A DNA stretch of 64,000 nucleotides from Pedococcus sp. 5OH_020 (lineage in GTDB: Bacteria > Actinomycetota > Actinomycetes > Actinomycetales > Dermatophilaceae): contig NZ_JAPYZV010000008.1 of NCBI RefSeq assembly GCF_027812955.1, positions 186,001-250,000 of the forward strand, in the 5' to 3' direction. The position numbers and the translations under genes are program-made. Positions within the stretch are counted from its first letter, which is position 1; each line of letters starts with the position of its first letter. Below the pieces are notes generated by a model, which saw nothing but the letters and a program-made list of their open reading frames with translations, did not search any database and had not been told where the DNA came from. Of the stretch, positions 1 through 64,000 are shown in pieces.

Positions 1-650
1 GCTGCCAGAAGCAGGGCCACCAGCGCGCCGGATACGGCGGTGTAGACCCGGCCGTCGACCTGGTCGAGGGCGAACAACCCCAGGCGCCGGGCGGCCGCGG
101 CGTCGAGCACCAGCAGACCTCCGCACACCAGGGCCAACGCTTCCGCGCTGCTCGGCAGGCGGCGGGAGGACAGCAGGAGCGCTGCCACCGCGGCCAGGGC
201 GGTGAAGCCACCCATCAACAGGACCTGGCCGTAACGGCCGATCACGAACCAGGCGAAGGCCAGGGCGATGGACGATGCCACGAGCACGAGCAGGACCCCG
301 ATGGCCAGCAACGTCTGCTGCGTGGTCCACGTCCGCAGCGGCACGGCTCCGGCGGGTGGCCGAGGCGCTGCGGGCGCACCGGGGACTCCCGGCACGCCGG
401 GGAGTCCAGGGTCAGCGGGACGCTGGTCCCCGACCTGCCCGGAGGTCGTCACAGGGACCTGCGCGGGCGAACGTCCGCTCCGCAGGGCGGTCAAGAGCTC
501 GACGCGCTCGGCCCGAAGCGTGGCCAGAGTTTGGTCGACATACCACAGGCGCGCGGCGACGGGGCCCGTGAGTGGGATCCGGCAGGCAGGGCAGCCGGAG
601 GCGTAGGGCGGCAGAGGAGCCCCGCAGGAGGGGCAGGGAATGGGCGGCAT
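1..650 (-). CDS. Zinc-ribbon, multi-pass membrane protein (SCO7613 C-terminal-domain type), 3' end outside window
   Basis: Reading leftwards from an ATG at 650, the frame stays open to the window edge, so the C-terminus is missing. The N-terminus MPPIPCPSCGAPLPPY continues to a second CPAC pair, giving a CxxC-x14-CxxC zinc ribbon within the first 30 residues. A Pro/Gly/Ala-rich linker (about residues 65-95) follows, then repeated hydrophobic segments typical of a polytopic membrane protein. This layout matches actinobacterial proteins annotated 'SCO7613 C-terminal domain-containing membrane protein', whose function is unknown. No enzymatic motif is visible in the part present. The family call is moderately sure; the coding call is strong. 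Confidence 0.75.
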   Translation of the reverse strand, partial: MPPIPCPSCGAPLPPYASGCPACRIPLTGPVAARLWYVDQTLATLRAERVELLTALRSGRSPAQVPVTTSGQVGDQRPADPGLPGVPGVPGAPAAPRPPAGAVPLRTWTTQQTLLAIGVLLVLVASSIALAFAWFVIGRYGQVLLMGGFTALAAVAALLLSSRRLPSSAEALALVCGGLLVLDAAAARRLGLFALDQVDGRVYTAVSGALVALLLA

Positions 651-733
651 CGGTCCTCCCGGACAGGAATGTGGTGCTGGTCAGGCGCTGCACCCAGTGT
701 CCTGGTCGGACCTACCGCCCCGGATGAGGACTG

Positions 734-781
734 GTACTCATCTCGGGCCTGTACTCATCTCGGGCCTGTAAGTCATCTCGG
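734..781. repeat. 17-bp tandem repeat, about 2.8 copies
   Basis: Two perfect copies of GTACTCATCTCGGGCCT (734-750, 751-767) are followed by a degenerate third that begins GTAAGTCATCTCGG (768-781). It lies in the 146-bp gap between the zinc-ribbon membrane gene and the Lrp-like gene, upstream of the former's start and downstream of the latter's stop region. No function is evident. Confidence 0.85.
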
Positions 782-796
782 ACCGGCGGTCAGACC

Positions 797-1081
797 TCAG
801 TCGCCGTCGAGACCCAGGCTGAACGCCGCTTCGAGGTCGTGCTTGGAGTACGTGCGGAAGGCGATGTGGGTGTTCGTGCCGATGACTCCCTGGACCTTGT
901 TCAGGCGGTCGGCGATCACGTCGTTGAGCTGCTCGTGCTCTTTCACGCGGATCATCGCGATGAGGTCTGCGTCGCCGGCCACGGAGTAGACCTCGCTCAC
1001 GCCGTCCAGCTCGGCAATGGCTTGCGCGACCTCCGGAATGCGGTCGACTTCGGCGTTGATGAGCACGATGGCGGAGATCAC
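797..1081 (-). CDS. Stand-alone Lrp/AsnC ligand-binding (RAM) domain protein
   Basis: A 94-aa protein that is a single RAM/AsnC effector-binding domain with no helix-turn-helix. It begins MISAIVLINAEVDRIPEVAQ and contains the GDADLIAMIRV strand characteristic of Lrp ligand domains. Full-length Lrp proteins run about 150 aa with an N-terminal DNA-binding domain, so this is the short, DNA-binding-free form found in many actinobacteria. Such proteins may sense amino acids or modulate full-length Lrp partners, but the ligand is unknown. It lies just downstream of the exonuclease gene on the same strand with a 76-bp gap. Confidence 0.85.
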   Translation of the reverse strand: MISAIVLINAEVDRIPEVAQAIAELDGVSEVYSVAGDADLIAMIRVKEHEQLNDVIADRLNKVQGVIGTNTHIAFRTYSKHDLEAAFSLGLDGD

Positions 1082-1157
1082 AGGCTCAATCTAGCCGCAG
1101 CGGGGGCCGGAGCCGCATCTGCCGGCACGGTCGCGTTTCCGGCCCGCGGGGGAGGCG

Positions 1158-2876
1158 TCAGGAGGCAGCCACGAAACCCGCGACGTCGTTGCGGGCCAGA
1201 ACCTCCGGCTCGAGATGGGCCCTGGCACCGCCGGCCCCACCGACGGGACACGTCCACTCCCCCTCCAGGTCGACGATGCGGACCCCGGGCAGCTCGAGCC
1301 ACCTCAGGATCTTCTCGGTCTCCTCCGGGATGGCGGCGGGCGCCGGCCACGGTGCCGGCAGCACCGCCTCGGCGGTGGTGCGCAGAGCCTCCACGTACGG
1401 CATGGGGTCCGCCCCTCGGGCGGAGAGCGCGGTTGCGGCCAGGCGACCGTGGCGCACGACGATCAGCTCCCAGCCACCGGGCGCCGCGGGCCGTGCCGCG
1501 ATGATCTCCGGGCTGGCGGCGAGCGGGGCGATGCGCTGCGCTCTGGCGATGCCGCGCACCAGTGCGAGCAGCCGGTCCCGCAGGGTGCCGGCGTCCTCGT
1601 ACCGTTCCTGTTCGGCCAAGGAGCCCATCCGCGTCCGCAGTGCGGTGACCACCTGCCGCGAATCACCGACCAGCGCATGGCCGGCCCTGTCGACGATGGC
1701 CGCATACTCCTGAACGGTCTGGGCCCCGGTGCAGGGCGCGCCGCAGCGGCCCATGTCCGCCAGTACGCAGGCCCCCACCCGACTGTGGGGCGTCAGCCGC
1801 TGGACGCACTGCCGCAGGGGGATCACCTCGTGCACCGCCGCCACCGCTGACTCCGCCGAGAGGCGGCTACTGAAGGGACCGATGTATCGCGCGCCGTCGT
1901 TGCGCACCTCCCGCACGATGGACAGCCGCGGGAACGCCTCGACGGTGAGCTTCACCCAAGAGGCCCGCTCGGGCGACCGGGAGCGGCGGTTGTAACGAGG
2001 CTTGTGCTCTGCGATGAGCCGCAGCTCGCGAACCTCGGCCTCGAGCGTGGTGGCGCAGACGATGGGCGTGACGCTCTCGGCGAGCCGCACCATCTCCTCC
2101 ATCCGGGTCCGGCGCTCTGACGCCGTGAAGTAGCTGCGCACCCGGGTGCGGATATTGACGGACGTGCCGACGTAGAGCACCCGGCCCGCGCCGTCCTTGA
2201 AGACGTAGACCCCGGGCTCGTTGGGGAGCCCGTCGGCCAGCCAGCGCTTGCGACGCTGAGCGGGGCTCACCCGCGACGTGTAGCTCGAGAGCTCCTCCAG
2301 GGTATGCACCCCGAGGCTGCCGACTCGGCCGATCAGCGCATGCAGCACGTCGACGGTCGCCCTGGCGTCGTGCAGCGCGCGGTGGTCCGGCGTGGTGGTG
2401 GCACCGAACAGCGCGGCGAGGGTCGAGAGCTTGTGGTTGCGCGCCTCGTCCCGGGTGACGAGCTGCCTCGCCAGGTGCACGGTGTCCAGCACGGGGTGCG
2501 AGGGCCACTCGATGCCCTGCTGGCGGGCCGCCATCTTGAGGAAGCCGATGTCGAAGCCGGCGTTGTGGGCGACCAGAACCGAGCCTTGGGCGAACTCGAG
2601 GAACGCAGGCAGGGCGGACTGGATACGCGGGGCATCGGCGACCATCGCGGTGGTGATCCCGGTGAGCGCCTGGATGAACGCGGGGATCGGCAGGTGCGGG
2701 TTGACCAGGGTCTGGAACTCGCCGAGCACCTCGCCCCCGCGGACCTTGACGGCGCCGATCTCGGTGATGGCCGAGTCCTGCGGGCTCCCCCCGGTGGTCT
2801 CAAGGTCGACGACGACGAAGGTGACATCGGCCAGAGCCGTGCCCAAGTCGTCGAAGGTGCCCTGGACCATCTGCAT
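1158..2876 (-). CDS. DEDD exonuclease / GIY-YIG nuclease-domain protein
   Basis: A 572-aa protein from the ATG at 2876 (MQMVQGTFDDLG). Residues about 15-175 form a DnaQ-like DEDDh 3'-5' exonuclease with Exo I signature VVDLETTGG and a later HNAGFDIGFL block. Residues about 215-300 carry a UvrC/Cho-like GIY-YIG domain (GVYVFKDGAGRVLYVG), followed by a UvrC-like C-terminal region with a Cys cluster (ACVLADMGRCGAPC). The fusion is widespread in actinobacteria (M. tuberculosis Rv2191 is of this type) and probably acts in DNA repair. The frame is open for another 160 codons upstream, but that extension is low-complexity and repeat-derived, so I reject it. No clear ribosome-binding site is seen. 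Confidence 0.88.
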   Translation of the reverse strand: MQMVQGTFDDLGTALADVTFVVVDLETTGGSPQDSAITEIGAVKVRGGEVLGEFQTLVNPHLPIPAFIQALTGITTAMVADAPRIQSALPAFLEFAQGSVLVAHNAGFDIGFLKMAARQQGIEWPSHPVLDTVHLARQLVTRDEARNHKLSTLAALFGATTTPDHRALHDARATVDVLHALIGRVGSLGVHTLEELSSYTSRVSPAQRRKRWLADGLPNEPGVYVFKDGAGRVLYVGTSVNIRTRVRSYFTASERRTRMEEMVRLAESVTPIVCATTLEAEVRELRLIAEHKPRYNRRSRSPERASWVKLTVEAFPRLSIVREVRNDGARYIGPFSSRLSAESAVAAVHEVIPLRQCVQRLTPHSRVGACVLADMGRCGAPCTGAQTVQEYAAIVDRAGHALVGDSRQVVTALRTRMGSLAEQERYEDAGTLRDRLLALVRGIARAQRIAPLAASPEIIAARPAAPGGWELIVVRHGRLAATALSARGADPMPYVEALRTTAEAVLPAPWPAPAAIPEETEKILRWLELPGVRIVDLEGEWTCPVGGAGGARAHLEPEVLARNDVAGFVAAS

Positions 2877-2980
2877 GCCGCGACGGTATGCCGCCGGTAT
2901 GACAGGGGGTCGAAGGCGCGCCCTGTGCCCGCCCCGGCACGCCGCCGTCCCTGGTGGCGCCAGGGCCGGGGTGTGGGTGG

Positions 2981-3040
2981 GCGCCGCGGTCCGGTGCGCC
3001 GCGGTCGGGTGCGCCGCGGTCGGGTGCGCCGCGGTCGGGT
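2981..3040. repeat. 15-bp GC-rich tandem repeat, four copies
   Basis: Units of GCGCCGCGGTCGGGT lie at 2996-3010, 3011-3025 and 3026-3040, with a one-base variant at 2981-2995. The array is in the 276-bp gap between the divergent exonuclease (start 2876) and the small Cys-rich gene (start 3153). Each unit contains the palindrome CCGCGG. It could be a slippage product or a protein-binding array. Confidence 0.9.
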
Positions 3041-3152
3041 AGGTGGTCTGTCGGTGGCGCTGGGCTGGGTGGCCTGTCGGTGGCGTCTCGTAGCGTCGTC
3101 GGCAGGTGGAAGAGACCCACACCGGAGTTCGGACCAGGAAGGGGTGGTCAGG

Positions 3153-3374
3153 GTGATCATCGACTGTCAGAGCTGTCCCGTGCGTGACCTGCACTGTGAC
3201 GACTGCATGGTGACGGCGCTGCAGGCCCCGTCGGCGGGCGGGCTGCGCCTCGATGCCGCCGAACGGCTCGCTGTGTCCCGCTTGGCGGCGGCGGGGCTCG
3301 TCAGCGCCCAGGAGGCGGCCACCGCCCAGGCCAGGCGAGAGCCGTGGGCCACCCACGTCCGCGCGGTGGGGTGA
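3153..3374 (+). CDS. Small conserved Cys-rich protein of unknown function
   Basis: A 73-aa protein from the GTG at 3153, preceded by an AGGAAGGGG ribosome-binding site. The N-terminus IIDCQSCPVRDLHCDDC carries four cysteines as two CxxC pairs (CQSC and CDDC), a likely metal-binding knuckle. The remainder is an Ala/Leu-rich helix (LDAAERLAVSRLAAAGLVS). It is divergent from the exonuclease gene and sits 22 bp before the metallopeptidase gene. I do not recognise a functional assignment; similar small proteins occur near the Rv2190c/Rv2191 locus in other actinobacteria. Confidence 0.72.
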   Translation: MIIDCQSCPVRDLHCDDCMVTALQAPSAGGLRLDAAERLAVSRLAAAGLVSAQEAATAQARREPWATHVRAVG

Positions 3375-3384
3375 GCCGGCTGCC

Positions 3385-3390
3385 TAGGAT
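3385..3390 (+). promoter_or_regulatory. -10 box TAGGAT, leaderless arrangement
   Basis: TAGGAT is followed by six bases and then the GTG start at 3397, the spacing expected if transcription begins at the start codon. No Shine-Dalgarno sequence is present. Confidence 0.5.
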
Positions 3391-3396
3391 GACCCG

Positions 3397-4746
3397 GTGA
3401 GGCTCCGCGTACCACCGAGGGTCGCGGCTGCCGTCGCGGCCGCACTGCTGGCCGCCGGTTGCACCGGTGGCGGCCACTCGGGGGATGTCTCCCTCGCCAC
3501 GTCCCGTGGCACCTCTCCGGCGGTGAGCAGCACGGCCGGGTCGACACCTGGTGCGCAGAACGCGCCTGACCCGACCGTGCTGCGTGAGGAGGCCCTCACC
3601 ACCCTTCTCAACCGCCGCGCCGCCGCGGTGCTCTCGCGTGATCGCCGCGCCTTCGTCGCCACGCTGGACAGCACGACGACCGGCTTCGGCCTGCGTCAGC
3701 TCGCGCAGTTCGAGGCCCTGTCCCAGCTCCCGCTGGCACAGTTCAGCTATGGGACGCCGGAGCCGGCCCCCGCTCTCAGCGCCGAGCGGATAGCCCAGGT
3801 CGGCCCCGACGCGTGGGTCAGCCGGGTGCGCGGGCGGTACTCGCTGGCAGGCTTCGACAGCGCCCCCGACGAGTTCGAGTCCTACCTCACGGTGGTGCGT
3901 CGCGGCAGCAGGTGGAAGCTCGCCGACGACGCGGACGGCGGGAACCAGCCACAGCTCTGGGACCTGCCGAGGTTCACCGTCCTGCAGAGCGCGACGACCC
4001 TGGTCGTGGGCAGCGGCCCTCAGAGCCGGCTGCGGCCTTACCTCGCCCTGGGTGACCTGGCCGTCAAGCGGGTGCGTTCGGTCTGGACCGAGCCATGGCG
4101 TGCCAAGCTGGTCCTCGTGGTCCCCGCAAGCGCCGCCCAGATGGCCGAGCAGGTCGGCCAGGACCCGGGAAGCGTCAAGCAGGTCGCCGCCGTCACCGAT
4201 GGGCCGTTCGACGCCCGGGGGCGCGCCGTCGCCGACCGGGTCGTCGTCAACCCCGGTGCGTTCGCCTCGCTGCAGCAGCGAGGGCGTCAGGTCGTGGTGA
4301 CCCATGAGGCCACTCATGTCGCTGTCAGGGCGAGCACGAACGGCCCCGTACCGCTGTGGCTGTCGGAGGGTATGGCGGACTTTGTCGGCTACCGGGACAT
4401 CGGTGCGACCCGTTCGCAGATCGCGGCGGCGCTGCTCGACAGGGTGAGGGCCGGCCACGGACCCACGGCCCTGCCCGCAGAGGCGGACTTCGACCCGTCA
4501 CGGACCACGATCGCGCCCAGCTACAACGCGGCCTGGCTGGCGGTGAACCGCATCGCGGACCGCTACGGCCGGGCGGCCCTGGTCCGGCTGTACCTGCAGA
4601 TCGCCGACGCCCCCCGCCAGCCGGGCGGCCGGCAGGACCCCGATGCCGCGACCCGCGCCGCCTTCCGGTCGGTCCTGCACACCAGCCAGGCCTCCTTCAC
4701 CCGGGAGTGGCTGGCCTATCTGAAGGCGCTCGCGTCAGGTTCCTGA
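3397..4746 (+). CDS. Lipoprotein metallopeptidase (HExxH/EGxAD, gluzincin-like)
   Basis: A 449-aa exported lipoprotein. The N-terminus has a basic n-region, a hydrophobic core and the lipobox LLAAGC. The zinc-protease signature HEATH has H303, E304 and H307, followed 17 residues later by E324 in WLSEGMADFVGY, the gluzincin arrangement used by peptidase-MA-like proteins. Residues about 70-170 look like an NTF2-like/Mce-associated fold, inferred from pattern only. It should act on the outer face of the membrane; the substrate is unknown. Its 3' end overlaps the convergent GT87 gene by 31 bp. Confidence 0.85.
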   Translation: MRLRVPPRVAAAVAAALLAAGCTGGGHSGDVSLATSRGTSPAVSSTAGSTPGAQNAPDPTVLREEALTTLLNRRAAAVLSRDRRAFVATLDSTTTGFGLRQLAQFEALSQLPLAQFSYGTPEPAPALSAERIAQVGPDAWVSRVRGRYSLAGFDSAPDEFESYLTVVRRGSRWKLADDADGGNQPQLWDLPRFTVLQSATTLVVGSGPQSRLRPYLALGDLAVKRVRSVWTEPWRAKLVLVVPASAAQMAEQVGQDPGSVKQVAAVTDGPFDARGRAVADRVVVNPGAFASLQQRGRQVVVTHEATHVAVRASTNGPVPLWLSEGMADFVGYRDIGATRSQIAAALLDRVRAGHGPTALPAEADFDPSRTTIAPSYNAAWLAVNRIADRYGRAALVRLYLQIADAPRQPGGRQDPDAATRAAFRSVLHTSQASFTREWLAYLKALASGS

Positions 4747-6086
4747 GCGGCCTCCACGACCAAGGACACCACGACGAGGGATCCGACGAGCCAGAACTGG
4801 TTGTAGAAGGCCTGCTTGTTGACGAGGTTGGCAACGAGCAGGACAAGGGCGAGCCACCGCAGCACCGGGCCCATCGGCGGCTGTCTTCTCCACACCGTCG
4901 AGGTGACGGCCGCGAGCGTGCCGAGCACCACGACGCCCGTCACGTAGAACGGGAGCGTCACGCCGAAGGTGTTCAGGGCCAGCAGGTACAGGGTGTTCGC
5001 GAACCTGATCGGGTGGAACGACAGCAGCAGCGTGATGGTGTCGTGGACGAAGTCGCCGGGACCCGCCACGACCCAGGGGAGCAGCAGCACACCTGTCAGC
5101 GCTCCGGTAACCAGGGTGCGACGCCAGCCGAACGGTCGCCATACGAGGAGGACGGGAAGGAGCAGCGCCAGGTGCTGCTTGCTGGCGCAGGCGAGGGCCA
5201 ACGGCACGACTGCCCACCAGCCCTGCCCGCGGTGGACCAGTGCGGCCCACGCCACCAGCCCGGCGAGCAACAGGGGTTCCGTCCACGCCTGGTCGAGCTG
5301 GGTGAGCGTTCCAGGCGCGAAGAGCAACACGGACGTGGCTGCGGCAGCCCTCCAGGCCCATCCACCCGGGGCTCCGACAGGTGCACGCGTTGAGGGCAGA
5401 GGTGCGGGGGAGGCCTGGCCGGGGCCAGGACGCCGCCCGAGGAGCCATACACCGCCGACGCAAAGCAGCGTCCAGAAGGCCAGCGCCCACCGGACGTCTC
5501 CCAGGAGCCACCTGCCGGGGGCGAGGAGGACGGCGGTCCACGGCAGGTAGGTGAAGGCGTCCTGGATCCCCGGCGAGCCGGTCCAGGTCATGGCGTAGAA
5601 GTTGCGACCCTCGAGCAGCGCGTCCGCAGCCTGCTGCAGCGTCACCCAGACGTCGATGCGTGGACGCGGCGACGACAGGACGGCGGTGGCGGCGCAGGCG
5701 GCATACGTCGCCACCGCCACGGCTTCCGCTGCCCTGGCCCTACCTCCGCTGGTGGCCCACAGCAGCCCGGCGCAGGCCAGCGGTCCCGCGACCAGGAGGG
5801 TGGTGGCGATGGCCAGCCCCGTCGGCCCCAGGTAGCTGAAGAGCGGGACAGCCAGGGTAGCCAGCGCGGAGCCGGCCAGCATCGTGACCACCGCGCCCCG
5901 CGTGAGTCCGACGCGCCACCCGCGCCACTGCCAGAGAGCCAGTGCCACCGTGCCGGCCGACAGTGCCGCCACGATGGGGATCCGGTACCGCACGACGCTC
6001 CACTGGAGGGCCGTGAAGAACAGCAGCCAGGCCACCGCGAAGACGGTGGCCTGGGGGGAGGACGACGGGCGCGCGCCGGCGGGCAT
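4716..6086 (-). CDS. GT87/DUF2029-type polyprenyl-phosphate mannosyltransferase
   Basis: A 456-aa polytopic membrane protein with about ten hydrophobic segments starting at residue 13. The block EGRNFYAMTWTGSPG followed by FTYLPWTAVLLAP resembles the luminal/periplasmic loop of GT-C fold DUF2029 proteins, and CASKQHLALLLPVLL is the usual later helix. The family adds mannose from polyprenyl-phosphate-mannose to lipoglycans; M. tuberculosis Rv2181 is an alpha-1,2-mannosyltransferase from the same neighbourhood. Substrate assignment here is inference. TACGGT lies 7 nt before the ATG, suggesting a leaderless mRNA. Confidence 0.8.
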   Translation of the reverse strand: MPAGARPSSSPQATVFAVAWLLFFTALQWSVVRYRIPIVAALSAGTVALALWQWRGWRVGLTRGAVVTMLAGSALATLAVPLFSYLGPTGLAIATTLLVAGPLACAGLLWATSGGRARAAEAVAVATYAACAATAVLSSPRPRIDVWVTLQQAADALLEGRNFYAMTWTGSPGIQDAFTYLPWTAVLLAPGRWLLGDVRWALAFWTLLCVGGVWLLGRRPGPGQASPAPLPSTRAPVGAPGGWAWRAAAATSVLLFAPGTLTQLDQAWTEPLLLAGLVAWAALVHRGQGWWAVVPLALACASKQHLALLLPVLLVWRPFGWRRTLVTGALTGVLLLPWVVAGPGDFVHDTITLLLSFHPIRFANTLYLLALNTFGVTLPFYVTGVVVLGTLAAVTSTVWRRQPPMGPVLRWLALVLLVANLVNKQAFYNQFWLVGSLVVVSLVVEAAQEPDASAFR

Positions 6087-6093
6087 GCCCTAG

Positions 6094-6099
6094 ACCGTA
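6094..6099 (-). promoter_or_regulatory. -10 box TACGGT, leaderless arrangement
   Basis: On the minus strand TACGGT, seven bases, then the ATG at 6086 of the GT87 gene. Confidence 0.5.
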
Positions 6100-6103
6100 G
6101 AGG

Positions 6104-7903
6104 TCACCCCTTCGCCGCCGAGTACAGGGCCTCGACCTGGTCGTGGAAGTCCTTCATCACGATGTTGCGCTTGAGCTTCAGGCTGGGCGTGAGATATCCG
6201 TTGTCCTCGGTGAAGTCACCGTCGAGGACGGTGAACTTGCGGATCGACTCGGCCTTCGAGACGGACTTGTTCGCCACGTCTACGGCCTTCTGGAGCTCGG
6301 CGAGCACCGTGTCGTTCGTGCGGGCCTGGTCGAAGGTCACGTCGGGTATCCCGTGGTTCTTCGCCCAGGTCGGGTACATCTCCTCGTCCAGGGTCAGGAG
6401 CGCGGCGATGAACGGCTTCTGGTCGCCGACGACGATGCACTGCGAGATCAGGGGGTGGGCGCGCAGCCGGTCCTCGAGGGCGGCCGGCGCGACGTTCTTG
6501 CCACCGGCGGTCACGAGCAGCTCCTTCTTGCGGCCGGTGATCTTGAGGTAGCCGTCCTCGTCCAGCTCCCCGATGTCGCCGGTGTGGAACCAGCCGTCCT
6601 GCACCGCGCCAGCAGTGGCCTCGTCGTTGTTGTGGTACGCCGCGAACACGTTGTTGCCGCGAATGAGGATCTCGCCGTCGTCCGCGACCCGGATCCCCAC
6701 GCCGGGCAACGGTGCTCCGACCGTGCCGATCTTGACGCGGTCGGGCACGTTGACGGTCGCTGGCGCGGTGGTCTCGGTGAGGCCGTACCCCTCCAGCACG
6801 GTGACGCCGATTCCGCGGAAGAAATGGCCCAGCCGGGTCCCGAGGGGCGCACCGCCCGACACGGCGTACAGCACCCTGCCGCCCATGGCAGCACGCAGCT
6901 TGGCGTAGACGAGCTTGTCGAAGACGGTATGCCGAAGCTTCAGACCGAGGCCGGCGCCGCCTGCATCCTGCGCCGAGGACCAGGCGATGGCCGTGTCGGC
7001 CGCGGTGGCGAAGATCTTGCCCTTGCCTTCCGCCGTGGCCTTCTGCTCTGCGGAGTTGTAGATCTTCTCGAACACGCGGGGCACGGAGAGGATGAAGGTC
7101 GGCTTGAACTCCGCGAAGTCCGCGAGCAGGTTCTTGATGTCGGCGCTGTGCCCCATCTTCGCCTCGCCCGCGACACACAGGACCTGGATGAAGCGGGCGA
7201 AGACGTGGGCGAGCGGGAGGAAGAGCAGGGTGGAGGCGCCTTGCGCCTTCACGACCTCGTGGAGCTTGGTAATGGCGTTGTCCGCCAGGGCCATGAAGTT
7301 GTCGTGGGTGAGCTGCACGCCCTTGGGGCGGCCGGTGGTCCCGGAGGTGTAGATGATCGTGGCGATGCTCGAGCGGTCCACACCGGCTGTTGCGGCTGCG
7401 AGGTCCTCGTCGGAGACCGACACGCCGGCGGCCTTGAGCTCGGCCACGGCTCCGGCATCCACCTGCCAGACGTGCTTGAGCGCCGGAAGCTGGTCCTTGA
7501 CCTCGTCCAGCGTCGCCTGGTGGGACGGCGTCTCGAGCATGATGCCGTTCGCTGCGGAGTCCGCCAGGATCCAGCTGACCTGCTCCGCGGAGGAGGTCTC
7601 GTAGATCGGCACGGTCACCGCGCCCGCAGTCCAGATCGCGAAGTCCGTGAGCGTCCACTCGTACCGTGTCTTGCACATGATCGCGACGCGGTCGCCCTGC
7701 TTGATCCCGGCCGCGACGAGCCCCTTGGCCACCGCACGGACGTCCTCGTGGAACTGAGCGGCCGTCACGTCGACCCAGCGTCCGTCCTCCTTGCGCGAGA
7801 AGGCCACGGACGTGGGGTTGCTGGCTGCGTTGCGCGCCGGGAGGTCGGCAAGGCTTCCCTTCGCCGTGGGCTCGACGAGGGGCGGCGCGACATGTTCCTG
7901 CAC
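6104..7903 (-). CDS. fadD: Long-chain fatty-acid--CoA ligase
   Basis: A 599-aa ANL-superfamily enzyme that activates fatty acids with ATP and CoA via an acyl-adenylate. The adenylation signature IIYTSGTTGRPKGVQLTHDN lies near residue 185, GYGLTETT near 385, and the hinge/C-domain block DGYLKITGRKKELLVTAGGK near 455. The GTG start at 7903 has AGGAG seven bases upstream. Its position next to an SRPBCC pair and an ArsA-like ATPase matches M. tuberculosis fadD15 (Rv2187) with Rv2183c-Rv2186c. A palindrome over the -10 box suggests control by a TetR-type fatty-acid regulator (see 7946-7959). Confidence 0.92.
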   Translation of the reverse strand: MQEHVAPPLVEPTAKGSLADLPARNAASNPTSVAFSRKEDGRWVDVTAAQFHEDVRAVAKGLVAAGIKQGDRVAIMCKTRYEWTLTDFAIWTAGAVTVPIYETSSAEQVSWILADSAANGIMLETPSHQATLDEVKDQLPALKHVWQVDAGAVAELKAAGVSVSDEDLAAATAGVDRSSIATIIYTSGTTGRPKGVQLTHDNFMALADNAITKLHEVVKAQGASTLLFLPLAHVFARFIQVLCVAGEAKMGHSADIKNLLADFAEFKPTFILSVPRVFEKIYNSAEQKATAEGKGKIFATAADTAIAWSSAQDAGGAGLGLKLRHTVFDKLVYAKLRAAMGGRVLYAVSGGAPLGTRLGHFFRGIGVTVLEGYGLTETTAPATVNVPDRVKIGTVGAPLPGVGIRVADDGEILIRGNNVFAAYHNNDEATAGAVQDGWFHTGDIGELDEDGYLKITGRKKELLVTAGGKNVAPAALEDRLRAHPLISQCIVVGDQKPFIAALLTLDEEMYPTWAKNHGIPDVTFDQARTNDTVLAELQKAVDVANKSVSKAESIRKFTVLDGDFTEDNGYLTPSLKLKRNIVMKDFHDQVEALYSAAKG

Positions 7904-7942
7904 GGAGTCTCCTTTGACGAGGCATGACTGCCTGAGGGGGCC

Positions 7943-7959
7943 AGACTACCGACCGGTAG
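7943..7959 (-). promoter_or_regulatory. Putative TetR-family operator over the fadD -10 box
   Basis: CTACCG-AC-CGGTAG at 7946-7959 is a perfect 6-bp inverted repeat with a 2-bp spacer. It overlaps the minus-strand -10 candidate TAGTCT (7943-7948), which lies about 40 bp before the fadD start. ACCGACCGGT-type palindromes are common TetR sites. The divergent SRPBCC gene starts 57 bp away and could share the control. Confidence 0.5.
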
Positions 7960-8015
7960 AGGGGATCAGGGCGTGCGCGAGCAAATGCCGCGGTGACATG
8001 GGAAACACTGTCGCC

Positions 8016-8366
8016 ATGAGGTCGCGACGGATCGACATCGTCGACGACACGTTCATCCGTGCCTCACCTGGGGCGATCCGCGCCCAGCTGGACGACCAGG
8101 CGTGGGCGGCGCGCGTGTGGCCCCATGTCTCGCGCACCGTCCTGCGCGACCGGGGCATCTTGGGGGTCCGGTGGGCCGTCGACGGCCAGGTGGTCGGGGA
8201 GATGGAGGTCTGGATCGAACCATGGTGGGACGGCGCGGTCGTCCACCACTACGTCCGCGGCACGCCGGGCCCGCGAGCGCCCCGGGATGTGGCCGTCCGG
8301 CATACCCGCCGGTGGAAGCTGGCGGTGCACCTGCTGAAGGACCGCCTCGAAGGCAACACGCTGTAG
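8016..8366 (+). CDS. SRPBCC/polyketide-cyclase-like protein
   Basis: A 116-aa protein (MRSRRIDIVDDTFIRASPGA). A beta-alpha-beta start with 'DDTFIRASP' and Trp-rich strands (MEVWIEPWWDGAVVHHYV) fits the START/SRPBCC ligand-binding fold, and its place beside a second SRPBCC gene mirrors M. tuberculosis Rv2185c-Rv2186c. An in-frame ATG at 7998 would add six residues. I prefer 8016 because AACACT lies six bases upstream, a degenerate leaderless spacing. Ligand unknown. Confidence 0.72.
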   Translation: MRSRRIDIVDDTFIRASPGAIRAQLDDQAWAARVWPHVSRTVLRDRGILGVRWAVDGQVVGEMEVWIEPWWDGAVVHHYVRGTPGPRAPRDVAVRHTRRWKLAVHLLKDRLEGNTL

Positions 8367-8369
8367 CCT
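8364..8369 (+). promoter_or_regulatory. -10 box TAGCCT, leaderless arrangement
   Basis: TAGCCT, seven bases, then the ATG at 8377. The box starts inside the stop codon of the upstream SRPBCC gene. Confidence 0.5.
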
Positions 8370-8376
8370 TCCGCGC

Positions 8377-8823
8377 ATGGCCGACCGCACCGAGTCCAGC
8401 ATCGAGATCGCAGCCAGGCCTGGCGAGGTCCTCGACGTGATCGCCGACTTCGAGAGCTACCCGCAGTGGGCCACCGAGGTGAAGAAGGTCAGCGTCCTCA
8501 CCGAGGAGGGCGACGGCTGGGCCGACCAGGTGCAGTTCACCCTGGACGCCGGCGCCATCAAGGACACCTACGTTCTCGACTACGACTGGGACGTGCGCAA
8601 GAACGGGACGGGAGTCGTCTCCTGGAGCCTGGTCGAGGCAAGCGTGCTCAAGGCCATGAACGGCTCCTACACGCTGGCCGCCCAGGGCAAGGACGCCACG
8701 ACCGTGACGTACAGGCTGGCCGTGGACGTGCGGATCCCCATGCTGGGAATGCTGAAGCGCAAGGCCGAGAAGGTCATCATCGACACCGCGCTCAAGGAGC
8801 TGAAGAAGCGGGTCGAGGGCTGA
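8377..8823 (+). CDS. SRPBCC family (cyclase/dehydrase-like) protein
   Basis: A 148-aa protein beginning MADRTESSIEIAARPGEVLDVIADFESYPQWATEVKKV. This is the typical SRPBCC opening, in which the loop 'FESYPQW' caps a hydrophobic cavity. The full small-protein length is kept, ending in the C-terminal helix KVIIDTALKELKKRVEG. Orthologues such as M. tuberculosis Rv2185c (TB16.3) sit in the same order with FadD15 and an ArsA-like ATPase. It probably binds a hydrophobic ligand; a link to the adjacent acyl-CoA ligase is inferred from position only. Confidence 0.88.
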   Translation: MADRTESSIEIAARPGEVLDVIADFESYPQWATEVKKVSVLTEEGDGWADQVQFTLDAGAIKDTYVLDYDWDVRKNGTGVVSWSLVEASVLKAMNGSYTLAAQGKDATTVTYRLAVDVRIPMLGMLKRKAEKVIIDTALKELKKRVEG

Positions 8824-8845
8824 CGGAGCCAGGCCTCGTACGCTG

Positions 8846-10174
8846 ATGCGCGTCATCCTCTTCACCGGCAAGGGCGGTGTCGGCAAGACGACGACGGCTG
8901 CGGCCACCGCGGTCCGGGCTGCCCGAGCGAGCGTGAAGACCCTGGTCATGTCCACCGATGCCGCGCACTCCCTCGGAGACGCGCTGGCGGTGGAGCTCGC
9001 CGGTGCAGGGTCGCCGGTCGAGGTGGAGCCTGGCCTGTCGGCGCTCCAGGTGAGCCCGCCGCAGCTCCTCGGAGAGTCCTGGAGGGTTGTACAGGACTAC
9101 CTCCTCTCCGTGCTGGGCACCGTGGGAATCGACACAGTGGTGGCTGAGGAGCTCACCCGGCTGCCCGGCGCCGAGGAGATCGCCGCCGTGCTCGAGCTGC
9201 GCGCGCAGGTCGAGTCCGGCCCGTGGGACCTCGTCGTCGTCGACTGCGCGCCGACGGCCGAGACGCTGCGGCTCCTGGCGCTGCCCGAGGCTCTCGCGTG
9301 GCACCTCGAGCGCCTGTTGCCGGCGCAGCGGGGCCTGATCCGTTCGCTTCGGCCCGCTGCGGCGGTGGCGGCCGGGGTGCCCCTGCCCGATCCTGCTGTG
9401 CTGGAAGCAGTGACGGGCTGGCACAGCGACATGAGAGCAGTGCACCGGCTGCTCACGGGCGACCAGGCCTCCGTGCGCCTGGTGCTCACGCCGGAACGCG
9501 TCGTCATCGCCGAGTCCCGACGGACCTGGACGTCGCTCTCGCTGTACGGCTTCGTCGTCGACGGCGTGATCGTGAACCGCGTCTTCCCCGATGCCGCGGC
9601 CGGGGTCGGCGGGGCGGCCCAGGAGGCGCCCGACGCGTGGCGGAGCGGGTGGAACGTCGCCCAGCGGGCAGGGCTGGTGGAGGTGCGGGAGTCCTTCGCC
9701 GGCCTACCGGTCTCGGTGACGCCCTACCTGTCGCAGGAGCCCATCGGTGTCGAAGCCCTGGCCGAACTGGCACGGGCGCAGGACGTTGACGCCGAGAGTC
9801 TCGGCCCGGCAGACGGGAATCGACACCGGCCTCCAGACCGGCATCCAGACCAGCAGGCAGACCGGCACGCGAACGGACGGGGGGACGCCCAGAACCTGCG
9901 CGAGGTGCTGCTGGCGCCGGTACGGCACCACGGCCTCTCAGTGGAGCGCACGACGTACGGGTTCCTCCTGACGCTGCCGCTGCCCCTGGCCCACGCCAGC
10001 GATCTGGCGCTCCAGCGGCGTGGCGACGAGCTGCTGGTAGCAGTCGGCGAACACCGCCGCGTGCTGACCCTCCCAGCGGCTCTGCAACGATGCGTGGTCG
10101 AGGGCGCCTCCGTGCGAGACGGACAGCTGCGCGTCCGCTTCGCCCCTGACGAGGAGGTATGGCCCCGTGGCTGA
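8846..10174 (+). CDS. ArsA/GET3-family ATPase
   Basis: A 442-aa P-loop ATPase with the deviant Walker A FTGKGGVGKTTTAAATA at the N-terminus and switch block MSTDAAHSLGDALAVEL. A DCAPTAETLRLLALPE motif is typical of the ArsA/GET3 group. A low-complexity Arg/Asp/Gln/His-rich insertion lies at about residues 320-350, followed by an alpha-crystallin-like C-terminal segment (LTLPLPLAHASDLALQR). Actinobacterial members lie in this conserved cluster (M. tuberculosis Rv2184c). There is no arsenite-resistance gene nearby, so a role in arsenic export is unlikely; targeting or chaperoning is inferred. The end overlaps the next gene by 8 bp. Confidence 0.88.
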   Translation: MRVILFTGKGGVGKTTTAAATAVRAARASVKTLVMSTDAAHSLGDALAVELAGAGSPVEVEPGLSALQVSPPQLLGESWRVVQDYLLSVLGTVGIDTVVAEELTRLPGAEEIAAVLELRAQVESGPWDLVVVDCAPTAETLRLLALPEALAWHLERLLPAQRGLIRSLRPAAAVAAGVPLPDPAVLEAVTGWHSDMRAVHRLLTGDQASVRLVLTPERVVIAESRRTWTSLSLYGFVVDGVIVNRVFPDAAAGVGGAAQEAPDAWRSGWNVAQRAGLVEVRESFAGLPVSVTPYLSQEPIGVEALAELARAQDVDAESLGPADGNRHRPPDRHPDQQADRHANGRGDAQNLREVLLAPVRHHGLSVERTTYGFLLTLPLPLAHASDLALQRRGDELLVAVGEHRRVLTLPAALQRCVVEGASVRDGQLRVRFAPDEEVWPRG

Positions 10175-10649
10175 GCAGGACCGTTCCCCAGTCGGGTCGG
10201 TGGCCGAGGAGGCCGCGCGGCTGGTCGACGCCCTCGGCGAGTGGGCGCAGAGCGCCGGCAGCGACCGGTATGCCGAGAGCCCTGTAGCGGGCAAGGACCA
10301 CGCAGCCGGGCCGCGATGTGCTCACTGCGGGGCGAAGGCTGGGCTAGGCCGACCGGTGGTGTGCGAGCTGTGTCCGGTGTGCCAGGGCATCGGCGTGCTG
10401 CGGTCGATCCGTCCCGAGACGGTGGACCGGCTGGCTGACCTGGCCGGCGCCGTCACCACAGCCCTGCGTGACCTCGCTGCTCGGCGCCGCGAACCCGCCC
10501 GGGCCGGCGCCGACCCCGGTCCCCGGCACGGAGGCCGCGGCGGCGGCGTAGACGACATCCCGATCGAGGACGAGGACGAAGGCGAGGACGAGCGCAAGGA
10601 CGTCGTCGACGTCGCAGACGGCAACGGCGGGCACGGGGTGGGCGCGTGA
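10167..10649 (+). CDS. Conserved hypothetical protein with Cys cluster (DUF5304-like)
   Basis: A 160-aa protein from the GTG at 10167, with GAGGAGG just upstream inside the ArsA gene. Residues 50-75 hold CAHCGAKAGLGRPVVCELCP and one more CxxC-like pair, a probable zinc ribbon. The C-terminal third is highly acidic (DEDEGEDE) and is probably disordered. It is translationally coupled on both sides, with an 8-bp overlap with the ATPase and a GTGA overlap with glucokinase. Function unknown; the small Cys-plus-acidic-tail form recurs at the glkA locus of other actinomycetes. Confidence 0.75.
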   Translation: MAEQDRSPVGSVAEEAARLVDALGEWAQSAGSDRYAESPVAGKDHAAGPRCAHCGAKAGLGRPVVCELCPVCQGIGVLRSIRPETVDRLADLAGAVTTALRDLAARRREPARAGADPGPRHGGRGGGVDDIPIEDEDEGEDERKDVVDVADGNGGHGVGA

Positions 10650-11623
10650 GCGAGCGGCTCTCGGTGGGCATCGACATCGGCGGCACCAAGGTCGCCGGCG
10701 GTCTCGTCGACGTCGACGGCAGGGTGGTCGGCCGGGCCAGACGTGACACTCCGCACCGCTCCAAGAGTCCCGGCGTGGTCGAGGACACGATCGTCGAGGT
10801 CGTCGCCGAGCTTCTGGCGTCCACCAGCTGCGAGGTGGCGGCCGTGGGGATCGGAGCGGCGGGCTTCGTCGCGGCCGACCGGGCGACGGTGGTCTTCGCT
10901 CCGCACCTTTCCTGGCGGGACGAGCCCCTCGAGGCCAACCTCCAGCGTCGGGTCCCCGTGCCCATCTCGGTGGACAACGACGCCAACGCCGCTGCCTGGG
11001 CGGAGTGGCGGTTCGGCGCGGCGCAGCAGGACTCCCACGTGATGATGGTGAACCTCGGTACGGGCATCGGCGGCGCCCTGGTCCTCGACGGCCAGATCAT
11101 GCGAGGCCGCTACGGCATCGCCGGCGAGTTCGGCCACATGCAGGTTGTTCCGGGTGGCCAACGGTGCGAGTGCGGGAACCGCGGCTGCTGGGAGCAGTAC
11201 GCCTCGGGGAACGCTCTCGTGCGCGAGGCTCGGTCGCTGATGACGGCGAACAGCCCGATGGCGACGGACCTGTTGGCGCGCGTCGACGGCGACCCGATGG
11301 CGCTCACCGGTCCGATGATCACCGAGGCGGCTCGCGAGGGCGACCCCACGGCCACCGAGCTCCTGACCGAGATCGGCCAGTGGCTCGGGATAGGGATCGC
11401 CAACCTCGCCGCCGCCTTCGACCCCGGTGTCTTCGTCATCGGTGGTGGCGTCAGCGCCGCGGGCGACCTCCTCCTGGAGCCGGCGCGGACGACGTTCCGT
11501 CGGCACCTCGCTGGTCGCGGCTACCGGCCCGAGGCGCGGATCGTGGCCGCGCAGCTCGGCAACGAGGCGGGCCTCATCGGGGCGGCCGACCTCGCCCGTC
11601 GGGACGCAGACGGCCGGCAGTGA
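10646..11623 (+). CDS. glkA: ROK-family glucokinase
   Basis: A 325-aa sugar kinase that phosphorylates glucose with ATP. It has the ATP-binding start GIDIGGTKVAGGLVDVDG, the catalytic DNDANAAAWAEW near residue 112, and the ROK zinc site formed by GHMQV with CECGNRGCWEQYASG near residues 155-185. The location beside ArsA-like and DAHP-synthase/PknL genes matches S. coelicolor glkA, the enzyme of glucose metabolism and carbon repression. The GTG start overlaps the previous stop (GTGA), so translation is coupled. Confidence 0.92.
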   Translation: MSERLSVGIDIGGTKVAGGLVDVDGRVVGRARRDTPHRSKSPGVVEDTIVEVVAELLASTSCEVAAVGIGAAGFVAADRATVVFAPHLSWRDEPLEANLQRRVPVPISVDNDANAAAWAEWRFGAAQQDSHVMMVNLGTGIGGALVLDGQIMRGRYGIAGEFGHMQVVPGGQRCECGNRGCWEQYASGNALVREARSLMTANSPMATDLLARVDGDPMALTGPMITEAAREGDPTATELLTEIGQWLGIGIANLAAAFDPGVFVIGGGVSAAGDLLLEPARTTFRRHLAGRGYRPEARIVAAQLGNEAGLIGAADLARRDADGRQ

Positions 11624-12321
11624 GCACGATCCGGGTCGCGTCCTACAACCTCAAGGACCTGACCCTGGACCGACGCGCGGCCGCGCGGGTGATCCGCACC
11701 ATCGACCCGGACGTCCTGTGCCTTCAGGAGGTGCCGCGTCGGCTCTTCTCGCCCTGGCGCGTGTCCGCGTTCGCCGCGGAGTGCGGCCTGTACTGGTCCG
11801 GGAGGCATCGCGGCAGCGGCGGCACCACCATCTTCACCTCGCTGCGGGTCCACGTTGCCGAGTCGAGCCACCTGCGCCTGCCGGTGGCCGCCCTCCAGCG
11901 GACCCGCGGGTATGCCGTGATGAGCGTCGCCCCGGCAGGTCACCCGGCGCTCCTCGTCGCCTCGGTGCATCTCAGCCTGGACGCCCGGGAGCGGGTGGCC
12001 CATGCCGAGCGGATCCTGCGGACGCTCTCGGCGAGCGCTCGGGTGCTCCTGGCCGGCGACCTCAACGAGAGTGAGTCCGGCGCGGCGTGGCGGATGTTCG
12101 CGGGTCGGTTGCGGGTCGTGTCACCGGCGCGGCCGACGTACCCCGCCAAGGCTCCGCATCGGATGCTCGACGTCATCTTCGCCTCACCGGACCTGCCCGT
12201 GCTGCCCCATCAGGAGGTGCCTCTCGACGACGCCGACCTCGCGGCTGCGAGCGACCACCGGCCGACCTGGGTCGACCTGAACGTCGGCCTCCCCGACGGT
12301 GCGGTGGACGCGTCGCGCTAG
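11620..12321 (+). CDS. Endonuclease/exonuclease/phosphatase family protein
   Basis: A 233-aa protein from the GTG at 11620, overlapping the glucokinase stop by 4 bp. It has the EEP-fold metal-dependent hydrolase signatures RVASYNLKD (Asn), DVLCLQEVPRR (catalytic Glu), LLAGDLNESESG (Asp/Asn) and the terminal ASDHRPTWVDL (Asp-His). These are the conserved residues of the DNase I-like superfamily; substrate may be DNA, phospholipid or another phosphodiester. No signal peptide is visible, so it is probably cytoplasmic. The last 4 bp overlap the convergent gene. Confidence 0.87.
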   Translation: MSTIRVASYNLKDLTLDRRAAARVIRTIDPDVLCLQEVPRRLFSPWRVSAFAAECGLYWSGRHRGSGGTTIFTSLRVHVAESSHLRLPVAALQRTRGYAVMSVAPAGHPALLVASVHLSLDARERVAHAERILRTLSASARVLLAGDLNESESGAAWRMFAGRLRVVSPARPTYPAKAPHRMLDVIFASPDLPVLPHQEVPLDDADLAAASDHRPTWVDLNVGLPDGAVDASR

Positions 12322-12887
12322 ACCCTGGCGCCGTCGTCGGGGTCGTCCTCGTCGCGCGAGTGTGGCTGGCGCAGCACCAGCAGGACGAAACCTCCGATGG
12401 TGAGACCGAGTGCACCTACGGTCCACCAGCCGCTGACCCCCGGCCTGAACATCACCAGCCACAGCAGCAGGAGGGGGCCCGCCACCAGCCCCACGATGAT
12501 CCCCCAGAACTGGAGGTCTTCCTGCGGGGGCAGAGGAGCGGTGGGTCCAGGCTCGAAGTGCTCCTCCTCGTCCTCCGCCGCCGCGTGCGGCTCGCTGCGT
12601 GCCTCCTGCGGCGGGTGCGCGGCGACCTGCTCGTCCGAGGCGCCCTGGTCCGCGCCGCGCCATACGACGAAGGGACGTGTCGGCGGGGGGTTCACCGGGT
12701 GCGCCCGGGACTCGGGCGGGGGGTTCACCGGCTCTGGCCGAGGCTCGGGCTCTGGGTCGGGCGGCCGGTCGCCCTCGGGTGCCTGCGGGAGCTGGCCCTG
12801 CTCACCGGTCGAGCGGGGGTCGACCTGTACGTCGTCCCAGTGCGCGATGATGTCCGCGAACTCGGCGTCCACGTCCCGGTCGCTCAT
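12318..12887 (-). CDS. Acidic Pro-rich protein with two C-terminal membrane segments
   Basis: A 189-aa protein from the ATG at 12887, with AAGGA eight bases upstream. The N-terminal half is acidic and Pro/Glu-rich (PEPEPRPEPVNPPP repeats). Two hydrophobic segments follow, FWGIIVGLVAGPLLLLWLVM and VGALGLTIGGFVLLVL, and the tail is acidic (RDEDDPDDGARV). It looks like an inner-membrane protein with a large disordered cytoplasmic arm. It is the downstream partner of the alpha/beta hydrolase gene on the same strand. No family function is recognised. Confidence 0.78.
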   Translation of the reverse strand: MSDRDVDAEFADIIAHWDDVQVDPRSTGEQGQLPQAPEGDRPPDPEPEPRPEPVNPPPESRAHPVNPPPTRPFVVWRGADQGASDEQVAAHPPQEARSEPHAAAEDEEEHFEPGPTAPLPPQEDLQFWGIIVGLVAGPLLLLWLVMFRPGVSGWWTVGALGLTIGGFVLLVLRQPHSRDEDDPDDGARV

Positions 12888-12930
12888 GGGAAGTCCTTCA
12901 GGTCCAGGGGAGAAGCTGCACTCGAGCTCT

Positions 12931-13674
12931 CTAGCTGAGCCGCTCGATGAACCGCACCGACTCCTCAAAGATACGTGGCGCGTCGTTGTCGAGGGTAGCC
13001 ACGTGGTAGCTGTCGTGGAGCAGGATCTCGGTGGAGTCGGCGCTGGAGATGCGCGCGAGGATCAGCTCGGAGCTCGACGCCGGCACCACATGGTCGTCCG
13101 GTGAGTGCAGCACCAGCACCGGCTGGGTCACCTCGGGCAGGTCCCTGATCACGTTCTTCCAGGCCACGAACTGCGAGTGGGCAGCGTGCACCGGCGACCG
13201 GTCGTAGGCGAGCTCGGTCACCCCAGCCTTCTTGATGTCGCTGGCGATCGCTGCGGCACTAGGCATCACGTGCCTCAGGATCGGCACGAGGCGGACTCGC
13301 CAGTCCTCGAACTTCACGGCCGGGTTCACCAGGACCAGGCCGGAAACGCGTGGTCCTTGGTCCTGGGCCAGCGCCAGGGCCAGGGCGCCACCCATCGACA
13401 AGCCACCGACGAACACCCGGTCGCAGCGCTCGTAGAGCTGGCGGAAGGTGCGGTCCACCTCGGCATACCAGTCCTGCCACCGGGTCCTGTTCATGTCTCG
13501 CCAGGTCGTGCCATGGCCGGGCAGGCGCGGGACCCGCACGGTGTACCCCTGTGCCGCAAGGTGCTCGCCCCATGGACGCATTCCCTGGGGCGTGCCGGTG
13601 AAGCCGTGGACCAGCAGAACGCCGGTGCCGGAGCCGTCGTGCGAGTAGGGCTCGGCGCCGGGCAGCACGGTCAC
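12931..13674 (-). CDS. Alpha/beta hydrolase (carboxylesterase/monoacylglycerol lipase-like)
   Basis: A 247-aa alpha/beta-hydrolase. The oxyanion block VLLVHGFTGTPQGM is near residue 20, the nucleophile elbow GGLSMGGALAL carries the Ser (GxSxG) near residue 92, and HSPDDHVVP plus DSYHVATLD near the C-terminus supply Asp and His. The length and 'GFTGTP' sequence match Est30/thermostable carboxylesterases. The GTG start has GGAG six bases upstream. It is divergent from the lysophosphatidic acid acyltransferase gene, so a lipid-related substrate is plausible but not shown. Confidence 0.88.
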   Translation of the reverse strand: MTVLPGAEPYSHDGSGTGVLLVHGFTGTPQGMRPWGEHLAAQGYTVRVPRLPGHGTTWRDMNRTRWQDWYAEVDRTFRQLYERCDRVFVGGLSMGGALALALAQDQGPRVSGLVLVNPAVKFEDWRVRLVPILRHVMPSAAAIASDIKKAGVTELAYDRSPVHAAHSQFVAWKNVIRDLPEVTQPVLVLHSPDDHVVPASSSELILARISSADSTEILLHDSYHVATLDNDAPRIFEESVRFIERLS

Positions 13675-13780
13675 GGGGAACTCCTCGGGCGGCGGGGTAG
13701 CGGTTGCTGGCGCATCCTCGCATGCAGGGGTCGGGCCGTACAGAGTGCCGTAGAGTTCACCGCGTCACAGGAGGTAGTGC

Positions 13781-14704
13781 GTGTTCTACTGGGTTCTCAA
13801 GACGGTCGTGCTGGGCCCGATCCTCAAGCTGTTGTTCCGGCCGTGGGTCGAGGGGGAGGAGAACATCCCGGACGAGGGCCCGGTGATCTTCGCGAGCAAC
13901 CACCTGTCGTTCTCGGACTCCATCTTCCTGCCACTCGTGGTGCCCCGGCGGATGACGTTCCTGGCCAAGTCGGACTACTTCACGGGGCGCGGCCTGAAGG
14001 GCCGGCTGACGGCGGCCTTCTTCCGCGGCGTGGGCCAGCTGCCGGTCGACCGTTCCGGTGGCCGCGCCGGGGAGGCGGCGCTGCGCTCCGGTCTGAAGGT
14101 CCTGCGACGCGGAGAGATGCTGGGGATCTACCCGGAGGGCACGCGCAGCCCCGATGGCCGGCTCTACCGGGGCCGTACGGGGGTCGCCCGGATGGCCCTG
14201 GAGGGCAAGGTCCCGGTCCTGCCGGTCGCCATGATCGGCACGGACAAGGCGCAGCCCACGGGCACGAAGATCCCCAAGCTGATCAGGATCGGCGTGAAGA
14301 TCGGCAAGCCGCTCGACTTCTCCCGCTACGAGGGGATGGAGGACGACCGGTTCGTCCTGCGGTCCATCACCGACGAGATCATGTACGAGCTCATGCTGCT
14401 GTCCGGTCAGGAGTACGTCGACATATACGCGACGTCGATGAAGAACCGGATCCTTGCCGCGGCGAGGACCAAGGCCCGAGAGCTCCAGGAGGCAGCCCTT
14501 CCCGGGACGGCGGCGAAGGAGCTGGAGGAGGCGCTCGACGCAGGCGACGAGGACACCGCGCGTAGCCAGCGGCCGGCGGTCGACGACGCCGTGGCGGACA
14601 TCGACGAGTCCACCGGCCGTCTCGGCGAGGGCGCCGCGCCGCACCGGGGGCAGGCGGACCAGGCGGACAGCGAGCTCCCGCCGGACCGTCGCGCGGCCAG
14701 CTGA
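13781..14704 (+). CDS. 1-acyl-sn-glycerol-3-phosphate acyltransferase (PlsC-like)
   Basis: A 307-aa membrane-associated acyltransferase that makes phosphatidic acid. It contains the NHLSFSD block (the NHx4D-type His/Asp pair), a downstream QLPVDRSGG, and the substrate motif YPEGTRSPDG. GTG at 13781 is preceded by AGGAGG. The catalytic domain ends near residue 225; the remaining C-terminal tail is Ala/Glu-rich and looks disordered. It corresponds by position to M. tuberculosis Rv2182c. The histidine kinase gene starts 7 bp after its stop. Confidence 0.9.
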   Translation: MFYWVLKTVVLGPILKLLFRPWVEGEENIPDEGPVIFASNHLSFSDSIFLPLVVPRRMTFLAKSDYFTGRGLKGRLTAAFFRGVGQLPVDRSGGRAGEAALRSGLKVLRRGEMLGIYPEGTRSPDGRLYRGRTGVARMALEGKVPVLPVAMIGTDKAQPTGTKIPKLIRIGVKIGKPLDFSRYEGMEDDRFVLRSITDEIMYELMLLSGQEYVDIYATSMKNRILAAARTKARELQEAALPGTAAKELEEALDAGDEDTARSQRPAVDDAVADIDESTGRLGEGAAPHRGQADQADSELPPDRRAAS

Positions 14705-14711
14705 GCCGCGC

Positions 14712-15899
14712 GTGGTGCGTCCCCTGAGCCGAGCTGACCTGCGGCCGGTTGCCGCACCGGGCTCCCAGCCGGAGGTCGTCTCGGCACTCTGGAAGGGCAT
14801 CGACGTCTTCCGCCCCATCGCGCTGGGTTATGCGGCGTACTCGCTGTGGGATCGTCCGCACGACCTGCTCCGGCCCGCACTGGCATGGTCGGTCCTGGCT
14901 CTCCTCGGGGCGTGGACCGTGCTCCTGGTGTTCTATCGCCAGCGGAACGCCTGGCTGGTCGCCGTCGAGCTGCTGTTGGCGTCAGGGGCCGTCCTCGCCA
15001 CCCGCCTGGTCGACACGGCCGCGGAGATCGAGGCAGGGTCGCGGACGCTGCCCACGTTCTGGCCGGCTGCCGGCGTGGTATCCGCCGCGGTGCTGCTCGG
15101 GCGCAAGGGCGGCGTGCCCGCAGCCATCCTCATCGGCCTGGTGGACCTCGTGGAGGTGCGCCGGGCCACTCCGAACACCGTCAACAACATCGTTCTGCTG
15201 CTGCTGATCGGAGCGCTGGTCGGGTATGCGTGCGACCTGGCGCGCGAGGGCCACGTCAAGCTGCGTGAGGCGCTGGTCCTGGAGGCCCAGGTGCGTGAGC
15301 GGGAACGCCTCGCGCGGACGGTGCACGACGGTGTCCTGCAGACTCTGGCGTTTATCAACAGGCGGGGCCGAGAGCTCGGCGGGGAGGCAGCGGCCCTGGG
15401 CGGGATGGCGGCGGACCAGGAGCGTCAGCTGCGCGCGTTGGTCAGCGGCGCGTCCCTGTCGGGGTCCGAAGACGGCGGCACGGGTGAGGTGGACCTGCGC
15501 CAGGGGCTTGCCCGGTACGCGGGTGGGGCAGTGCAGCTGGTCGCTCCCGCCGACCCCGTGGCGGTGCCCGCGGAGGTCGCGACAGAGCTCGTCGCCGCGG
15601 TCGGCGCTGCTCTGGACAACGTCCGCCTGCACGCAGGGCAGGGGGCGCAGGTCTGGGTGCTGCTCGAGGACCAGGGTGACTCGGTCGCCTTGACGGTGCG
15701 GGACAACGGCGTCGGTATGGCCCAGGGCCGGCTGGAGGAGGCGGCCGCCGCGGGCCGCCTCGGTGCGTCGTCGAGCATCCGGGGGCGGGTGGCGGACCTC
15801 GGTGGCCGGGCCGAGTACTCCTCGCGGGAAGGCGCGGGTGTCACAGTGCGCATGCAGGTGCCCAAGTATGGTTCGGCCGACGGCGAAGGAGTGCGATGA
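14712..15899 (+). CDS. MacS-type sensor histidine kinase
   Basis: A 395-aa kinase from the GTG at 14712 (a second GTG lies at 14715). Hydrophobic segments span about residues 35-170. A dimerisation/phosphoacceptor helix follows with RERLARTVHDGVLQTLAFI, where H205 is the likely phosphorylated His of the HisKA_3 group. The ATPase part has DNVRLHAG (N box) and VRDNGVGM (G1). It overlaps the response-regulator start by 4 bp, so the two form a classic LuxR-type two-component pair. The signal is unknown. Confidence 0.9.
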   Translation: MVRPLSRADLRPVAAPGSQPEVVSALWKGIDVFRPIALGYAAYSLWDRPHDLLRPALAWSVLALLGAWTVLLVFYRQRNAWLVAVELLLASGAVLATRLVDTAAEIEAGSRTLPTFWPAAGVVSAAVLLGRKGGVPAAILIGLVDLVEVRRATPNTVNNIVLLLLIGALVGYACDLAREGHVKLREALVLEAQVRERERLARTVHDGVLQTLAFINRRGRELGGEAAALGGMAADQERQLRALVSGASLSGSEDGGTGEVDLRQGLARYAGGAVQLVAPADPVAVPAEVATELVAAVGAALDNVRLHAGQGAQVWVLLEDQGDSVALTVRDNGVGMAQGRLEEAAAAGRLGASSSIRGRVADLGGRAEYSSREGAGVTVRMQVPKYGSADGEGVR

Positions 15900-16567
15900 C
15901 CGAGCACAGCACCACGGTGGTCACGGTGGTCGTCGCGGACGACCATCCCTTGTGGCGCGACGCTGTCGCACGCGACCTCGCGGAGGCGGGGATGTCGGTC
16001 CTCGCGACTGCTGCCGACGGCCCGTCGGCGGTGAACCGTACGAAGGCGACCCGGCCGGACGTCCTGGTCCTCGACCTCAACCTGCCCGGACTCCGTGGCC
16101 ACGAGGTCTGCGCGGCCCTCGGGGACCTGCCGACGCGCGTGCTCGTGCTGTCCGCCTCCGGAGAGCAGCAGGACGTGCTGGAGGCGGTGAAGGCCGGAGC
16201 GACCGGCTACCTGGTCAAGTCCGCCTCGCGGGAGGAGATCGTCAATGCGGTCAATGCCACCGCCCGCGGCGAGGCGGTCTTCACGCCCGGGCTGGCCGGC
16301 CTGGTGCTGGGCGAGTTCCACAAGCTCTCGACCCAGCCTCACACGGACTCCTCCCGCCCGATCCCCGAGCTCACTGCTCGGGAGACGGAGGTCCTCAAGC
16401 TCGTGGCGACCGGGCTGTCTTACAAGGAGATCGCGGCGGAGCTGTTCATCTCGCACCGCACGGTGCAGAACCATGTCCAGAACACGCTCGGCAAGCTCCA
16501 GCTGCACAACCGCATCGCGCTGGTCCGCTTCGCGATCGCCAAGGGGCTCGAGGCGCCGGAGGCCTAG
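15896..16567 (+). CDS. LuxR/NarL-family response regulator
   Basis: A 223-aa regulator. The receiver domain has the acidic pair VVADDHPLW and the phosphoacceptor D60 in VLVLDLNLPG. K107 falls in YLVKSAS, and the C-terminal LuxR helix-turn-helix reads LTARETEVLKLVATGLSYKE with HRTVQNHVQNTLGKL. It is the cognate regulator of the kinase it overlaps (ATGA). Targets are unknown; the neighbouring FUSC transporter gene downstream is one candidate, by position only. Confidence 0.92.
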   Translation: MTEHSTTVVTVVVADDHPLWRDAVARDLAEAGMSVLATAADGPSAVNRTKATRPDVLVLDLNLPGLRGHEVCAALGDLPTRVLVLSASGEQQDVLEAVKAGATGYLVKSASREEIVNAVNATARGEAVFTPGLAGLVLGEFHKLSTQPHTDSSRPIPELTARETEVLKLVATGLSYKEIAAELFISHRTVQNHVQNTLGKLQLHNRIALVRFAIAKGLEAPEA

Positions 16568-16639
16568 GTCACGGAGGCCCAACGCTCTGAGGCATACCGC
16601 CCTGGGGCCTGGCGTCACGGAGGCCTAAAGCCCTGAGGC
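16568..16639. repeat. Pair of 26-bp direct repeats (23/26 identical)
   Basis: A 26-bp segment beginning GTCACGGAGGCC and ending CTGAGGC occurs at 16568-16593 and again at 16614-16639. It lies just after the response-regulator stop and upstream of the FUSC transporter promoter. The two copies are spaced 46 bp start to start, close to four helical turns. They could be a paired protein-binding site or a decayed duplication. Confidence 0.7.
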
Positions 16640-16681
16640 CGGTCTGGGCCCTACGGGTGGCTACCGCGGCACGCGACCTCG

Positions 16682-16687
16682 TACGAT
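16682..16687 (+). promoter_or_regulatory. -10 box TACGAT, leaderless arrangement
   Basis: TACGAT, seven bases, then the GTG at 16695 of the FUSC transporter; no Shine-Dalgarno sequence. Confidence 0.5.
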
Positions 16688-16694
16688 CCCTGGG

Positions 16695-18026
16695 GTGTCG
16701 CCAACGAACGACGCCGACGGGTCCGCGTGGCGCCGCCTTGCCGACTGGGCTTGGCCCGGGCATCCCCGCACCTGGCGCGACCTGCCCCGGCGACTGCGAC
16801 CCACACTCTCCACGGTCTTCCGGCTGACGGCCGCCGCCGTCGTGGCCTACCTCGTGTCGCGCGCCCTGACCCAGGGCGCCGTGGACCTGACCGGGCCACT
16901 GACTGCGCTGCTCGTGGTGCAGGCCACCGCCTTCTCCACGATCAAGATGGGCGCAGTGCGGGTGGCAGCAGTGCTGGCCGGGATCCTTGTCGCCACCCTG
17001 CTCTCCACCTGGATCGGGTTGACGTGGTGGAGCCTGGGTGCGGCCATTGCGGCCTCGCTGCTCCTGGCGAAGGTGCTGCGGCTGGGCGAGCAGGCGCTGG
17101 AGACGCCGATCAGCGCCATGCTGATCCTTGCTGTCGGCAACCATGACGTGGCGGCCGAGACGAGGATCCTCAACACCTTGGTCGGCGCGGCGGTCGGCGT
17201 GGCGTTCAACCTTGTCTACCCGCCGGCCATGCCCACCGCCTCGGCCCGCCAGGCTGTGCTCCAGGTGGTCGAGGCGGCTGCGGCGCCCCTCGACGCCGCA
17301 GGTGACGCCCTCCTCGCCGGCCCGGTGACCCGCGAACAGGTCAGCTCGCTGATCGACAGGGCGCGGTCCGCCAACCGTCAGGTCGCTCGAGCCACGACCG
17401 CGGTCGCGCACCTCAAGGACAGCCGGCGGCTCAACCCTCGAGCACTGGGCACGGTGGATGTCGAGCCGGTGCTGGCCTCGGGGCTCGACGCCCTCGAACA
17501 CTGTCTGCTGGCCATCCGTGCCCTGTTCGCCGTCGTGCTGGCCGAGGTGCCCCAACAGGCTGGGGCCGACGACCCGTATGGCGCGGAGCTGCGGGGGGCG
17601 TTCGCGGTGGTGCTGCACGACACCGCTGACTGTCTGCGCGCCTTCGGCAGCCTGGTCATCGCTGAGGCGGAGGGACGCGAGCAGGAGACCGAGCTAGCGC
17701 TGGCCGAGAGCCTGGACATCCTGCGGGAGACCCAGGCCATCCTTACCGACCTGGTCCTCGTCAAAGCGCACGAGGACACGTCGTCGTGGCTGTTGCGAGG
17801 GTCCGTTCTCGCCGCCGTCCAACAGGTCCTGTCTCGGCTGAACCTGGAGGATCGAGCCCGTATCCACCGCCGCTGGAAGGAGGAGCAGCTGCGGCGCCGT
17901 GTGGTCCAGCTGCCCCGGATCGTCCAGGACGTGCTTCCCCATCCCGACCGGCCGTACCCCCGCGGTCTACAGCCGGAGCGCCTCTGGCGCCGTCGACGGG
18001 GCAGGGCCGGGGAGTCACGCCGCTGA
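16695..18026 (+). CDS. FUSC-family aromatic-acid exporter-like membrane protein
   Basis: A 443-aa protein. Residues about 30-180 hold five or six hydrophobic segments (VFRLTAAAVVAYLVSRAL, LTALLVVQATAFSTIKM, VAAVLAGILVATLLSTWIG). A long helical cytoplasmic part follows, rich in Ala/Leu/Arg, and ends in a basic tail. This matches the ArAE/FUSC arrangement of small-molecule efflux proteins. It lies directly before DAHP synthase, the first enzyme of aromatic biosynthesis, so export of an aromatic compound is a tempting but unproven idea. Confidence 0.8.
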   Translation: MSPTNDADGSAWRRLADWAWPGHPRTWRDLPRRLRPTLSTVFRLTAAAVVAYLVSRALTQGAVDLTGPLTALLVVQATAFSTIKMGAVRVAAVLAGILVATLLSTWIGLTWWSLGAAIAASLLLAKVLRLGEQALETPISAMLILAVGNHDVAAETRILNTLVGAAVGVAFNLVYPPAMPTASARQAVLQVVEAAAAPLDAAGDALLAGPVTREQVSSLIDRARSANRQVARATTAVAHLKDSRRLNPRALGTVDVEPVLASGLDALEHCLLAIRALFAVVLAEVPQQAGADDPYGAELRGAFAVVLHDTADCLRAFGSLVIAEAEGREQETELALAESLDILRETQAILTDLVLVKAHEDTSSWLLRGSVLAAVQQVLSRLNLEDRARIHRRWKEEQLRRRVVQLPRIVQDVLPHPDRPYPRGLQPERLWRRRRGRAGESRR

Positions 18027-18112
18027 ACCTGCCGTGGAGCCCACCCGGAAGCAGTCCCTGACGTCACATGACCGAGATCTGGGCTGTGCAGAGGGGGCTC
18101 GACGCCGGCGCC

Positions 18113-18118
18113 TATCCT
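18113..18118 (+). promoter_or_regulatory. -10 box TATCCT, leaderless arrangement
   Basis: TATCCT, six bases, then the GTG at 18125 of DAHP synthase. Confidence 0.55.
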
Positions 18119-18124
18119 TGACCG

Positions 18125-19474
18125 GTGAGCACCGCACACCGGGATCCCCTCGCCAGCCTGGCCGCCGGCGCCGACCTGCCGGCTGCCCAGCAGCCCGCAT
18201 GGCCGGACGCAGCGCGGCTTTCGAGCGCTGTCGCGGAGCTCGGGTCGTATCCTCCGCTGGTCTTCGCGGGTGAGTGCGACGTCCTGAAGTCCCGGATGGC
18301 TGCCGCCGCCAAGGGCGAGGCCTTCGTCCTCCAGGGCGGCGACTGTGCCGAGACCTTCGCCGCGGCCACCGCCGACAACATCCGCGACCGCGTCAAGACG
18401 ATCCTGCAGATGGCCGCCGTGCTGACCTACGGCGCCTCCGTCCCGGTCGTGAAGGTGGGGCGGATGGCGGGCCAGTACGCCAAGCCCCGCAGCAGTGGGG
18501 ACGAGACCCGCGAAGGCGTCACCCTGCCGGCCTACCGCGGTGACATGGTGAACGACTTCGACTTCACCCGGGCCTCCCGCACTCCGGACCCGCAGCGTCT
18601 GGTCAGGGCGTACCACGCCAGCTCGGCCACGCTGAACCTGGTGCGAGCGTTCACGCAGGGCGGTTTCGCAGACCTGCGGCACGTGCACGACTGGAACCGC
18701 GGCTTCGTGTCCAACGCGGCCAACAGCCGGTACGAGCGTCTGGCCAAGGACATCGACAAGGCGATGAAGTTCATGCACGCGTGCGGTGCGAACTTCGAAG
18801 CCATGCGGACCACCGAGTTCTTCTCCGCCCACGAGGCGCTGCTCCTGGACTACGAGCGTCCCCTGACGCGCGTGGACAGCCGGACCGGCGAGCTCTACGA
18901 CACCAGCGGTCATTTCATCTGGGTGGGCGAGCGGACGCGGGACATCGACGGGGCGCACATCGACTTCGTCTCCAAGGTGCTCAACCCCATCGGCATCAAG
19001 CTGTCCGCGAAGGCGGAGGTGGACGACGTCCTGCGGCTCATCGACAAGGTCGACCCCGACCGCGAGCCCGGCAGGCTCACCTTCATCACCCGGATGGGGG
19101 CCAAGACGGTGCGCGAGGCGCTGCCGACGCTGGTCGACAAGATCACCGCGTCCGGCGCCCAGGTGACGTGGATCTGCGACCCCATGCACGGCAACACCTT
19201 CGAGTCGGCCAGCGGCTACAAGACGCGGGACTTCGAGGACGTCGTGGAGGAGGTCCGCGGGTTCTTCGAGGTGCACCAGGGACTCGGGACGGTGCCAGGG
19301 GGCATCCACGTCGAGCTCACCGGCAACGACGTCACGGAGTGCATCGGCGGTGCCGAGAAGATCCTGGACGCCGACCTCACGAAGCGGTACGAGACGGTCT
19401 GCGACCCCCGTCTCAACCACCAGCAGAGTCTCGAGCTGGCCTTCCTGGTCGCCGAGATGCTCTCCCGGGACTGA
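18125..19474 (+). CDS. aroG: Class II 3-deoxy-7-phosphoheptulonate (DAHP) synthase
   Basis: A 449-aa class II (plant-type) DAHP synthase that condenses phosphoenolpyruvate with erythrose 4-phosphate, the entry step of the shikimate pathway. Visible class II signatures are FVLQGGDCAETF, VVKVGRMAGQYAKPRSS, WVGERTRDIDGAHIDF and WICDPMHGNTFES, with the metal ligands Cys, His, Glu and Asp expected within these blocks. Length is normal. The likely leaderless start places the promoter directly at the GTG. The neighbouring genes follow the M. tuberculosis aroG-Rv2177c-pknL order closely. Confidence 0.95.
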   Translation: MSTAHRDPLASLAAGADLPAAQQPAWPDAARLSSAVAELGSYPPLVFAGECDVLKSRMAAAAKGEAFVLQGGDCAETFAAATADNIRDRVKTILQMAAVLTYGASVPVVKVGRMAGQYAKPRSSGDETREGVTLPAYRGDMVNDFDFTRASRTPDPQRLVRAYHASSATLNLVRAFTQGGFADLRHVHDWNRGFVSNAANSRYERLAKDIDKAMKFMHACGANFEAMRTTEFFSAHEALLLDYERPLTRVDSRTGELYDTSGHFIWVGERTRDIDGAHIDFVSKVLNPIGIKLSAKAEVDDVLRLIDKVDPDREPGRLTFITRMGAKTVREALPTLVDKITASGAQVTWICDPMHGNTFESASGYKTRDFEDVVEEVRGFFEVHQGLGTVPGGIHVELTGNDVTECIGGAEKILDADLTKRYETVCDPRLNHQQSLELAFLVAEMLSRD

Positions 19475-19479
19475 GCCGG

Positions 19480-20547
19480 ATGCCGACCACGACGTCCGTC
19501 GATGTCGACCTGCTCTCCGACACCCTGACGAAGCCGACCCAGGAGATGCGCGCCGCCATGGCCGCGGCTCCAGTCGGCGACGACGTCTTCGGCGAGGACC
19601 CCACCGTCCGCGAGCTGGAGGCCCGGGTTGCTGCGCTGCTCGGGCACGAGGCTGCGCTCTTCACCCCCACCGGCTCGATGGCCAACCAGCTCGGTCTGCG
19701 CTTGCACGTCAAGCCCGGGGAAGAGCTCATCGCGGACTCGCTGGCGCACGTGCTGCGCGCCGAGCTCGGCGCGGCCGCCGTGCTGTCCGGCATCTCGTCG
19801 CGCTCGTGGGTCGCCCATCGAGGTCTCCTCGACGCCTCGCAGCCGCTGGGACTGATGACACCCTCCGGTGGCGCCTACCAGGTGAACACCCGCTTGGTCG
19901 TGGTGGAGAACACCCACAACTTCGGCGGTGGCACGGTCCAGCCACTCGAGGAGATGCGTGCCCTGTGGGAGGGCACCCGCGGCCGCGGAGTCTCCCTGCA
20001 CCTGGACGGCGCGCGCCTGTGGAACGCCCATGTCGCGACGGGCATCGCGCTGTCCGAGTACGGCAGGCTGTTCGACACGGTGAGCGTCTGCCTGTCCAAG
20101 GGCCTCGGCGCGCCGATCGGCTCGGTCCTGGCCGGGTCTGCCGACCACATGGCCGAGGCGAGGGTCTGGCGGAAGCGGTTCGGTGGCGGGATGCGGCAGG
20201 TCGGCATCCTCGCCGCGGCGGGGCTGCACGCCCTGGACCACCACGTGGAGCGGCTCGCGGAGGACCACGCGCGCGCTCACCGGTTCGCCGCGGCCGCCGC
20301 GCAGGCGGCGCCCGGCTCGGTAGATCCCGAGACGGTCCAGACCAATATCGTCATCCTGCACGTCGCTGTCGCCGGCTGGACGGCGGATGCCTTCGTCGCC
20401 GCAGCGGCGGACCACGGCATCCGGCTGTACCCCGTGAGTGGTACGGCCGTCAGGCTCGTCTGGCACCTGGACGTCGACGACACAGCGACCGACCGAGCCA
20501 TCGCCGCCCTGGCGCCGTTGTTGGAGAGCGGCCCGCCGAGCACGTGA
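19480..20547 (+). CDS. Low-specificity L-threonine aldolase (PLP-dependent)
   Basis: A 355-aa fold-type I PLP enzyme cleaving L-threonine/allo-threonine to glycine and acetaldehyde. Signatures are LLSDTLTKPT at the N-terminus, AAPVGDDVFGEDPTV, FTPTGSMANQLGL, LHLDGARLWNA (PLP-ring Asp) and SVCLSKGLGAPIGSVLAGS, whose Lys is the Schiff-base residue. The final block gives the substrate-carboxylate Arg (TAVRLVWHLDVDD). The ATG at 19480 is only 5 bp after the DAHP synthase stop, so the two are probably cotranscribed. Confidence 0.92.
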   Translation: MPTTTSVDVDLLSDTLTKPTQEMRAAMAAAPVGDDVFGEDPTVRELEARVAALLGHEAALFTPTGSMANQLGLRLHVKPGEELIADSLAHVLRAELGAAAVLSGISSRSWVAHRGLLDASQPLGLMTPSGGAYQVNTRLVVVENTHNFGGGTVQPLEEMRALWEGTRGRGVSLHLDGARLWNAHVATGIALSEYGRLFDTVSVCLSKGLGAPIGSVLAGSADHMAEARVWRKRFGGGMRQVGILAAAGLHALDHHVERLAEDHARAHRFAAAAAQAAPGSVDPETVQTNIVILHVAVAGWTADAFVAAAADHGIRLYPVSGTAVRLVWHLDVDDTATDRAIAALAPLLESGPPST

Positions 20548-20586
20548 CGCGGCTGCTGTGGAGGTCCGAGCCTGGAGCTTGGCGCC

Positions 20587-21501
20587 TCACACCTCGTGGT
20601 GCAGGAGCTCTGCCGGAGGGTCGTCCTGGGCGGTGCGCCCGGGTGACCGGCCGAGCACCTCCACCACGTACATGGCGGTGAGCACGAGGACCCCGCCGAG
20701 CACCATACGGCCGGTGAGCGACTCGCCACCGAAAAGGACGGCGAAGAACGCTGCGAACACCGGCTCCATCGTCATGACGATGGCGGCCCTCGTGGCGGAG
20801 AGCTGCGACTGCGCCCAGGTCTGGGCCCAGAGCGCCACCGCGCCCGCGACGAGAGCCATGTACAGGAGCGAGGCCCACTGTCGGCCCGTGGCGGGAAGCG
20901 TCACACCGCCGGGGAGCGCGCCCACCAGGGTGACAACGGTGATGACGAAGGCCTGGACCGTGGCGAGCCCGTTAGCAGCGGCGGCAGTCGAGTAGCGGCC
21001 GAGGCCGATGATGTGCAGGGCGTAGAGGGCGGCAGCCGCCAGGGTGAGGGCCTCCCCGAGGCCGACGGAGGCACCCTGCAGAGAGAGCACGGCCAGACCG
21101 GCCGTAGCGAGGCCGACCGCGACCCAGGTCGCACCGGGGACACGGTCGCGCAGCAGCAGCGCACCGAGCAGCGGTGTGAGGACGACGTAGGTGCCGGTGA
21201 CGAACCCGGACACCGACGCGTCGGTGTGCTCGAGCCCGATGGTCTGGAGCAGCTGGGCGAGCCCGTAGAGCACCCCGAGGATGAGCCCGATGACCAGCTC
21301 CCGCTGGTCCAGCGCCATGGTCTGACGACGGAAGAGCGGCGCCATCACCACGGCGGCGATCGCGAACCGCACCGCGAGGAAGTCGGCGGGGGGTACGTGG
21401 GCGACGAGGTCGCGGATCAGGAAGAAGGTCGAGCCCCAGACCGCCGTGACGGACACGAGAAGCAGGGTGGCGAGCCGCGAGGCCGCGATGGGAGGGCGCA
21501 C
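20587..21501 (-). CDS. EamA/DMT-family transporter
   Basis: A 304-aa membrane protein with ten hydrophobic segments arranged as two EamA repeats (first 'LLLVSVTAVWGSTFFLIRDL', second 'GEALTLAAAALYALHIIG'). This matches the usual 280-310 aa of drug/metabolite transporters. Substrate cannot be told from sequence. The start is a GTG at 21501, only 12 bp after the pknL stop, so it is likely the second gene of the pknL transcript. Confidence 0.88.
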   Translation of the reverse strand: MRPPIAASRLATLLLVSVTAVWGSTFFLIRDLVAHVPPADFLAVRFAIAAVVMAPLFRRQTMALDQRELVIGLILGVLYGLAQLLQTIGLEHTDASVSGFVTGTYVVLTPLLGALLLRDRVPGATWVAVGLATAGLAVLSLQGASVGLGEALTLAAAALYALHIIGLGRYSTAAAANGLATVQAFVITVVTLVGALPGGVTLPATGRQWASLLYMALVAGAVALWAQTWAQSQLSATRAAIVMTMEPVFAAFFAVLFGGESLTGRMVLGGVLVLTAMYVVEVLGRSPGRTAQDDPPAELLHHEV

Positions 21502-21513
21502 GGAGAGCTCGAG

Positions 21514-23490
21514 CTAGACGATGACCAAGGTGATGACGGTCCCCTTGGGCTGCTCGGTACCGCTCGCCGGGTCCTGGCTGCGCACGGTGCCGAAGATGCC
21601 GCCCATGAACCGCTTGATCGTGACCTTGAAGCCAGCGTCGGTCAGCAGCTTCGTGGCCTCCGCCTCCTGCTTGCCCTGCACGTCGGGGACCGCGACGAGA
21701 ACCGGGCCCTTCGACACCACGAGGGTGACCTTGTCGCCGCGGAACAGCGTGCCGCTGGCGGGGCTCTGCGAGACGACGCTTCCCTTAGGCACCGTGTCGC
21801 TGTTCTCCTGGCGCGTGGCGTCGACCGTCAGACCCTCCTGCGTCAGGGCGTCGACCGCCGCCGTGGCGGGCTTGCCCGTGAAGTCGGAGACCTGGATGGG
21901 CTTACGTCCCCGGCTGACGACGATGTCCACGGCCGCCCCGCGCCTGAGAAGGGTTCCCTGCCGCGGGCTCACGCTCACGATGAGCCCGGCATCGACCCGC
22001 TCGTCGTACGCCTGGGCCGTCTTGCCGAGAGCGAGCTTGACGCTCTGGAGGCGTGCCTGCGCCTCGGTGCGCGTCGATCCCACGAGGGCGGGCACCGCGT
22101 ACCGTTCTGGCCCCTTGGACACGGTCACGGAGACGTCCTGCCCACGTCGGACCTGTGTGCCGGCCCCTGGGTCGGTCCGGATCACCGTGCCCCTGGCGAT
22201 CGTCTCGTCGAACGAGTCCACCCTGTCGGCCCCCAGATGCGCCGCAGCCAGTGCCCGCTGGGCCTGCACGAAGGACTGCCCCGCAACGCTGGGCACGACC
22301 GTGGGAGAGCCGGGCCCGGACAGGAAGTACCAGGCCGCGCCGGCCGCGACCACGGCGAGGACGAGCGCGAGGAGCGCCCAGCGCCAGGGGCCCCCGTCCC
22401 TCGCCGCAGCCGGTGGGGCTGCAGCAGGCGCGCCGAAGACGGTCGCAGGCGCAGTCGGCGTCTGGTCGAACGGCAGCGCGACCGGTGGCAGCGGTCGCCC
22501 GGCGCGGCCGGCGTCAGCGCCGCCGCCCTGCCCTCGCGCCGTCTCGACGGGCAGGGCACTGGTGCGGTCCACGGCCACGGTGCTGGCACCACCGCCGGGC
22601 GCAGCCGGCCCGTCGGGCCGGCGGTCGAGCTCTGCGGGGCTGAGCATGCCGCGCGACTTGCGCACCTCGGCAAGCAGGTCCGATGCATCGGTGGGTCTCT
22701 GGTCGGGGTCGCGCGCGGTTGCCAGGGCCACGAGCGCGTCGAGCTCGGCGGGCACGGAGCTCACCCGGGACGACGGCGCGGGTACCGAGCCGTGGACGTG
22801 CTGGTACGCGATGTGGATGGCACTGTCGCCGGTGAAGGCCTTGCTGCCGGTCAGCATCTCGAAGAGGATCAGCCCCGCCGCGTAGACGTCGCTGCGGGCG
22901 TCGGCGACGCCGCGCTCGACCTGCTCGGGGGAGAGGTACGCCACGGTGCCAAGCAGGACCCCGGTCTGGGAGGTTGAGGTCTGCGCGGACACCGCCCGGG
23001 CGAGGCCGAAGTCGGCCACCTTCACCGTGCCGTCGTCCTCGCGCAGGATCACGTTCTCCGGCTTCACGTCCCGGTGGATGATCCCCGCCCGATGGGCCGC
23101 GCCCAGCGCCTGCAGTACTGGACTGATGATGTCGAGGGCTGCCCGCGGCGTCAGCGGACCCTCGGCCCGCATCACCTCCCGCAGGGTCTTGCCCGGCACG
23201 TACTCCATGGCCAGGAACATGTGCCCCTCGTCCTCGCCCTGGTCGAAGACCGCGACCACGTTGGGGTGCGACAGGCGCGCGGCCGAACGCGCCTCCCGAC
23301 GGAACCGGCTGACGAACGCCTCGTCCTGGGCCAGGTCGCTGCGCAGGACCTTCAGCGCGACGTCGCGGTCCAGGCGGGTGTCCAGCGCCAGGTACACCGA
23401 TGCCATCCCGCCGTCGGCGATGTGCGACTGGACGCGGTAACGCCCGTCGAGCATGCGGCCGAGGAGGGACTCGGTGACACCGGAAGACAC
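21514..23490 (-). CDS. pknL: PASTA-domain serine/threonine protein kinase
   Basis: A 658-aa Hanks-type kinase. The N-terminal kinase domain has the Gly-rich loop IADGGMASVY, K47 in VALKVL, D141 in HRDVKPEN and the DFG triad at 160-162, and the activation loop ends GTVAYLSPEQ. A Pro/Ala juxtamembrane segment, one transmembrane helix (WALLALVLAVVAAGAAWYFL) and four extracellular PASTA repeats follow, as in peptidoglycan-sensing Stk1 kinases. The gene order, with an Rv2175c-like protein nearby, matches M. tuberculosis PknL. I prefer the GTG at 23490, since TACACT lies six bases upstream; a TTG at 23496 is possible. Confidence 0.93.
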   Translation of the reverse strand: MSSGVTESLLGRMLDGRYRVQSHIADGGMASVYLALDTRLDRDVALKVLRSDLAQDEAFVSRFRREARSAARLSHPNVVAVFDQGEDEGHMFLAMEYVPGKTLREVMRAEGPLTPRAALDIISPVLQALGAAHRAGIIHRDVKPENVILREDDGTVKVADFGLARAVSAQTSTSQTGVLLGTVAYLSPEQVERGVADARSDVYAAGLILFEMLTGSKAFTGDSAIHIAYQHVHGSVPAPSSRVSSVPAELDALVALATARDPDQRPTDASDLLAEVRKSRGMLSPAELDRRPDGPAAPGGGASTVAVDRTSALPVETARGQGGGADAGRAGRPLPPVALPFDQTPTAPATVFGAPAAAPPAAARDGGPWRWALLALVLAVVAAGAAWYFLSGPGSPTVVPSVAGQSFVQAQRALAAAHLGADRVDSFDETIARGTVIRTDPGAGTQVRRGQDVSVTVSKGPERYAVPALVGSTRTEAQARLQSVKLALGKTAQAYDERVDAGLIVSVSPRQGTLLRRGAAVDIVVSRGRKPIQVSDFTGKPATAAVDALTQEGLTVDATRQENSDTVPKGSVVSQSPASGTLFRGDKVTLVVSKGPVLVAVPDVQGKQEAEATKLLTDAGFKVTIKRFMGGIFGTVRSQDPASGTEQPKGTVITLVIV

Positions 23491-23496
23491 CCGCAA

Positions 23497-23502
23497 AGTG
23501 TA
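23497..23502 (-). promoter_or_regulatory. -10 box TACACT, leaderless arrangement
   Basis: On the minus strand TACACT, six bases, then the GTG at 23490 of pknL. Confidence 0.5.
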
Positions 23503-23559
23503 GGAGGTCCGAAGGGCCGGTCCGTGCAGGCAGGTCCGGGGAGGGCTGGGAGCCCGACC

Positions 23560-24876
23560 TCACATGCGGCTGCGGTGCGACTTGACGGCCGCGACGTAGG
23601 CCTTCGTGTCGGCGTACATGCCCTGGTGCTGGACGGAGTAGAGGCCCTGGTAGTACCCGGCGATGGCCTGGTCCACCGTGGTCGCCGACCTGGTCAGCGA
23701 ACGCAGGATGACCACACCGGCAGTGATGTTGTCCTGGGTGCTCAGCAGGTTCAGCCGGCGCCCCGCCATGTCCGAGGCCCACCGCCCTGACGAGGGGATG
23801 ACCTGCATGACGCCGATCGCGTTCGCCACGGAGACCTGTCGCTGGTTCCAGCCCGACTCCTGCCAGGCCACGGCCAGGGCGAGCCTCGTGTCCACCCCGT
23901 GCCGGCGGGCGGTCGCGATGACCATCGCGCGGGTCTGGCTGCGGCTGGGGACCGACGAGCGCGCCAGGCGTGCTCGGTTGCGGTTCGCCGAGCTCACGAT
24001 CGCGCTGGAGTAGGTGCGGCCTGCGAAGGTGTTCGAGCTGCTTGCCGTGCTCGCCTTCCTGCCGGGCACGCGCAGCCGCTGCCCCAGGGTGAGGCGGTTC
24101 GCGTTCGCGAGGTGGTTCGCCTTGAGCAGGGCGGCGAGGGTGACGTGGTGACGGACCGCGATCCCGCTCAAGGTGTCACCGGAGCGCACGACGTACGCGG
24201 TGGAGGCCGCCGCGACGGCTGTCGTGCCTCGGACCCTCAACCGCTGCCCCGGGTGGATCACGCTGTGTGAGCTCAGCCGGTTCATGGACAGCAGCGAGCG
24301 CAGGGAGGTCCGCGTACGGGTCGCGATGCCGCTCAGCGTGTCGCCACCGCGCACTCGGTACGTCGTCGTGGTGGCTGTCGAAGGGCGGGCCGCGGGACGG
24401 CGGGCGCTCGCCGCGCCTGCTCCGGGGATCCGTACCTTCTGCCCCACCTGTATCACCGAGCGGGTCGAGAGCCGGTTCGCCTTGAGCAGCGCGGCCAGGG
24501 AGACACCCTTGCGAGCGGCGATGTGGCTGAGGGTGTCACCGGGCCGTACGACGTACGTGGCGCGCCTGATCGCGGCCGCGCGTGCCGCCGCCGCCGCTCT
24601 GGCCCTCGCGGCCTCGGCCCTTGCCTGGCGCGCCGACTTGGGCACGGACAGCCGCTGCCCGACGGCGAGGTGGTTACCGCCTGCCCTGAGCCGGTTGTGC
24701 GCTGCCAAGGTGCCCGCTGTGGTGCCCGTCCGCGCCGCGATGGCGGCCAGCGTGTCGCCATTGCGCACCGTGTACGAGGTCCAGCCGTGCGGCGCCGGCT
24801 TGGCCTTCTGGACCACGGCGGGCGGGGTCAGGGTCGAGACCGAAGGGAGCGCTGCAGGAGCGATCACAGGGGACAT
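23560..24876 (-). CDS. LysM-repeat lytic transglycosylase
   Basis: A 438-aa peptidoglycan enzyme. Four LysM modules with the core '(V/R)xGDTL(S/A)xIA' occupy about residues 30-80, 110-155, 170-215 and 225-275, and bind glycan chains. The C-terminal part is a lysozyme-like SLT domain with AVAWQESGWNQRQVS (catalytic Glu) and AIGVMQVIPSSGRWA. No standard signal peptide precedes the first LysM: the N-terminus MSPVIAPAALPSVSTL is only weakly hydrophobic, so the start or the export route is uncertain. It lies between pknL and a PknL-substrate-like gene, fitting cell-wall signalling. Confidence 0.87.
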   Translation of the reverse strand: MSPVIAPAALPSVSTLTPPAVVQKAKPAPHGWTSYTVRNGDTLAAIAARTGTTAGTLAAHNRLRAGGNHLAVGQRLSVPKSARQARAEAARARAAAAARAAAIRRATYVVRPGDTLSHIAARKGVSLAALLKANRLSTRSVIQVGQKVRIPGAGAASARRPAARPSTATTTTYRVRGGDTLSGIATRTRTSLRSLLSMNRLSSHSVIHPGQRLRVRGTTAVAAASTAYVVRSGDTLSGIAVRHHVTLAALLKANHLANANRLTLGQRLRVPGRKASTASSSNTFAGRTYSSAIVSSANRNRARLARSSVPSRSQTRAMVIATARRHGVDTRLALAVAWQESGWNQRQVSVANAIGVMQVIPSSGRWASDMAGRRLNLLSTQDNITAGVVILRSLTRSATTVDQAIAGYYQGLYSVQHQGMYADTKAYVAAVKSHRSRM

Positions 24877-24954
24877 CGGGGAGCTGCCTTTCGGGCGGTC
24901 CAGTGAGCGCGGTGTGCGGACAGCGGTACTGGAGGGAGGGGAGTGGCGACTGTG

Positions 24955-25010
24955 ACGTTTGTGAAACGTACACCACTAAGGGCGATTTATATTGACTTAC
25001 ATCAATGTAA
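24955..25010. promoter_or_regulatory. AT-rich divergent promoter region with three dyads
   Basis: Between the LysM gene (start 24876, minus) and the DNA-binding gene (start 25046, plus) lies an AT-rich island. It holds the palindromes ACGTTT-GTG-AAACGT (24955-24969) and TTACAT-CA-ATGTAA (24997-25010), plus overlapping ATTGA/TCAAT arms (24991-24995 and 25002-25006). A minus-strand -10 candidate TATAAA (24986-24991) and a plus-strand TTGACT (24992-24997) overlap the dyads. Confidence 0.5.
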
Positions 25011-25045
25011 TTTGCTTTGCGTACGGTGGCTGGCAGGCTGTCCCT

Positions 25046-25444
25046 GTGACTGACACGCCCACCGGACCTGAGCCGACCGCCGCAGCCGACACCCCACTGG
25101 AGACACTCGTCGGCTCCTGGCTGACCGTTCCCGACGCCGCGGAGCGGCTGGGGGTGCCATTGTCGGCTGTTCGGCGCCTCATCGAGGACCGTGAGCTTCT
25201 CGCCCTGCGCGTCGGGGAGCGCCGCGTCGTGTCCGTGCCGGAGCAGTTCCTCGACGAGGCGGTGTTCCGGCATCTGCGGGGCACGTTCACCGTGCTCTCC
25301 GACGGCGGCATGGACGACGAGGAGATCGTGCGCTGGCTGTTCACGCCGAACAGCACGTTGCGCACGGGCGGCACCCCGGTGGACGCGTTGGCGGCGGGCT
25401 TCAAGACGGAGGTGCGGCGCCGCGCCATGGAGCAGGCGTTCTAG
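25046..25444 (+). CDS. Rv2175c-like DNA-binding protein (likely PknL substrate)
   Basis: A 132-aa protein from the GTG at 25046. The middle segment SWLTVPDAAERLGVPLSAVR with RLIEDRELLALRVG is a winged helix-turn-helix of the Rv2175c/excisionase type. The C-terminal FLDEAVFRHLRGTFTVLSDG completes the Rv2175c domain. The family member in M. tuberculosis is phosphorylated by PknL at an N-terminal threonine; here the N-terminal arm (TDTPTGPEPTAAADT) offers several Thr. It is divergent from the LysM transglycosylase, and the dyads between them are candidate operators. Confidence 0.88.
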   Translation: MTDTPTGPEPTAAADTPLETLVGSWLTVPDAAERLGVPLSAVRRLIEDRELLALRVGERRVVSVPEQFLDEAVFRHLRGTFTVLSDGGMDDEEIVRWLFTPNSTLRTGGTPVDALAAGFKTEVRRRAMEQAF

Positions 25445-25447
25445 CTG

Positions 25448-26536
25448 TCAGTACTCTCGCGTGGTCGCGCTGTCGATCAGCTGGTCGAGGACGCCAACGG
25501 CCTCGGGCTGCAGGTCCCGGGTCGACTTCAGGGCCATGCGCGCCGCGCCGGCCAGTCGGGAGATGTCAGCCTCGACGGCATCGACGGCCCCGCTCGCGCT
25601 GATCACGTCACGGAGCCGCTCCACAGCCGCCTCGTCCAGACCGGGGTCACCGAGCCGACCCTCGAGTACGGCCCGGCCCTCCGCGTCCGCACCTGCGAGG
25701 GCATGCGCAACGAGCACCGTCCGCTTTCCCTCTCGCAGGTCGTCCCCGGCCGGCTTGCCCGTGGCCACCGGGTCACCGAACACCCCCAGGAGGTCGTCCC
25801 GGAGCTGGAAGGCCTGCCCCAGGCCGAGCCCGAAACGGGACAGGGCCGCCACATCCTGCTCGTCCGCGCCTCCGGCCACGGCTCCGATGAGCAGCGGGTG
25901 CTCGACGGTGTACTTGGCGCTCTTGAACCTGATCACCCGCTCGGCTCGTTCGATGCGCTCGGTCGTCGAGATCGCAGTCCACGGCCTCGCGGACTCCACG
26001 ACGTCGAGGAACTGCCCACCCATGAGCTGGGTTCGCATCACGTCGAAGACCGACCGACCGCGGGCAAGGTGTGACGCCTCCAGGCCGGAGGTGGCGTACA
26101 GCTCCTCGGTCCAGTTGAGGCAGAGGTTGCCGGCGAGGATGGCCCCTGCCACCCCGAACCTGCCGGCATCACCGGCCCATGCCTGCTCCTGGTGGCGAGC
26201 CGCCAGCGAGCGGTGCGTGGCCGGCATACCGCGTCGGGTGTCGCTGTCGTCCATCACGTCGTCGTGGATGAGGGCAGCCGCCTGGAAGAACTCCATCGCT
26301 GTCGCCACCCGGACGACCGCATCCGAGTCCGGCTGCCCGGCGGCCCGGTACCCCCAGTAGAGGAACGCCGCGCGGAGCCGCTTCCCCCCGCTGAGCAGGC
26401 GCGCGACCGCGCCGAGGAGCTCCAGCGTGTCCGGCCCGACCTCAGCCAGTACGCGGGACTGGTGTGCCAGCACGTCGTCGACGCAGCGCTGGACGCGTTC
26501 GCGCAGCTGTGCGGCGTCGAGAGGGCTGGCCACCAC
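25448..26536 (-). CDS. Polyprenyl (geranylgeranyl-type) diphosphate synthase
   Basis: A trans-prenyltransferase of about 362 aa that condenses isopentenyl diphosphate with allylic diphosphates. It has the conserved GGKRLR, first Asp-rich motif LIHDDVMDDSDTRRG, second motif region QLRDDLLGVFGDP and the Lys of TGKPAGDDLREGK. GTG codons at 26536 and 26533 both lie near GGAGG; a TTG at 26548 is less likely. Its position next to an Rv2175c-like gene matches M. tuberculosis idsA2 (Rv2173). It ends 3 bp after the end of the convergent DNA-binding gene. Confidence 0.9.
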   Translation of the reverse strand: MVASPLDAAQLRERVQRCVDDVLAHQSRVLAEVGPDTLELLGAVARLLSGGKRLRAAFLYWGYRAAGQPDSDAVVRVATAMEFFQAAALIHDDVMDDSDTRRGMPATHRSLAARHQEQAWAGDAGRFGVAGAILAGNLCLNWTEELYATSGLEASHLARGRSVFDVMRTQLMGGQFLDVVESARPWTAISTTERIERAERVIRFKSAKYTVEHPLLIGAVAGGADEQDVAALSRFGLGLGQAFQLRDDLLGVFGDPVATGKPAGDDLREGKRTVLVAHALAGADAEGRAVLEGRLGDPGLDEAAVERLRDVISASGAVDAVEADISRLAGAARMALKSTRDLQPEAVGVLDQLIDSATTREY

Positions 26537-26620
26537 GCGGTCCTCCAAGGCGTCTGTCGTCGACGGTGGTGCACCGGTCTCAGCCGGTGCAGCCTTGAGC
26601 CTACGGCCACGTCACTCGAC

Positions 26621-26626
26621 TAGTCT
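26621..26626 (+). promoter_or_regulatory. -10 box TAGTCT, leaderless arrangement
   Basis: TAGTCT, seven bases, then the ATG at 26634 of metF. Confidence 0.5.
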
Positions 26627-26633
26627 CACCGCC

Positions 26634-27545
26634 ATGGCACTGGGCCAACCATCTCGACTGGCTCGACCGGAGCGCCTCACCCGGTCGATCCCTGGCATGC
26701 TCGCCGCCCCGACACCCTCCATCAGCTTCGAGTTCTTCCCCCCGAAGGACGACGCCAGCGAGGGTGCGCTCTGGGACGCGATCCGTCGCCTGGAAGCGGT
26801 GCGCCCCGACTTCGTGTCCGTGACGTACGGCGCCGGTGGCTCCAACCAGGACCGCACCGTCCGCGTGACCGAGCGGATCGCGCGCGAGACGACGCTCGTC
26901 CCGCTGGCGCACCTCACCTGTGTAGGTGCCTCGGTGGCGGCCCTGCGCCAGGTGGTCGGCCTGTATGCCGCGAGCGGCGTGCGCAACATCCTGGCGCTTC
27001 GCGGCGACCCCCCTGGCAACGTGGGAGGGGAGTGGGTGGCGCATCCAGAGGGTCTCGACCATGCCGAGGACCTGGTGCGTCTGGTGCGAGCACTGGGCGA
27101 CTTCACGGTCGGCGTCGCGGCCTTCCCCGACGTGCACCCCGAGTCTGCTGGCTTCGACCATGACGTCGAGGTCCTGGTCCGCAAGGCGGATGCGGGTGCC
27201 ACGTTCGCGGTGACGCAGATGGTCTTCGACGCGGACACGTACCTGCGGTTGCGGGACGCCGTCGCGGCGCGCCGGAGCCTGCCGATCACGCCGGGCCTCA
27301 TGCCGGTGACCAACTTCAAGCAGATCGCGAGGATGGCGCAGCTCATGGGGACCCCCTTGCCCTCCGCCGTGCTCTCGAGGCTGGAGGCTGTCGCGGACGA
27401 CCCTGCGGCGACGCGGGAGGTCGGCGTCCAGATCGCCACCGAGCTTGCCGAGCGCATGCTGTCCGAAGGCGCCCCGGGACTCCACTTCATCACCATGAAC
27501 CGGTCCACCGCGACACTCGAGGTGCACCGCAACCTCGGCCTCTAG
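26634..27545 (+). CDS. metF: Methylenetetrahydrofolate reductase
   Basis: A 303-aa FAD-dependent TIM-barrel enzyme that makes 5-methyltetrahydrofolate for methionine synthesis. Typical signatures are SISFEFFPPKDDASE (catalytic Glu), FVSVTYGAGGSNQDRT, LAHLTCVGAS, NILALRGDPP (FAD/folate contact) and FAVTQMVFDADTYL, ending PGLHFITMNRSTAT. Length is normal for bacterial MetF. The divergent neighbour is the polyprenyl synthase, and the ATG is likely leaderless. Confidence 0.95.
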   Translation: MALGQPSRLARPERLTRSIPGMLAAPTPSISFEFFPPKDDASEGALWDAIRRLEAVRPDFVSVTYGAGGSNQDRTVRVTERIARETTLVPLAHLTCVGASVAALRQVVGLYAASGVRNILALRGDPPGNVGGEWVAHPEGLDHAEDLVRLVRALGDFTVGVAAFPDVHPESAGFDHDVEVLVRKADAGATFAVTQMVFDADTYLRLRDAVAARRSLPITPGLMPVTNFKQIARMAQLMGTPLPSAVLSRLEAVADDPAATREVGVQIATELAERMLSEGAPGLHFITMNRSTATLEVHRNLGL

Positions 27546-27624
27546 CTGTACCCGGCCGAGTACATCCAGCGCGCGCATGCGGCCCGCGCCCTCCCACCGG
27601 ACAGCGGGTCTCGTAGGGCTTGGA

Positions 27625-27646
27625 GCCCTCGTCGGGCAGCGAGGGC
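27625..27646. terminator. Hairpin between convergent genes, candidate bidirectional terminator
   Basis: GCCCTCG-TCGGGCAG-CGAGGGC forms a perfect 7-bp stem with an 8-nt loop. It lies between the metF stop (27545) and the HAD gene stop (27677). No T tract follows on either strand, so intrinsic termination is uncertain. A weaker TGTAC/GTACA hairpin sits at about 27548-27565. Confidence 0.45.
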
Positions 27647-27676
27647 CACCGCAGGGCAGGAGGCCCGAGAGGTGGG

Positions 27677-28504
27677 TCAGCGGGCTTCGGCCTCGGCGGC
27701 CCGGACGTCGAGCGGGCGTAGCTCGCCGACCAGCGGCACCACGTCGGCGATCGAGTCGACCACCCGCGTGGGCTGGTAGGGGAACTGGTCGACCTGGTCA
27801 GGGCGGGTCGAGCCGGTGAGGACGAGGATGGTGCGCAAGCCGGCCTCCAGGCCGCTGATCACGTCGGTGTCCATCCGGTCCCCGATCATCACGGTGGACT
27901 CCGAGTGGGCGTCGATCCGGTTCAGGGCGCTGCGCATCATGAGCGGGTTCGGCTTGCCGATGTAGTACGGCTGGCGCCCGGTCGCCGCGGAGATCAGAGC
28001 CGCGACGGACCCGGTGGCCGGCAGCGTGCCGTGCTGGCTGGGGCCGCTGACGTCGGGGTTGGTGGCGATGAACCTCGCGCCGGCCTCGATGAGCCGGATC
28101 GCCTTGGTGATCGCCTCGAAGGAGTAGGTCCGGGTCTCGCCCAGCACGACGTAGTCGGGGTCACGCTCCGTCATCGTGTAGCCGACCTCGTGCAGGGCCG
28201 TCGTGAGGCCCGCCTCGCCGACGACGAACGCGCTGCCGCCAGGTCGCTGGTCGTCGAGGAACTGTGCTGTGGCCAGCGCAGAGGTCCAGATGGACTGCTC
28301 AGGCAGCTCGATGCCGCTGGCACGCAGGCGTGCCTTGAGGTCGCGGGGGGTGAAGATGGAGTTGTTGGTGAGGACGAGGAAGCGCCGGCCGCTGCGGACG
28401 AGGGCGGCGACGAACTCCGCCGCGCCCGGGATGATGGTGTCCTCGTGGACGAGAACGCCGTCCATGTCGGTGAGCCAGCACTCGACGGGCCTGGGGGTCG
28501 TCAT
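27677..28504 (-). CDS. HAD-IIA family sugar/nucleotide phosphatase (NagD-like)
   Basis: A 275-aa HAD phosphatase with motif [15 protein letters not shown] (nucleophile and acid Asp) and motif [20 protein letters not shown]. The motif III Lys sits in [15 protein letters not shown] and motif IV is [18 protein letters not shown]. The C2-type cap between motifs II and III identifies the IIA/NagD group. Substrates of this group include nucleotide monophosphates and sugar phosphates. It stands alone, convergent with metF. Confidence 0.92.
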
Positions 28505-28667
28505 GGGGCCATTCTGCCTGGCACATCGGCACGGACGTCCCCCCGGACCTCTCCTTGGGGATAGCCGACGTCATCGCACTGGATATCCCAGGACATCTCA
28601 CCACTTTGGTGGAACGCCAACGCGTCCTCGCGGCGCACGCTGGGAGACGCCTGAAGGAGGTGCTGTC

Positions 28668-29060
28668 ATGTCATTGGCCTCGAGTGCCGTCTCGACCCTG
28701 CTGCCTGTCACGGACACCGGCCGCGCGAAGGAGTTCTACTCCGACCGCCTCGGCCTCCCGTTCCAGGGCACCAACGGCGAGGGGAGCCTGATGTACGAGC
28801 TCAGCGGTGGGACGACGTTGATGTTGTTACCGCGCGAGGCGGGCACGCAGAACCCGAGCACAGCCCTGACGTGGGAGGTGGCCGACCTGCGGTCCGAGAT
28901 CTCCGAGCTCGAGGGAAGGGGAGTGGTCTTCGAGGACTACGACGTCCCGGGTCTGAAGACGGTCGACCACATCGCCGAGATGGACGGCGAACGGGCTGCC
29001 TGGTTCCTCGACCCCGACCGCAACGTCCTGTGCATCCACGAGATGGCCGCCAGCGGCTGA
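28668..29060 (+). CDS. VOC-family (glyoxalase/bleomycin-resistance-like) protein
   Basis: A 130-aa protein. The first beta-alpha-beta-beta-beta unit reads LLPVTDTGRAKEFYSDRLGL and the second ends with AAWFLDPDRNVLCIHEM, the classic vicinal-oxygen-chelate pattern. The expected last-strand metal ligand (Glu/His) may be present in CIHE. ATG at 28668 is preceded by a strong GAAGGAGG. Function may be dioxygenase, isomerase or binding; nothing in the context fixes it. Confidence 0.87.
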   Translation: MSLASSAVSTLLPVTDTGRAKEFYSDRLGLPFQGTNGEGSLMYELSGGTTLMLLPREAGTQNPSTALTWEVADLRSEISELEGRGVVFEDYDVPGLKTVDHIAEMDGERAAWFLDPDRNVLCIHEMAASG

Positions 29061-29254
29061 ACCGGCTCGACCACGCTTCATTCGTTCTCCCTCCTACTGT
29101 CCTTCCTCCGTGCCTCAGGCGCGCCCCGTTCGGCGGCTGGGCCCACACGCCCAGTGCGTTTGAGCATCGGTGGGACGGGCATGAGTCCGGCGGCCGCGCC
29201 GTCCGGATCGACGGCGTCGCCCGGGCAGACGTCGACGAGGAGCGTGGAGGAGAC

Positions 29255-30058
29255 ATGTCGGACCTCACTCAGGACGGTCAGCGGCCGCTGGCGGTGGTCA
29301 CCGGTGCATCGAGTGGTATCGGTCTGGAGCTGGCCCGCCAGTTCGCCGAGAACGGCTTCGACCTTATGCTGGTGGCCGAGGACGCGGGGCTGGCGGTGGC
29401 TGCCGACTCGCTGGCCGGACCGGTGGCAGTCCGGTCGGTCCGGGCCGACCTGGCGACCTCCGCCGGCGTGGACGAGGTGGTCGCCTTGCTCTCCGCGACG
29501 GCTCGACCGGTCGACGCGTTGGCGCTCAACGCGGGGATCGGCGTCGGTGGTCGCTTCGTCGAGACCTCCTGGGAGGACGACTCGAGGCTGCTGCAGCTCA
29601 ACGTCGTCTCGACGGTGCACCTTGCCAAGCGGCTCGTGCCTGGCATGGTCGCCCGCGGGTCAGGCCGGGTCCTCATGACGGCGTCGATCGCCAGCTTGAT
29701 GCCCGGTCCCTACTTCGCGACGTATGCCGCCTCGAAGGCCTTCGTCCTGTCCTTCGCAGAGGCGCTTCGGGCCGAGCTCTCGGACTCCGGGGTCACCGTC
29801 ACGGCATTGCTGCCAGGACCCACCGACACGGAGTTCTTCGAGCGGGCCGACATGATGGACACGAAGGTGGCCCAGGGGCCGAAGGACGATCCGGCCGAGG
29901 TGGCCAAGGATGGCTTCGAGGCGCTGATGGCCGGCCGTGACAAGGTGGTCGCCGGGTCCAAGCGGAACAAGCTGCAGGCGGCGGGCGCCTCGGTGCTGCC
30001 GGAGCGAGCCAAGGCACGTCTCCAGGGTGCACAGGCGAAGCCCGAGGATGGCTCCTGA
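29255..30058 (+). CDS. Short-chain dehydrogenase/reductase
   Basis: A 267-aa classical SDR. The NAD(P)-binding start is VVTGASSGIGLELARQFAE, the NAG motif appears as LALNAGIG, and the catalytic Ser lies in MTASIASLMPGPYFATYAASKAF, which also gives the YxxxK Tyr/Lys. The end reads LLPGPTDTEFFERADM, common to DltE/YqjQ-like members. Its ATG has GTGGAGGAGAC just upstream. It is co-directional with the VOC gene across a 194-bp gap in which I see no further gene. Confidence 0.9.
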   Translation: MSDLTQDGQRPLAVVTGASSGIGLELARQFAENGFDLMLVAEDAGLAVAADSLAGPVAVRSVRADLATSAGVDEVVALLSATARPVDALALNAGIGVGGRFVETSWEDDSRLLQLNVVSTVHLAKRLVPGMVARGSGRVLMTASIASLMPGPYFATYAASKAFVLSFAEALRAELSDSGVTVTALLPGPTDTEFFERADMMDTKVAQGPKDDPAEVAKDGFEALMAGRDKVVAGSKRNKLQAAGASVLPERAKARLQGAQAKPEDGS

Positions 30059-30080
30059 GATATCCGACGACCCGGGTCGC

Positions 30081-33000
30081 CTATTCGAGTATGGGTGGCT
30101 CGGAGTCCGCGACGCGCCCGTCGTGGCGTGCCGCGCCATCCTGCCCGTCGGCGTGACCCAGGGTGGACAGGTCAGTGACCGCTTCCGTGAGCGCGAGCGA
30201 GTACTCCTCGGTCCGCGGGTAGTCACTATGGGTGAGCGTGGTCAACAAGTATGCGGTGAAGTCGACCTCGGAGGCATATCGGTCATGCAGCGCTCTCCAG
30301 TCTTCCGAGTCGGGCTTGTCCAGCACTCTCTCGGGTCGGGCGACCGCAGGGAAGCCCAGGTAGTCCGTCAAGCGCCACAGGCTGTACCAACGACCGGGGA
30401 CACCCTCCGGGTTTGATGCGTCCCGCGGATGCAGGCTCAGGACCTGGCGCAGGCTCCAGGCGAGGACGGATGGTGGGGTGAAGGTGGTCCTCGGCTGGAG
30501 CCAGTCCGCCGACCAGGGGTCGGCTGCCAGCAGCCGGGCTCGCCGAACTGGCCGGACGCCCAGAACGGCCGGTCCGAAGAGCTCGGGGAAGAACCGGCCG
30601 AAGTACGCGCGCAGCTGGGTGCCGTACGTGATGAGCGCGAGGCGCGGAACCAACCAGTCGCCACGTTCACAGGGAGCTGGCAGACGGTTCGCGTCGCCCG
30701 GCTGGTACTCCGGCCGCGGTGCTCCGAGGATGGCGCTGACTGCGATGACCCCACCGAGGGAGTGTGCCGAGAGGACGACTGAGCGTGTGGAGCGGGACAG
30801 TCCAGCGCGACTCCCTTCGGTGATGGTCGTGTCGTGGTCCGTGTCGTGGTCCGTGTCCTCGTCCGTGTCCTCGTCCGTGTGGGCGTCCCGGCCCCCGTCC
30901 AGCCACCGGCGGCACCGCTCGAGCACTTCCGGGACGACTCGTTCTCCGTAGCACGGCGGGCCCAGGGGATGCGCCGCTCGGGGGACGGCGCAGGCCAGGT
31001 CCCACAGGATGCCCAAGGGGCGCACTGCGCTGCGCGAGGAGGTGGTACCCCCGGCGGCGACGACGCCCACGACTGCCGCGGCAAGGATGAGGGACGCTGC
31101 CGTGACGGCTGTGGACCAGATCGGCCACTCGGGCGCGCCTGCCACCTGCCGCGCAGCGACGACGGCGACGCTGGCGGAGATGACGCAGGCGAGCAGGAGC
31201 GCCAGCAGTGGCTCGGCACGGTGAGCGAGCCTGGCGAAGCTTCTACTGCGCCACACCGCGCGTTCGGTGGGACTGCCTTCGGCAACCCCCGGGACCACCT
31301 CACCGGTCGCCTTGCGCCACCAGCCGAGGTGGGCCACCACCACCGACAGCAGCATGAGCCCCAGACCACCGACCGCGGCGAGGGCGAACCAGCCATACAG
31401 CCCTGGCACGAGGAGCTGGGGCGCCGAACCCGCGGGGGCCGGCATCCGAGGTCCTACGAGCGAGCCCGCCGAATGGTCGCCGTTGAGCCGGTCGCCGACA
31501 AACAGGGTCAGCGCGCTCAGGACGACGAAGCCGAAGAATGCGCCCAGGGCGATGAAGACGCCGGGCGCCCGCCCGCCCCACCCCGTCCTGGCCCGCTCCG
31601 ACAAGCTGCCCGCGACGTCAGTGGCCGTCGGGTCCGGGGCCTTCGTATCCGCGCCGGAGCGCCAGTAGGCCCACGCGGTCAGGCCCATGCCTGCGGCGAC
31701 CACGATCGCGATCGCGGTCGCCCGCTGGTCGCCGGTGACCCATCGACCGATCCCACGGTGCGAGATGGTCTGCCATCCTGACCAGTCCCATACCGGCCAG
31801 CTCGCCACGGGCCAGGTCGGCAGGACGGCGAACGCCACGGCCAGAGGTAGGCCCAGCAGCCCCTGGAGGACGGTGCTCGCCAGACCCGAGCCGTCCCCTG
31901 TCTGCCGCGACCGCGCACCAAGGGCAACGACCGCGAGCAGAACGGTCAGGACGGCAAGCGTCGTCACGGCACCGTGCACGCCGGTCATGGGGCCCGAAGG
32001 GGCTGACGCGCTGCGCTCCTCACGAGGAGCGGCCACGACGAAGACCGCGTAGAGCGCCACGGCGAGGCCGAGCGTGCGCCACGCCGACGAACGACGGTGC
32101 TCTGCGACGGCGTCAGGAGGAGCGTCGTCACAGGCGACATCGGCGGCGAGGGGGTCGAGGCGAGCCTGGAGGACGAAGGTCCACGCGAGGACCAGGGCCG
32201 AGAGACAGGTCAGTGCCGGCCACACGAGCCCCGCCGACTTCCAGCCACCGTCGTGTGTCGAGGAGCCGTCGGTCCAGAGGTGGCTGGAGCACAGCCCCAC
32301 CACCATCGCCACGGTGGCGGCCAGATGCGTGGTGGCAGATGGCGCGGTCACCCGGCTGTGGTTCCAGAACCCGGGGGTCGAGAGGATCGGCCAGCGCGGA
32401 GTGCCGGTTGCCGAGTCGGGGAAGGCACGGACGAGCCGGGCAGCGGGTTTGGCCGGGTCCTGGTTGCGGGTTGCCAGCTCGAAGCGGGTCCTGGTGCGTG
32501 CGGACAAGGCGTACAGCGCGACGACGAGCACTATCGGGATGATGCTGGTCAACGTCATACGCGCCCCCATGGTCCAGCTGTCGAGGAACCCGAAGGCGGA
32601 CGGGATGCCCGTGCAGCGAGTCGCCTTCTCGGAGCCGGTCGGTTGGCATTGGACGCCGACAAGGTCGACTGAGAGCACCACGGCGGTGACCGCGACCATG
32701 AGGGTCTGTACCAGCCCGTTGAGCCGCATGATCCAGGCGCCGCCTGCGTGCCCCTTACTCAGGGCCGAGAATGATGGCGGCGCACCGTCATGCAGACGCC
32801 TGCTCCAGTAGGCCACGTTGGTCAGTGCGAAGGGCAGCAGGAGCGTCCAGAGCGTGCGCACGATGACGTCGACCACCGTGGCGGCTACGCCGGAGCCCGC
32901 GCGGAAGGTGCTCCGGGCGAGGCTGCCCCAGGAGTACGCCTCCCGGTGCACTCCTGCTGGCGTATGCCCGCGAGACGTCTTGGCCGGGTTGGGCACCTCG

Positions 33001-33158
33001 GGCCGGCGGACCCAGAACGAGCCACCGTCGTCGCCGTCGGCACGCATCACGTCCGACTCCGGAAGGTCCAGCATGGCGTGCGGGGGGGTGTTGCTGACGC
33101 CGTGGATGCGCAGCTCCAGTACCCGGGGCTCGCGCTGGTGTGAGCGGTGGCCCGTCAT
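30081..33158 (-). CDS. Large integral-membrane protein with C-terminal lipase-like hydrolase segment
   Basis: A 1025-aa protein from the ATG at 33158, with GAGG eight bases upstream. The N-terminus VLELRIHGVSNTPPHAML is conserved in very large actinobacterial membrane proteins of unknown function. About thirteen hydrophobic segments run from residue 80 to 700. A cytoplasmic part follows with an acidic DEDT/DHDT repeat and the nucleophile-elbow-like VVLSAHSLGGVIAVSAIL (HSLGG), as in lipases, then Trp/Arg-rich conserved blocks. The N-terminal 'HGV' may pair with the elbow to complete a split hydrolase fold; this is inference. No partner gene is evident. Confidence 0.8.
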   Translation of the reverse strand: MTGHRSHQREPRVLELRIHGVSNTPPHAMLDLPESDVMRADGDDGGSFWVRRPEVPNPAKTSRGHTPAGVHREAYSWGSLARSTFRAGSGVAATVVDVIVRTLWTLLLPFALTNVAYWSRRLHDGAPPSFSALSKGHAGGAWIMRLNGLVQTLMVAVTAVVLSVDLVGVQCQPTGSEKATRCTGIPSAFGFLDSWTMGARMTLTSIIPIVLVVALYALSARTRTRFELATRNQDPAKPAARLVRAFPDSATGTPRWPILSTPGFWNHSRVTAPSATTHLAATVAMVVGLCSSHLWTDGSSTHDGGWKSAGLVWPALTCLSALVLAWTFVLQARLDPLAADVACDDAPPDAVAEHRRSSAWRTLGLAVALYAVFVVAAPREERSASAPSGPMTGVHGAVTTLAVLTVLLAVVALGARSRQTGDGSGLASTVLQGLLGLPLAVAFAVLPTWPVASWPVWDWSGWQTISHRGIGRWVTGDQRATAIAIVVAAGMGLTAWAYWRSGADTKAPDPTATDVAGSLSERARTGWGGRAPGVFIALGAFFGFVVLSALTLFVGDRLNGDHSAGSLVGPRMPAPAGSAPQLLVPGLYGWFALAAVGGLGLMLLSVVVAHLGWWRKATGEVVPGVAEGSPTERAVWRSRSFARLAHRAEPLLALLLACVISASVAVVAARQVAGAPEWPIWSTAVTAASLILAAAVVGVVAAGGTTSSRSAVRPLGILWDLACAVPRAAHPLGPPCYGERVVPEVLERCRRWLDGGRDAHTDEDTDEDTDHDTDHDTTITEGSRAGLSRSTRSVVLSAHSLGGVIAVSAILGAPRPEYQPGDANRLPAPCERGDWLVPRLALITYGTQLRAYFGRFFPELFGPAVLGVRPVRRARLLAADPWSADWLQPRTTFTPPSVLAWSLRQVLSLHPRDASNPEGVPGRWYSLWRLTDYLGFPAVARPERVLDKPDSEDWRALHDRYASEVDFTAYLLTTLTHSDYPRTEEYSLALTEAVTDLSTLGHADGQDGAARHDGRVADSEPPILE
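30829..30888. repeat. 12-bp tandem repeat inside the large membrane-protein gene
   Basis: Five 12-bp units: GTGTCGTGGTCC twice, GTGTCCTCGTCC twice and a variant GTGTGGGCGTCC. Read on the minus strand they encode the acidic run DEDTDEDTDHDTDHDT just before the HSLGG motif. The unit is four codons, so copy-number change keeps the frame. Confidence 0.9.
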
Positions 33159-33262
33159 GTCCCGCACCTCACTCGCAGTCGTCGAGGATGGACGGCGGCG
33201 GGCACTGTCGTGACTGGCGTCATGGTGGACCGAGGGTCGGTCTCATGGCGTGCTGGGCCAGG

Positions 33263-33778
33263 TCAACAGACCTCGATCGCCATAGCAGTCGGTCCACTGA
33301 TCCGGAGCAGCTCCTCGTAGGTGGTCCGGAACACGGTGTGGCTGTGTCCAGCCGCGGCCCAGACGTGGCGGTAGCGGCTCAGCGAGACGTCGACGAGCGT
33401 CTGCACCGGTGAGGTGTGTCCGACGGGCGCGACGCCGCCGATCGCGAACCCGGTGGTGTCCCGGACGAAGTCGGCGTCGGCGCGCTCGAGGTGGTCAAGG
33501 CCGTCGACGAGGTCCGCCACCTTGACGAGGTCGACCTTGTGCGCGCCCGAGGTCAGCACGAGCAGAGGGGTGATCCGCCCGTCCTCGCCGTGGGCTCGGA
33601 AGACCAGCGAGTTCGCGATCTCGGCGGGGGTCACGTCGAGCGCAGCAGCCGCCGCGGCGGCCGTGCGTACGGCGTCGGGAAGGCAGACGACCTCGGGTGT
33701 GACCTGGTGGACGGCGAGTGCGGCCATGACCCGGCGCACTGCGGGGTGGTCGCGCAGGTCGGTCGTCGGGGGGCCCAT
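33263..33778 (-). CDS. YbaK/EbsC-family (prolyl-tRNA editing-like) protein
   Basis: A 171-aa protein of the INS/YbaK superfamily, which deacylates mischarged tRNAs such as Cys-tRNA(Pro). Diagnostic blocks are the early EIANSLVFRA, a Lys in GAHKVDLVKV, the GFAIGGVAPVGH signature and the final WAAAGHSHTVFRTTYEEL. These match the actinobacterial YbaK/EbsC form. It lies between the giant membrane protein and the SOS operon promoter, divergent from the latter. Confidence 0.9.
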   Translation of the reverse strand: MGPPTTDLRDHPAVRRVMAALAVHQVTPEVVCLPDAVRTAAAAAAALDVTPAEIANSLVFRAHGEDGRITPLLVLTSGAHKVDLVKVADLVDGLDHLERADADFVRDTTGFAIGGVAPVGHTSPVQTLVDVSLSRYRHVWAAAGHSHTVFRTTYEELLRISGPTAMAIEVC

Positions 33779-33820
33779 GGACGAAGACTAAGCGGGTTCG
33801 AGGTGCTCAACCAGAGCCTC

Positions 33821-33851
33821 TTGACGGACTGTCGGGCCCGGGGTGTACGGT
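33821..33851 (+). promoter_or_regulatory. Promoter of the SOS operon
   Basis: TTGACG (33821-33826), 19 bp, then TACGGT (33846-33851) make a plausible sigma-A promoter. The LexA-type box begins 8 bp downstream of the -10, overlapping the expected transcription start, where a repressor would block initiation. Confidence 0.5.
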
Positions 33852-33859
33852 TCTTGGTA

Positions 33860-33875
33860 TCGAACAAACGTTCGA
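33860..33875. promoter_or_regulatory. LexA/SOS box
   Basis: TCGAACAAACGTTCGA is a perfect palindrome at its 6-bp arms and fits the Gram-positive SOS box core CGAAC-N4-GTTCG. It lies 171 bp before the preferred start of the DUF6504 gene and just downstream of a -10 candidate, and predicts DNA-damage induction of the operon that carries dnaE2 and dinB. Confidence 0.88.
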
Positions 33876-34045
33876 ACTGGTTCGTGGAAGAGCTGGTGGT
33901 CTCTGGCATTGTCATTGGTAGTGCCACGGCCCGTATGTCGCGAACCCTGTGGTGGCTCTGGTCCTGTGCCAGGCGCCTCGACCCCGCCTTCGTGCAGGGC
34001 CAGAGCCACTTCCTCACTGCCCTCCGTCGAAGAAGGAGCCTGCTC

Positions 34046-34465
34046 GTGGTGCGCCGGTACGAAGAGCTCATCGAGGTCCGTCCCGCGCAGGACGGTACGG
34101 GCCACGACCAGAGTGCCGAGGACGGTGCCCGGCAGTGTCCAGGAGCGTTCATCTGGCGTGGTCGGCTCTATGTAGTACGAGCGGTCCTCGACCACTGGCA
34201 GGAGCGGCGCCCCTGGTGGCGTGATGCCCGCGATGGTGCCGACGTCCTGGCCGATGCCCGTGAGCGGCAGGTCTGGCGGGTCGAGGCCAGTGCCGGCCGG
34301 GCGGCTGGCGTAGGCGTCTATGACCTGGGAGCGGTGACGCACGACCACGACCTCGGTCGTGCTGGTGACCTCGGCACCGGTCATCGTGACGACCTCGGCA
34401 CCGGTCATCGTGACGACCTCGGCACCGTGAGCAGCCAGTGGCGGCTGTTGCAGGTAGCGGACTGA
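34046..34465 (+). CDS. DUF6504-family protein, first gene of the SOS operon
   Basis: A 139-aa protein from the GTG at 34046 (AAGGAG eight bases upstream). It contains RRYEELIEVR, then PGAFIWRGRLYVVRAVLDHW with a RPWW motif, and ends VWRVEASAGRAAGVGVYDL and WRLLQVAD. This is the pattern of DUF6504 proteins encoded with dnaE2 or Y-family polymerases in actinobacteria. The C-terminal part carries a strand-and-loop stretch expanded by an 8-aa repeat (GTGHRDDL). Biochemical role unknown; the SOS box and neighbours indicate mutagenic repair. A longer in-frame start at 33934 (ATG) is possible. Confidence 0.78.
   Translation: MVRRYEELIEVRPAQDGTGHDQSAEDGARQCPGAFIWRGRLYVVRAVLDHWQERRPWWRDARDGADVLADARERQVWRVEASAGRAAGVGVYDLGAVTHDHDLGRAGDLGTGHRDDLGTGHRDDLGTVSSQWRLLQVAD
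34367..34427 (+). repeat. 24-bp tandem repeat, about 2.5 copies, in the DUF6504 gene
   Basis: Two perfect 24-bp units, each starting GACCTCGGCACCGG (34367-34390 and 34391-34414), plus 13 bp of a third (34415-34427). It encodes an eight-residue repeat (DLGTGHRD), so copy-number change preserves the frame. It sits between two strands of the DUF6504 domain. Confidence 0.92.
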
Positions 34466-34475
34466 GGAGCCTGAC

Positions 34476-34886
34476 ATGACGACCGCCACCGTTGCCTTGG
34501 ACCTGCTCGACCGTTCCCGACACTCGCTGCTCGAGGCCTGCCACAGCAGTGATATCGCCCAGCGCTACGTGCAGGCCAGGCTGGGCGCGTTACGCGCCGC
34601 CGCAGCTCTCGTCGCCGCTCGCACCACTCCGGACGGCCGGTCGGGTCCGCGCAGCCTGTGGGACCTGCTTCCCAGCGTCGCTCCCGAGCTGTCCGAGTGG
34701 GCCCGGTTCTTCGAGCTCGTCGCCACCCGTGAGCGTCACCAGCTCAGCGCCCGGGAAGCCGACGACCTGCTCCGGCAGTCCGAGGTCTTCGTCGACCTCG
34801 TCTGCCGCAGCCTCGGCCTTCCGGTCCACCCGTCCGAGCACAGCGAGGTGCTGGTGCCCACCACGCTGTCCACGGCAGCATCATGA
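34476..34886 (+). CDS. SAV_6107-type HEPN-like helical protein
   Basis: A 136-aa all-helical protein from the ATG at 34476, with GGAG six bases upstream. ALDLLDRSRHSLLEACHSS followed by DIAQRYVQARLGALRAAAAL is the opening of the SAV_6107 HEPN family. I do not see the RNase RX4-6H motif of HEPN toxins, so it is more likely a scaffold or binding protein. It overlaps dnaE2 by 4 bp (ATGA), indicating translational coupling and a role linked to the error-prone polymerase; the mechanism is unknown. Confidence 0.82.
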   Translation: MTTATVALDLLDRSRHSLLEACHSSDIAQRYVQARLGALRAAAALVAARTTPDGRSGPRSLWDLLPSVAPELSEWARFFELVATRERHQLSAREADDLLRQSEVFVDLVCRSLGLPVHPSEHSEVLVPTTLSTAAS

Positions 34887-37800
34887 CCACCTCAGCGGCT
34901 CCTCTCCGTGACCCGCACGTGGCCAGTGCGGGGTTCGCCCACCTGCACGTGGCGTCCGGTTTCTCGATGCGTTACGGCACGGCGACCCCCGAGTCCCTGG
35001 TAGAGCGTGCGGCCCAGCACCGTCAGCCGATCCTGGCGCTCACCGACAGGGACGGGCTGTACGGCGCCATACGCTTCGTCCAGGCCGCCACAGCGGCCGG
35101 TATCGTCCCCGTCCTGGGAGTCGACCTCGCCGTGGGACCGGACTCCCGGCAGGGGCCGGGAGGGCATCAGGCGTCCTTGCCAGGCATCGCGGGAGCCCCC
35201 CGCACGCCCGTCCGCGGTGGAGCCCAACGTGATCCTCGGCATCCTCGGGTGACCGTCCTGGCCCGGGGCCGCGCAGCCGGCGTTCCCGCCGGGGTGGGAT
35301 GGGCGGCGCTGTGCCGCCTGGTCACCGAGACCCACCTCAGAGGAGAGCGCGGAGCGCCGGTGAGCTCCGCCGAGGTGATCGCCGCTCGCTGCGCAGCGCC
35401 GGGAGACGACGCCCCAGGGCCGCTGCTGGTGCTGCTCGGTCCGGACTCCGATGTCGGCCGGGCGCTGCTGACCAAGCGCACCGACCTGGCACGGACGCTG
35501 GTGGCGCGGTGGCGAGCCAGGCTCCCGGCGGACGCCCTGGCGGTGGAGGTCGTCTGCCATGGCGGACCGGAGGGGACTCCGGCCTCCCGTAGTCATGCCA
35601 GGCGCCTGCTCGCCCTGGCCGACGAGCAGGGCCTGCCCGCCGTGCTGACCGCCGCGGTACGCCATGTCGACCCCGGTGAGTCCGCCGTCGTCGACGTCCT
35701 CGACGCGGCGCGCCGGCTCGTCGCGCTGGACACCCGCCATCTGGACCGGGTCACCGACGCCGCCCATCTGGCGACCACCGACACCATGCGCGCCATCGCC
35801 CAGGACGTGACCGGCGGTGACCTGGCCCGTGCTCAGCAGCTCCTGCAGCGGACTGTTGCCGTGGGGCTCGCCTGTGCCCAGAGTGCCCGGCACGACCTGG
35901 GCATCGGCTCGGTCCACCTTCCGGAGCCGGAGCGGCTGGGTGTCGAGCCGGGGATGAGCGCCCAGGTGATGCTCGAGCAACGCTGCCGGGAGGCGGTTGG
36001 GCTGCGCTATCCCGGTGCCAGTGAGCGTGAGCTGGCGACGGTCGAGTCGCGCCTGACCGAAGAGCTCAAGGTCATCGCCGAGCTCGGCTACCCGACCTAC
36101 TTCCTCACCGTCGCACAGGTCGTGGACCTCATCCGGGAGATGGGCGTGCGGGTGGCGGCCCGCGGGTCCGGCGCGGGATCCCTGGTCAACTACCTGCTCG
36201 GCATCAGCGGGGTCGACCCGATCCGCTACCACCTGCTGATGGAGCGGTTCTGCTCCCCGCTGCGCGCCGAGCTGCCCGACATCGACATCGACGTCGAGTC
36301 CGCTCGCCGTACCGAGGTCTACGAGCGGATCCTCGAGCGGTTCGGCGGGGAGCGGGTCACCTGTGTCTCGATGATGGACACCTACAAGGTCCGTCACGCG
36401 ATCCGCGACGTCGGGGCCGCTCTCGGTTTGCCTCCCACGGAGATCGACGAGATCGCCAAGGCGTTTCCGCACATCCGCGCCCGTGATGCCCGCAGCGCCA
36501 TCGCCGAGCTGCCGGAGCTGCGGTCCAGAGGGCTCGACAGCCCGCGCCTGCGGGCGCTGTTCGACCTCGTCGAACGGCTCGACGGGCTACCCCGTCACAT
36601 CGCCCTGCACCCCTGCGGGGTGATCCTGTCCGACGGCGGGCTGCTGGACCGCACGCCGGTGGAGTCGAGCTGGCTCGGCTTCCCGATGAGCCAGTTCGAC
36701 AAGGACGACGTCGAGACTCTCGGGCTGCTCAAGCTCGACGTGCTAGGGATCCGGATGCAGTCGGCGATGGCGCACGCGGTGCGGGAGGTGGCTCGCGTGG
36801 ACGGCGTGCACGTGGATCTCGACGACCAGGCGCAGGTGCCGCTGGACGACGAGGAGACGTTCAAGCTCATTCGCACCACCCACACCCTCGGCTGCTTCCA
36901 GATCGAGAGCCCTGGGCAGCGGGAGCTCATCGGCAAGTTCGGGCCGGAGCGGTTCGAGGACCTCGTCATCGACATCTCCCTGTTCCGCCCGGGACCGGTG
37001 AAGTCCGACATGATCACACCTTTCCTCGAGGCCCGTCACGGCTGGAAGGAGGTCAGCTACCTCCACCCCACGCTCGTCGAAGCACTCCAGGAGACCGAGG
37101 GGGTGGTCGTCTTCCACGAGCAGGTCCTGATGATCGTCGCGGAGACCACAGGGGTCTCCCTGGCCCAGGCGGACGAGGTGCGGCGCGCTCTCGGCACGCC
37201 CGCAGGCCAGCACGAGATCGAAGGATGGTGGCGTCCGGCGGCAGCGGCCCGGGGTTACGCCCCGGCCGACGTCGACCGGATCTGGGAGGTGCTCAAGTCC
37301 TTCGCCTCGTTCGGGTTCTGCAAGGCCCACGCCGCGGCCTTCGCGCTGCCGACCTACCACTCGGCCTGGCTGAAGGCGCACCATCCCGCTGCGTTCCTGG
37401 CAGGGGTGCTCACCCATGACCCGGGCATGTATCCCAAACGGCTCATCCTCGACGACGCGCGCTCGCTCGGGATCGCAGTGCTCGGGCTCGACGTCAACGC
37501 CTCGAAGGACAGCTACCGGACCGAGCGGCTGGACCAGGACGAGTCGGCTTTCGTGCCGGCCCATCCGGATCTCCCGGACGCCCGCAGCTACGGCATCCGG
37601 TTGTCTCTGGCCGATGTCCGCGGGATCAGCGATGCCGAGGTGGCCCGGATCGTGGCAGGCCAGCCCTACGCCGGGCTCTCCGACTTCTGGCACCGTGCCC
37701 AGGTGTCCCGTCCGGTCGCCGAGCGGCTCGTCCTGGCCGGTGGTTTCGACAGCCTGTACGGCGCGACGGGGGCGACCGGCGGTCTGGGGCGACGCGGCCG

Positions 37801-38797
37801 TACCACCCGGCGGGACCTGTTGCTCCACGTGGCCGAGCTCGACCGCTACGGCCGGGCGCTCGACCGGTCGGCTCGCCGTGCCGCGCCACGGACGGCCAAC
37901 GGAACCCGCGGCCTACCGGCTGGGGGACGAGCACCCAGCGTGGGAGTCGCGGACGGTTCCCAGGTGCGGGCCCTGGCCGCTGGGCAGTCCCAGGCCGCAC
38001 AACCCGTGCAGGCCGCCGCCCTGCAGCCGATGCAGCTCACCCTGGACCTCGGTGACCGGCCGGAGCTCACCACGGGCACCGGACTGCCGGAGCTCTCCGG
38101 CCCGGAGCGGGTCCGCGCCGAGCTGGACATCCTCGGCCTGGACGCCAGCGCCCACGTCGTGGAGTTCTATGCCCCGCTGCTCGACGCGCTCGGCGTGACG
38201 CGCAGCCGTGACCTGCTCACGTCGCGGAGCCGCTCGACGATCTGGGTGTGCGGAGTCAAGGTCGCCACCCAGACCCCACCGATCCGTTCCGGTCGACGAG
38301 TGGTCTTCCTGACGCTCGACGACTCCACCGGCCCGGTCGACGCGACGTTCTTCGAGGACGTCCAAGGTCCGTACGCCGCCACGGTGTTCCACTCGTGGAT
38401 GCTGCTGGTGCGTGGAGTGGTGCGACGGACCGGTTCCCGGGGGGTCTCGTTGCGGGCGACCGGCGCATGGGAGCTCACCCCGCTGTGGGAGGCGTGGAAC
38501 CGCGGAGGCCTCGAGGCCGTGTATGCCGCGATGGACGACAGCGAGCGTGCAGCCCAGGAGCAGGCAGAGGCGGCCGAGGCGGTCCACCAGGCCGAGCTGG
38601 GCAGGGGTCGCAGGGTGTTGGTGCATGCGTCCGGGTTCAGACAGTCGCCCTATGCCGACACCAAGCCCGCAGGTCAGGACACTCGCGCGTCACGGGCCTT
38701 GGCGCGAGGTGACCAGGTGCCGGACGGCCGAGGCGCCGGCTCTCTCACCCCGCCACGCAAGCTCTGGCACTCCAGCCCCGGCAGCTCGGGCCATTAG
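34883..38797 (+). CDS. dnaE2: Error-prone DNA polymerase III alpha subunit DnaE2
   Basis: A 1304-aa C-family polymerase. The PHP domain starts FAHLHVASGFSMRYG; the palm has RVAARGSGAGSLVNYLLGI and the catalytic Asp motif LPDIDIDVESARR. Finger/helix-hairpin-helix blocks include VSMMDTYKVRHAIRDVGAAL and FGFCKAHAAAFALPTYHSAW, and the OB-fold lies near residues 1130-1190. QLTLDL at Q1051 resembles a beta-clamp motif. It is about 200 aa longer than common DnaE2 proteins, from low-complexity insertions at about residues 85-130, 985-1050 and the C-terminus. It performs translesion synthesis and damage-induced mutagenesis, consistent with the upstream SOS box. Confidence 0.93.
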   Translation: MTTSAAPLRDPHVASAGFAHLHVASGFSMRYGTATPESLVERAAQHRQPILALTDRDGLYGAIRFVQAATAAGIVPVLGVDLAVGPDSRQGPGGHQASLPGIAGAPRTPVRGGAQRDPRHPRVTVLARGRAAGVPAGVGWAALCRLVTETHLRGERGAPVSSAEVIAARCAAPGDDAPGPLLVLLGPDSDVGRALLTKRTDLARTLVARWRARLPADALAVEVVCHGGPEGTPASRSHARRLLALADEQGLPAVLTAAVRHVDPGESAVVDVLDAARRLVALDTRHLDRVTDAAHLATTDTMRAIAQDVTGGDLARAQQLLQRTVAVGLACAQSARHDLGIGSVHLPEPERLGVEPGMSAQVMLEQRCREAVGLRYPGASERELATVESRLTEELKVIAELGYPTYFLTVAQVVDLIREMGVRVAARGSGAGSLVNYLLGISGVDPIRYHLLMERFCSPLRAELPDIDIDVESARRTEVYERILERFGGERVTCVSMMDTYKVRHAIRDVGAALGLPPTEIDEIAKAFPHIRARDARSAIAELPELRSRGLDSPRLRALFDLVERLDGLPRHIALHPCGVILSDGGLLDRTPVESSWLGFPMSQFDKDDVETLGLLKLDVLGIRMQSAMAHAVREVARVDGVHVDLDDQAQVPLDDEETFKLIRTTHTLGCFQIESPGQRELIGKFGPERFEDLVIDISLFRPGPVKSDMITPFLEARHGWKEVSYLHPTLVEALQETEGVVVFHEQVLMIVAETTGVSLAQADEVRRALGTPAGQHEIEGWWRPAAAARGYAPADVDRIWEVLKSFASFGFCKAHAAAFALPTYHSAWLKAHHPAAFLAGVLTHDPGMYPKRLILDDARSLGIAVLGLDVNASKDSYRTERLDQDESAFVPAHPDLPDARSYGIRLSLADVRGISDAEVARIVAGQPYAGLSDFWHRAQVSRPVAERLVLAGGFDSLYGATGATGGLGRRGRTTRRDLLLHVAELDRYGRALDRSARRAAPRTANGTRGLPAGGRAPSVGVADGSQVRALAAGQSQAAQPVQAAALQPMQLTLDLGDRPELTTGTGLPELSGPERVRAELDILGLDASAHVVEFYAPLLDALGVTRSRDLLTSRSRSTIWVCGVKVATQTPPIRSGRRVVFLTLDDSTGPVDATFFEDVQGPYAATVFHSWMLLVRGVVRRTGSRGVSLRATGAWELTPLWEAWNRGGLEAVYAAMDDSERAAQEQAEAAEAVHQAELGRGRRVLVHASGFRQSPYADTKPAGQDTRASRALARGDQVPDGRGAGSLTPPRKLWHSSPGSSGH

Positions 38798-38818
38798 GGT
38801 GGCACCAGCACAGCCATA

Positions 38819-38839
38819 CCGATGCCGTATCGGCATCGG
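38819..38839. repeat. Perfect 9-bp inverted repeat between dnaE2 and methyltransferase
   Basis: CCGATGCCG-TAT-CGGCATCGG forms a 9-bp stem with a 3-nt loop, 22 bp after the dnaE2 stop and 24 bp before the methyltransferase start. It has no following T tract. It could be an operator, a processing site or a weak terminator. Confidence 0.7.
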
Positions 38840-38862
38840 GACCCGTTCAGGAGGTGGTCGAC

Positions 38863-39636
38863 GTGGCCGAGGAGCAGTGGCGCGCTCGCCGCGGCGGTGT
38901 CGACACGGCCCTGCGCACCTCAGCGATCTGGGCTGCCGTGCGCGCCCTCATCGACAAGCAACAGGCTGAGCTGGGCCGCCCGCTGCGCGTGCTCGACCTC
39001 GGCGGTGGTACCGGTGGTCTCGCCGTGCCGCTGGCAGAGCTCGGCCATGAGGTCACGGTCGTCGACCCGAGCCCGGACGCGCTCGCCTCGCTGTCCCGCC
39101 GCAGCGCCGAGCGCGGCGTCGGCGCCAGGATCACCGCGGTGCAGGGGGACGCCGACTCCCTCGACGAGCTCATCGGCGACCAGCGCCTCGACCTGGTCTG
39201 CTGTCACGGGACGCTGGAGGTCGTAGACGACCCGCAGGCGACCCTGGCCGCCGTCGCTCCCGTGCTCGCGCCCGGGGGCCACCTCAGCCTGGTGGCCGCA
39301 GGCCGTCTGGCGGTGGTCCTGACGCGGGTGCTGGCTGGTCAGTTCGCCCAGGCCCACCAAGCCCTGACCAGTGCCGACGGCCGGTGGGGCAGTGCAGACC
39401 CGCTACCGCGCCGGTTCGACGCCCAGACCCTGCGCGACCTCGTTGAGCAGGCAGGCCTCGTTGTCGAGGATCTCCACGGCGTGCGGCTGTTCAGCGACCT
39501 CGTGCCCTCCGCGCTGATCGACTCCGATGCCGACCGTGCTGCGCTGCTCGACCTGGAGGAGGCTGCGAGCCGGCATCCGCAGTTCGCCTTCCTCGGAGAG
39601 CTCGGCGCAGCCATGCACGTTCTGGCGCGTCGCTAG
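38863..39636 (+). CDS. Class I SAM-dependent methyltransferase
   Basis: A 257-aa protein. Motif I is RVLDLGGGTGGLAVPLAELG, followed by the acidic end of strand 2 in VTVVDPSPDAL, DLVCCHGTLEVVDDP (motif IV) and PGGHLSLVAAGR, the layout of methyltransf_11/CmoM-like enzymes. The GTG at 38863 has AGGAGG eight bases upstream; an in-frame GTG at 38854 overlaps that site and is rejected. It lies between dnaE2 and dinB with a 7-bp gap to dinB, so it may be SOS-linked or simply read through. Confidence 0.88.
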   Translation: MAEEQWRARRGGVDTALRTSAIWAAVRALIDKQQAELGRPLRVLDLGGGTGGLAVPLAELGHEVTVVDPSPDALASLSRRSAERGVGARITAVQGDADSLDELIGDQRLDLVCCHGTLEVVDDPQATLAAVAPVLAPGGHLSLVAAGRLAVVLTRVLAGQFAQAHQALTSADGRWGSADPLPRRFDAQTLRDLVEQAGLVVEDLHGVRLFSDLVPSALIDSDADRAALLDLEEAASRHPQFAFLGELGAAMHVLARR

Positions 39637-39643
39637 GCAAGCC

Positions 39644-40882
39644 ATGAGCCGGCGCCAGTTCGCCCTTCCCCCCCGCAGCGCCGAGCGGCCCCCCGACGAC
39701 AGCGGCTGCACCGTCCTGCACGTCGACATGGACGCTTTCTACGCCTCCGCGTCCCTGCTCAGCCGTCCCGACCTCGTCGGCACACCCGTCATCATCGGAG
39801 GCGGTGGCAACCGGGGCGTCGTGCTGTCGGCCACCTACGAGGCGCGACGGTTCGGCGTGGCCTCCGCGATGCCCATGTCGCGGGCCCGGCGTCTGTGCCC
39901 GCAGGCCACGGTCATCGCGCCGGACCACCGCCTCTACAGCACGATCTCGGCGGCCGTCATGGCGACGTTCGAGACCATCACCCCCGTGGTGGAGCCGCTG
40001 TCCCTCGACGAGGCCTTCCTCGACGTGTCCGGCTCGGTTCGCCGGCTCGGCAGCCCCACGCGCATCGGCCAGCTGGTCCGCGACACCATCCACGACGAGC
40101 AGGGCATCACCTGCTCGGTCGGCGTCGCTCCCACGAAGTTCGTCGCCAAGCTCGCCTCCGGCCTCGCCAAGCCCGACGGGCTGGTCGTCGTCCCCCGGGA
40201 CGAAGTCGTGACCTTCGTGCAGCAGCTGCCCGTCGGGGCCCTCTGGGGAGTAGGAGACCGGACCGAGGAAGCCCTGGTCCGGCTGGGGCTGCACACCGTC
40301 GCCGACATCGCCCACACACCGCTGGACACGCTCCGTCGTGCTCTTGGCGAGACTGCAGGACCGCACCTGCACGACCTCGCCTGGGGGCGGGACCCCCGCC
40401 GTGTCGAGCCGGTGCGCAGGGAACGCAGCATCGGGTCCGACGAGACGTTCGAGTTCGACGTGGACGACCCGGCCTACATCCGCCGGCAGCTGCTCAAGCT
40501 CAGCGACCGCACTGCAGCGCGGGTGCGCTCGGCCGGTCTGGTGGGGCGCACCGTCTCGATCAAGGTGCGGTTCTCCGACTTCACGACCATCACGCGGAGC
40601 CGCACCCTGCGTGACCCCACCGACGTCAGCCGCGACATCTACGACACCGCGAAGTCGCTGTATGACGCGCTCGGCCTGCAACGCGCACGGATCCGCCTCG
40701 TCGGCGTGCGGATGGAGGGGCTCGCCGAGAGCGTGGGCGCACCGATCCAGGGGCTGCTGGACGAGCCGGACCACGGTTGGCGGGACGCCGACCGGGCCGT
40801 CGACCGGGCCAGCGCGCGGTTCGGGGCGGGCAGTGTCCGCCCTGCCAGCCTGATCAGCGACGACGAACGTCGCCGCCGGTGA
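39644..40882 (+). CDS. dinB: DNA polymerase IV (DinB, Y family)
   Basis: A 412-aa translesion polymerase. The catalytic carboxylates are in VLHVDMDAFYASASLLSR and SLDEAFLDVSGS, both intact, unlike catalytically dead ImuB. Also visible are the steric/finger block VLSATYEARRFGVASAMP, the thumb GVAPTKFVAKLASGLAKP and the little-finger block VRRERSIGSDETFEFD. No clear C-terminal beta-clamp peptide is seen. It follows dnaE2 and the methyltransferase on the same strand, suggesting that one damage-inducible transcript supplies both lesion-bypass polymerases. Confidence 0.92.
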   Translation: MSRRQFALPPRSAERPPDDSGCTVLHVDMDAFYASASLLSRPDLVGTPVIIGGGGNRGVVLSATYEARRFGVASAMPMSRARRLCPQATVIAPDHRLYSTISAAVMATFETITPVVEPLSLDEAFLDVSGSVRRLGSPTRIGQLVRDTIHDEQGITCSVGVAPTKFVAKLASGLAKPDGLVVVPRDEVVTFVQQLPVGALWGVGDRTEEALVRLGLHTVADIAHTPLDTLRRALGETAGPHLHDLAWGRDPRRVEPVRRERSIGSDETFEFDVDDPAYIRRQLLKLSDRTAARVRSAGLVGRTVSIKVRFSDFTTITRSRTLRDPTDVSRDIYDTAKSLYDALGLQRARIRLVGVRMEGLAESVGAPIQGLLDEPDHGWRDADRAVDRASARFGAGSVRPASLISDDERRRR

Positions 40883-40933
40883 GACGGGTGGACCGAGCGC
40901 TGTGAACGGGTAGTGCAACCCCGCATCGCGACA

Positions 40934-40939
40934 TATCCT
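40934..40939 (+). promoter_or_regulatory. -10 candidate TATCCT upstream of DUF3040 gene
   Basis: TATCCT lies about 112 bp before the DUF3040 start, in an AT-richer patch (ACATATCCTGATTG). The -35 region is weak. Confidence 0.35.
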
Positions 40940-41050
40940 GATTGTGACTAGCGCACCACCACTGACCGGCAAAGATGCTCCAGCTCGGCGCAACGAAACC
41001 ACAGCCCGGTGCGTTGAAGCAGTTGCACGCCGAACGTCCAGGAGGTCACC

Positions 41051-41485
41051 GTGCCGCTCTCGGAGCACGAACAGCAGCTACTCGAGCAGATGGAGCAGGC
41101 GCTGTATGCCGAGGACCCCAAGTTCGCGTCGCAGATGCAAGGCTCCGGGGCCCGTGCGGCCCGACGTCGCCTCATCGTGGCGATCGTGGGTGTCGTGGCC
41201 GGGCTTGTCCTCGTCCTGGTCGGCGTCAACACCCAGCAGTGGTGGATCGGGGCTGTGGGGTTCGCCGTGATGGTGGGGTCTGTCGCGTTCGCGGTGACCC
41301 CACCGCGTCGCAGGGCCGCTCTGGGGGCCGTGCAGGCCGATGGCTCCGTGCGCCGCTCCGGCGCAGGAGCAAGGACCGGGGCCTCCCGCGGGAACGCCGC
41401 CCGGCCGAAGGCTCGCAAGAGCTTCGGCTCCTTCATGCACCGCATGGAGGAGCGCTGGGACCGTCGCCGGGGCCAGGGCTTCTAG
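41051..41485 (+). CDS. DUF3040 membrane protein
   Basis: A 144-aa protein from the GTG at 41051 with AGGAGG upstream. The N-terminus LSEHEQQLLEQMEQALYAEDPKFA is the DUF3040 hallmark. Two transmembrane helices (IVAIVGVVAGLVLVLVGV and IGAVGFAVMVGSVAFAV) and a basic C-terminal tail ending in an Arg-rich helix follow. Actinobacterial members (for example Rv2169c) lie near the division/cell-wall cluster. Function unknown. Confidence 0.9.
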   Translation: MPLSEHEQQLLEQMEQALYAEDPKFASQMQGSGARAARRRLIVAIVGVVAGLVLVLVGVNTQQWWIGAVGFAVMVGSVAFAVTPPRRRAALGAVQADGSVRRSGAGARTGASRGNAARPKARKSFGSFMHRMEERWDRRRGQGF

Positions 41486-41507
41486 GCAGGCAGGGCTTCT
41501 AGGCAGG
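41474..41507. repeat. Perfect 17-bp tandem duplication spanning a stop codon
   Basis: CAGGGCTTCTAGGCAGG occurs twice without spacing (41474-41490, 41491-41507). The first copy contains the DUF3040 stop codon, so this is a recent-looking duplication at the 3' end of the gene, in the 23-bp gap to the convergent DUF456 gene. Confidence 0.9.
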
Positions 41508-41508
41508 C

Positions 41509-41994
41509 TCACACCCGGGACAGCAACACCCCGGTGACCCAGGTCGTGGCGATCGCCAGCCCGGCCAGCAGTTCGATGCCCATCGACAGGAAGACCGCCT
41601 TCAGGGCGGCGCGAGTAGACGCCCAGGCGCTCCTGCGGTCCCGCGAGTGGCCCAGCTCGACGAGGTAGATGCCCCCGACGAAGCCCACGGCGGCTCCGAC
41701 GACCGGGATGACGAAGAACCCCACGAGGGCGAGCAGGACGGCGAGAACGAGCGTGGACCGGCGTACCCCCGCCTCACGAAGCCTGCGTCCCGGCACCGCA
41801 TACTGCAGCGCCATCCCCACCAGGTACACGATGCCCGACACGGCGAAGACCGACCACGCCAGTGCGCCGCCGGTGTCGAAGGCCCAGAGCAGCACCGCCG
41901 CGACGACGAGCAGCAGCCCAGGGATGACGGGAATGACGATCCCCACCATCCCGACCAGGATCAGGACAGCGGGGACCCAGAGGTCGGCCTCCAC
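41509..41994 (-). CDS. DUF456 membrane protein
   Basis: A 161-aa protein with about four to five hydrophobic segments. The first, VPAVLILVGMVGIVIPVIPGL, holds the Pro-Gly-rich DUF456 signature; the middle reads VGFFVIPVVGAAVGFVGGIYL. Both glycine-rich halves look like internal repeats that could form a membrane pore or scaffold. Its start is a GTG (41994) without a clear ribosome-binding site. Function unknown. Confidence 0.87.
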   Translation of the reverse strand: MEADLWVPAVLILVGMVGIVIPVIPGLLLVVAAVLLWAFDTGGALAWSVFAVSGIVYLVGMALQYAVPGRRLREAGVRRSTLVLAVLLALVGFFVIPVVGAAVGFVGGIYLVELGHSRDRRSAWASTRAALKAVFLSMGIELLAGLAIATTWVTGVLLSRV

Positions 41995-42017
41995 GTCAGG
42001 AGGCCCGTACCAGCCTG

Positions 42018-42239
42018 CTACCGCTCGTCGTCGGAGGCGATGGCGGGCGTCTCGTGGAGCCGCTCGGTCTCGTCCTGGATGTCGGCGTGCTCGCGCAGCT
42101 TGGGCAGGTGCTCGCGTCCGTGGTGGGCGCAGAACAGCAGCTCGCCCCCAGCGTGAAGGCGAGCGCGCACGTAAGCCTGGGCGCCGCAGCGGTCGCAGCG
42201 GTCTGCCGCGGTCAGAGAGGGTGCCAGTGCAGTGGTCAC
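42018..42239 (-). CDS. DUF7455 zinc-ribbon-like small protein
   Basis: A 73-aa protein from the GTG at 42239, with GGAAGG six bases upstream. CDRCGAQAYVRARLHAGGEL followed by LLFCAHHGREHLPKL gives a CxxC plus CxHH zinc site. The rest is short and acidic. Proteins of this size and pattern (DUF7455) are encoded divergently from or near parE in many actinobacteria. No activity is known; a nucleic-acid-binding role is plausible from the zinc ribbon. Confidence 0.85.
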   Translation of the reverse strand: MTTALAPSLTAADRCDRCGAQAYVRARLHAGGELLFCAHHGREHLPKLREHADIQDETERLHETPAIASDDER

Positions 42240-42586
42240 GTCAGCCTTCCTTTGTTCGATGCGCCCGATGGACGCGTGTCTACTAGAGACGTCTTCCGCC
42301 GGTCCTGGGTTGATCCTCGGGGAGGACCACTTCCTGGTGGTGCCGGTGACAACAGTCAAGCACGCGCCGTTCTTCCCTGTCGGGATTGGGTCGCCTGTGG
42401 TCCATCTCATGTCGCATCGGTTGACTCGTGGGTCGGGTGTCCAGTGGATGGGTGCGTCCCACGCAGGCGAGTATGCCGCGGCCCACCGACGGGGCGGCGT
42501 GGTGGACGTCGGCCTGTCCGCGGCCCGGGATACCCTGCGAGGCACGGTCGGCCGTCTGGTCGCCGCAGGCAGGAGGAGGGAAGGCC
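42240..42586. other. 347-bp divergent intergenic region, no gene recognised
   Basis: Between the DUF7455 start and the parE start I see no supportable gene. It holds weak promoter-like elements: TTGACT at 42421-42426 and TACCCT at 42531-42536 on the plus strand. The parE ribosome-binding site AGGAGGAGGG is at 42571-42580. No SOS box or clear palindrome is present. Confidence 0.55.
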
Positions 42587-44734
42587 GTGGCTGAAGCCAC
42601 CACCGCCAAGAAGGCCGCGACGACGAAGTCGAGCTCGGACTACAGCGCCCACCACCTGCAGGTTCTCGAGGGCCTGGAGGCTGTCCGCAAGCGACCCGGC
42701 ATGTACATCGGGTCCACCGACGGTCGCGGGTTGATGCACTGTCTGTGGGAGATCATCGACAACGCGGTCGACGAGGCCCTTGCCGGGCACGGAGACCGGA
42801 TCGAGGTCGTCCTGCACACGGACGGGTCGGTGGAGGTCCGCGACAACGGCCGCGGGATACCGGTGGACATCGAGCCCAGGACCGGCCTGACGGGCGTCGA
42901 GGTCGTCTTCACCAAGCTGCACGCGGGTGGCAAGTTCGGCGGTGGCTCCTACACGGCATCCGGGGGGCTCCACGGGGTCGGTGCGTCGGTGGTCAACGCC
43001 CTGTCGTCGCGTCTCGACGTCGAGGTGGACCGGGGCGGCAAGACCTATGCGATGAGCTTCCGGCGCGGTGAGCCGGGCTACTTCCCCGACGTCGCGTCAG
43101 GAGACAAGGACCCGGACCACGAGTTCACGCCGTACGAGCGAACCAGCGAGCTCGCAGTGGTCGGCAAGGTCCGGCGCGGGGTGACCGGCACCCGGATCCG
43201 CTACTGGGCCGACGGCCAGATCTTCCTCAAGGACGCCACCTTCGACTACGACCTGCTCGTCGCGCGAGCCCGGCAGACCTCGTTCCTCGTGCCCGGCCTC
43301 GCCCTGGTCGTCCGTGACGAGCGCCGGCTGCCCGGGACGCCGGGGGAGCACGGCCCGCACGAGGAGACGTTCCTGCATGACGGCGGGATCTCGGAGTTCG
43401 TCGAGTTCCTCGCGCCGGACGCGCCGGTCACCGACGTGTGGCGGCTGCAGGGGACCGGGACGTTCAAGGAGACCGTGCCCGTCCTCGACGCCAAGGGCCA
43501 CATGAGCCCCACCGAGGTGGAGCGCGAGTGTGTCGTCGATATCGCCGTGCGGTGGGGGAGCGGGTACGAGGCCAAGGTGAGCTCCTTCGTCAACATCATC
43601 GCCACGCCGAAGGGTGGGACCCACATCGCGGGCTTCGAGCAGGCTCTGCTGAAGGTCTTCCGCCGCCAGCTCGAGCTGAACTCGCGGCGGCTGAAGGTCG
43701 GGAGCGACAAGCCGGAGAAGGACGACGTGCTCGCCGGCCTCACTGCCGTCGTGACCGTCCGGCTCGCGGAGCCACAGTTCGAGGGCCAGACCAAGGAGGT
43801 ACTCGGCACGGCGGCCGTCCGCGCCCTCGTGGCCAAGGTCGTGGAGCAGGAGCTGACCGAGCGGCTGGTCTCCCCCAAGCGAGGGGAGAAGGCCCAGGCG
43901 GCCCTGCTGCTCGAGAAGGTCGTCACGGAGATGAAGTCGCGCATCAGCGCGCGGATGCACAAGGAGACACAGCGGCGCAAGAACGCGCTCGAGACCTCCA
44001 CGCTTCCGGCGAAGCTCGCCGACTGCCGCTCCACGGACGTCGAGAGGTCGGAGCTGTTCATCGTCGAGGGCGACAGCGCCCTCGGCACGGCGAAGCTCGC
44101 TCGGTCCAGCGACCACCAGGCCCTGCTGCCGATCCGAGGCAAGATCCTCAACGTCCAGAAGGCCTCCGTCTCGGACATGCTCAAGAACGCCGAGTGCGCC
44201 GCCATCATCCAGGTCATCGGCGCCGGGTCGGGCCGGTCCTTCGACCTGGATGCCGCCCGCTACGGCAAGGTCATCATCATGACCGATGCTGACGTCGACG
44301 GGGCCCACATCAGGACGCTGCTGCTGACGCTGTTCTTCCGCTACATGCGCCCCCTGGTGGAGGCCGGTCGGGTCTACGCAGCAGTACCGCCCCTGCACCG
44401 GATCGAGGTGGTGAACGCCGGCGCGAAGAAGAACGACCTGATCTACACCTACTCCGAGAAGGAGATGCGTACGACGGTCGCGTCCTTGGGCAAGCGTGGG
44501 AAGAACATCAAGCAACCGCTGCAGCGTTACAAGGGTCTCGGTGAGATGGATGCGGACCAGCTCGCCGAGACGACGATGGACCCGCGCCACCGGACTCTGC
44601 GCCGCGTGACGTTGCGGGACGCAGAGGTGGCCGAGCAGGTCTTCGACCTGCTCATGGGCAACGACGTGGGCCCCCGCAAGGACTTCATCGTCGACTCGGC
44701 CGCGGCGCTGGACCCCGAGCGCATCGACGCCTGA
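42587..44734 (+). CDS. parE: DNA topoisomerase (ATP-hydrolysing) subunit B, ParE-like
   Basis: A 715-aa type IIA topoisomerase ATPase subunit from the GTG at 42587. The GHKL ATPase site has E55 and N59 in WEIIDNAVDEALAG and DNGRGIP at 86-92, with GGLHGVGASVVNAL further on. TOPRIM residues are E494 in IVEGDSALGTAKLAR and the triad D567/D569/D571 in TDADVDGAHI. The 'SALG' replaces the more usual 'SAGG'. It is a paralogue of GyrB and presumably pairs with the ParC at 50719-53163 to decatenate chromosomes. Confidence 0.93.
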   Translation: MAEATTAKKAATTKSSSDYSAHHLQVLEGLEAVRKRPGMYIGSTDGRGLMHCLWEIIDNAVDEALAGHGDRIEVVLHTDGSVEVRDNGRGIPVDIEPRTGLTGVEVVFTKLHAGGKFGGGSYTASGGLHGVGASVVNALSSRLDVEVDRGGKTYAMSFRRGEPGYFPDVASGDKDPDHEFTPYERTSELAVVGKVRRGVTGTRIRYWADGQIFLKDATFDYDLLVARARQTSFLVPGLALVVRDERRLPGTPGEHGPHEETFLHDGGISEFVEFLAPDAPVTDVWRLQGTGTFKETVPVLDAKGHMSPTEVERECVVDIAVRWGSGYEAKVSSFVNIIATPKGGTHIAGFEQALLKVFRRQLELNSRRLKVGSDKPEKDDVLAGLTAVVTVRLAEPQFEGQTKEVLGTAAVRALVAKVVEQELTERLVSPKRGEKAQAALLLEKVVTEMKSRISARMHKETQRRKNALETSTLPAKLADCRSTDVERSELFIVEGDSALGTAKLARSSDHQALLPIRGKILNVQKASVSDMLKNAECAAIIQVIGAGSGRSFDLDAARYGKVIIMTDADVDGAHIRTLLLTLFFRYMRPLVEAGRVYAAVPPLHRIEVVNAGAKKNDLIYTYSEKEMRTTVASLGKRGKNIKQPLQRYKGLGEMDADQLAETTMDPRHRTLRRVTLRDAEVAEQVFDLLMGNDVGPRKDFIVDSAAALDPERIDA

Positions 44735-44760
44735 CGGCGGGCGCCGGGCCGGAGCGTCGG

Positions 44761-45882
44761 TCAGCGGTCCAGGGCGCCGGCAGAGCCGACCGAAGGCGCC
44801 GTCGCGACCGAAGAAGCCGATGTGGTGGTGAGATGTTCCGGTAGGCGGGTGACGCTGGACCCACCCGAGGTCCTCGTCCGGGGAGGCGCTGTGGACCCCC
44901 GTACGACGAGCTCCACCTCGAGCACGTGGTCGTGGGCGGCGCTGACCTCCTCGCCCTTGAGCGCCCTAAGCATGAGCTCCCCGGCATACCGCCCCTGGGC
45001 CTCCACGTCCTGGCGCACGGTGGTGACATCCAGGATCTGCGCGTGCACGTGGTCGTCGATGCCGATGACCGACACGTCGCCGGGGACGTCCAGGCCATGC
45101 CGGCGAGCCGCGGCGATCACCCCGAACGCCATCTCGTCGGACGCGGCGACCACGCACGTGGGATGGTCAGGTCGGGCGAACAGGCGGTCGGCATGGTCGA
45201 AGGCTCCCTGGGCGGTCCAGTCGCATTCGAGGGTCCAGGCAGGGGGACAGGTGATCCCGTGCTGCGCCAGCACCTCTCCGAACGCCTCGCGCCGGTCGAA
45301 CGGTGTCTGGAGGTGCGTGACGGAGGCGGGAACGGTGCCCGCGTAGCCAATGGCCCGGTGCCCGAGCTCCAGGGCATAGCCCGTCGCGAGAGCCATGGCC
45401 GCACGGTCGTCCACGCGAACCGAAGGCCATCCGGACTGCCGGTTCCCCACCGTGACCACGGGCATGTCCAGCCGGTCCAGGAGCGCCCGCTCGGAGGGCT
45501 CCGGCGGCACGTTGAGGATGATGGCGCCGTCGGCGCGCTTCCACAGCATGTTCTGGGTGATGGGCATGCGGGTGTCGAAGGTGGGGCCTTCGAGATCACA
45601 GAGCAGGACGTGATGGCCCTCGTCGCGCAGGGTCTTCTCGATGCCACTGATGACGGTCGCGAAGAACCACCTGTTGAAGTACGGGGTGATCACTCCTATG
45701 CCTCGAGTCCGCCCTGAGACGAGACTGGTGGCGGCGGGGGAGGCGACGTAGTGCAGCTCCGAGGCGGCAGCGAGCACCCGGTCGCGCGTGCGGGGACTCA
45801 CCCTGTCCACTCCCCGCAAGGCCCGTGACACCGTGGCGACGGAGACGCCGGCCGCCTTGGCCACGTCGCCGATGGTGCTCAT
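44761..45882 (-). CDS. LacI-family transcriptional regulator of the sugar operon
   Basis: A 373-aa repressor from the ATG at 45882 (GGAGGT upstream). The N-terminal helix-turn-helix and hinge read MSTIGDVAKAAGVSVATVSRALRG. A periplasmic-binding-like sensor fold follows (GVITPYFNRWFFATVISGIE through VVAASDEMAFGVIAAARRHG to VIGIDDH). The last 30 residues are a Ser/Thr-rich extension beyond the usual length. It is the last gene of the importer operon and most likely binds GTAAACGTTTAC at 49667-49678 (family-typical operator), giving autoregulation with the substrate sugar as inducer. Confidence 0.9.
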   Translation of the reverse strand: MSTIGDVAKAAGVSVATVSRALRGVDRVSPRTRDRVLAAASELHYVASPAATSLVSGRTRGIGVITPYFNRWFFATVISGIEKTLRDEGHHVLLCDLEGPTFDTRMPITQNMLWKRADGAIILNVPPEPSERALLDRLDMPVVTVGNRQSGWPSVRVDDRAAMALATGYALELGHRAIGYAGTVPASVTHLQTPFDRREAFGEVLAQHGITCPPAWTLECDWTAQGAFDHADRLFARPDHPTCVVAASDEMAFGVIAAARRHGLDVPGDVSVIGIDDHVHAQILDVTTVRQDVEAQGRYAGELMLRALKGEEVSAAHDHVLEVELVVRGSTAPPRTRTSGGSSVTRLPEHLTTTSASSVATAPSVGSAGALDR

Positions 45883-45917
45883 TGCTACCTCCCCGCGCTG
45901 TCGACCTGGGTGGTGAG

Positions 45918-46142
45918 TCAGACGTCGAGGTTCCTCCGAGACCTCCAGACGAGCCAGCACAGGGCCAGCAGGGCCGCGAGGAGCAGGGCGGGTCCCACCG
46001 CCGGCTCCCCACGGACCTCGAGGATGACGAGCTGGAGCATCGCCATGAAGGCGAAGAAGCCGAGGAGCCCCAGCAGCAGCTCCAGCCGTTGGGCCTTGGC
46101 CCTGACGTTGCCGGAGCTGCTGCCCGGGTTGAACAGTCCCAT
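45918..46142 (-). CDS. Small two-helix membrane protein within the sugar operon
   Basis: A 74-aa protein from the ATG at 46142, with GGAG six bases upstream. It has two transmembrane helices (LELLLGLLGFFAFMAMLQLV and AVGPALLLAALLALCWLVW) and short charged ends. It lies 24 bp after the MalG-like permease stop and 35 bp before lacI, on the same strand. No family is recognised. It may be an accessory subunit of the importer or a regulator of the regulator's membrane access; these are guesses from position. Confidence 0.7.
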   Translation of the reverse strand: MGLFNPGSSSGNVRAKAQRLELLLGLLGFFAFMAMLQLVILEVRGEPAVGPALLLAALLALCWLVWRSRRNLDV

Positions 46143-46166
46143 GGCTGTCTCCGGGCCGCCTGGCGG

Positions 46167-47075
46167 CTAGCCCTTCACCCCTCCGGCGGTCAGACCCGAC
46201 ACGATCGCCCGCTGGAAGACGAGCACCATGATGATCAGGGGGACGGTCACGATGGTTCCGGCCGCCATGACGGCGGTGTACGGCTCCTGGTGTGGCTGGG
46301 CGCCGGTGAACTGCGCGATGGCCACCGTCACGGTCTGGGTCTTCGGCGTCGAGAACTGCTGAGCCAGCAGGTACTCGTTCCAGCTCGCGATGAAGGCGAG
46401 GATGGCCGTGGTGAACAGGCCGGGAGCCGCCAGGGGAAGCATGATCTTGCGGAACGCCTGACCGGGCGTACAGCCGTCGATCCGGGCCGACTCCTCCAGC
46501 TCCCAGGGCATCTCTGCCAAGAACGCTGTGAGCGTATAGATCGTCAGCGGTAGCGCGAACGAGATGTTCGGGATGATCAGCGCCTGGTAGTTGACCCCGC
46601 TCAGCCAGCCGAAGCTCGAGAACATCTGGAACAGCGGGGAGACCAGCGCCACGCCAGGGAACATCGACGCCCCGAGGATGACGCCCAGCACGGCGTACTT
46701 CCCCGGGAAGTTGAGCCGGGCCAGCGCGTACGAGGCGAACACACCCACGAGCATCGCCACCGCCGTGGTGACGACACCGATGATGATCGAGTGCACGAGC
46801 GCGGCCCCGAAGTGGTTGCCTCGACCCGTGGAGAACGCGGTCTTGAAGTTGTCGAGCGTGACGTGCGTCGGCCACGGGGTGCTGTCGAAGGTGTAGCCCA
46901 CGTCGCGGAACGCGGTGACGATCATCCAGTAGAACGGTGCAAGTCCCCAGATGACGAGGACCGCCAGACCGAGGTACATCCGGATCTTGGCGTTGCGGTC
47001 GCTCCTGAAGTGGATCTCCTGGGCCTCCGTCCGGCCGCTGGCCGGAGGAGCGGTGGTGGCAGTGGTGGCAGTCAT
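46167..47075 (-). CDS. Carbohydrate ABC transporter permease (MalG-like)
   Basis: A 302-aa permease with six hydrophobic segments. The cytoplasmic EAA loop reads EESARIDGCTPGQAFRKIML, the site that contacts the ATPase. The C-terminus IVSGLTAGGVKG is typical of MalG/LacG proteins. Its start lies one base after the upstream permease stop, so the pair is translationally coupled. It forms the heterodimeric channel with the MalF-like subunit. Confidence 0.92.
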   Translation of the reverse strand: MTATTATTAPPASGRTEAQEIHFRSDRNAKIRMYLGLAVLVIWGLAPFYWMIVTAFRDVGYTFDSTPWPTHVTLDNFKTAFSTGRGNHFGAALVHSIIIGVVTTAVAMLVGVFASYALARLNFPGKYAVLGVILGASMFPGVALVSPLFQMFSSFGWLSGVNYQALIIPNISFALPLTIYTLTAFLAEMPWELEESARIDGCTPGQAFRKIMLPLAAPGLFTTAILAFIASWNEYLLAQQFSTPKTQTVTVAIAQFTGAQPHQEPYTAVMAAGTIVTVPLIIMVLVFQRAIVSGLTAGGVKG

Positions 47076-47076
47076 C

Positions 47077-48141
47077 TCAGGCTCCGGTCGAGGTGGCGTT
47101 GGCGGCGACTGGGTTGCCGGGCTGGGCGTCCTTGTCCTTCGGCTTCTTCTTGGCGGACGGCGGGCGCTGGATCACGTCCGCGCCGCCGAACTGGATGAAG
47201 AGGTAGGCCGTCAGGGCGATGAGGAGGAAGACGATCGTGGAGAGTGCGGAGGCCCCGTGGAACCCCTCGTTCTTCTGTTTGATCACGAGCATCGACAAGG
47301 ACGTCGTCCCGCCGGCGCCGCCGGTGAGGATGGCGGGCAGGTCGTAGATCCGCAGCACGTCCAGGGTGCGGAAGAGGACCGCCACCATGAGAGGCGTCTT
47401 GACCAGGGGCAGCGTGATCTTCATGAAGGTCTGCCACTTGGTCGCGCCGTCGATCTGAGCTGCCTCGTAGACGTCACCGGGGATCAGCTGGAGGCCAGCA
47501 AGGATGAGCAGGGCCATGAAGGGCGTGGTCTTCCACACGTCGGCGATGATGATCGCGAACTTCGCGGCCAACGGGTCGCTGGTCCACAGCTTGGGGCCAA
47601 ACCCCACGACGCCGAGCAGCTTGTTGATGATGCCGTCGTAGGCGAACATGAAGTAGAAGAGCTTGGCCGTGACCGCGGTGGGGATGGCCCAGGGCACGAG
47701 GATCGCGGCTCGGACCAGGCCGCGGCCCCGGAAGTCGCGGTTCATGATCATGGCGAACCAGATGCCGAGCAGCACCTCGATGGCCACGCTGACGACAGTG
47801 AAGAAGAGCGTCACCCACAGCGCGTCGTAGAACTGCGCTCCGATGGTGCCCGGCGGGCAGTCGACGTTGCCGCACTTCTGCAGGAGCCAGTGGGTGTAGT
47901 TCGAGAGCCCCGCGTTGCCTCCCTCGACGAAGAGGCCGGTCGAGGGGTCCAGGCCCGCGTCCTTCTGGAAGGAGAGCTGGATCGCCTTGATCAGCGGATA
48001 GATGATGATGACGGTCAGGAACGCGATGGTGGGGGCCACGAGCAGCCAGCCCTGGCGTCCCTGACCCGCGTGGAGTCCTTTGCTCTGCTTGACCGGCTTG
48101 TTCTTGACCGGCTTGGGTGCCGTGTCCGCAACTGCGCTCAT
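47077..48141 (-). CDS. Carbohydrate ABC transporter permease (MalF-like)
   Basis: A 354-aa permease from the ATG at 48141 (AGGAG upstream). Six hydrophobic segments start with WLLVAPTIAFLTVIIIYPLI; the EAA loop is YEAAQIDGATKWQTFMKITL. A periplasmic loop contains two Cys (KCGNVDCPPG) that may form a disulphide. The C-terminal cytoplasmic tail is Lys/Pro-rich. It is separated from the binding-protein gene by a strong hairpin (48254-48293). Confidence 0.92.
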   Translation of the reverse strand: MSAVADTAPKPVKNKPVKQSKGLHAGQGRQGWLLVAPTIAFLTVIIIYPLIKAIQLSFQKDAGLDPSTGLFVEGGNAGLSNYTHWLLQKCGNVDCPPGTIGAQFYDALWVTLFFTVVSVAIEVLLGIWFAMIMNRDFRGRGLVRAAILVPWAIPTAVTAKLFYFMFAYDGIINKLLGVVGFGPKLWTSDPLAAKFAIIIADVWKTTPFMALLILAGLQLIPGDVYEAAQIDGATKWQTFMKITLPLVKTPLMVAVLFRTLDVLRIYDLPAILTGGAGGTTSLSMLVIKQKNEGFHGASALSTIVFLLIALTAYLFIQFGGADVIQRPPSAKKKPKDKDAQPGNPVAANATSTGA

Positions 48142-48253
48142 GCCTGCTCCTTGACCGGAAGGATGCGCCTGGGTGGGTGGTGGGGGTCCTCAGAGGGGGG
48201 TTGGTGAGGTGGGTGCCAAGCGTGTGAGGAAGGTTCTTGGCGGGAGATGAAGC

Positions 48254-48293
48254 ACGTCGTGGGGGTGGCCCCGTGAGGCCACCCCCACGACGT
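48254..48293 (-). terminator. Perfect 17-bp hairpin between binding-protein and permease genes
   Basis: ACGTCGTGGGGGTGGCC (48254-48270), loop CCGTGA, then its exact complement (48277-48293). It begins 15 nt after the binding-protein stop codon. There is no T tract, so it more likely acts as an mRNA-stabilising or attenuating stem, which would favour excess binding protein over permease, than as a full terminator. Confidence 0.75.
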
Positions 48294-48307
48294 CGGGACG
48301 AGGCCGG

Positions 48308-49597
48308 TCAGCCTCCGGCGGCCGCCTGCATGGCCGCCTGCATGTCCTTCACAGCGGCCTCGGGCGTCTTCTGCCCCTGGATCGCGGCGTAGGAGTTCTC
48401 CTGGATGGCCTGGGTGATGCCCGGGTAGAAGGGCGTCACGGGCCGGGACACGGCGTTCTCGATCGAGGTCTTGAGCACCGGCAGGTACGGGTACTTCTTG
48501 ACGAGCGCCTGGTCGGTGTAGATGGACTCGATCACAGGGGCCAGCGAGCCCTTCTCCATGTTGGTCTTCTGCTCCTCGGGGCTGGTGAGGAACTTCAGGA
48601 AGTCCAGGGCCGTGCCCTTGTTCTTGGAGAAGGCGCTGATGGCGGCCATGTGACCACCGAGGGTGGAGGTGCCGGGTCCGCTGACGCCCGGGAGTGGGGC
48701 GACGGCGAACTTGCCGATGACCTTCGAGGACTTGTCCGTGCTGGCCAGGTTGTACACGTACGGCCAGTTGCGCAGGAAGAGCAGCTTGCCGTTCTGGAAG
48801 GCCGCCCGGCTCTCCTCCTCCTGGTAGGTGATGGCCTGCTTGGGGATGTCACCGTTCTTGTAGTGCTCCGCCAGCGCCGCGAGACCCTTGGCTGCCTCCG
48901 GTGAGTCAGCGGTGGGCTTGCCCTTCTCGTCCACCATCTTGGCGCCGTAGGCGTTCATCCACTCGGTGGCGTTGCAGGTGAGCCCCTCGTACTTGGCGAA
49001 CTGGCCGGCGAAGCAGTCCATGCCGTTCTTCTTGGCGATGGAGCACATCGACCACATCTCGTCGATGGTCTTCGGCGGGGTCTTCACCAGGTCGGACCGG
49101 TAGTAGAGCATCGCGCCGTCGGACGACGTCGGTGCCGCGAAGAGCGTGTTGTTGTACGTCGCAGCCTTGACGGTCGGCGCCAGGAAGCCGTCGGTCGGCA
49201 GCGCGAGCTTGTCCTTCAGGGGCGTCAGCCATCCCTTGGCTGCGAACTCCGCCGTCCACACGACATCGACGGAGACCACGTCGTAGCCGGGGTCCTTGGC
49301 CTGGAAGTGCTGCACGAGGTCGTCGTGCTGCTGGTCCGCCTTGTCGGACTGCTCCTTGACGGTCACCTTCTCGTTCGGGTGCTTGGCGTTCCACCGGGCG
49401 GCCTGAGGTGCGACCAGGTTGCTGTTGTCCTTGCCCTGGACGTAGGTGATGGGGCCGTGCTTCTCGGTGCCGGACGCAGCGCCAGAGCTGCTGCTGCCGC
49501 TCCCGCTGTTGCCGCCACCACAGGCGGCCACCAGGGCCACAGCGGCTACGCCGGCGACTGCCGTGAGGATCCGGCGCTTGTGCAATCGGAGGGCCAT
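48308..49597 (-). CDS. Sugar ABC transporter substrate-binding lipoprotein
   Basis: A 429-aa family 1 solute-binding protein from the ATG at 49597 (GGAGGC upstream). The signal peptide RRILTAVAGVAAVALVAAC ends in a lipobox Cys, followed by a Gly/Ser linker. The mature part has SBP_bac_1 features: KDPGYDVVSVDVVWTAEFAA, GAMLYYRSDLVKTPP, and the C-terminal TLGGHMAAISAFSKNKG. The sequence resembles trehalose/maltose binders (LpqY/ThuE-like), but the sugar is an inference. A longer in-frame start is rejected because it would precede the signal peptide. Confidence 0.92.
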   Translation of the reverse strand: MALRLHKRRILTAVAGVAAVALVAACGGGNSGSGSSSSGAASGTEKHGPITYVQGKDNSNLVAPQAARWNAKHPNEKVTVKEQSDKADQQHDDLVQHFQAKDPGYDVVSVDVVWTAEFAAKGWLTPLKDKLALPTDGFLAPTVKAATYNNTLFAAPTSSDGAMLYYRSDLVKTPPKTIDEMWSMCSIAKKNGMDCFAGQFAKYEGLTCNATEWMNAYGAKMVDEKGKPTADSPEAAKGLAALAEHYKNGDIPKQAITYQEEESRAAFQNGKLLFLRNWPYVYNLASTDKSSKVIGKFAVAPLPGVSGPGTSTLGGHMAAISAFSKNKGTALDFLKFLTSPEEQKTNMEKGSLAPVIESIYTDQALVKKYPYLPVLKTSIENAVSRPVTPFYPGITQAIQENSYAAIQGQKTPEAAVKDMQAAMQAAAGG

Positions 49598-49666
49598 ACG
49601 CCCGCCTCCATTTCTCGCGTGGTGCCAAGGCGGACGTGCCTCGGCAGTGAGGTGAACCGTCCTCAT

Positions 49667-49678
49667 GTAAACGTTTAC
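49667..49678. promoter_or_regulatory. LacI-family operator
   Basis: GTAAACGTTTAC is a perfect 12-bp palindrome with the central CG typical of LacI/GalR operators. It lies 70 bp upstream of the binding-protein start, close to a -35 candidate TTGCGG on the minus strand. The operon's own LacI regulator is the obvious ligand. Confidence 0.75.
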
Positions 49679-49765
49679 GCTCCCTGGCCGCAATCGTCAG
49701 GGGACGTGGCGGCGGTAACGATTGGGTAACTCGGAGTGGCCGACGCTCGGGCTCGCGACTCCGCT

Positions 49766-50722
49766 TCAGCGCTGCGAGAGGGTGACCGTCCATTCCAGGA
49801 CCGGGACCGACGGCTTGCCGCAGGACTCCGGGAGGGCCTCGGCGGCCACCCGTCGCTGGCAGCGCGCGTGCCAGGAGCGACCGTCGACGTGGTCCACGAC
49901 GTACGAGGCGAAGCCGTCAGCGTCAAAGGGGTCTACCTCGACGGTCTGCAGTGCCGTCAGCGACCGCTCCCCGGTGACGTGCCGGACCTGGGACTCGGCG
50001 GCCTGTCCGGCGGCCGTCAGAGCGCTGCGGCCGCGGTCGTGCCAGGGGCCGAGGACGGCGGACGGTAGCTCCCCGGCCTCCGCAGCGGCCAGCACCGCGG
50101 AGCACATCGGCGGGTCCAGGCGTGCGAGGGTCGCCCCATGCGGCAGGAGGACCCCCGTCGGGGCGAACCGGTGCCCTCCGGTGTGCGAGGCCTCCCAGAC
50201 GCGGCCCGGGTGGCTCGCCCAAGCCTCTAGGGCGACCGGCCGTCCTCGGACGGCGCAGCACACGTCGCGCCGTCCGTTGGTACACAGCAGCAGGATGGGC
50301 TCCGCGGCCGCAGCCCCAGGCATGGAGGCGAGGACCGCAGCTCGGTCACCACGCGCCAGGGCGTCGAAGTCGAGGTCCAGCAGCGCATCGACCTGCCTCA
50401 GCTCGGTCTGCAGGAGCCAGGGCTCCGGACCGCACCACGCCAGGTACACCGCCTCGCCCCGTGACTCGTGGTCGTCCGGGTGGCGTCCGGGACGCCGGAC
50501 CAGGGACAGCCTGCCACCACGCTCCGAACAGGCGGTCGACAGCGACTCGCCTAGCGCCACAGGCAGATGCGACTGCGTCGCTGCATCACGGCCCCAGGGG
50601 CCCGGCTGCTCCAGAGCGACGAAGAAGGCAGCCCGCGCCGCCGTCCCGTAGGCCGACACGCGCGCTCCGTCGAACCCCACCGAGCAGGCGTCCGGCGCGC
50701 TGTGGCCGTGAGAGAGGCTCAC
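49766..50722 (-). CDS. Sucrase/ferredoxin-like (Apd1-like) thioredoxin-fold protein
   Basis: A 318-aa protein of the sucrase/ferredoxin-like family. [20 protein letters not shown] and [11 protein letters not shown] give the conserved Cys/His set of a [2Fe-2S]-binding thioredoxin-like fold; the early ACSVGF may add another Cys. The GTG start at 50722 overlaps the stop of parC (GTGA), so translation is coupled to the topoisomerase subunit. The family's role in bacteria is unclear and electron transfer is a guess. Confidence 0.85.
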
Positions 50723-53163
50723 GCGGGCGGGGGCCCGGAGATCGCGGCGATGGTGGCCGATGCGGGGGTTCCCGAACCGTCGCGTCGCCCGGTGGCCGGG
50801 GGAAGCTCGATCGGCACGCCGTTCCCGCCGGCCGCCCGGGCCGGGGTGCTGCCCGCCCAGGCGAGGACGAGCGTGTCTTCGCCGCGCAGGAACCGGTGAC
50901 AGCGAACCCCGCCGGTGGCCCGTCCCTTGAGCGGGTACTCGCTGTAGGGCGTGACCTTGAGCGACCCGGGCTCGGTGCCCGGAAGGGCGCCGGACGATCC
51001 GGAGGACGTCACGACCACCGCGTCGGTGTCCCGGCCGACGGCGCCGAAGAAGACCACCCGGTGGCCGGGGCTCAGCTTGATGCCGGCCACCCCACCCGCA
51101 GCTCGGCCCTGCGGTCTGACGGCACCCGCCGGGAACCGGAGAAGCTGCGCGTCGGAGGTGATGAACACGAGGTCCTCCTGACCGGTGTGAAGCGTGACGG
51201 CGCCGACCACCTCGTCGCCGTCCCGGAGGGCCACCAGCTCGAAGTCCGACCTGGCTGGGTAGTCGCTGGTGACTCGCTTCACGACGCCCTGGCTGGTGCC
51301 GAGCGCGATGCCGGGGGAGTCCTGCGTCACCGGTACGAGAGTGAGCGGCTGCTCGCCGCCCGGCAGGTCGACGTACGCGGCGAGCGGCGCACCCCCGGAC
51401 AGGCTCGGGGAGCCATGCGTGGGGGGAAGGGTGGGCAGCTCGAGGGCGGAGAGCCGGACGAGGCGGCCGCGGGAGGTCACCAGCCCCACCTCTCCCCGGG
51501 CCGTCGTGCGGACCGCGCTCACCAGCACGTCGTGCTTGCTGCGCGAGCCGTCGGTCGGCAGCGGGTCCGCCGACGAGGTCCGGGCCAGGAGCCCCGTGGG
51601 GGAGAGCAGCACCCAGCACGGGTCGTCGACGACCTCCAGCGGCGACGCTGCCGTGGTCGCCACGCCCGCCGACTCCAGGAGCACCGTCCGGCGGGGCGTG
51701 CCGTGGGCCTTCGCGACCTCCGCCAGCTCGGAGGAGACGGTCCTCAGGAGCACCTTCTCGTCGCCGAGGATGCCCTGGAGCTCCTCGATCAGCCGCCGCA
51801 GCTCGGCCTGCTCCCTCTCCAGCTCGAGCCGGCTGAACCGGGTGAGCCGGCGCAGCTGCAGATCCAGGATGTACGTCGCCTGCCGCTCGGAGAGGTCGAA
51901 CACGTCCATCAGCCGGGTCCGCGCCACCTTGCCGTCCTCGGACGTCCTGATGAGCTGGATGACCTCGTCGATGTCGAGGATGGCGATGAGCAGCCCCTCG
52001 ACGAGATGCAGCTGGTCCTGGTACTTGGCCAGCTGGAACTCGGTGCGCCGCCGGACCACGTCCGTGCGGAAGTCGACGTAGACCCTGAGCAGCTCCTTGA
52101 AGCCGAGAGTCCGCGGACGGCCGCCGACGAGCGCGACGTTGTTGATCGCGAACGAGTCCTCCATCGGCGTGAGCTTGTAGAGCTGCTCGAGGACCGCGTC
52201 GGGGTTGAACCCGTTCTTCACCTCGATGACGAGGCGCAGACCGTGCTTGCGGTCCGTCAGGTCCTTGACGTCGGAGATGCCCTGGAGCTTCTTCGACTGC
52301 ACCGCGTCCTTGATCTTCTCGATCACCTTCTCCGGCCCCACGAGGAACGGCAGCTCGGTCACCACGATGCCCATCCGACGGGCCGAGGTCTTCTCGATCC
52401 GTGCAGTCGCCCGGGTGCGGAAGCTGCCCTTGCCCGTCAGGTAGGCGTCGCGGATCCCCTCCAGCCCGACGACGCGGCCGCCCTGTGGCAGGTCCGGCCC
52501 AGGGACGAACCTCATCAGGTCGTCCAGGGAGCAGGTGGGGTGGGCGAGCAGGTGTCGGGCGGCGCCGATGACCTCGACGAGGTTGTGCGGCGGCATGTTG
52601 GTCGCGAAGCCGACCGCGATGCCGCTGACCCCGTTGACGAGGAGGTTGGGGAAGGCGGCGGGGAGCACGCCCGGCTGCATGAGCTGGTCGTCGTAGTTGG
52701 GGACGAAGTCGACGGTGTTCTCGCCGAGGCCGGCGGTCATCAGCAACGCGGCAGGCGCTGGCCGGGCCTCGGTGTAGCGGGACGCGGCCGGTCCGTCGTC
52801 CAGCGAGCCGAAGTTGCCGTGCCCGTCCACGAGCGGCAGGCGCATGGTGAACGGCTGCGCCATCCGGACGAGCGCGTCGTAGATGGCGGTGTCGCCGTGC
52901 GGGTGGTACTTGCCCATGACGTCGCCGACGACCCGGGACGACTTGACGTGGCCACGGTCCGGGCGCAGCCCCATCTCGCTCATCGAGAACAGGATCCGCC
53001 GCTGCACCGGCTTGAGCCCGTCCCGGGCGTCGGGCAGGGCCCGCGAGTGGATGACCGACACGGCGTACTCGAGGAACGCCTCCTGCATCTCCTCGCGGAC
53101 GTCGATGTCGACGATGCGCTCGACGTACGCCTCGTCCTGCGGTGGCGGGGTGGTGCGGGCCAT
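50719..53163 (-). CDS. parC: DNA topoisomerase (ATP-hydrolysing) subunit A, ParC-like
   Basis: An 814-aa type IIA topoisomerase cleavage subunit from the ATG at 53163, AGGAG 12 bases upstream; a TTG at 53175 is possible. [20 protein letters not shown] and [20 protein letters not shown] form the winged-helix and quinolone-determining region, and Y130 in [11 protein letters not shown] is the DNA-linking Tyr. The C-terminal beta-pinwheel lacks a GyrA box (QRRGGKG), arguing for decatenase ParC rather than GyrA. It should partner the ParE 6 kb away. Confidence 0.9.
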
Positions 53164-53230
53164 GCGTGCGTACAACTCCTACCGGGTCCTCCCCACAGGC
53201 TGCGGGGAACCACCCAATCTTGTCCCACTG

Positions 53231-53854
53231 CTAGAGACGGCCTGCCGCCGACTCGCCGAAACGGCCCCAGTGCACGACCTCGGCCGAGGGCCGACGGCCG
53301 CGGCGAAGGCTCGGGGAGGTGGTCCGCTCCCGCTCGTGGCCCAGCGCGACGACGCCCACCAGCCGGCGGCCTGCTGGGATGTCGTAGGCGTGTCGCACCG
53401 GCTCGTGGCGGGCCGGCGGGACCCCGAAGAAGAGCGCGCCGAGACCCTGGTCGACGGCAGCCAGCAGCATGAGCATCGCCGCCATGCCGGTGTCCACGTC
53501 CCAGTACGGGACCGGCCACCGGGCGAGGTCCCGGTCGTCCCAGCCCTTGTCCGCCTCGGCGTACCGGTCCAGATAGGTGTCGGGGTCGGAGAGGCACAGG
53601 ATGAGGACCGGTGCGGCCGACACCCCCCGCAGCCACGAGCCAGGCGGTCGGTGGTCGTCACGCGTGGCGTCCCAGAACCTCGCACGGTCCTGTGGGTCGG
53701 CGAGGACCAGGAAGTCCCAGCCCTGGCTGAACCCGGCACTGGGCGCGCGCTGTGCGGCCCGTAACACGTGACCCAGCGCGCCGGGGGTGACCGTCCGCAC
53801 CGGGTCGAACCGGCGCACCATCCGTCGCCGGCGCACGACCTCGCGAAACTCCAT
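53231..53854 (-). CDS. Nitroreductase-family protein
   Basis: A 207-aa flavin enzyme. The N-terminus MEFREVVRRRRMVRRFDPVRTV is the FMN-binding Arg cluster of the nitroreductase family. APSAGFSQGWDFLVLADP gives the Ser/Gln/Trp block, and the end has GLGALFFGVPPARHEPVRHA. It likely works as a homodimer with FMN and NAD(P)H; the substrate (nitro compound, quinone or other) cannot be told. CAGGAT lies six bases before the ATG, a possible leaderless promoter. Confidence 0.9.
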   Translation of the reverse strand: MEFREVVRRRRMVRRFDPVRTVTPGALGHVLRAAQRAPSAGFSQGWDFLVLADPQDRARFWDATRDDHRPPGSWLRGVSAAPVLILCLSDPDTYLDRYAEADKGWDDRDLARWPVPYWDVDTGMAAMLMLLAAVDQGLGALFFGVPPARHEPVRHAYDIPAGRRLVGVVALGHERERTTSPSLRRGRRPSAEVVHWGRFGESAAGRL

Positions 53855-53977
53855 GCGCCCATCCTGTCCTCCTGCGCCGGTAACGGCTGACACACTGGCC
53901 ACCAACCTGGCCCACCGGCACGGCGTCAACCAGGCATGACGTCTGTGGCGGCGGTGGCATTCGCGGGAGGGGTGCTC

Positions 53978-54475
53978 GTGCCGTCGCGTGACCGAACGGA
54001 CCTCGACGGGGCAGTCCGCGAGATCTACGACGTCCACTACGCCCGGCTCGCGGGTTGGACGGCGCGGCTGGTCGGAGACCCGGACCTGGCCCACGACCTG
54101 GCGACGGAGGCGTTCCTCAAGCTGTACCGCGAGTTCTCGCGGGTCGACGACCCCAGACCCTGGCTCTACGCGGTCACTGCCAACCTCGTCCGGGACCACT
54201 GGCGCAAACGGGGACGGGAGGCCACGGCGTACCAGCGGCACGAGGCAGGCCGTCAGGACTTCACGGCCGACCCGGACACGGCGACGACCCTCACGGTGCG
54301 GGAGGCGGTCCAGGCCCTGCCGGACCGGTTGCGGGTCGTGGTGATGCTGCACTACTTCGCCGACCTGCCGGTCGCCACGGTGGCCCGTCAGCTCGACAAG
54401 GCCGAGGGGACCGTGAAGCGAGACCTGTTCGACGCGCGCCAGCGGATGGCGCAGATGCTGGGAGAGAGCCGATGA
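53978..54475 (+). CDS. ECF-type RNA polymerase sigma factor
   Basis: A 165-aa sigma factor from the GTG at 53978, with GGGAGG seven bases upstream; an in-frame ATG at 53936 would add 14 residues. Region 2 is REIYDVHYARLAGWTARLVG through DLATEAFLKLYREF and PRPWLYAVTANLVRDHWRK. Region 4 is PDRLRVVVMLHYFADLPVAT and the helix-turn-helix AEGTVKRDLFDARQRM. Region 3 is missing, as in the ECF group. Its stop overlaps the start of the next, membrane-anchored gene (ATGA), the usual sign of a sigma/anti-sigma pair. Confidence 0.92.
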   Translation: MPSRDRTDLDGAVREIYDVHYARLAGWTARLVGDPDLAHDLATEAFLKLYREFSRVDDPRPWLYAVTANLVRDHWRKRGREATAYQRHEAGRQDFTADPDTATTLTVREAVQALPDRLRVVVMLHYFADLPVATVARQLDKAEGTVKRDLFDARQRMAQMLGESR

Positions 54476-56031
54476 GCCCGACACAGGACCCCTTCGACCG
54501 GGAACCGCGGCAGCGTGACCCGGTCGCGGACTTCTTTGCCAGGGAACGCGCCATGGTCCGTGACCTCGTCCCGCGACCGGAACATTTCGAGTCGATCCTG
54601 ACGGAGGCGGGCCGGCCCTCGGGGCGCCGCTGGCTGCCGTACGTCGCCGTGGCGGCGGCGGCGGCGATCGCCGGAGCGGTCGGTCTCGGTGTCCTGCAGG
54701 GCAAGGGCGGGGGACCGGACCATGTCGACGTGGCGAGCTCCACGCGGACGAGCGCCGAGGTCCAGGTCAGCTCCACGACGAGGCCGGGGACGAGGACCGT
54801 GACGGGGCCCGTCTCAGCCTCGGGACCGACCACGAGCCCCAGCCGCTCCACCAGCACGCCGCCGCCGACGGGTGGCGCACCGCGGCCGCTGCCCGTGCCG
54901 AGGTCGTTCGACATCGCCTCCATGTCGAACGCCGGCGGCGGGCACCTCTTCGCCCTGGGCGCCGCGACGTGTCCCGGCGGCCCCTGCACCGCCGTGGTGG
55001 CCTCGGACGACGACGGCCGGAGCTGGGCGTCCCGCTCCTCCCTCACCGGGCTCAGGACTTCCGGCGCCAGGGTGACGCCGGACCGGCCGGACCAGCTGGT
55101 CGGGCTGAGGTTCGCCTCGGACCGGATCGGCTATGTCTTCGGCAGTGTCGTGCGCCGCACTTCCGACGGCGGCCGGACCTGGCATGCGGTGGACGTCGGC
55201 GGCCGGGTGGTGCTCTCGCTCGAGACCGACGGTCGACAGGTCTGGATGGCCACAGCCGGCAGCTGCACCCATGGCGGCAGCCGACGCGGCTGCCACGACC
55301 TCCAGCCGCGCACCGGTGCGGTGACGCAGGACTCCACCCGGCCGGTGGCCGTGCCTTCCATGCCCACGGACGCGGAGAACGCCTGGGTCGCGATGGACGG
55401 GTCCGACGCCTACTACAACGTCACGACGGCAGGGCAGCGGCACCCCGCGCTCGCCGCCAGGCTCTCCGGCAAGCCTGCCGCCCTGTCCTTGCCGGAAGGC
55501 TGCGCCGCCGACCAGGGGATGTGGGTGTCCGCCACCGCCAGCACCCGAGGGACACTGCTCGCGGTCTGCCCCAGTGCGGGGCGGCCCACCCAGGGATACG
55601 CGGTCGCCGTCTCCACGGACCGTGGTGCCAGCTGGTCCAGCCGCCCTGCTCCAGCCCTGGGCCGGCCCGGCGGAAGCGGGGTCTGGCTGACCGCGAACGA
55701 CCCTGCACACCTCGTCGTCCTTCGCGAGGGGCTGCCATCGAGCGCCGACGGAGCGGACGTGTCCACCACCCTGGTGGTCAGCGACGATGCCGGCAAGACC
55801 TGGCGGCCCGGTGTGCTGGGCGCTCCCGGCATCGCAGGCGGGACCTCGTCCACGCCGGGCACAGGCACATCGTCGTCCGGCAACAACGGGTCCGACCGCA
55901 CCACCGGATCGACGGTGACGTGGGCCGGCGCCGCCGGTGGTGGCCTCGTCTACGCGCTCGCCGGGGGCACGTCGTACTGGCTGAGCACGGATGCGGGAAT
56001 GACCTTCGCGTCGGTGCCTTTGCGCAGGTAG
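54472..56031 (+). CDS. Membrane-anchored Asp-box (BNR) protein, candidate anti-sigma partner
   Basis: A 519-aa protein overlapping the sigma-factor stop by 4 bp. Residues 1-50 are charged and cytoplasmic, residues about 55-76 form one membrane helix, and 85-145 is a Ser/Thr/Pro-rich linker. The extracellular part has five Asp-box/BNR-like turns: SDDDGRSW, TSDGGRTW, STDRGASW, SDDAGKTW and STDAGMTF, suggesting a beta-propeller. Glycan or ligand binding outside could signal to the sigma factor. No zinc anti-sigma HxxxCxxC motif is present, so the anti-sigma role is inferred from coupling and topology. Confidence 0.82.
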   Translation: MSPTQDPFDREPRQRDPVADFFARERAMVRDLVPRPEHFESILTEAGRPSGRRWLPYVAVAAAAAIAGAVGLGVLQGKGGGPDHVDVASSTRTSAEVQVSSTTRPGTRTVTGPVSASGPTTSPSRSTSTPPPTGGAPRPLPVPRSFDIASMSNAGGGHLFALGAATCPGGPCTAVVASDDDGRSWASRSSLTGLRTSGARVTPDRPDQLVGLRFASDRIGYVFGSVVRRTSDGGRTWHAVDVGGRVVLSLETDGRQVWMATAGSCTHGGSRRGCHDLQPRTGAVTQDSTRPVAVPSMPTDAENAWVAMDGSDAYYNVTTAGQRHPALAARLSGKPAALSLPEGCAADQGMWVSATASTRGTLLAVCPSAGRPTQGYAVAVSTDRGASWSSRPAPALGRPGGSGVWLTANDPAHLVVLREGLPSSADGADVSTTLVVSDDAGKTWRPGVLGAPGIAGGTSSTPGTGTSSSGNNGSDRTTGSTVTWAGAAGGGLVYALAGGTSYWLSTDAGMTFASVPLRR

Positions 56032-56075
56032 GTGTCGCGCCGGGCACCGCCCGGGACCATGCCATGCTTTCCCTC

Positions 56076-58742
56076 ATGACTGACGCAGGGGGCCGTCCCG
56101 CTGGCTACCCCGCCCAGTGGGAGGCCGACGTCGTACTGCGCGACGGCTCGGTGGCGCACCTTCGCCCCATCACGCCCAGCGACGTGGAGGCGGTGCACCG
56201 GTTCCACGCCGGCCAGTCCGACGAGTCGATCTACATGCGCTTCTTCGCGCCGCTGCGCAAGCTCAGCGACCGGGACGTCACCCGGTTCACCAACGTGGAC
56301 TACCACGACCGGGTGGCGCTGGTCGCCACGGTGCGCGGCGAGATCATCGGCATCGGCCGGTTCGACCGGATCACGCCGGTCAGCGCAGAGGTGGCCTTCA
56401 ACATCTCCGACTCCTACCAGGGGCGCGGCATCGGCTCGGTGCTCCTGGAGCACCTGGCGGTGATCGCGTGGGAGTCCGGCGTGGAGGAGTTCACCGCGGA
56501 GGTCCTCCCGCAGAACCGCAAGATGATCTCGGTCTTCAGCGACGCGGGCTACGAGGTCGACCGTCGCTTCCAGGACGGCGTCGTCTCGCTGCGCTTCCAG
56601 ATCCAGCCCACCGAACGGTCCGAGGCCGTACGCCTGTCACGGGAGCACCGTGCGGAGTCGGTGAGCATGCACTCGGTCCTGTTCCCCGACTCGATCGCGG
56701 TCGTCGGAGCGAGCCGGCGTGCCGACTCGATCGGTCACCACATCCTCGCCAACATCCAGGCGGGCGGCTTCCACGGCGCGGTGCACGCCGTCAACCGCGA
56801 GGCGATGGAGGTGCTGGGCCTGCCCGCCCACGCCAGGCTCTCGGACATCCCGGACGGGGTGGACCTCGCCGTGGTCGCGGTACCCGCCGAGGAGGTCCTC
56901 GACGTCGTCGCCGACTGCGCCGAGGCAGGGGTCAAGACCCTGCTCGTCGTCACCGCCGGCTTCGCGGAGGCCGGCGACGCGGGGGAGGAGCTGCAGCGCC
57001 GTCTGCTCACCGCCGCCCGAGAGTCCGGCATGCGGGTGCTCGGTCCCAACTCGTTCGGTGTCATCAACAACCACCCGGACGTGCGGCTCAACGCCTCGCT
57101 GGCTCCGGCGCTGCCGCCGGCCGGCCGGCTGGGACTGTTCGCGCAGAGCGGCGCCCTGGGCATCGCCGTCCTGGCGTCGGCCGCGAGGCGAGGTCTGGGC
57201 ATCTCCGTCTTCGCTTCGGCAGGGAACCGCGTCGACGTCTCCGGCAACGACTTCATGCAGTACTGGATCGACGACCAGGACACCGACACGGTGGGGCTCT
57301 ACCTCGAGTCGATGGGGAACCCGCGCAAGTTCTCCCGGATCGCCCGTCGGCTGGCGTCGACCAAGCCGGTCATCGTGGTGAAGTCAGGGGTGTCCTCGTA
57401 CGGCGTGCCTCCCGGGCACCGGGCACGTCCGACGCGGGTGCGCCCAGAAGCCTTCGACGCGATGCTGCGGCAGGCGGGCGTCATCCGCGTGGAGAACGTC
57501 CACCAGATGTTCGACGTCGCCCAGCTCGTCACGCACCAGCACCTGCCCGGCGGCAACCGGGTCGCCATCGTCGGGAACTCGGACGCGCTGGGCGCGCTCA
57601 CCGCCGAAGCATGCGTGAGCTGGGGGCTGGAGGTCGCCCACGGGCCGGTCTCCCTACCCAGCGACGCGCGCGGCGAGCAGTTCGCCGAAGCTCTCCGCAG
57701 CGCCTTCGGCGACTCCGAGGTCGACAGCGTCCTGACCTGCTTCATCCCACCCCTGGTCACCCTCGACGAGGACGTCGCGACGGCGGTGCGCGACGCCGCG
57801 ATGGCGACGGACAAGCCGTGCCTGGCGACCTTCCTGGGTATGCGCGGCGTCTCCGAGCGGCTCTCGGGCACGGCACCGGACGGCCGCCGGGTCGTCGTTC
57901 CCGCGTACTCGATGCCCGAGGACGCGGTGCGGGCGCTCGCCGGTGCGACCCGGTACGCCGAGTGGCGGGCTCGCGACCGCGGCGTCCCGGTACGACCCGC
58001 CGGGATCGACCGCGAGGCGGCCGAGCAGCTGGTCGAGAAGGTTCTCGCGGAGTCGCCCGACGGTCGACGGCTCACGCAGCAGGAGGTCACCGCCCTGCTG
58101 GAGCCGTACGGCGTGCGCGTCTGGGGCAGCGTGCCGGTCCGCACCGTGGAGGAGGCCGTGGCCGCCGCCGAGTCGATCGGTTACCCGGTCGTCGTCAAGT
58201 CGGTCGCCCCGCTCATGCGGCATCAGCCCGGGTTGAGCGGCATCAGGGTGGACCTGCGCTCGGAGGCCCAGCTCCGAGAGGCGTTCGCCGGGCTGAACGA
58301 CCGGCTGGCGCCGCTGTCCGCGAACTCGTTCGTCGTGCAGCGGATGGCGGCGCCCGGAGTGTCCTGCGTCGTCCGCACCGACGAGGACCCGCTCTTCGGC
58401 CCGGTCGTGTCCTTCAGCATCGCCGGGCCGCCGACCGAGCTGCTGGGCGACATCGGCTACCGGATCCCACCGTTGACCGACGTGGACGTCTCCGACCTGA
58501 TCTCCTCGGTGAAGGCGGCGCCCATGCTGCACGGGCACCGCGGGGCCGCCCCGGTGCATCGAGCCGCCCTCTCGGACCTCGTCGCCCGTGTCTCGGTGCT
58601 CGCCGACAACCTGCCCGAGATCGCCAGCCTCGTGCTCAACCCGGTCAACGCCCACCCCGCCGGGGTCGACGTCCTGGGGGCTGAGGTGGTCCTCGCGCCG
58701 ACCCCGCGCCGCAAGGACACGGGCCGCCGCACCCTGACCTGA
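56076..58742 (+). CDS. GNAT acetyltransferase / NDP-forming acyl-CoA synthetase-like fusion (Pat-like)
   Basis: An 888-aa protein. The N-terminal 165 residues are a GNAT domain (SDSYQGRGIGSVLLEHLAVI binds acetyl-CoA). A CoA-binding Rossmann domain (VVGASRRADSIGHHIL), a succinyl-CoA-ligase-like domain and a C-terminal ATP-grasp fold (YPVVVKSVAPLMRHQPG) follow. Such proteins acetylate lysines of acyl-CoA synthetases; here GNAT comes first, as in Streptomyces Pat, the reverse of the Salmonella order. The phosphohistidine loop is altered: H448 is kept but SHTGAL is lost (see findings). The ATG at 56064 is an alternative start. Confidence 0.9.
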   Translation: MTDAGGRPAGYPAQWEADVVLRDGSVAHLRPITPSDVEAVHRFHAGQSDESIYMRFFAPLRKLSDRDVTRFTNVDYHDRVALVATVRGEIIGIGRFDRITPVSAEVAFNISDSYQGRGIGSVLLEHLAVIAWESGVEEFTAEVLPQNRKMISVFSDAGYEVDRRFQDGVVSLRFQIQPTERSEAVRLSREHRAESVSMHSVLFPDSIAVVGASRRADSIGHHILANIQAGGFHGAVHAVNREAMEVLGLPAHARLSDIPDGVDLAVVAVPAEEVLDVVADCAEAGVKTLLVVTAGFAEAGDAGEELQRRLLTAARESGMRVLGPNSFGVINNHPDVRLNASLAPALPPAGRLGLFAQSGALGIAVLASAARRGLGISVFASAGNRVDVSGNDFMQYWIDDQDTDTVGLYLESMGNPRKFSRIARRLASTKPVIVVKSGVSSYGVPPGHRARPTRVRPEAFDAMLRQAGVIRVENVHQMFDVAQLVTHQHLPGGNRVAIVGNSDALGALTAEACVSWGLEVAHGPVSLPSDARGEQFAEALRSAFGDSEVDSVLTCFIPPLVTLDEDVATAVRDAAMATDKPCLATFLGMRGVSERLSGTAPDGRRVVVPAYSMPEDAVRALAGATRYAEWRARDRGVPVRPAGIDREAAEQLVEKVLAESPDGRRLTQQEVTALLEPYGVRVWGSVPVRTVEEAVAAAESIGYPVVVKSVAPLMRHQPGLSGIRVDLRSEAQLREAFAGLNDRLAPLSANSFVVQRMAAPGVSCVVRTDEDPLFGPVVSFSIAGPPTELLGDIGYRIPPLTDVDVSDLISSVKAAPMLHGHRGAAPVHRAALSDLVARVSVLADNLPEIASLVLNPVNAHPAGVDVLGAEVVLAPTPRRKDTGRRTLT

Positions 58743-58768
58743 GGCGGTCGCGAGCACAGCAGTGGGCC

Positions 58769-58800
58769 GAGTCCCATCTGAGTCCCATCTGAGTCCGATC
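58769..58800. repeat. 11-bp tandem repeat, about three copies
   Basis: GAGTCCCATCT occurs at 58769-58779 and 58780-58790, followed by a degenerate GAGTCCGATC (58791-58800). It sits in the 130-bp gap between the Pat-like gene and the DUF5998 gene. Confidence 0.85.
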
Positions 58801-58872
58801 GTGATGGCTCCGCGCGAGCGCTCCCCAGGCCGCGCCCCCTGGAGGGGCAGGCGGCTGCGGACCTAGGGCAAG

Positions 58873-59508
58873 ATGGGCCCCATGGGCTCGACCTCTCCCC
58901 ACAGCGCCTCGGCGTCGCTGGCTCCGCTTCCCGACGACCTGACCCGTGCCATCGAGCGCGCCGGGTACTACCCGGCCCTCGTGGGGGACGTGGTCCAGGC
59001 GGCGCTGGGCGGCCAGGAGGTGGTCTCCCACCTGGTCCACCAGGAGACCACGTTCGACCACGACGTCGTACGGCGTCACATCACGGTGCTCGCGCTCACG
59101 ACCTCGCGGCTCGTCATAGCGCATGCCGACGACCACACGGACGAGCGACCGGACCACGAGGACCTGGCGACGGCGACCACCGAGAGTGTGCCGCTGAGCG
59201 CGGTACGCGGCGTCATGCTGACCCACGTGGTGAGCCGCCCCCAGGACTACCGGCCCGGTTCGCTGGGCCGGGAGATCACGCTCACCCTCGGATGGGGGGC
59301 GGTCAGCCGGATCGACCTGATGCCTGCGACGTGTGCCGACCCTGACTGCGACGCCGACCACGGGTACGAGGGCAGCGTCGCCTCCGACGACATCTCGCTG
59401 CGGATCAGCGCCGAGGCGGAGGGGGACGCCGCCCTGCAGCAGGCCCTCGGCTTCGCCCGCGAGCTCTCGGCGAGCATCGGTCACTCACGGCCGGCCGACC
59501 GACGGTGA
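58873..59508 (+). CDS. DUF5998 conserved actinobacterial protein
   Basis: A 211-aa protein (or 208 from the second ATG at 58882). DLTRAIERAGYYPALVGDVV and HLVHQETTFDHDVVRRHITV are the DUF5998 signatures. A beta-rich middle with VPLSAVRGVMLTHVVSRP follows, and CADPDCDADHGYEG contains two cysteines and a histidine. The compact alpha/beta pattern suggests a PH-like or binding fold. Function unknown; it precedes the phosphodiesterase gene by 11 bp, so the two are probably cotranscribed. Confidence 0.87.
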   Translation: MGPMGSTSPHSASASLAPLPDDLTRAIERAGYYPALVGDVVQAALGGQEVVSHLVHQETTFDHDVVRRHITVLALTTSRLVIAHADDHTDERPDHEDLATATTESVPLSAVRGVMLTHVVSRPQDYRPGSLGREITLTLGWGAVSRIDLMPATCADPDCDADHGYEGSVASDDISLRISAEAEGDAALQQALGFARELSASIGHSRPADRR

Positions 59509-59519
59509 CGCCTTAGTCC

Positions 59520-60758
59520 ATGCCGCACGAGCGACTGCTCCCTCCGCGCTACGACGCCGACGGTCTTGCCGGCGTGCTTCCCGCTGTCGCGGAGAGCTTG
59601 GGGGTGAGCCTGGAGGTGAGCGCGGGCGCCAGCCGGGGGGTCCCCTCCGCGGCGAACGGAGCGGGCGGGCTCCCGGTCAGTCCGACGGGCTCAGGCACCG
59701 AGTCAGCCGGCCATAGGACGGTGCCGCTGCCACCATCGCGGCGGGCGGTCGTGGTGCTGGTCGACGGCCTCGGCTACGAGCTGATCCGGCGCCGCGGCGG
59801 CCATGCGCCGTTCCTGCGCTCGCTGCTTCCGGCCGCCCACCGCGTGACGGCCGGTTTCCCGTCGACGACGGCGACCTCGATGGGGACCTTCGGCACCGGC
59901 TTGAGCCCTGGGGCGCACGGGCTCCTGGGGTACGAGGTGCTGGTGCCCGGGGAGGACCGGCTCGTGAACGAGCTGTCCTGGGAGGACGGACCCGACCCTC
60001 TCACCTGGCAGCCGCGTCCCACCGTCTTCGAGCAGGCGGAGCGGGCCGGGGTGAGGGTCACCCGGGTGGGGCCTGCCTTCTTCGAGGGCTCCGGACTGAC
60101 CCAGGCGGCCCTGCGTGGCGGTCGGTTCAGTGCGGCGAGCACCCTCGCGGACCGTGTGGACGCCTCGCTCACCGCCGTACGCACGGACGCCCGAGCCCTC
60201 GTGTACCTGTACTGGGGGGACCTGGACAAGGTCGGGCACGTCCACGGATGCCAGTCCTGGGAGTGGGGCGACGAGCTGGAGGCCATCGATGCGGAGCTGG
60301 CTCGCCTGGTCGCCTCGGTCCCGCGCGACACGGCGGTCTACATCACGGCGGACCACGGCATGGTCGACGCTCCACACGCCCTGCGCATCGACCTCGCCCA
60401 CGATGTCGAGCTCGCCACAGGAGTCCGGCACGTCGGAGGAGAGCCGCGGGCGCTGCAGCTCTACTGCGAGAGCGGTACCGCCGCCGACGTCGAGCAGACG
60501 TGGCGCGAGCGGGTCGGCGAGCGGGCCTGGATCCGCACCCGCGACCAGGCGGTCGCCCAGGGGTGGTTCGGGCCCGTGTCTGAGGTCAACCTCCCGCGGA
60601 TCGGCGACCTTGTGGTCGCCATGCGCGACAACTTCGCCATCGTCGACTCCCGTCGGGCCAGGCCACAGCTGCTGGCCCTCATAGGGCTGCACGGGTCCTT
60701 GACCGCAGAGGAGTCGGCCGTGCCGTTCTTCCACGTTCCGGCCCGGGACAGCGCCTAG
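59520..60758 (+). CDS. Nucleotide pyrophosphatase/phosphodiesterase (alkaline-phosphatase superfamily)
   Basis: A 412-aa metal-dependent phosphodiesterase. The strand VVVLVDGLGYELIRRRGG gives the first metal Asp, GFPSTTATSMGTFGTGL contains the nucleophilic Thr, and LYWGDLDKVGHVHG plus YITADHGMVDAP give the Asp/His metal ligands. The C-terminal part ends with a conserved LIGLHGSLTAEE (His ligand). No signal peptide is visible. Substrate unknown. Its stop codon overlaps the -10 box proposed for tdk. Confidence 0.9.
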   Translation: MPHERLLPPRYDADGLAGVLPAVAESLGVSLEVSAGASRGVPSAANGAGGLPVSPTGSGTESAGHRTVPLPPSRRAVVVLVDGLGYELIRRRGGHAPFLRSLLPAAHRVTAGFPSTTATSMGTFGTGLSPGAHGLLGYEVLVPGEDRLVNELSWEDGPDPLTWQPRPTVFEQAERAGVRVTRVGPAFFEGSGLTQAALRGGRFSAASTLADRVDASLTAVRTDARALVYLYWGDLDKVGHVHGCQSWEWGDELEAIDAELARLVASVPRDTAVYITADHGMVDAPHALRIDLAHDVELATGVRHVGGEPRALQLYCESGTAADVEQTWRERVGERAWIRTRDQAVAQGWFGPVSEVNLPRIGDLVVAMRDNFAIVDSRRARPQLLALIGLHGSLTAEESAVPFFHVPARDSA

Positions 60759-60761
60759 GGT
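60756..60761 (+). promoter_or_regulatory. -10 box TAGGGT, leaderless arrangement
   Basis: TAGGGT, eight bases, then the GTG at 60770 of tdk. The first three bases are the stop codon of the upstream phosphodiesterase gene. Confidence 0.4.
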
Positions 60762-60769
60762 GTCCCTCC

Positions 60770-61480
60770 GTGGCTGAGCTCGTCTTCTTCTCCGGCACCA
60801 TGGACTGCGGCAAGTCCACCCTCGCCCTCCAGATGGACCACAACCACCGGGCACGGGGCAGGTCCGGGCTCATCTACACCAAGCTCGACCGGGCCGGGAC
60901 CGACGTCCTGTCCTCGCGGCTCGGGCTGTCGACGGCCGCCCACGAGGTCGCGGACGACCTCGACTTCTGGGACGCCGTCGTGGACCACGCCACGCATGGG
61001 CTGCGGGTCGACTACCTCATCTGCGACGAGGTGCAGTTCTACACGCCAGCCCAGGTGGAGCAGCTGGCGAAGCTGGTCGACGAGATGGCCATCGACGTCT
61101 TCGCGTTCGGCATCACGGCCGACTTCCGCACGGAGCTGTTCCCCGGGTCGCGCCGGATGATCGAGCTCGCGGACCGGGTGCAGGTGCTCCAGGTCGAGGC
61201 GCTCTGCTGGTGTGGGCGCCGGGCGACGCACAACGCACGCGTCGTGGACGGCCTGATGGTGGTCGTGGGGGAGCAGGTGGTGGTCGGTGACACCAAGCCG
61301 GGCGGAGAGGCCCTGGTGGAGTACGAGGTGCTGTGCCGCCGGCACTTCATGCGCCGGATGAACTCCGCGGCGGCTCGGGCAGCCGCCTCCTCGCCGGACG
61401 TTCTGCCGTTCGACCTCGACCTGTGCCCGGTCCCGCGGCCCGCCGAGGATCTCAGTCCCGAGGCTTCGCCCCGAACATGA
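60770..61480 (+). CDS. tdk: Thymidine kinase
   Basis: A 236-aa type II thymidine kinase of the nucleotide-salvage pathway. The P-loop is FFSGTMDCGKSTLALQMDHN, the DNA/adenine Asp motif is DYLICDEVQFYTPAQVEQL, and the lasso and zinc site are CWCGRRATHNARVVDG and CRRHFMRRM (four Cys/His ligands). GTG at 60770 is preceded by a leaderless-type -10. It overlaps the convergent sepH by 29 bp. Confidence 0.93.
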   Translation: MAELVFFSGTMDCGKSTLALQMDHNHRARGRSGLIYTKLDRAGTDVLSSRLGLSTAAHEVADDLDFWDAVVDHATHGLRVDYLICDEVQFYTPAQVEQLAKLVDEMAIDVFAFGITADFRTELFPGSRRMIELADRVQVLQVEALCWCGRRATHNARVVDGLMVVVGEQVVVGDTKPGGEALVEYEVLCRRHFMRRMNSAAARAAASSPDVLPFDLDLCPVPRPAEDLSPEASPRT

Positions 61481-62798
61481 CGTCGTCCCAGCTGGGCACG
61501 CTACGGCGGCCGTTCTTCTTCGCCGGCCGCAGGCTGTCGCGTCCCGCCTGAGAGCGCTCAGGGGGTGGCACCGACGACTCCTCTTCGGCGTCACCGACCG
61601 TATCGTCATCGTCCATACCGCCGAAGGACGGTGCGTCCGAGGCGCCCTCCGGTGCGGCGCGGGACGGCGCGTCCGGAGCTTTCGCAGCTTCCTCGGTGTG
61701 GGGCACCTCTGTCGGCTGCACGTCCTGAACGTCGGGCATCAGCGTGCGCTCAGCGTCCCGAAGGTCGGGCAGTACGGTGGGCTCGGTCGAGAGCGGCGCC
61801 GGCACCTCGCCCGTCTCCGGTCCCGGGAGCACGTCGTCCCCGACCGGGTCGGGGGCGTCGGCGTTCGCCTCAGGCGTGTCTTCCAGGTCCAGAGGGTGGG
61901 TGCCGCGGGCCGCGGGAGGCGGCGCCATGGTCTCCGGATCGTAGTGAAGGTCCTCGAGGGGGAGTGCGTCCTCGCGGGGGGCCTCGTCGAGCGGGGTCTG
62001 GGCCGCCGGGCTCTTGCGTCGACGGGGCCGCCCCCGGTGTGACGCCCGCTCCCGCATGGCCGACATGAGGTCGACCGGCTCCTGCGGACGCTGCGGCCCA
62101 GCAGGTCGGCCGCCCGGCCCTCGAAGACCGCCTTCGGCCTCGACGTCGTACACCGTCGTGGCGCGAACCGGCGTGGACACGAGGTGGGGCGCCGGGAGCG
62201 GTGAGCCGACGCCGGAGGAGTCGTCCTCGCTCAGCCAGCGGGCCTCGTCGTCGGAGGCGACCACGGTCCGGGCCGCGGTGTCGAACGCCCAGCGTGCCTG
62301 GCGCTCGCGCCCACCCGCAGGGAACGTGAGCACCACGGTCCAGTCGCCGCCCTCCGCGCGGGCCGAGTCCCACTCCGCCATGGCGGGGTCGACCCCCCGC
62401 GCCGAGAGCCGCTGGCTGACACGGGCCGCGAGGGTGGGAGCGCCGCCAGCTCCCCCACCGCGACCGCGCAGGCGGACAGCTCGGGCCAGGCCCGCGACAT
62501 ACTCCCGCTCAGCCAGGATGGGGCCCTCGTAGCGCCGGACCTTGTCGACCGACCAGCCGGCCCGGTCGGCGACCTCCTCCGAGGAGAGCCCGGCCCGGAT
62601 CAGGGCCTGCACCTCGCGCGGTCGCATCCCACCGTCGATCTCGATCTGCAGCTGTCCGAGCCGCGGACGGTCCCGGCGCACCGCGGCGCGCAGCGGCTCG
62701 TCGAGAGGAACGCGAAACCTCTCCCCAGCGGAGTCGGACATCAGCAGGTGCTGGCCGTCCTCGTGGACACCGATCAGCCGCAGGTCTCGCATTGCCAT
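61452..62798 (-). CDS. sepH: Septation protein SepH
   Basis: A 448-aa protein (DUF3071 group) that promotes FtsZ polymerisation and septation in actinobacteria. The N-terminus DLRLIGVHEDGQHLLMSDSA opens the conserved domain; the helix-turn-helix-like LIRAGLSSEEVADRAGWSVD with KVRRYEGPILAEREYV is its signature. The rest is a long acidic Pro/Asp-rich disordered tail. ATG at 62798 has GGGAGAA upstream. It is convergent with tdk. Confidence 0.92.
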   Translation of the reverse strand: MAMRDLRLIGVHEDGQHLLMSDSAGERFRVPLDEPLRAAVRRDRPRLGQLQIEIDGGMRPREVQALIRAGLSSEEVADRAGWSVDKVRRYEGPILAEREYVAGLARAVRLRGRGGGAGGAPTLAARVSQRLSARGVDPAMAEWDSARAEGGDWTVVLTFPAGGRERQARWAFDTAARTVVASDDEARWLSEDDSSGVGSPLPAPHLVSTPVRATTVYDVEAEGGLRGPGGRPAGPQRPQEPVDLMSAMRERASHRGRPRRRKSPAAQTPLDEAPREDALPLEDLHYDPETMAPPPAARGTHPLDLEDTPEANADAPDPVGDDVLPGPETGEVPAPLSTEPTVLPDLRDAERTLMPDVQDVQPTEVPHTEEAAKAPDAPSRAAPEGASDAPSFGGMDDDDTVGDAEEESSVPPPERSQAGRDSLRPAKKNGRRSVPSWDDVMFGAKPRD

Positions 62799-62905
62799 TT
62801 TCTCCCGTATCGCCCTGGCATGACGCCGGGCACCCTGGGGCGACTCTGCCACCAATCGAGGTCGCGGAGAAAGCGCCCACGCCGCGAGGGTAGTTTTGAG
62901 CCGCG

Positions 62906-63010
62906 ATGCTGACCCTCGACCCGAACCCCCAGCCGGCTCTCTACGTGGCCGCGGTCCTCGCCTTCGCCCTGAGAACCGGAGACCTCCCCATGAAGACAGC
63001 CGCCCGATGA
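62906..63010 (+). CDS. Candidate 34-aa small protein overlapping hemH start
   Basis: An ATG at 62906 opens a 34-aa frame with a short hydrophobic core (ALYVAAVLAFALRTGDL). Its stop TGA overlaps the hemH ATG (ATGA), an arrangement typical of coupled small ORFs. No clear ribosome-binding site is seen. Conservation cannot be checked here, so it may be a chance ORF. Confidence 0.45.
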   Translation: MLTLDPNPQPALYVAAVLAFALRTGDLPMKTAAR

Positions 63011-64000
63011 CCGCCGACGGGGACCCCTTGGAGCCGTATGACGGCATCCTCCTGCTCTCGTTCGGTGGTCCTGAGCGTCCGGAGGACGTCCTGCCGTTCC
63101 TGCGCACCGTCACGGCCGGCAAGAACATCCCCGACGAACGGCTCGAGCAGGTGGGCGAGCACTACTACGGGTTCGGCGGACGCAGCCCCATCAACGACCA
63201 GAACCGTGCGCTGATCCGCGCGTTGCGCGCCGAGCTGGACCGCCGGCAGGTGCAGACCCCCATCCTGTGGGGCAACCGGAACTTCGCGCCCTTCACGCGG
63301 GAGGCCCTGACGCAGGCCCATGAGCGGGGGATACGCCGTCTCGTCACGGTGATCACCAGCGCGTACTCGTCGTACTCCTCGTGCCGGCAGTACCGGGAGG
63401 ACCTCGCGGCAGCACAGCAGGAGCTGGCGGACGCCGGCCTGCACGTGGAGATCGACAAGGTCCGCACCTACGTCAACCACCCAGGGTTCTCGCGCACGAA
63501 CGCCCGCCTGGTCACCGAGGCGGTCCGCGGGGCCCTCCGCTCCGGGACCGACGTCGCGGACCTTCGCCTTCTCTTCGTCACGCACTCCATCCCGACGGCC
63601 ATGGACGACACCTCGGGCCCAGGGGACGAGCTCGGCAACGCCTACAGTCGCCAGCACCACAGCCTCGCGCAGGCCATCACTGCGGAGGTCAACGCCACGC
63701 TCGACACCGACCTCGACGGCGAGCTCGTCTTCTGCTCGCGCTCCGGTCCGCCGAACCAACCGTGGCTCGAGCCGGATGTCAACGACCGGCTCGAGGAGCT
63801 GGCGGCCGACGGCGCACGGCTCGTCGTGCTCGCCCCCATCGGCTTCGTCTCCGACCACATGGAGGTGGTGTACGACCTGGACACCGAGGCGGCGCGGACC
63901 GCTGAGGGCCTGGGCGTCGAGCTGGTGCGCGTCCCCACGGTCGGAGTGGACGCCGAGTTCGTCTCGGGGCTGGCCGACCTCGTCCTCGAACGCGCCGCGC
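63007..64000 (+). CDS. hemH: Ferrochelatase (coproporphyrin type), 3' end outside window
   Basis: The N-terminal 331 residues of ferrochelatase, which inserts iron in haem biosynthesis. The frame starts at the ATG overlapping the small ORF and stays open to the edge. Signatures are GILLLSFGGPERPEDVLPFL, HYYGFGGRSPINDQNR, TSAYSSYSSCRQYREDL and the late APIGFVSDHMEVVYDLD (metal-site Glu/His). 'SAYSSYSSCRQY' is characteristic of the actinobacterial enzyme that metallates coproporphyrin III. The C-terminus, where a Cys-rich cluster may lie, is not seen. Confidence 0.93.
   Translation, partial: MTADGDPLEPYDGILLLSFGGPERPEDVLPFLRTVTAGKNIPDERLEQVGEHYYGFGGRSPINDQNRALIRALRAELDRRQVQTPILWGNRNFAPFTREALTQAHERGIRRLVTVITSAYSSYSSCRQYREDLAAAQQELADAGLHVEIDKVRTYVNHPGFSRTNARLVTEAVRGALRSGTDVADLRLLFVTHSIPTAMDDTSGPGDELGNAYSRQHHSLAQAITAEVNATLDTDLDGELVFCSRSGPPNQPWLEPDVNDRLEELAADGARLVVLAPIGFVSDHMEVVYDLDTEAARTAEGLGVELVRVPTVGVDAEFVSGLADLVLERAA

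Follow-up and report, generated by a model that had tools for sequence, protein, structure and literature searches.

The window, i.e., the whole 64,000-nucleotide stretch of DNA that was analysed, carries an ECF sigma factor gene overlapped at its 3′ end by a gene for a membrane protein with an Asp-box β-propeller. In our opinion, this partner is likely to be a zinc-free, CnrY-like membrane anti-sigma factor that uses its propeller as a sensor and drives an autoregulated envelope response. According to this model, which is drawn from sequence, the two-helix, zinc-free head would keep the sigma factor at the membrane, clamping sigma2 and sigma4, while the propeller, held outside the cell on a flexible stalk, would serve as the sensor. 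A change in the cell wall or surface would make the head free the sigma factor, whether through a conformational change or by regulated proteolysis, and the freed sigma factor would then transcribe its own operon from the promoter CCAACC-N14-GGCGTC, as well as the gene of an L,D-transpeptidase lipoprotein and, where present, that of a second lipoprotein. L,D-transpeptidases make 3-3 peptidoglycan cross-links. The model also delineates a circuit open to testing, in which the sensor domain, the minimal head free of zinc, the promoter sequence, and the cell-wall target are all specified, and lets one ask directly whether an Asp-box propeller can do the sensing for an anti-sigma factor.

The sigma factor gene (53936..54475, forward strand) encodes 179 aa when read from ATG 53936. 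The Pfam scan confirms that the product is an ECF sigma factor, as had been predicted: Sigma70_r2 (PF04542, 46 bits) and Sigma70_r4_2 (PF08281, 45.2 bits), i.e., the combination of region 2 and region 4 only that defines this class, both score above cut-off within 165 aa. The best NCBIfam match, TIGR02983 (the SigE family), scores 96.6 bits, under its curated cut-off of 141.55, and does not place the protein in that family. The start at 53978 given originally is probably not the true one. The GTG at this position is an internal, in-frame start that follows a GGGAGG stretch recognized by eye, and ATG 53936 is preferred since an in-frame ATG or GTG stands 8–9 nt 3′ of the ECF promoter at all 24 promoter-bearing loci (the RTG pattern was defined after a first look at the upstream sequences). 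The true start is thus probably ATG 53936, and the transcript probably leaderless. Several relatives also show GGGAGG-like stretches.

The second gene (54472..56031) encodes the candidate membrane anti-sigma factor, a protein of 519 aa; all of its regions lie on the forward strand. As originally predicted, its ATG at 54472 overlaps the sigma factor stop codon (TGA, 54473–54475) in an ATGA, and its N-terminal head is charged, with 10 acidic and 10 basic residues within positions 1–53 (54472..54630). The head contains the motif DPVxxFFxxxR and predicted helices at residues 17–28 and 36–46, and has F39 at a position where relatives commonly have W. It is followed by a single transmembrane helix (approximately residues 54–75; 54631..54696), whose hydropathy peak at 57–75 is the sole strongly hydrophobic stretch of the protein, in keeping with the one helix expected; by a stalk (approximately residues 76–139; 54697..54888) with a Ser/Thr/Pro content of 52% over residues 77–139; and by the β-propeller (residues 140–519; 54889..56028), which contains six Cys. 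All five Asp-boxes counted at first reading were recovered with the strict motif, at positions 178, 230, 381, 437, and 505; when residues 81–519 were shuffled 10,000 times, the motif count averaged 0.006 and never exceeded 1. The repeated S/T-x-D-x-G-x-S/T-W/F turns within a propeller, together with a PF02012 (BNR) match above cut-off in the Pfam scan, identify this region as an Asp-box β-propeller. Three Arg immediately N-terminal to the membrane helix, together with the Cys on its C-terminal side that are invariant in the partner alignment A1 (four in number: C167, C172, C344, and C366 of the propeller), suggest that the head lies inside the cell and the propeller outside.

An AlphaFold2 model of the partner, built with 24 sequences (mean pLDDT 78.8), contains the two head helices, a membrane helix at residues 54–69, a low-confidence stalk (mostly pLDDT <50), and a propeller from approximately residue 140, in which pLDDT is mostly >90 apart from a loop near 451–480. 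Structure comparison of this model returned propellers at Z 19–21 over model residues ~142–511.

The first line of evidence for a functional link between the two genes is their recurrence as a pair within the family Dermatophilaceae. Partner matches occur in 23 of 58 genomes, own genome included, and in all 10 of the other genomes of the genus, where the G005 copy is more distant and placed differently. Every one of the 10 genomes with partner matches among 198 of the order belongs to the same family, and one named relative is a Dermatophilaceae MAG. Twenty-eight loci, window included, were compared; L035–L041, L045, L047, and L048 are second pieces of counted loci and were counted once, and L010 (Acidobacteriales) and L011 (Anaerolineaceae) were excluded as partial propeller matches, L011 being without a sigma match and L010 having one on the opposite strand, more than 2 kb off. 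A separate sigma gene lies directly 5′ of the partner at 25 of the 28 loci, and in all 25 pairs the genes overlap by 4 nt (23 ATGA and 2 GTGA; L028 has an alternative start 3 nt later). At one further locus, that of G029, a degenerate sigma factor, the head, the membrane helix, and the propeller form one open frame, a natural in-frame fusion (L032:1336-3318, contig C4); its sigma part has no Sigma70_r2 match, and r4_2 scores 20.7 bits vs a cut-off of 25.7. A search for the pair in other genomes, suggested as a check on the original prediction, thus succeeded within the family.

The second line of evidence is the conservation of the head and its joint loss with the sigma factor. In the 25 heads of alignment A2, the residues P17, F22, and R26 never vary, and conservation is at least 90% at D16 and F21, although the whole partners share only 24–57% identity with that of the window. 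At the two remaining loci (G019 and G033), no sigma gene is present and the motif DPxxxFFxxxR is also gone, while the propeller is kept (the protein start in G033 is uncertain); these partners sit 5′ of the usual GNAT gene, and that of G033 also adjoins the usual nitroreductase gene. Within the family, sigma factor and head were therefore lost together. Conversely, G026 keeps the sigma factor, the head, and the membrane helix with another, short ectodomain that has no Pfam family match (L034:1489-2325, contig C22), and is matched by head, membrane segment, and stalk only. In a tree of the ectodomains, G019, G033, G029, and G034 fall into one clade of eight (support 100/99), the other four members of which keep sigma factor and promoter. 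G034, in which the sigma factor is retained with both Pfam regions above cut-off, is the sister of G029 (100/100). The tree requires three changes, two of them forced by well-supported branches; 46 of 500 shuffles were equally low. Nature itself supplies comparisons here, in the form of the fusion, of the sensor swap, and of both loci that lack a sigma gene.

Outside the family, the full partner profile matched 12 genomes (of 17 matched among 197 of the class), and their 22 loci correspond to 19 distinct genes after merging pieces of one frame. A sigma gene lies directly 5′ of 11 of these genes, spread over 11 of the 12 genomes (the partner start in G280 is unsettled); the other 8 have no sigma gene 5′ in the fetched flank, and the head motif was seen in none of the 8, some frames being cut or their starts unsettled. 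Propellers of this kind thus exist without a sigma factor, yet head and sigma factor go together. The head profile itself, at E 0.001, matched 89 of 394 class genomes, the matches beyond the family being weak and partial. Among 24 loci taken from that search (L082–L105), an ECF sigma gene is found in 22, all but L090 and L100; several of the partners are, by eye, of the zinc-finger type, and for this reason the linkage is no demonstration of one head family.

These data bear on the strongest of the alternatives, namely that the propeller serves as an envelope protein performing its own task, in ligand binding or wall metabolism, and is only co-expressed with the sigma factor, the head being a minor add-on. 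Homologues lying away from sigma genes were named in the original prediction as what would refute the proposed link; such homologues are seen as propellers in G019, G033, and, as far as the fetched flanks go, the 8 outside genes, but the head motif was seen at none of these loci. The original interpretation is supported by this check. The conservation of the head residues in otherwise divergent partners and the retention of the head with a different ectodomain in G026 both argue against an add-on, and we consider this alternative improbable. There is also a wider, more tentative reading, to which we give somewhat less than even weight: DPxxxFFxxxR may be the mark, in this actinobacterial family, of a zinc-free two-helix anti-sigma head with swappable outer sensors (the propeller or the G026 ectodomain), and the propeller, which persists where sigma factor and head have been lost, may sense the envelope and have a further role that does not depend on the sigma factor. 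On this reading, the ligand of the propeller would tie the state of the wall to 3-3 cross-linking.

It is also conceivable, though a little less probable still, that the partner is no inhibitor, acting instead as a positive co-factor or tether required for sigma activity. The gene overlap and the G029 fusion are consistent with this, and neither tells the sign of the effect. The closest tested layout, however, is inhibitory: in the Tt-RpoE1/Tt-TolB pair of Thermoanaerobacter tengcongensis, a head of 39 aa binds the sigma factor and the protein inhibits transcription, according to the portion of the source available (PMC3397946). As described there, this system shares with the window the order of an ECF sigma gene, a short head, a single membrane-spanning segment, and an extensive C-terminal part, and differs in having a TolB domain, no Asp-boxes, and a 2-bp gap in place of the overlap; an L,D-transpeptidase link is not among the described features (PMC3397946). 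Pfam scans of 24 members of the partner group gave BNR/Asp-box families, and no TolB was among the families listed; the Tt-TolB type, with its C-terminal TolB domain, does not fit the group in this respect.

The modelled fusion also speaks against a positive co-factor, within limits. The sigma-head part of G029 was modelled over sigma rows only (alignment A5), with no other head row; the mixed alignment A4 of fusion, partners, and sigma factors scattered the sigma rows. In the model, the head helices have mean pLDDT 84–88 as far as residue 190, falling to 67 over residues 191–200. The sigma part resembles SigW from its complex with RsiW (Z 12.0, with an rmsd of 4.1 over 145) and CnrH from its complex with CnrY (Z 11.4, with an rmsd of 3.5 over 141), vs rmsd of ~27 for sigma factors from RNA polymerase complexes; it should be noted that Z 12 is below ~13, and that, according to a warning of the tool, the similarity of helical proteins under this level may be no more than one of general arrangement. 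SigK from an anti-sigma complex matches poorly (rmsd 10.2), and an equal fit is given by SigG1 (Z 10.9, rmsd 4.1), for which no anti-sigma partner is listed. The closed form of the sigma part in the model may not be due to the head, and the comparison hardly tests the head, since few alignment rows span it.

The third possibility, that the ectodomain has glycoside hydrolase activity of a sialidase or GH74-like kind and that the sigma link is secondary, would explain the weak BNR_2 matches and the GH74 and sialidase structures among the structural matches, but is very improbable: the RIP motif typical of sialidases is absent from the partner, BNR_2 scores 22.3 bits against a cut-off of 31.4, no hydrolase family exceeds its cut-off, and non-hydrolase propellers score nearly equally (Z 20.0 vs 21.2). 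A sialidase assignment is accordingly unsupported.

With regard to the candidate anti-sigma factor, its class can be narrowed by the head. The zinc-type class I motif HxxxCxxC occurs in none of the 25 heads of A2, which rules out a zinc anti-sigma factor; the window protein has no Cys in residues 1–55. The absence of this motif had been correctly noted at the outset, though treated as an oddity. It is in fact ordinary: in class I (RseA, RsiW, and RskA), whose anti-sigma domains belong to membrane proteins in about 65% of cases, the motif is missing from about 44% (PMC7406223). The window head, a putative anti-sigma head, is encoded beside an ECF gene, as in class I, but consists of two predicted helices rather than a three-helix bundle plus helix 4 (PMC7406223). 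In this respect, it resembles CnrY of the CnrH/CnrY system, a class II anti-sigma factor with a short two-helix head that contacts sigma2 and sigma4 (PMC7406223), the likeness being one of prediction and of the missing zinc motif. No sequence match between the head and CnrY was found; compared with PDB chains, the very short profile A2 gave three weak matches (E 0.22–0.97), none of them to an anti-sigma factor. A further difference is the propeller, which CnrY, to our knowledge, does not have. Asp-box turns and the propeller fold are shared with BNR proteins, Ycf48, the Vps10 domain of sortilin, and GH74 enzymes; unlike in those, the propeller is here joined to a head and a membrane helix and encoded beside a sigma gene. 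Among the literature matches listed, no Asp-box anti-sigma factor is described, and the group may have been named earlier. The general layout is already known; a zinc-free two-helix head that carries an Asp-box propeller and is encoded next to an ECF sigma factor appears to be a new variation.

The autoregulation in the proposed model is suggested by an ECF-type promoter, CCAACC-N14-GGCGTC (53902..53927, forward strand), which is common to the sigma loci of the family. In a scan that allowed N15 to N17, AACC-N16-CGTC was found 5′ of the sigma gene at 24 of 25 loci (with N17 in L043); neither G034 nor G029 showed such a promoter. The first genome-wide pattern, CCAACC-N14-GGCGTC, gave 62 matches in 11 genomes vs 11 for reversed controls, many of them within long open frames. 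A refined pattern, CAACC-N15-GCGTC-N7/8/9-RTGA, which was fitted to the sigma sites themselves, gave 48 matches in the 11 genus genomes vs 0 for the reversed pattern. Grouped by sequence and place, these include the window sigma gene (10 genomes), the L,D-transpeptidase (6), the second lipoprotein (4), and others (7); the remainder form two sets, in 11 and 10 genomes, grouped outside the own genome by sequence alone, whose own-genome copies lie just 5′ of two further ECF sigma genes. The partners of these two genes (L207, G000:C11, and L208, G000:C27) have other ectodomains, one with Gmad2 and one with no Pfam family.

The L,D-transpeptidase, which has Big_10 and YkuD above cut-off in the Pfam scan, is preceded by AACC-N16-CGTC, 117–148 nt 5′ of the homology start, in 10 of the 11 genus genomes, which as members of one genus are not independent. 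The own-genome site (C31:173702) lies outside the window and reads TGCGTC rather than GGCGTC. The chance level, estimated with random stretches of 430 nt from ten sigma loci, was 2.1% for the strict site; the looser form applied in the L,D-transpeptidase search reached 8.1%. The exception within the genus is G005, whose sigma gene has the autopromoter, another location, and 59.5% identity. The site was absent in all eight genomes outside the genus that have a homologue, among them G017, which has both the pair and the autopromoter; the L,D-transpeptidase link therefore holds in the genus only. The second lipoprotein (L210–L215; no Pfam family in the one member scanned) is present in 6 of the 11 genus genomes, not including the own genome, and has AACC-N16-CGTC 5′ in 6 of 6, the G002 match being weaker. 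The promoter spacers differ from one another, with a mean pairwise identity of 0.50 and 0.44, whereas the cores are alike, partly by selection.

The targets could instead be those of a paralogous sigma factor, given the two additional ECF sigma genes of the own genome and their promoter sites of like pattern. The base 5′ of GCGTC, however, is G in 10 of 10 window-sigma sites and in 9 of 10 L,D-transpeptidase sites, whereas the two further sets have C at 20 of their 21 sites, which hints at the window sigma factor as the driver of the L,D-transpeptidase. Judging from these sites, the window sigma factor probably switches on its own operon and the L,D-transpeptidase gene. Several other genes were not retained as regulon candidates: an LCP-like gene, named by eye, with CCAACC-N14-GGCGTC 5′ in two genomes (L132 in G004 and L149 in G001); dxs, with a site in the own genome only; and a secreted protein (G003 and G009) and a lipoprotein (G008). 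Sites in G007, G008, G010, and G006 were left out. SigmaE of Streptomyces coelicolor likewise controls L,D-transpeptidases, along with an LCP protein, in envelope stress, from promoters that are similar in many cases (AAC, 16–17 nt, GTC) (PMC6767563); unlike the window sigma factor, it is governed by the CseBC two-component system (PMC8999054).

The pair is flanked on both sides by genes that recur near it. Downstream, a GNAT/CoA-binding/ATP-grasp protein (56076..58742, forward strand) begins 44 nt 3′ of the partner and is a neighbour at most family loci; it is possibly co-transcribed. It was rejected as a fixed third member, since no match was found near the pair in G031 (judged on little downstream sequence), G021, G005, both G068 loci, and G026, and the match in G017 is weak and partial. 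On the other side, a nitroreductase-family gene (53231–53854) is divergent from the sigma gene and adjoins the pair at many loci.
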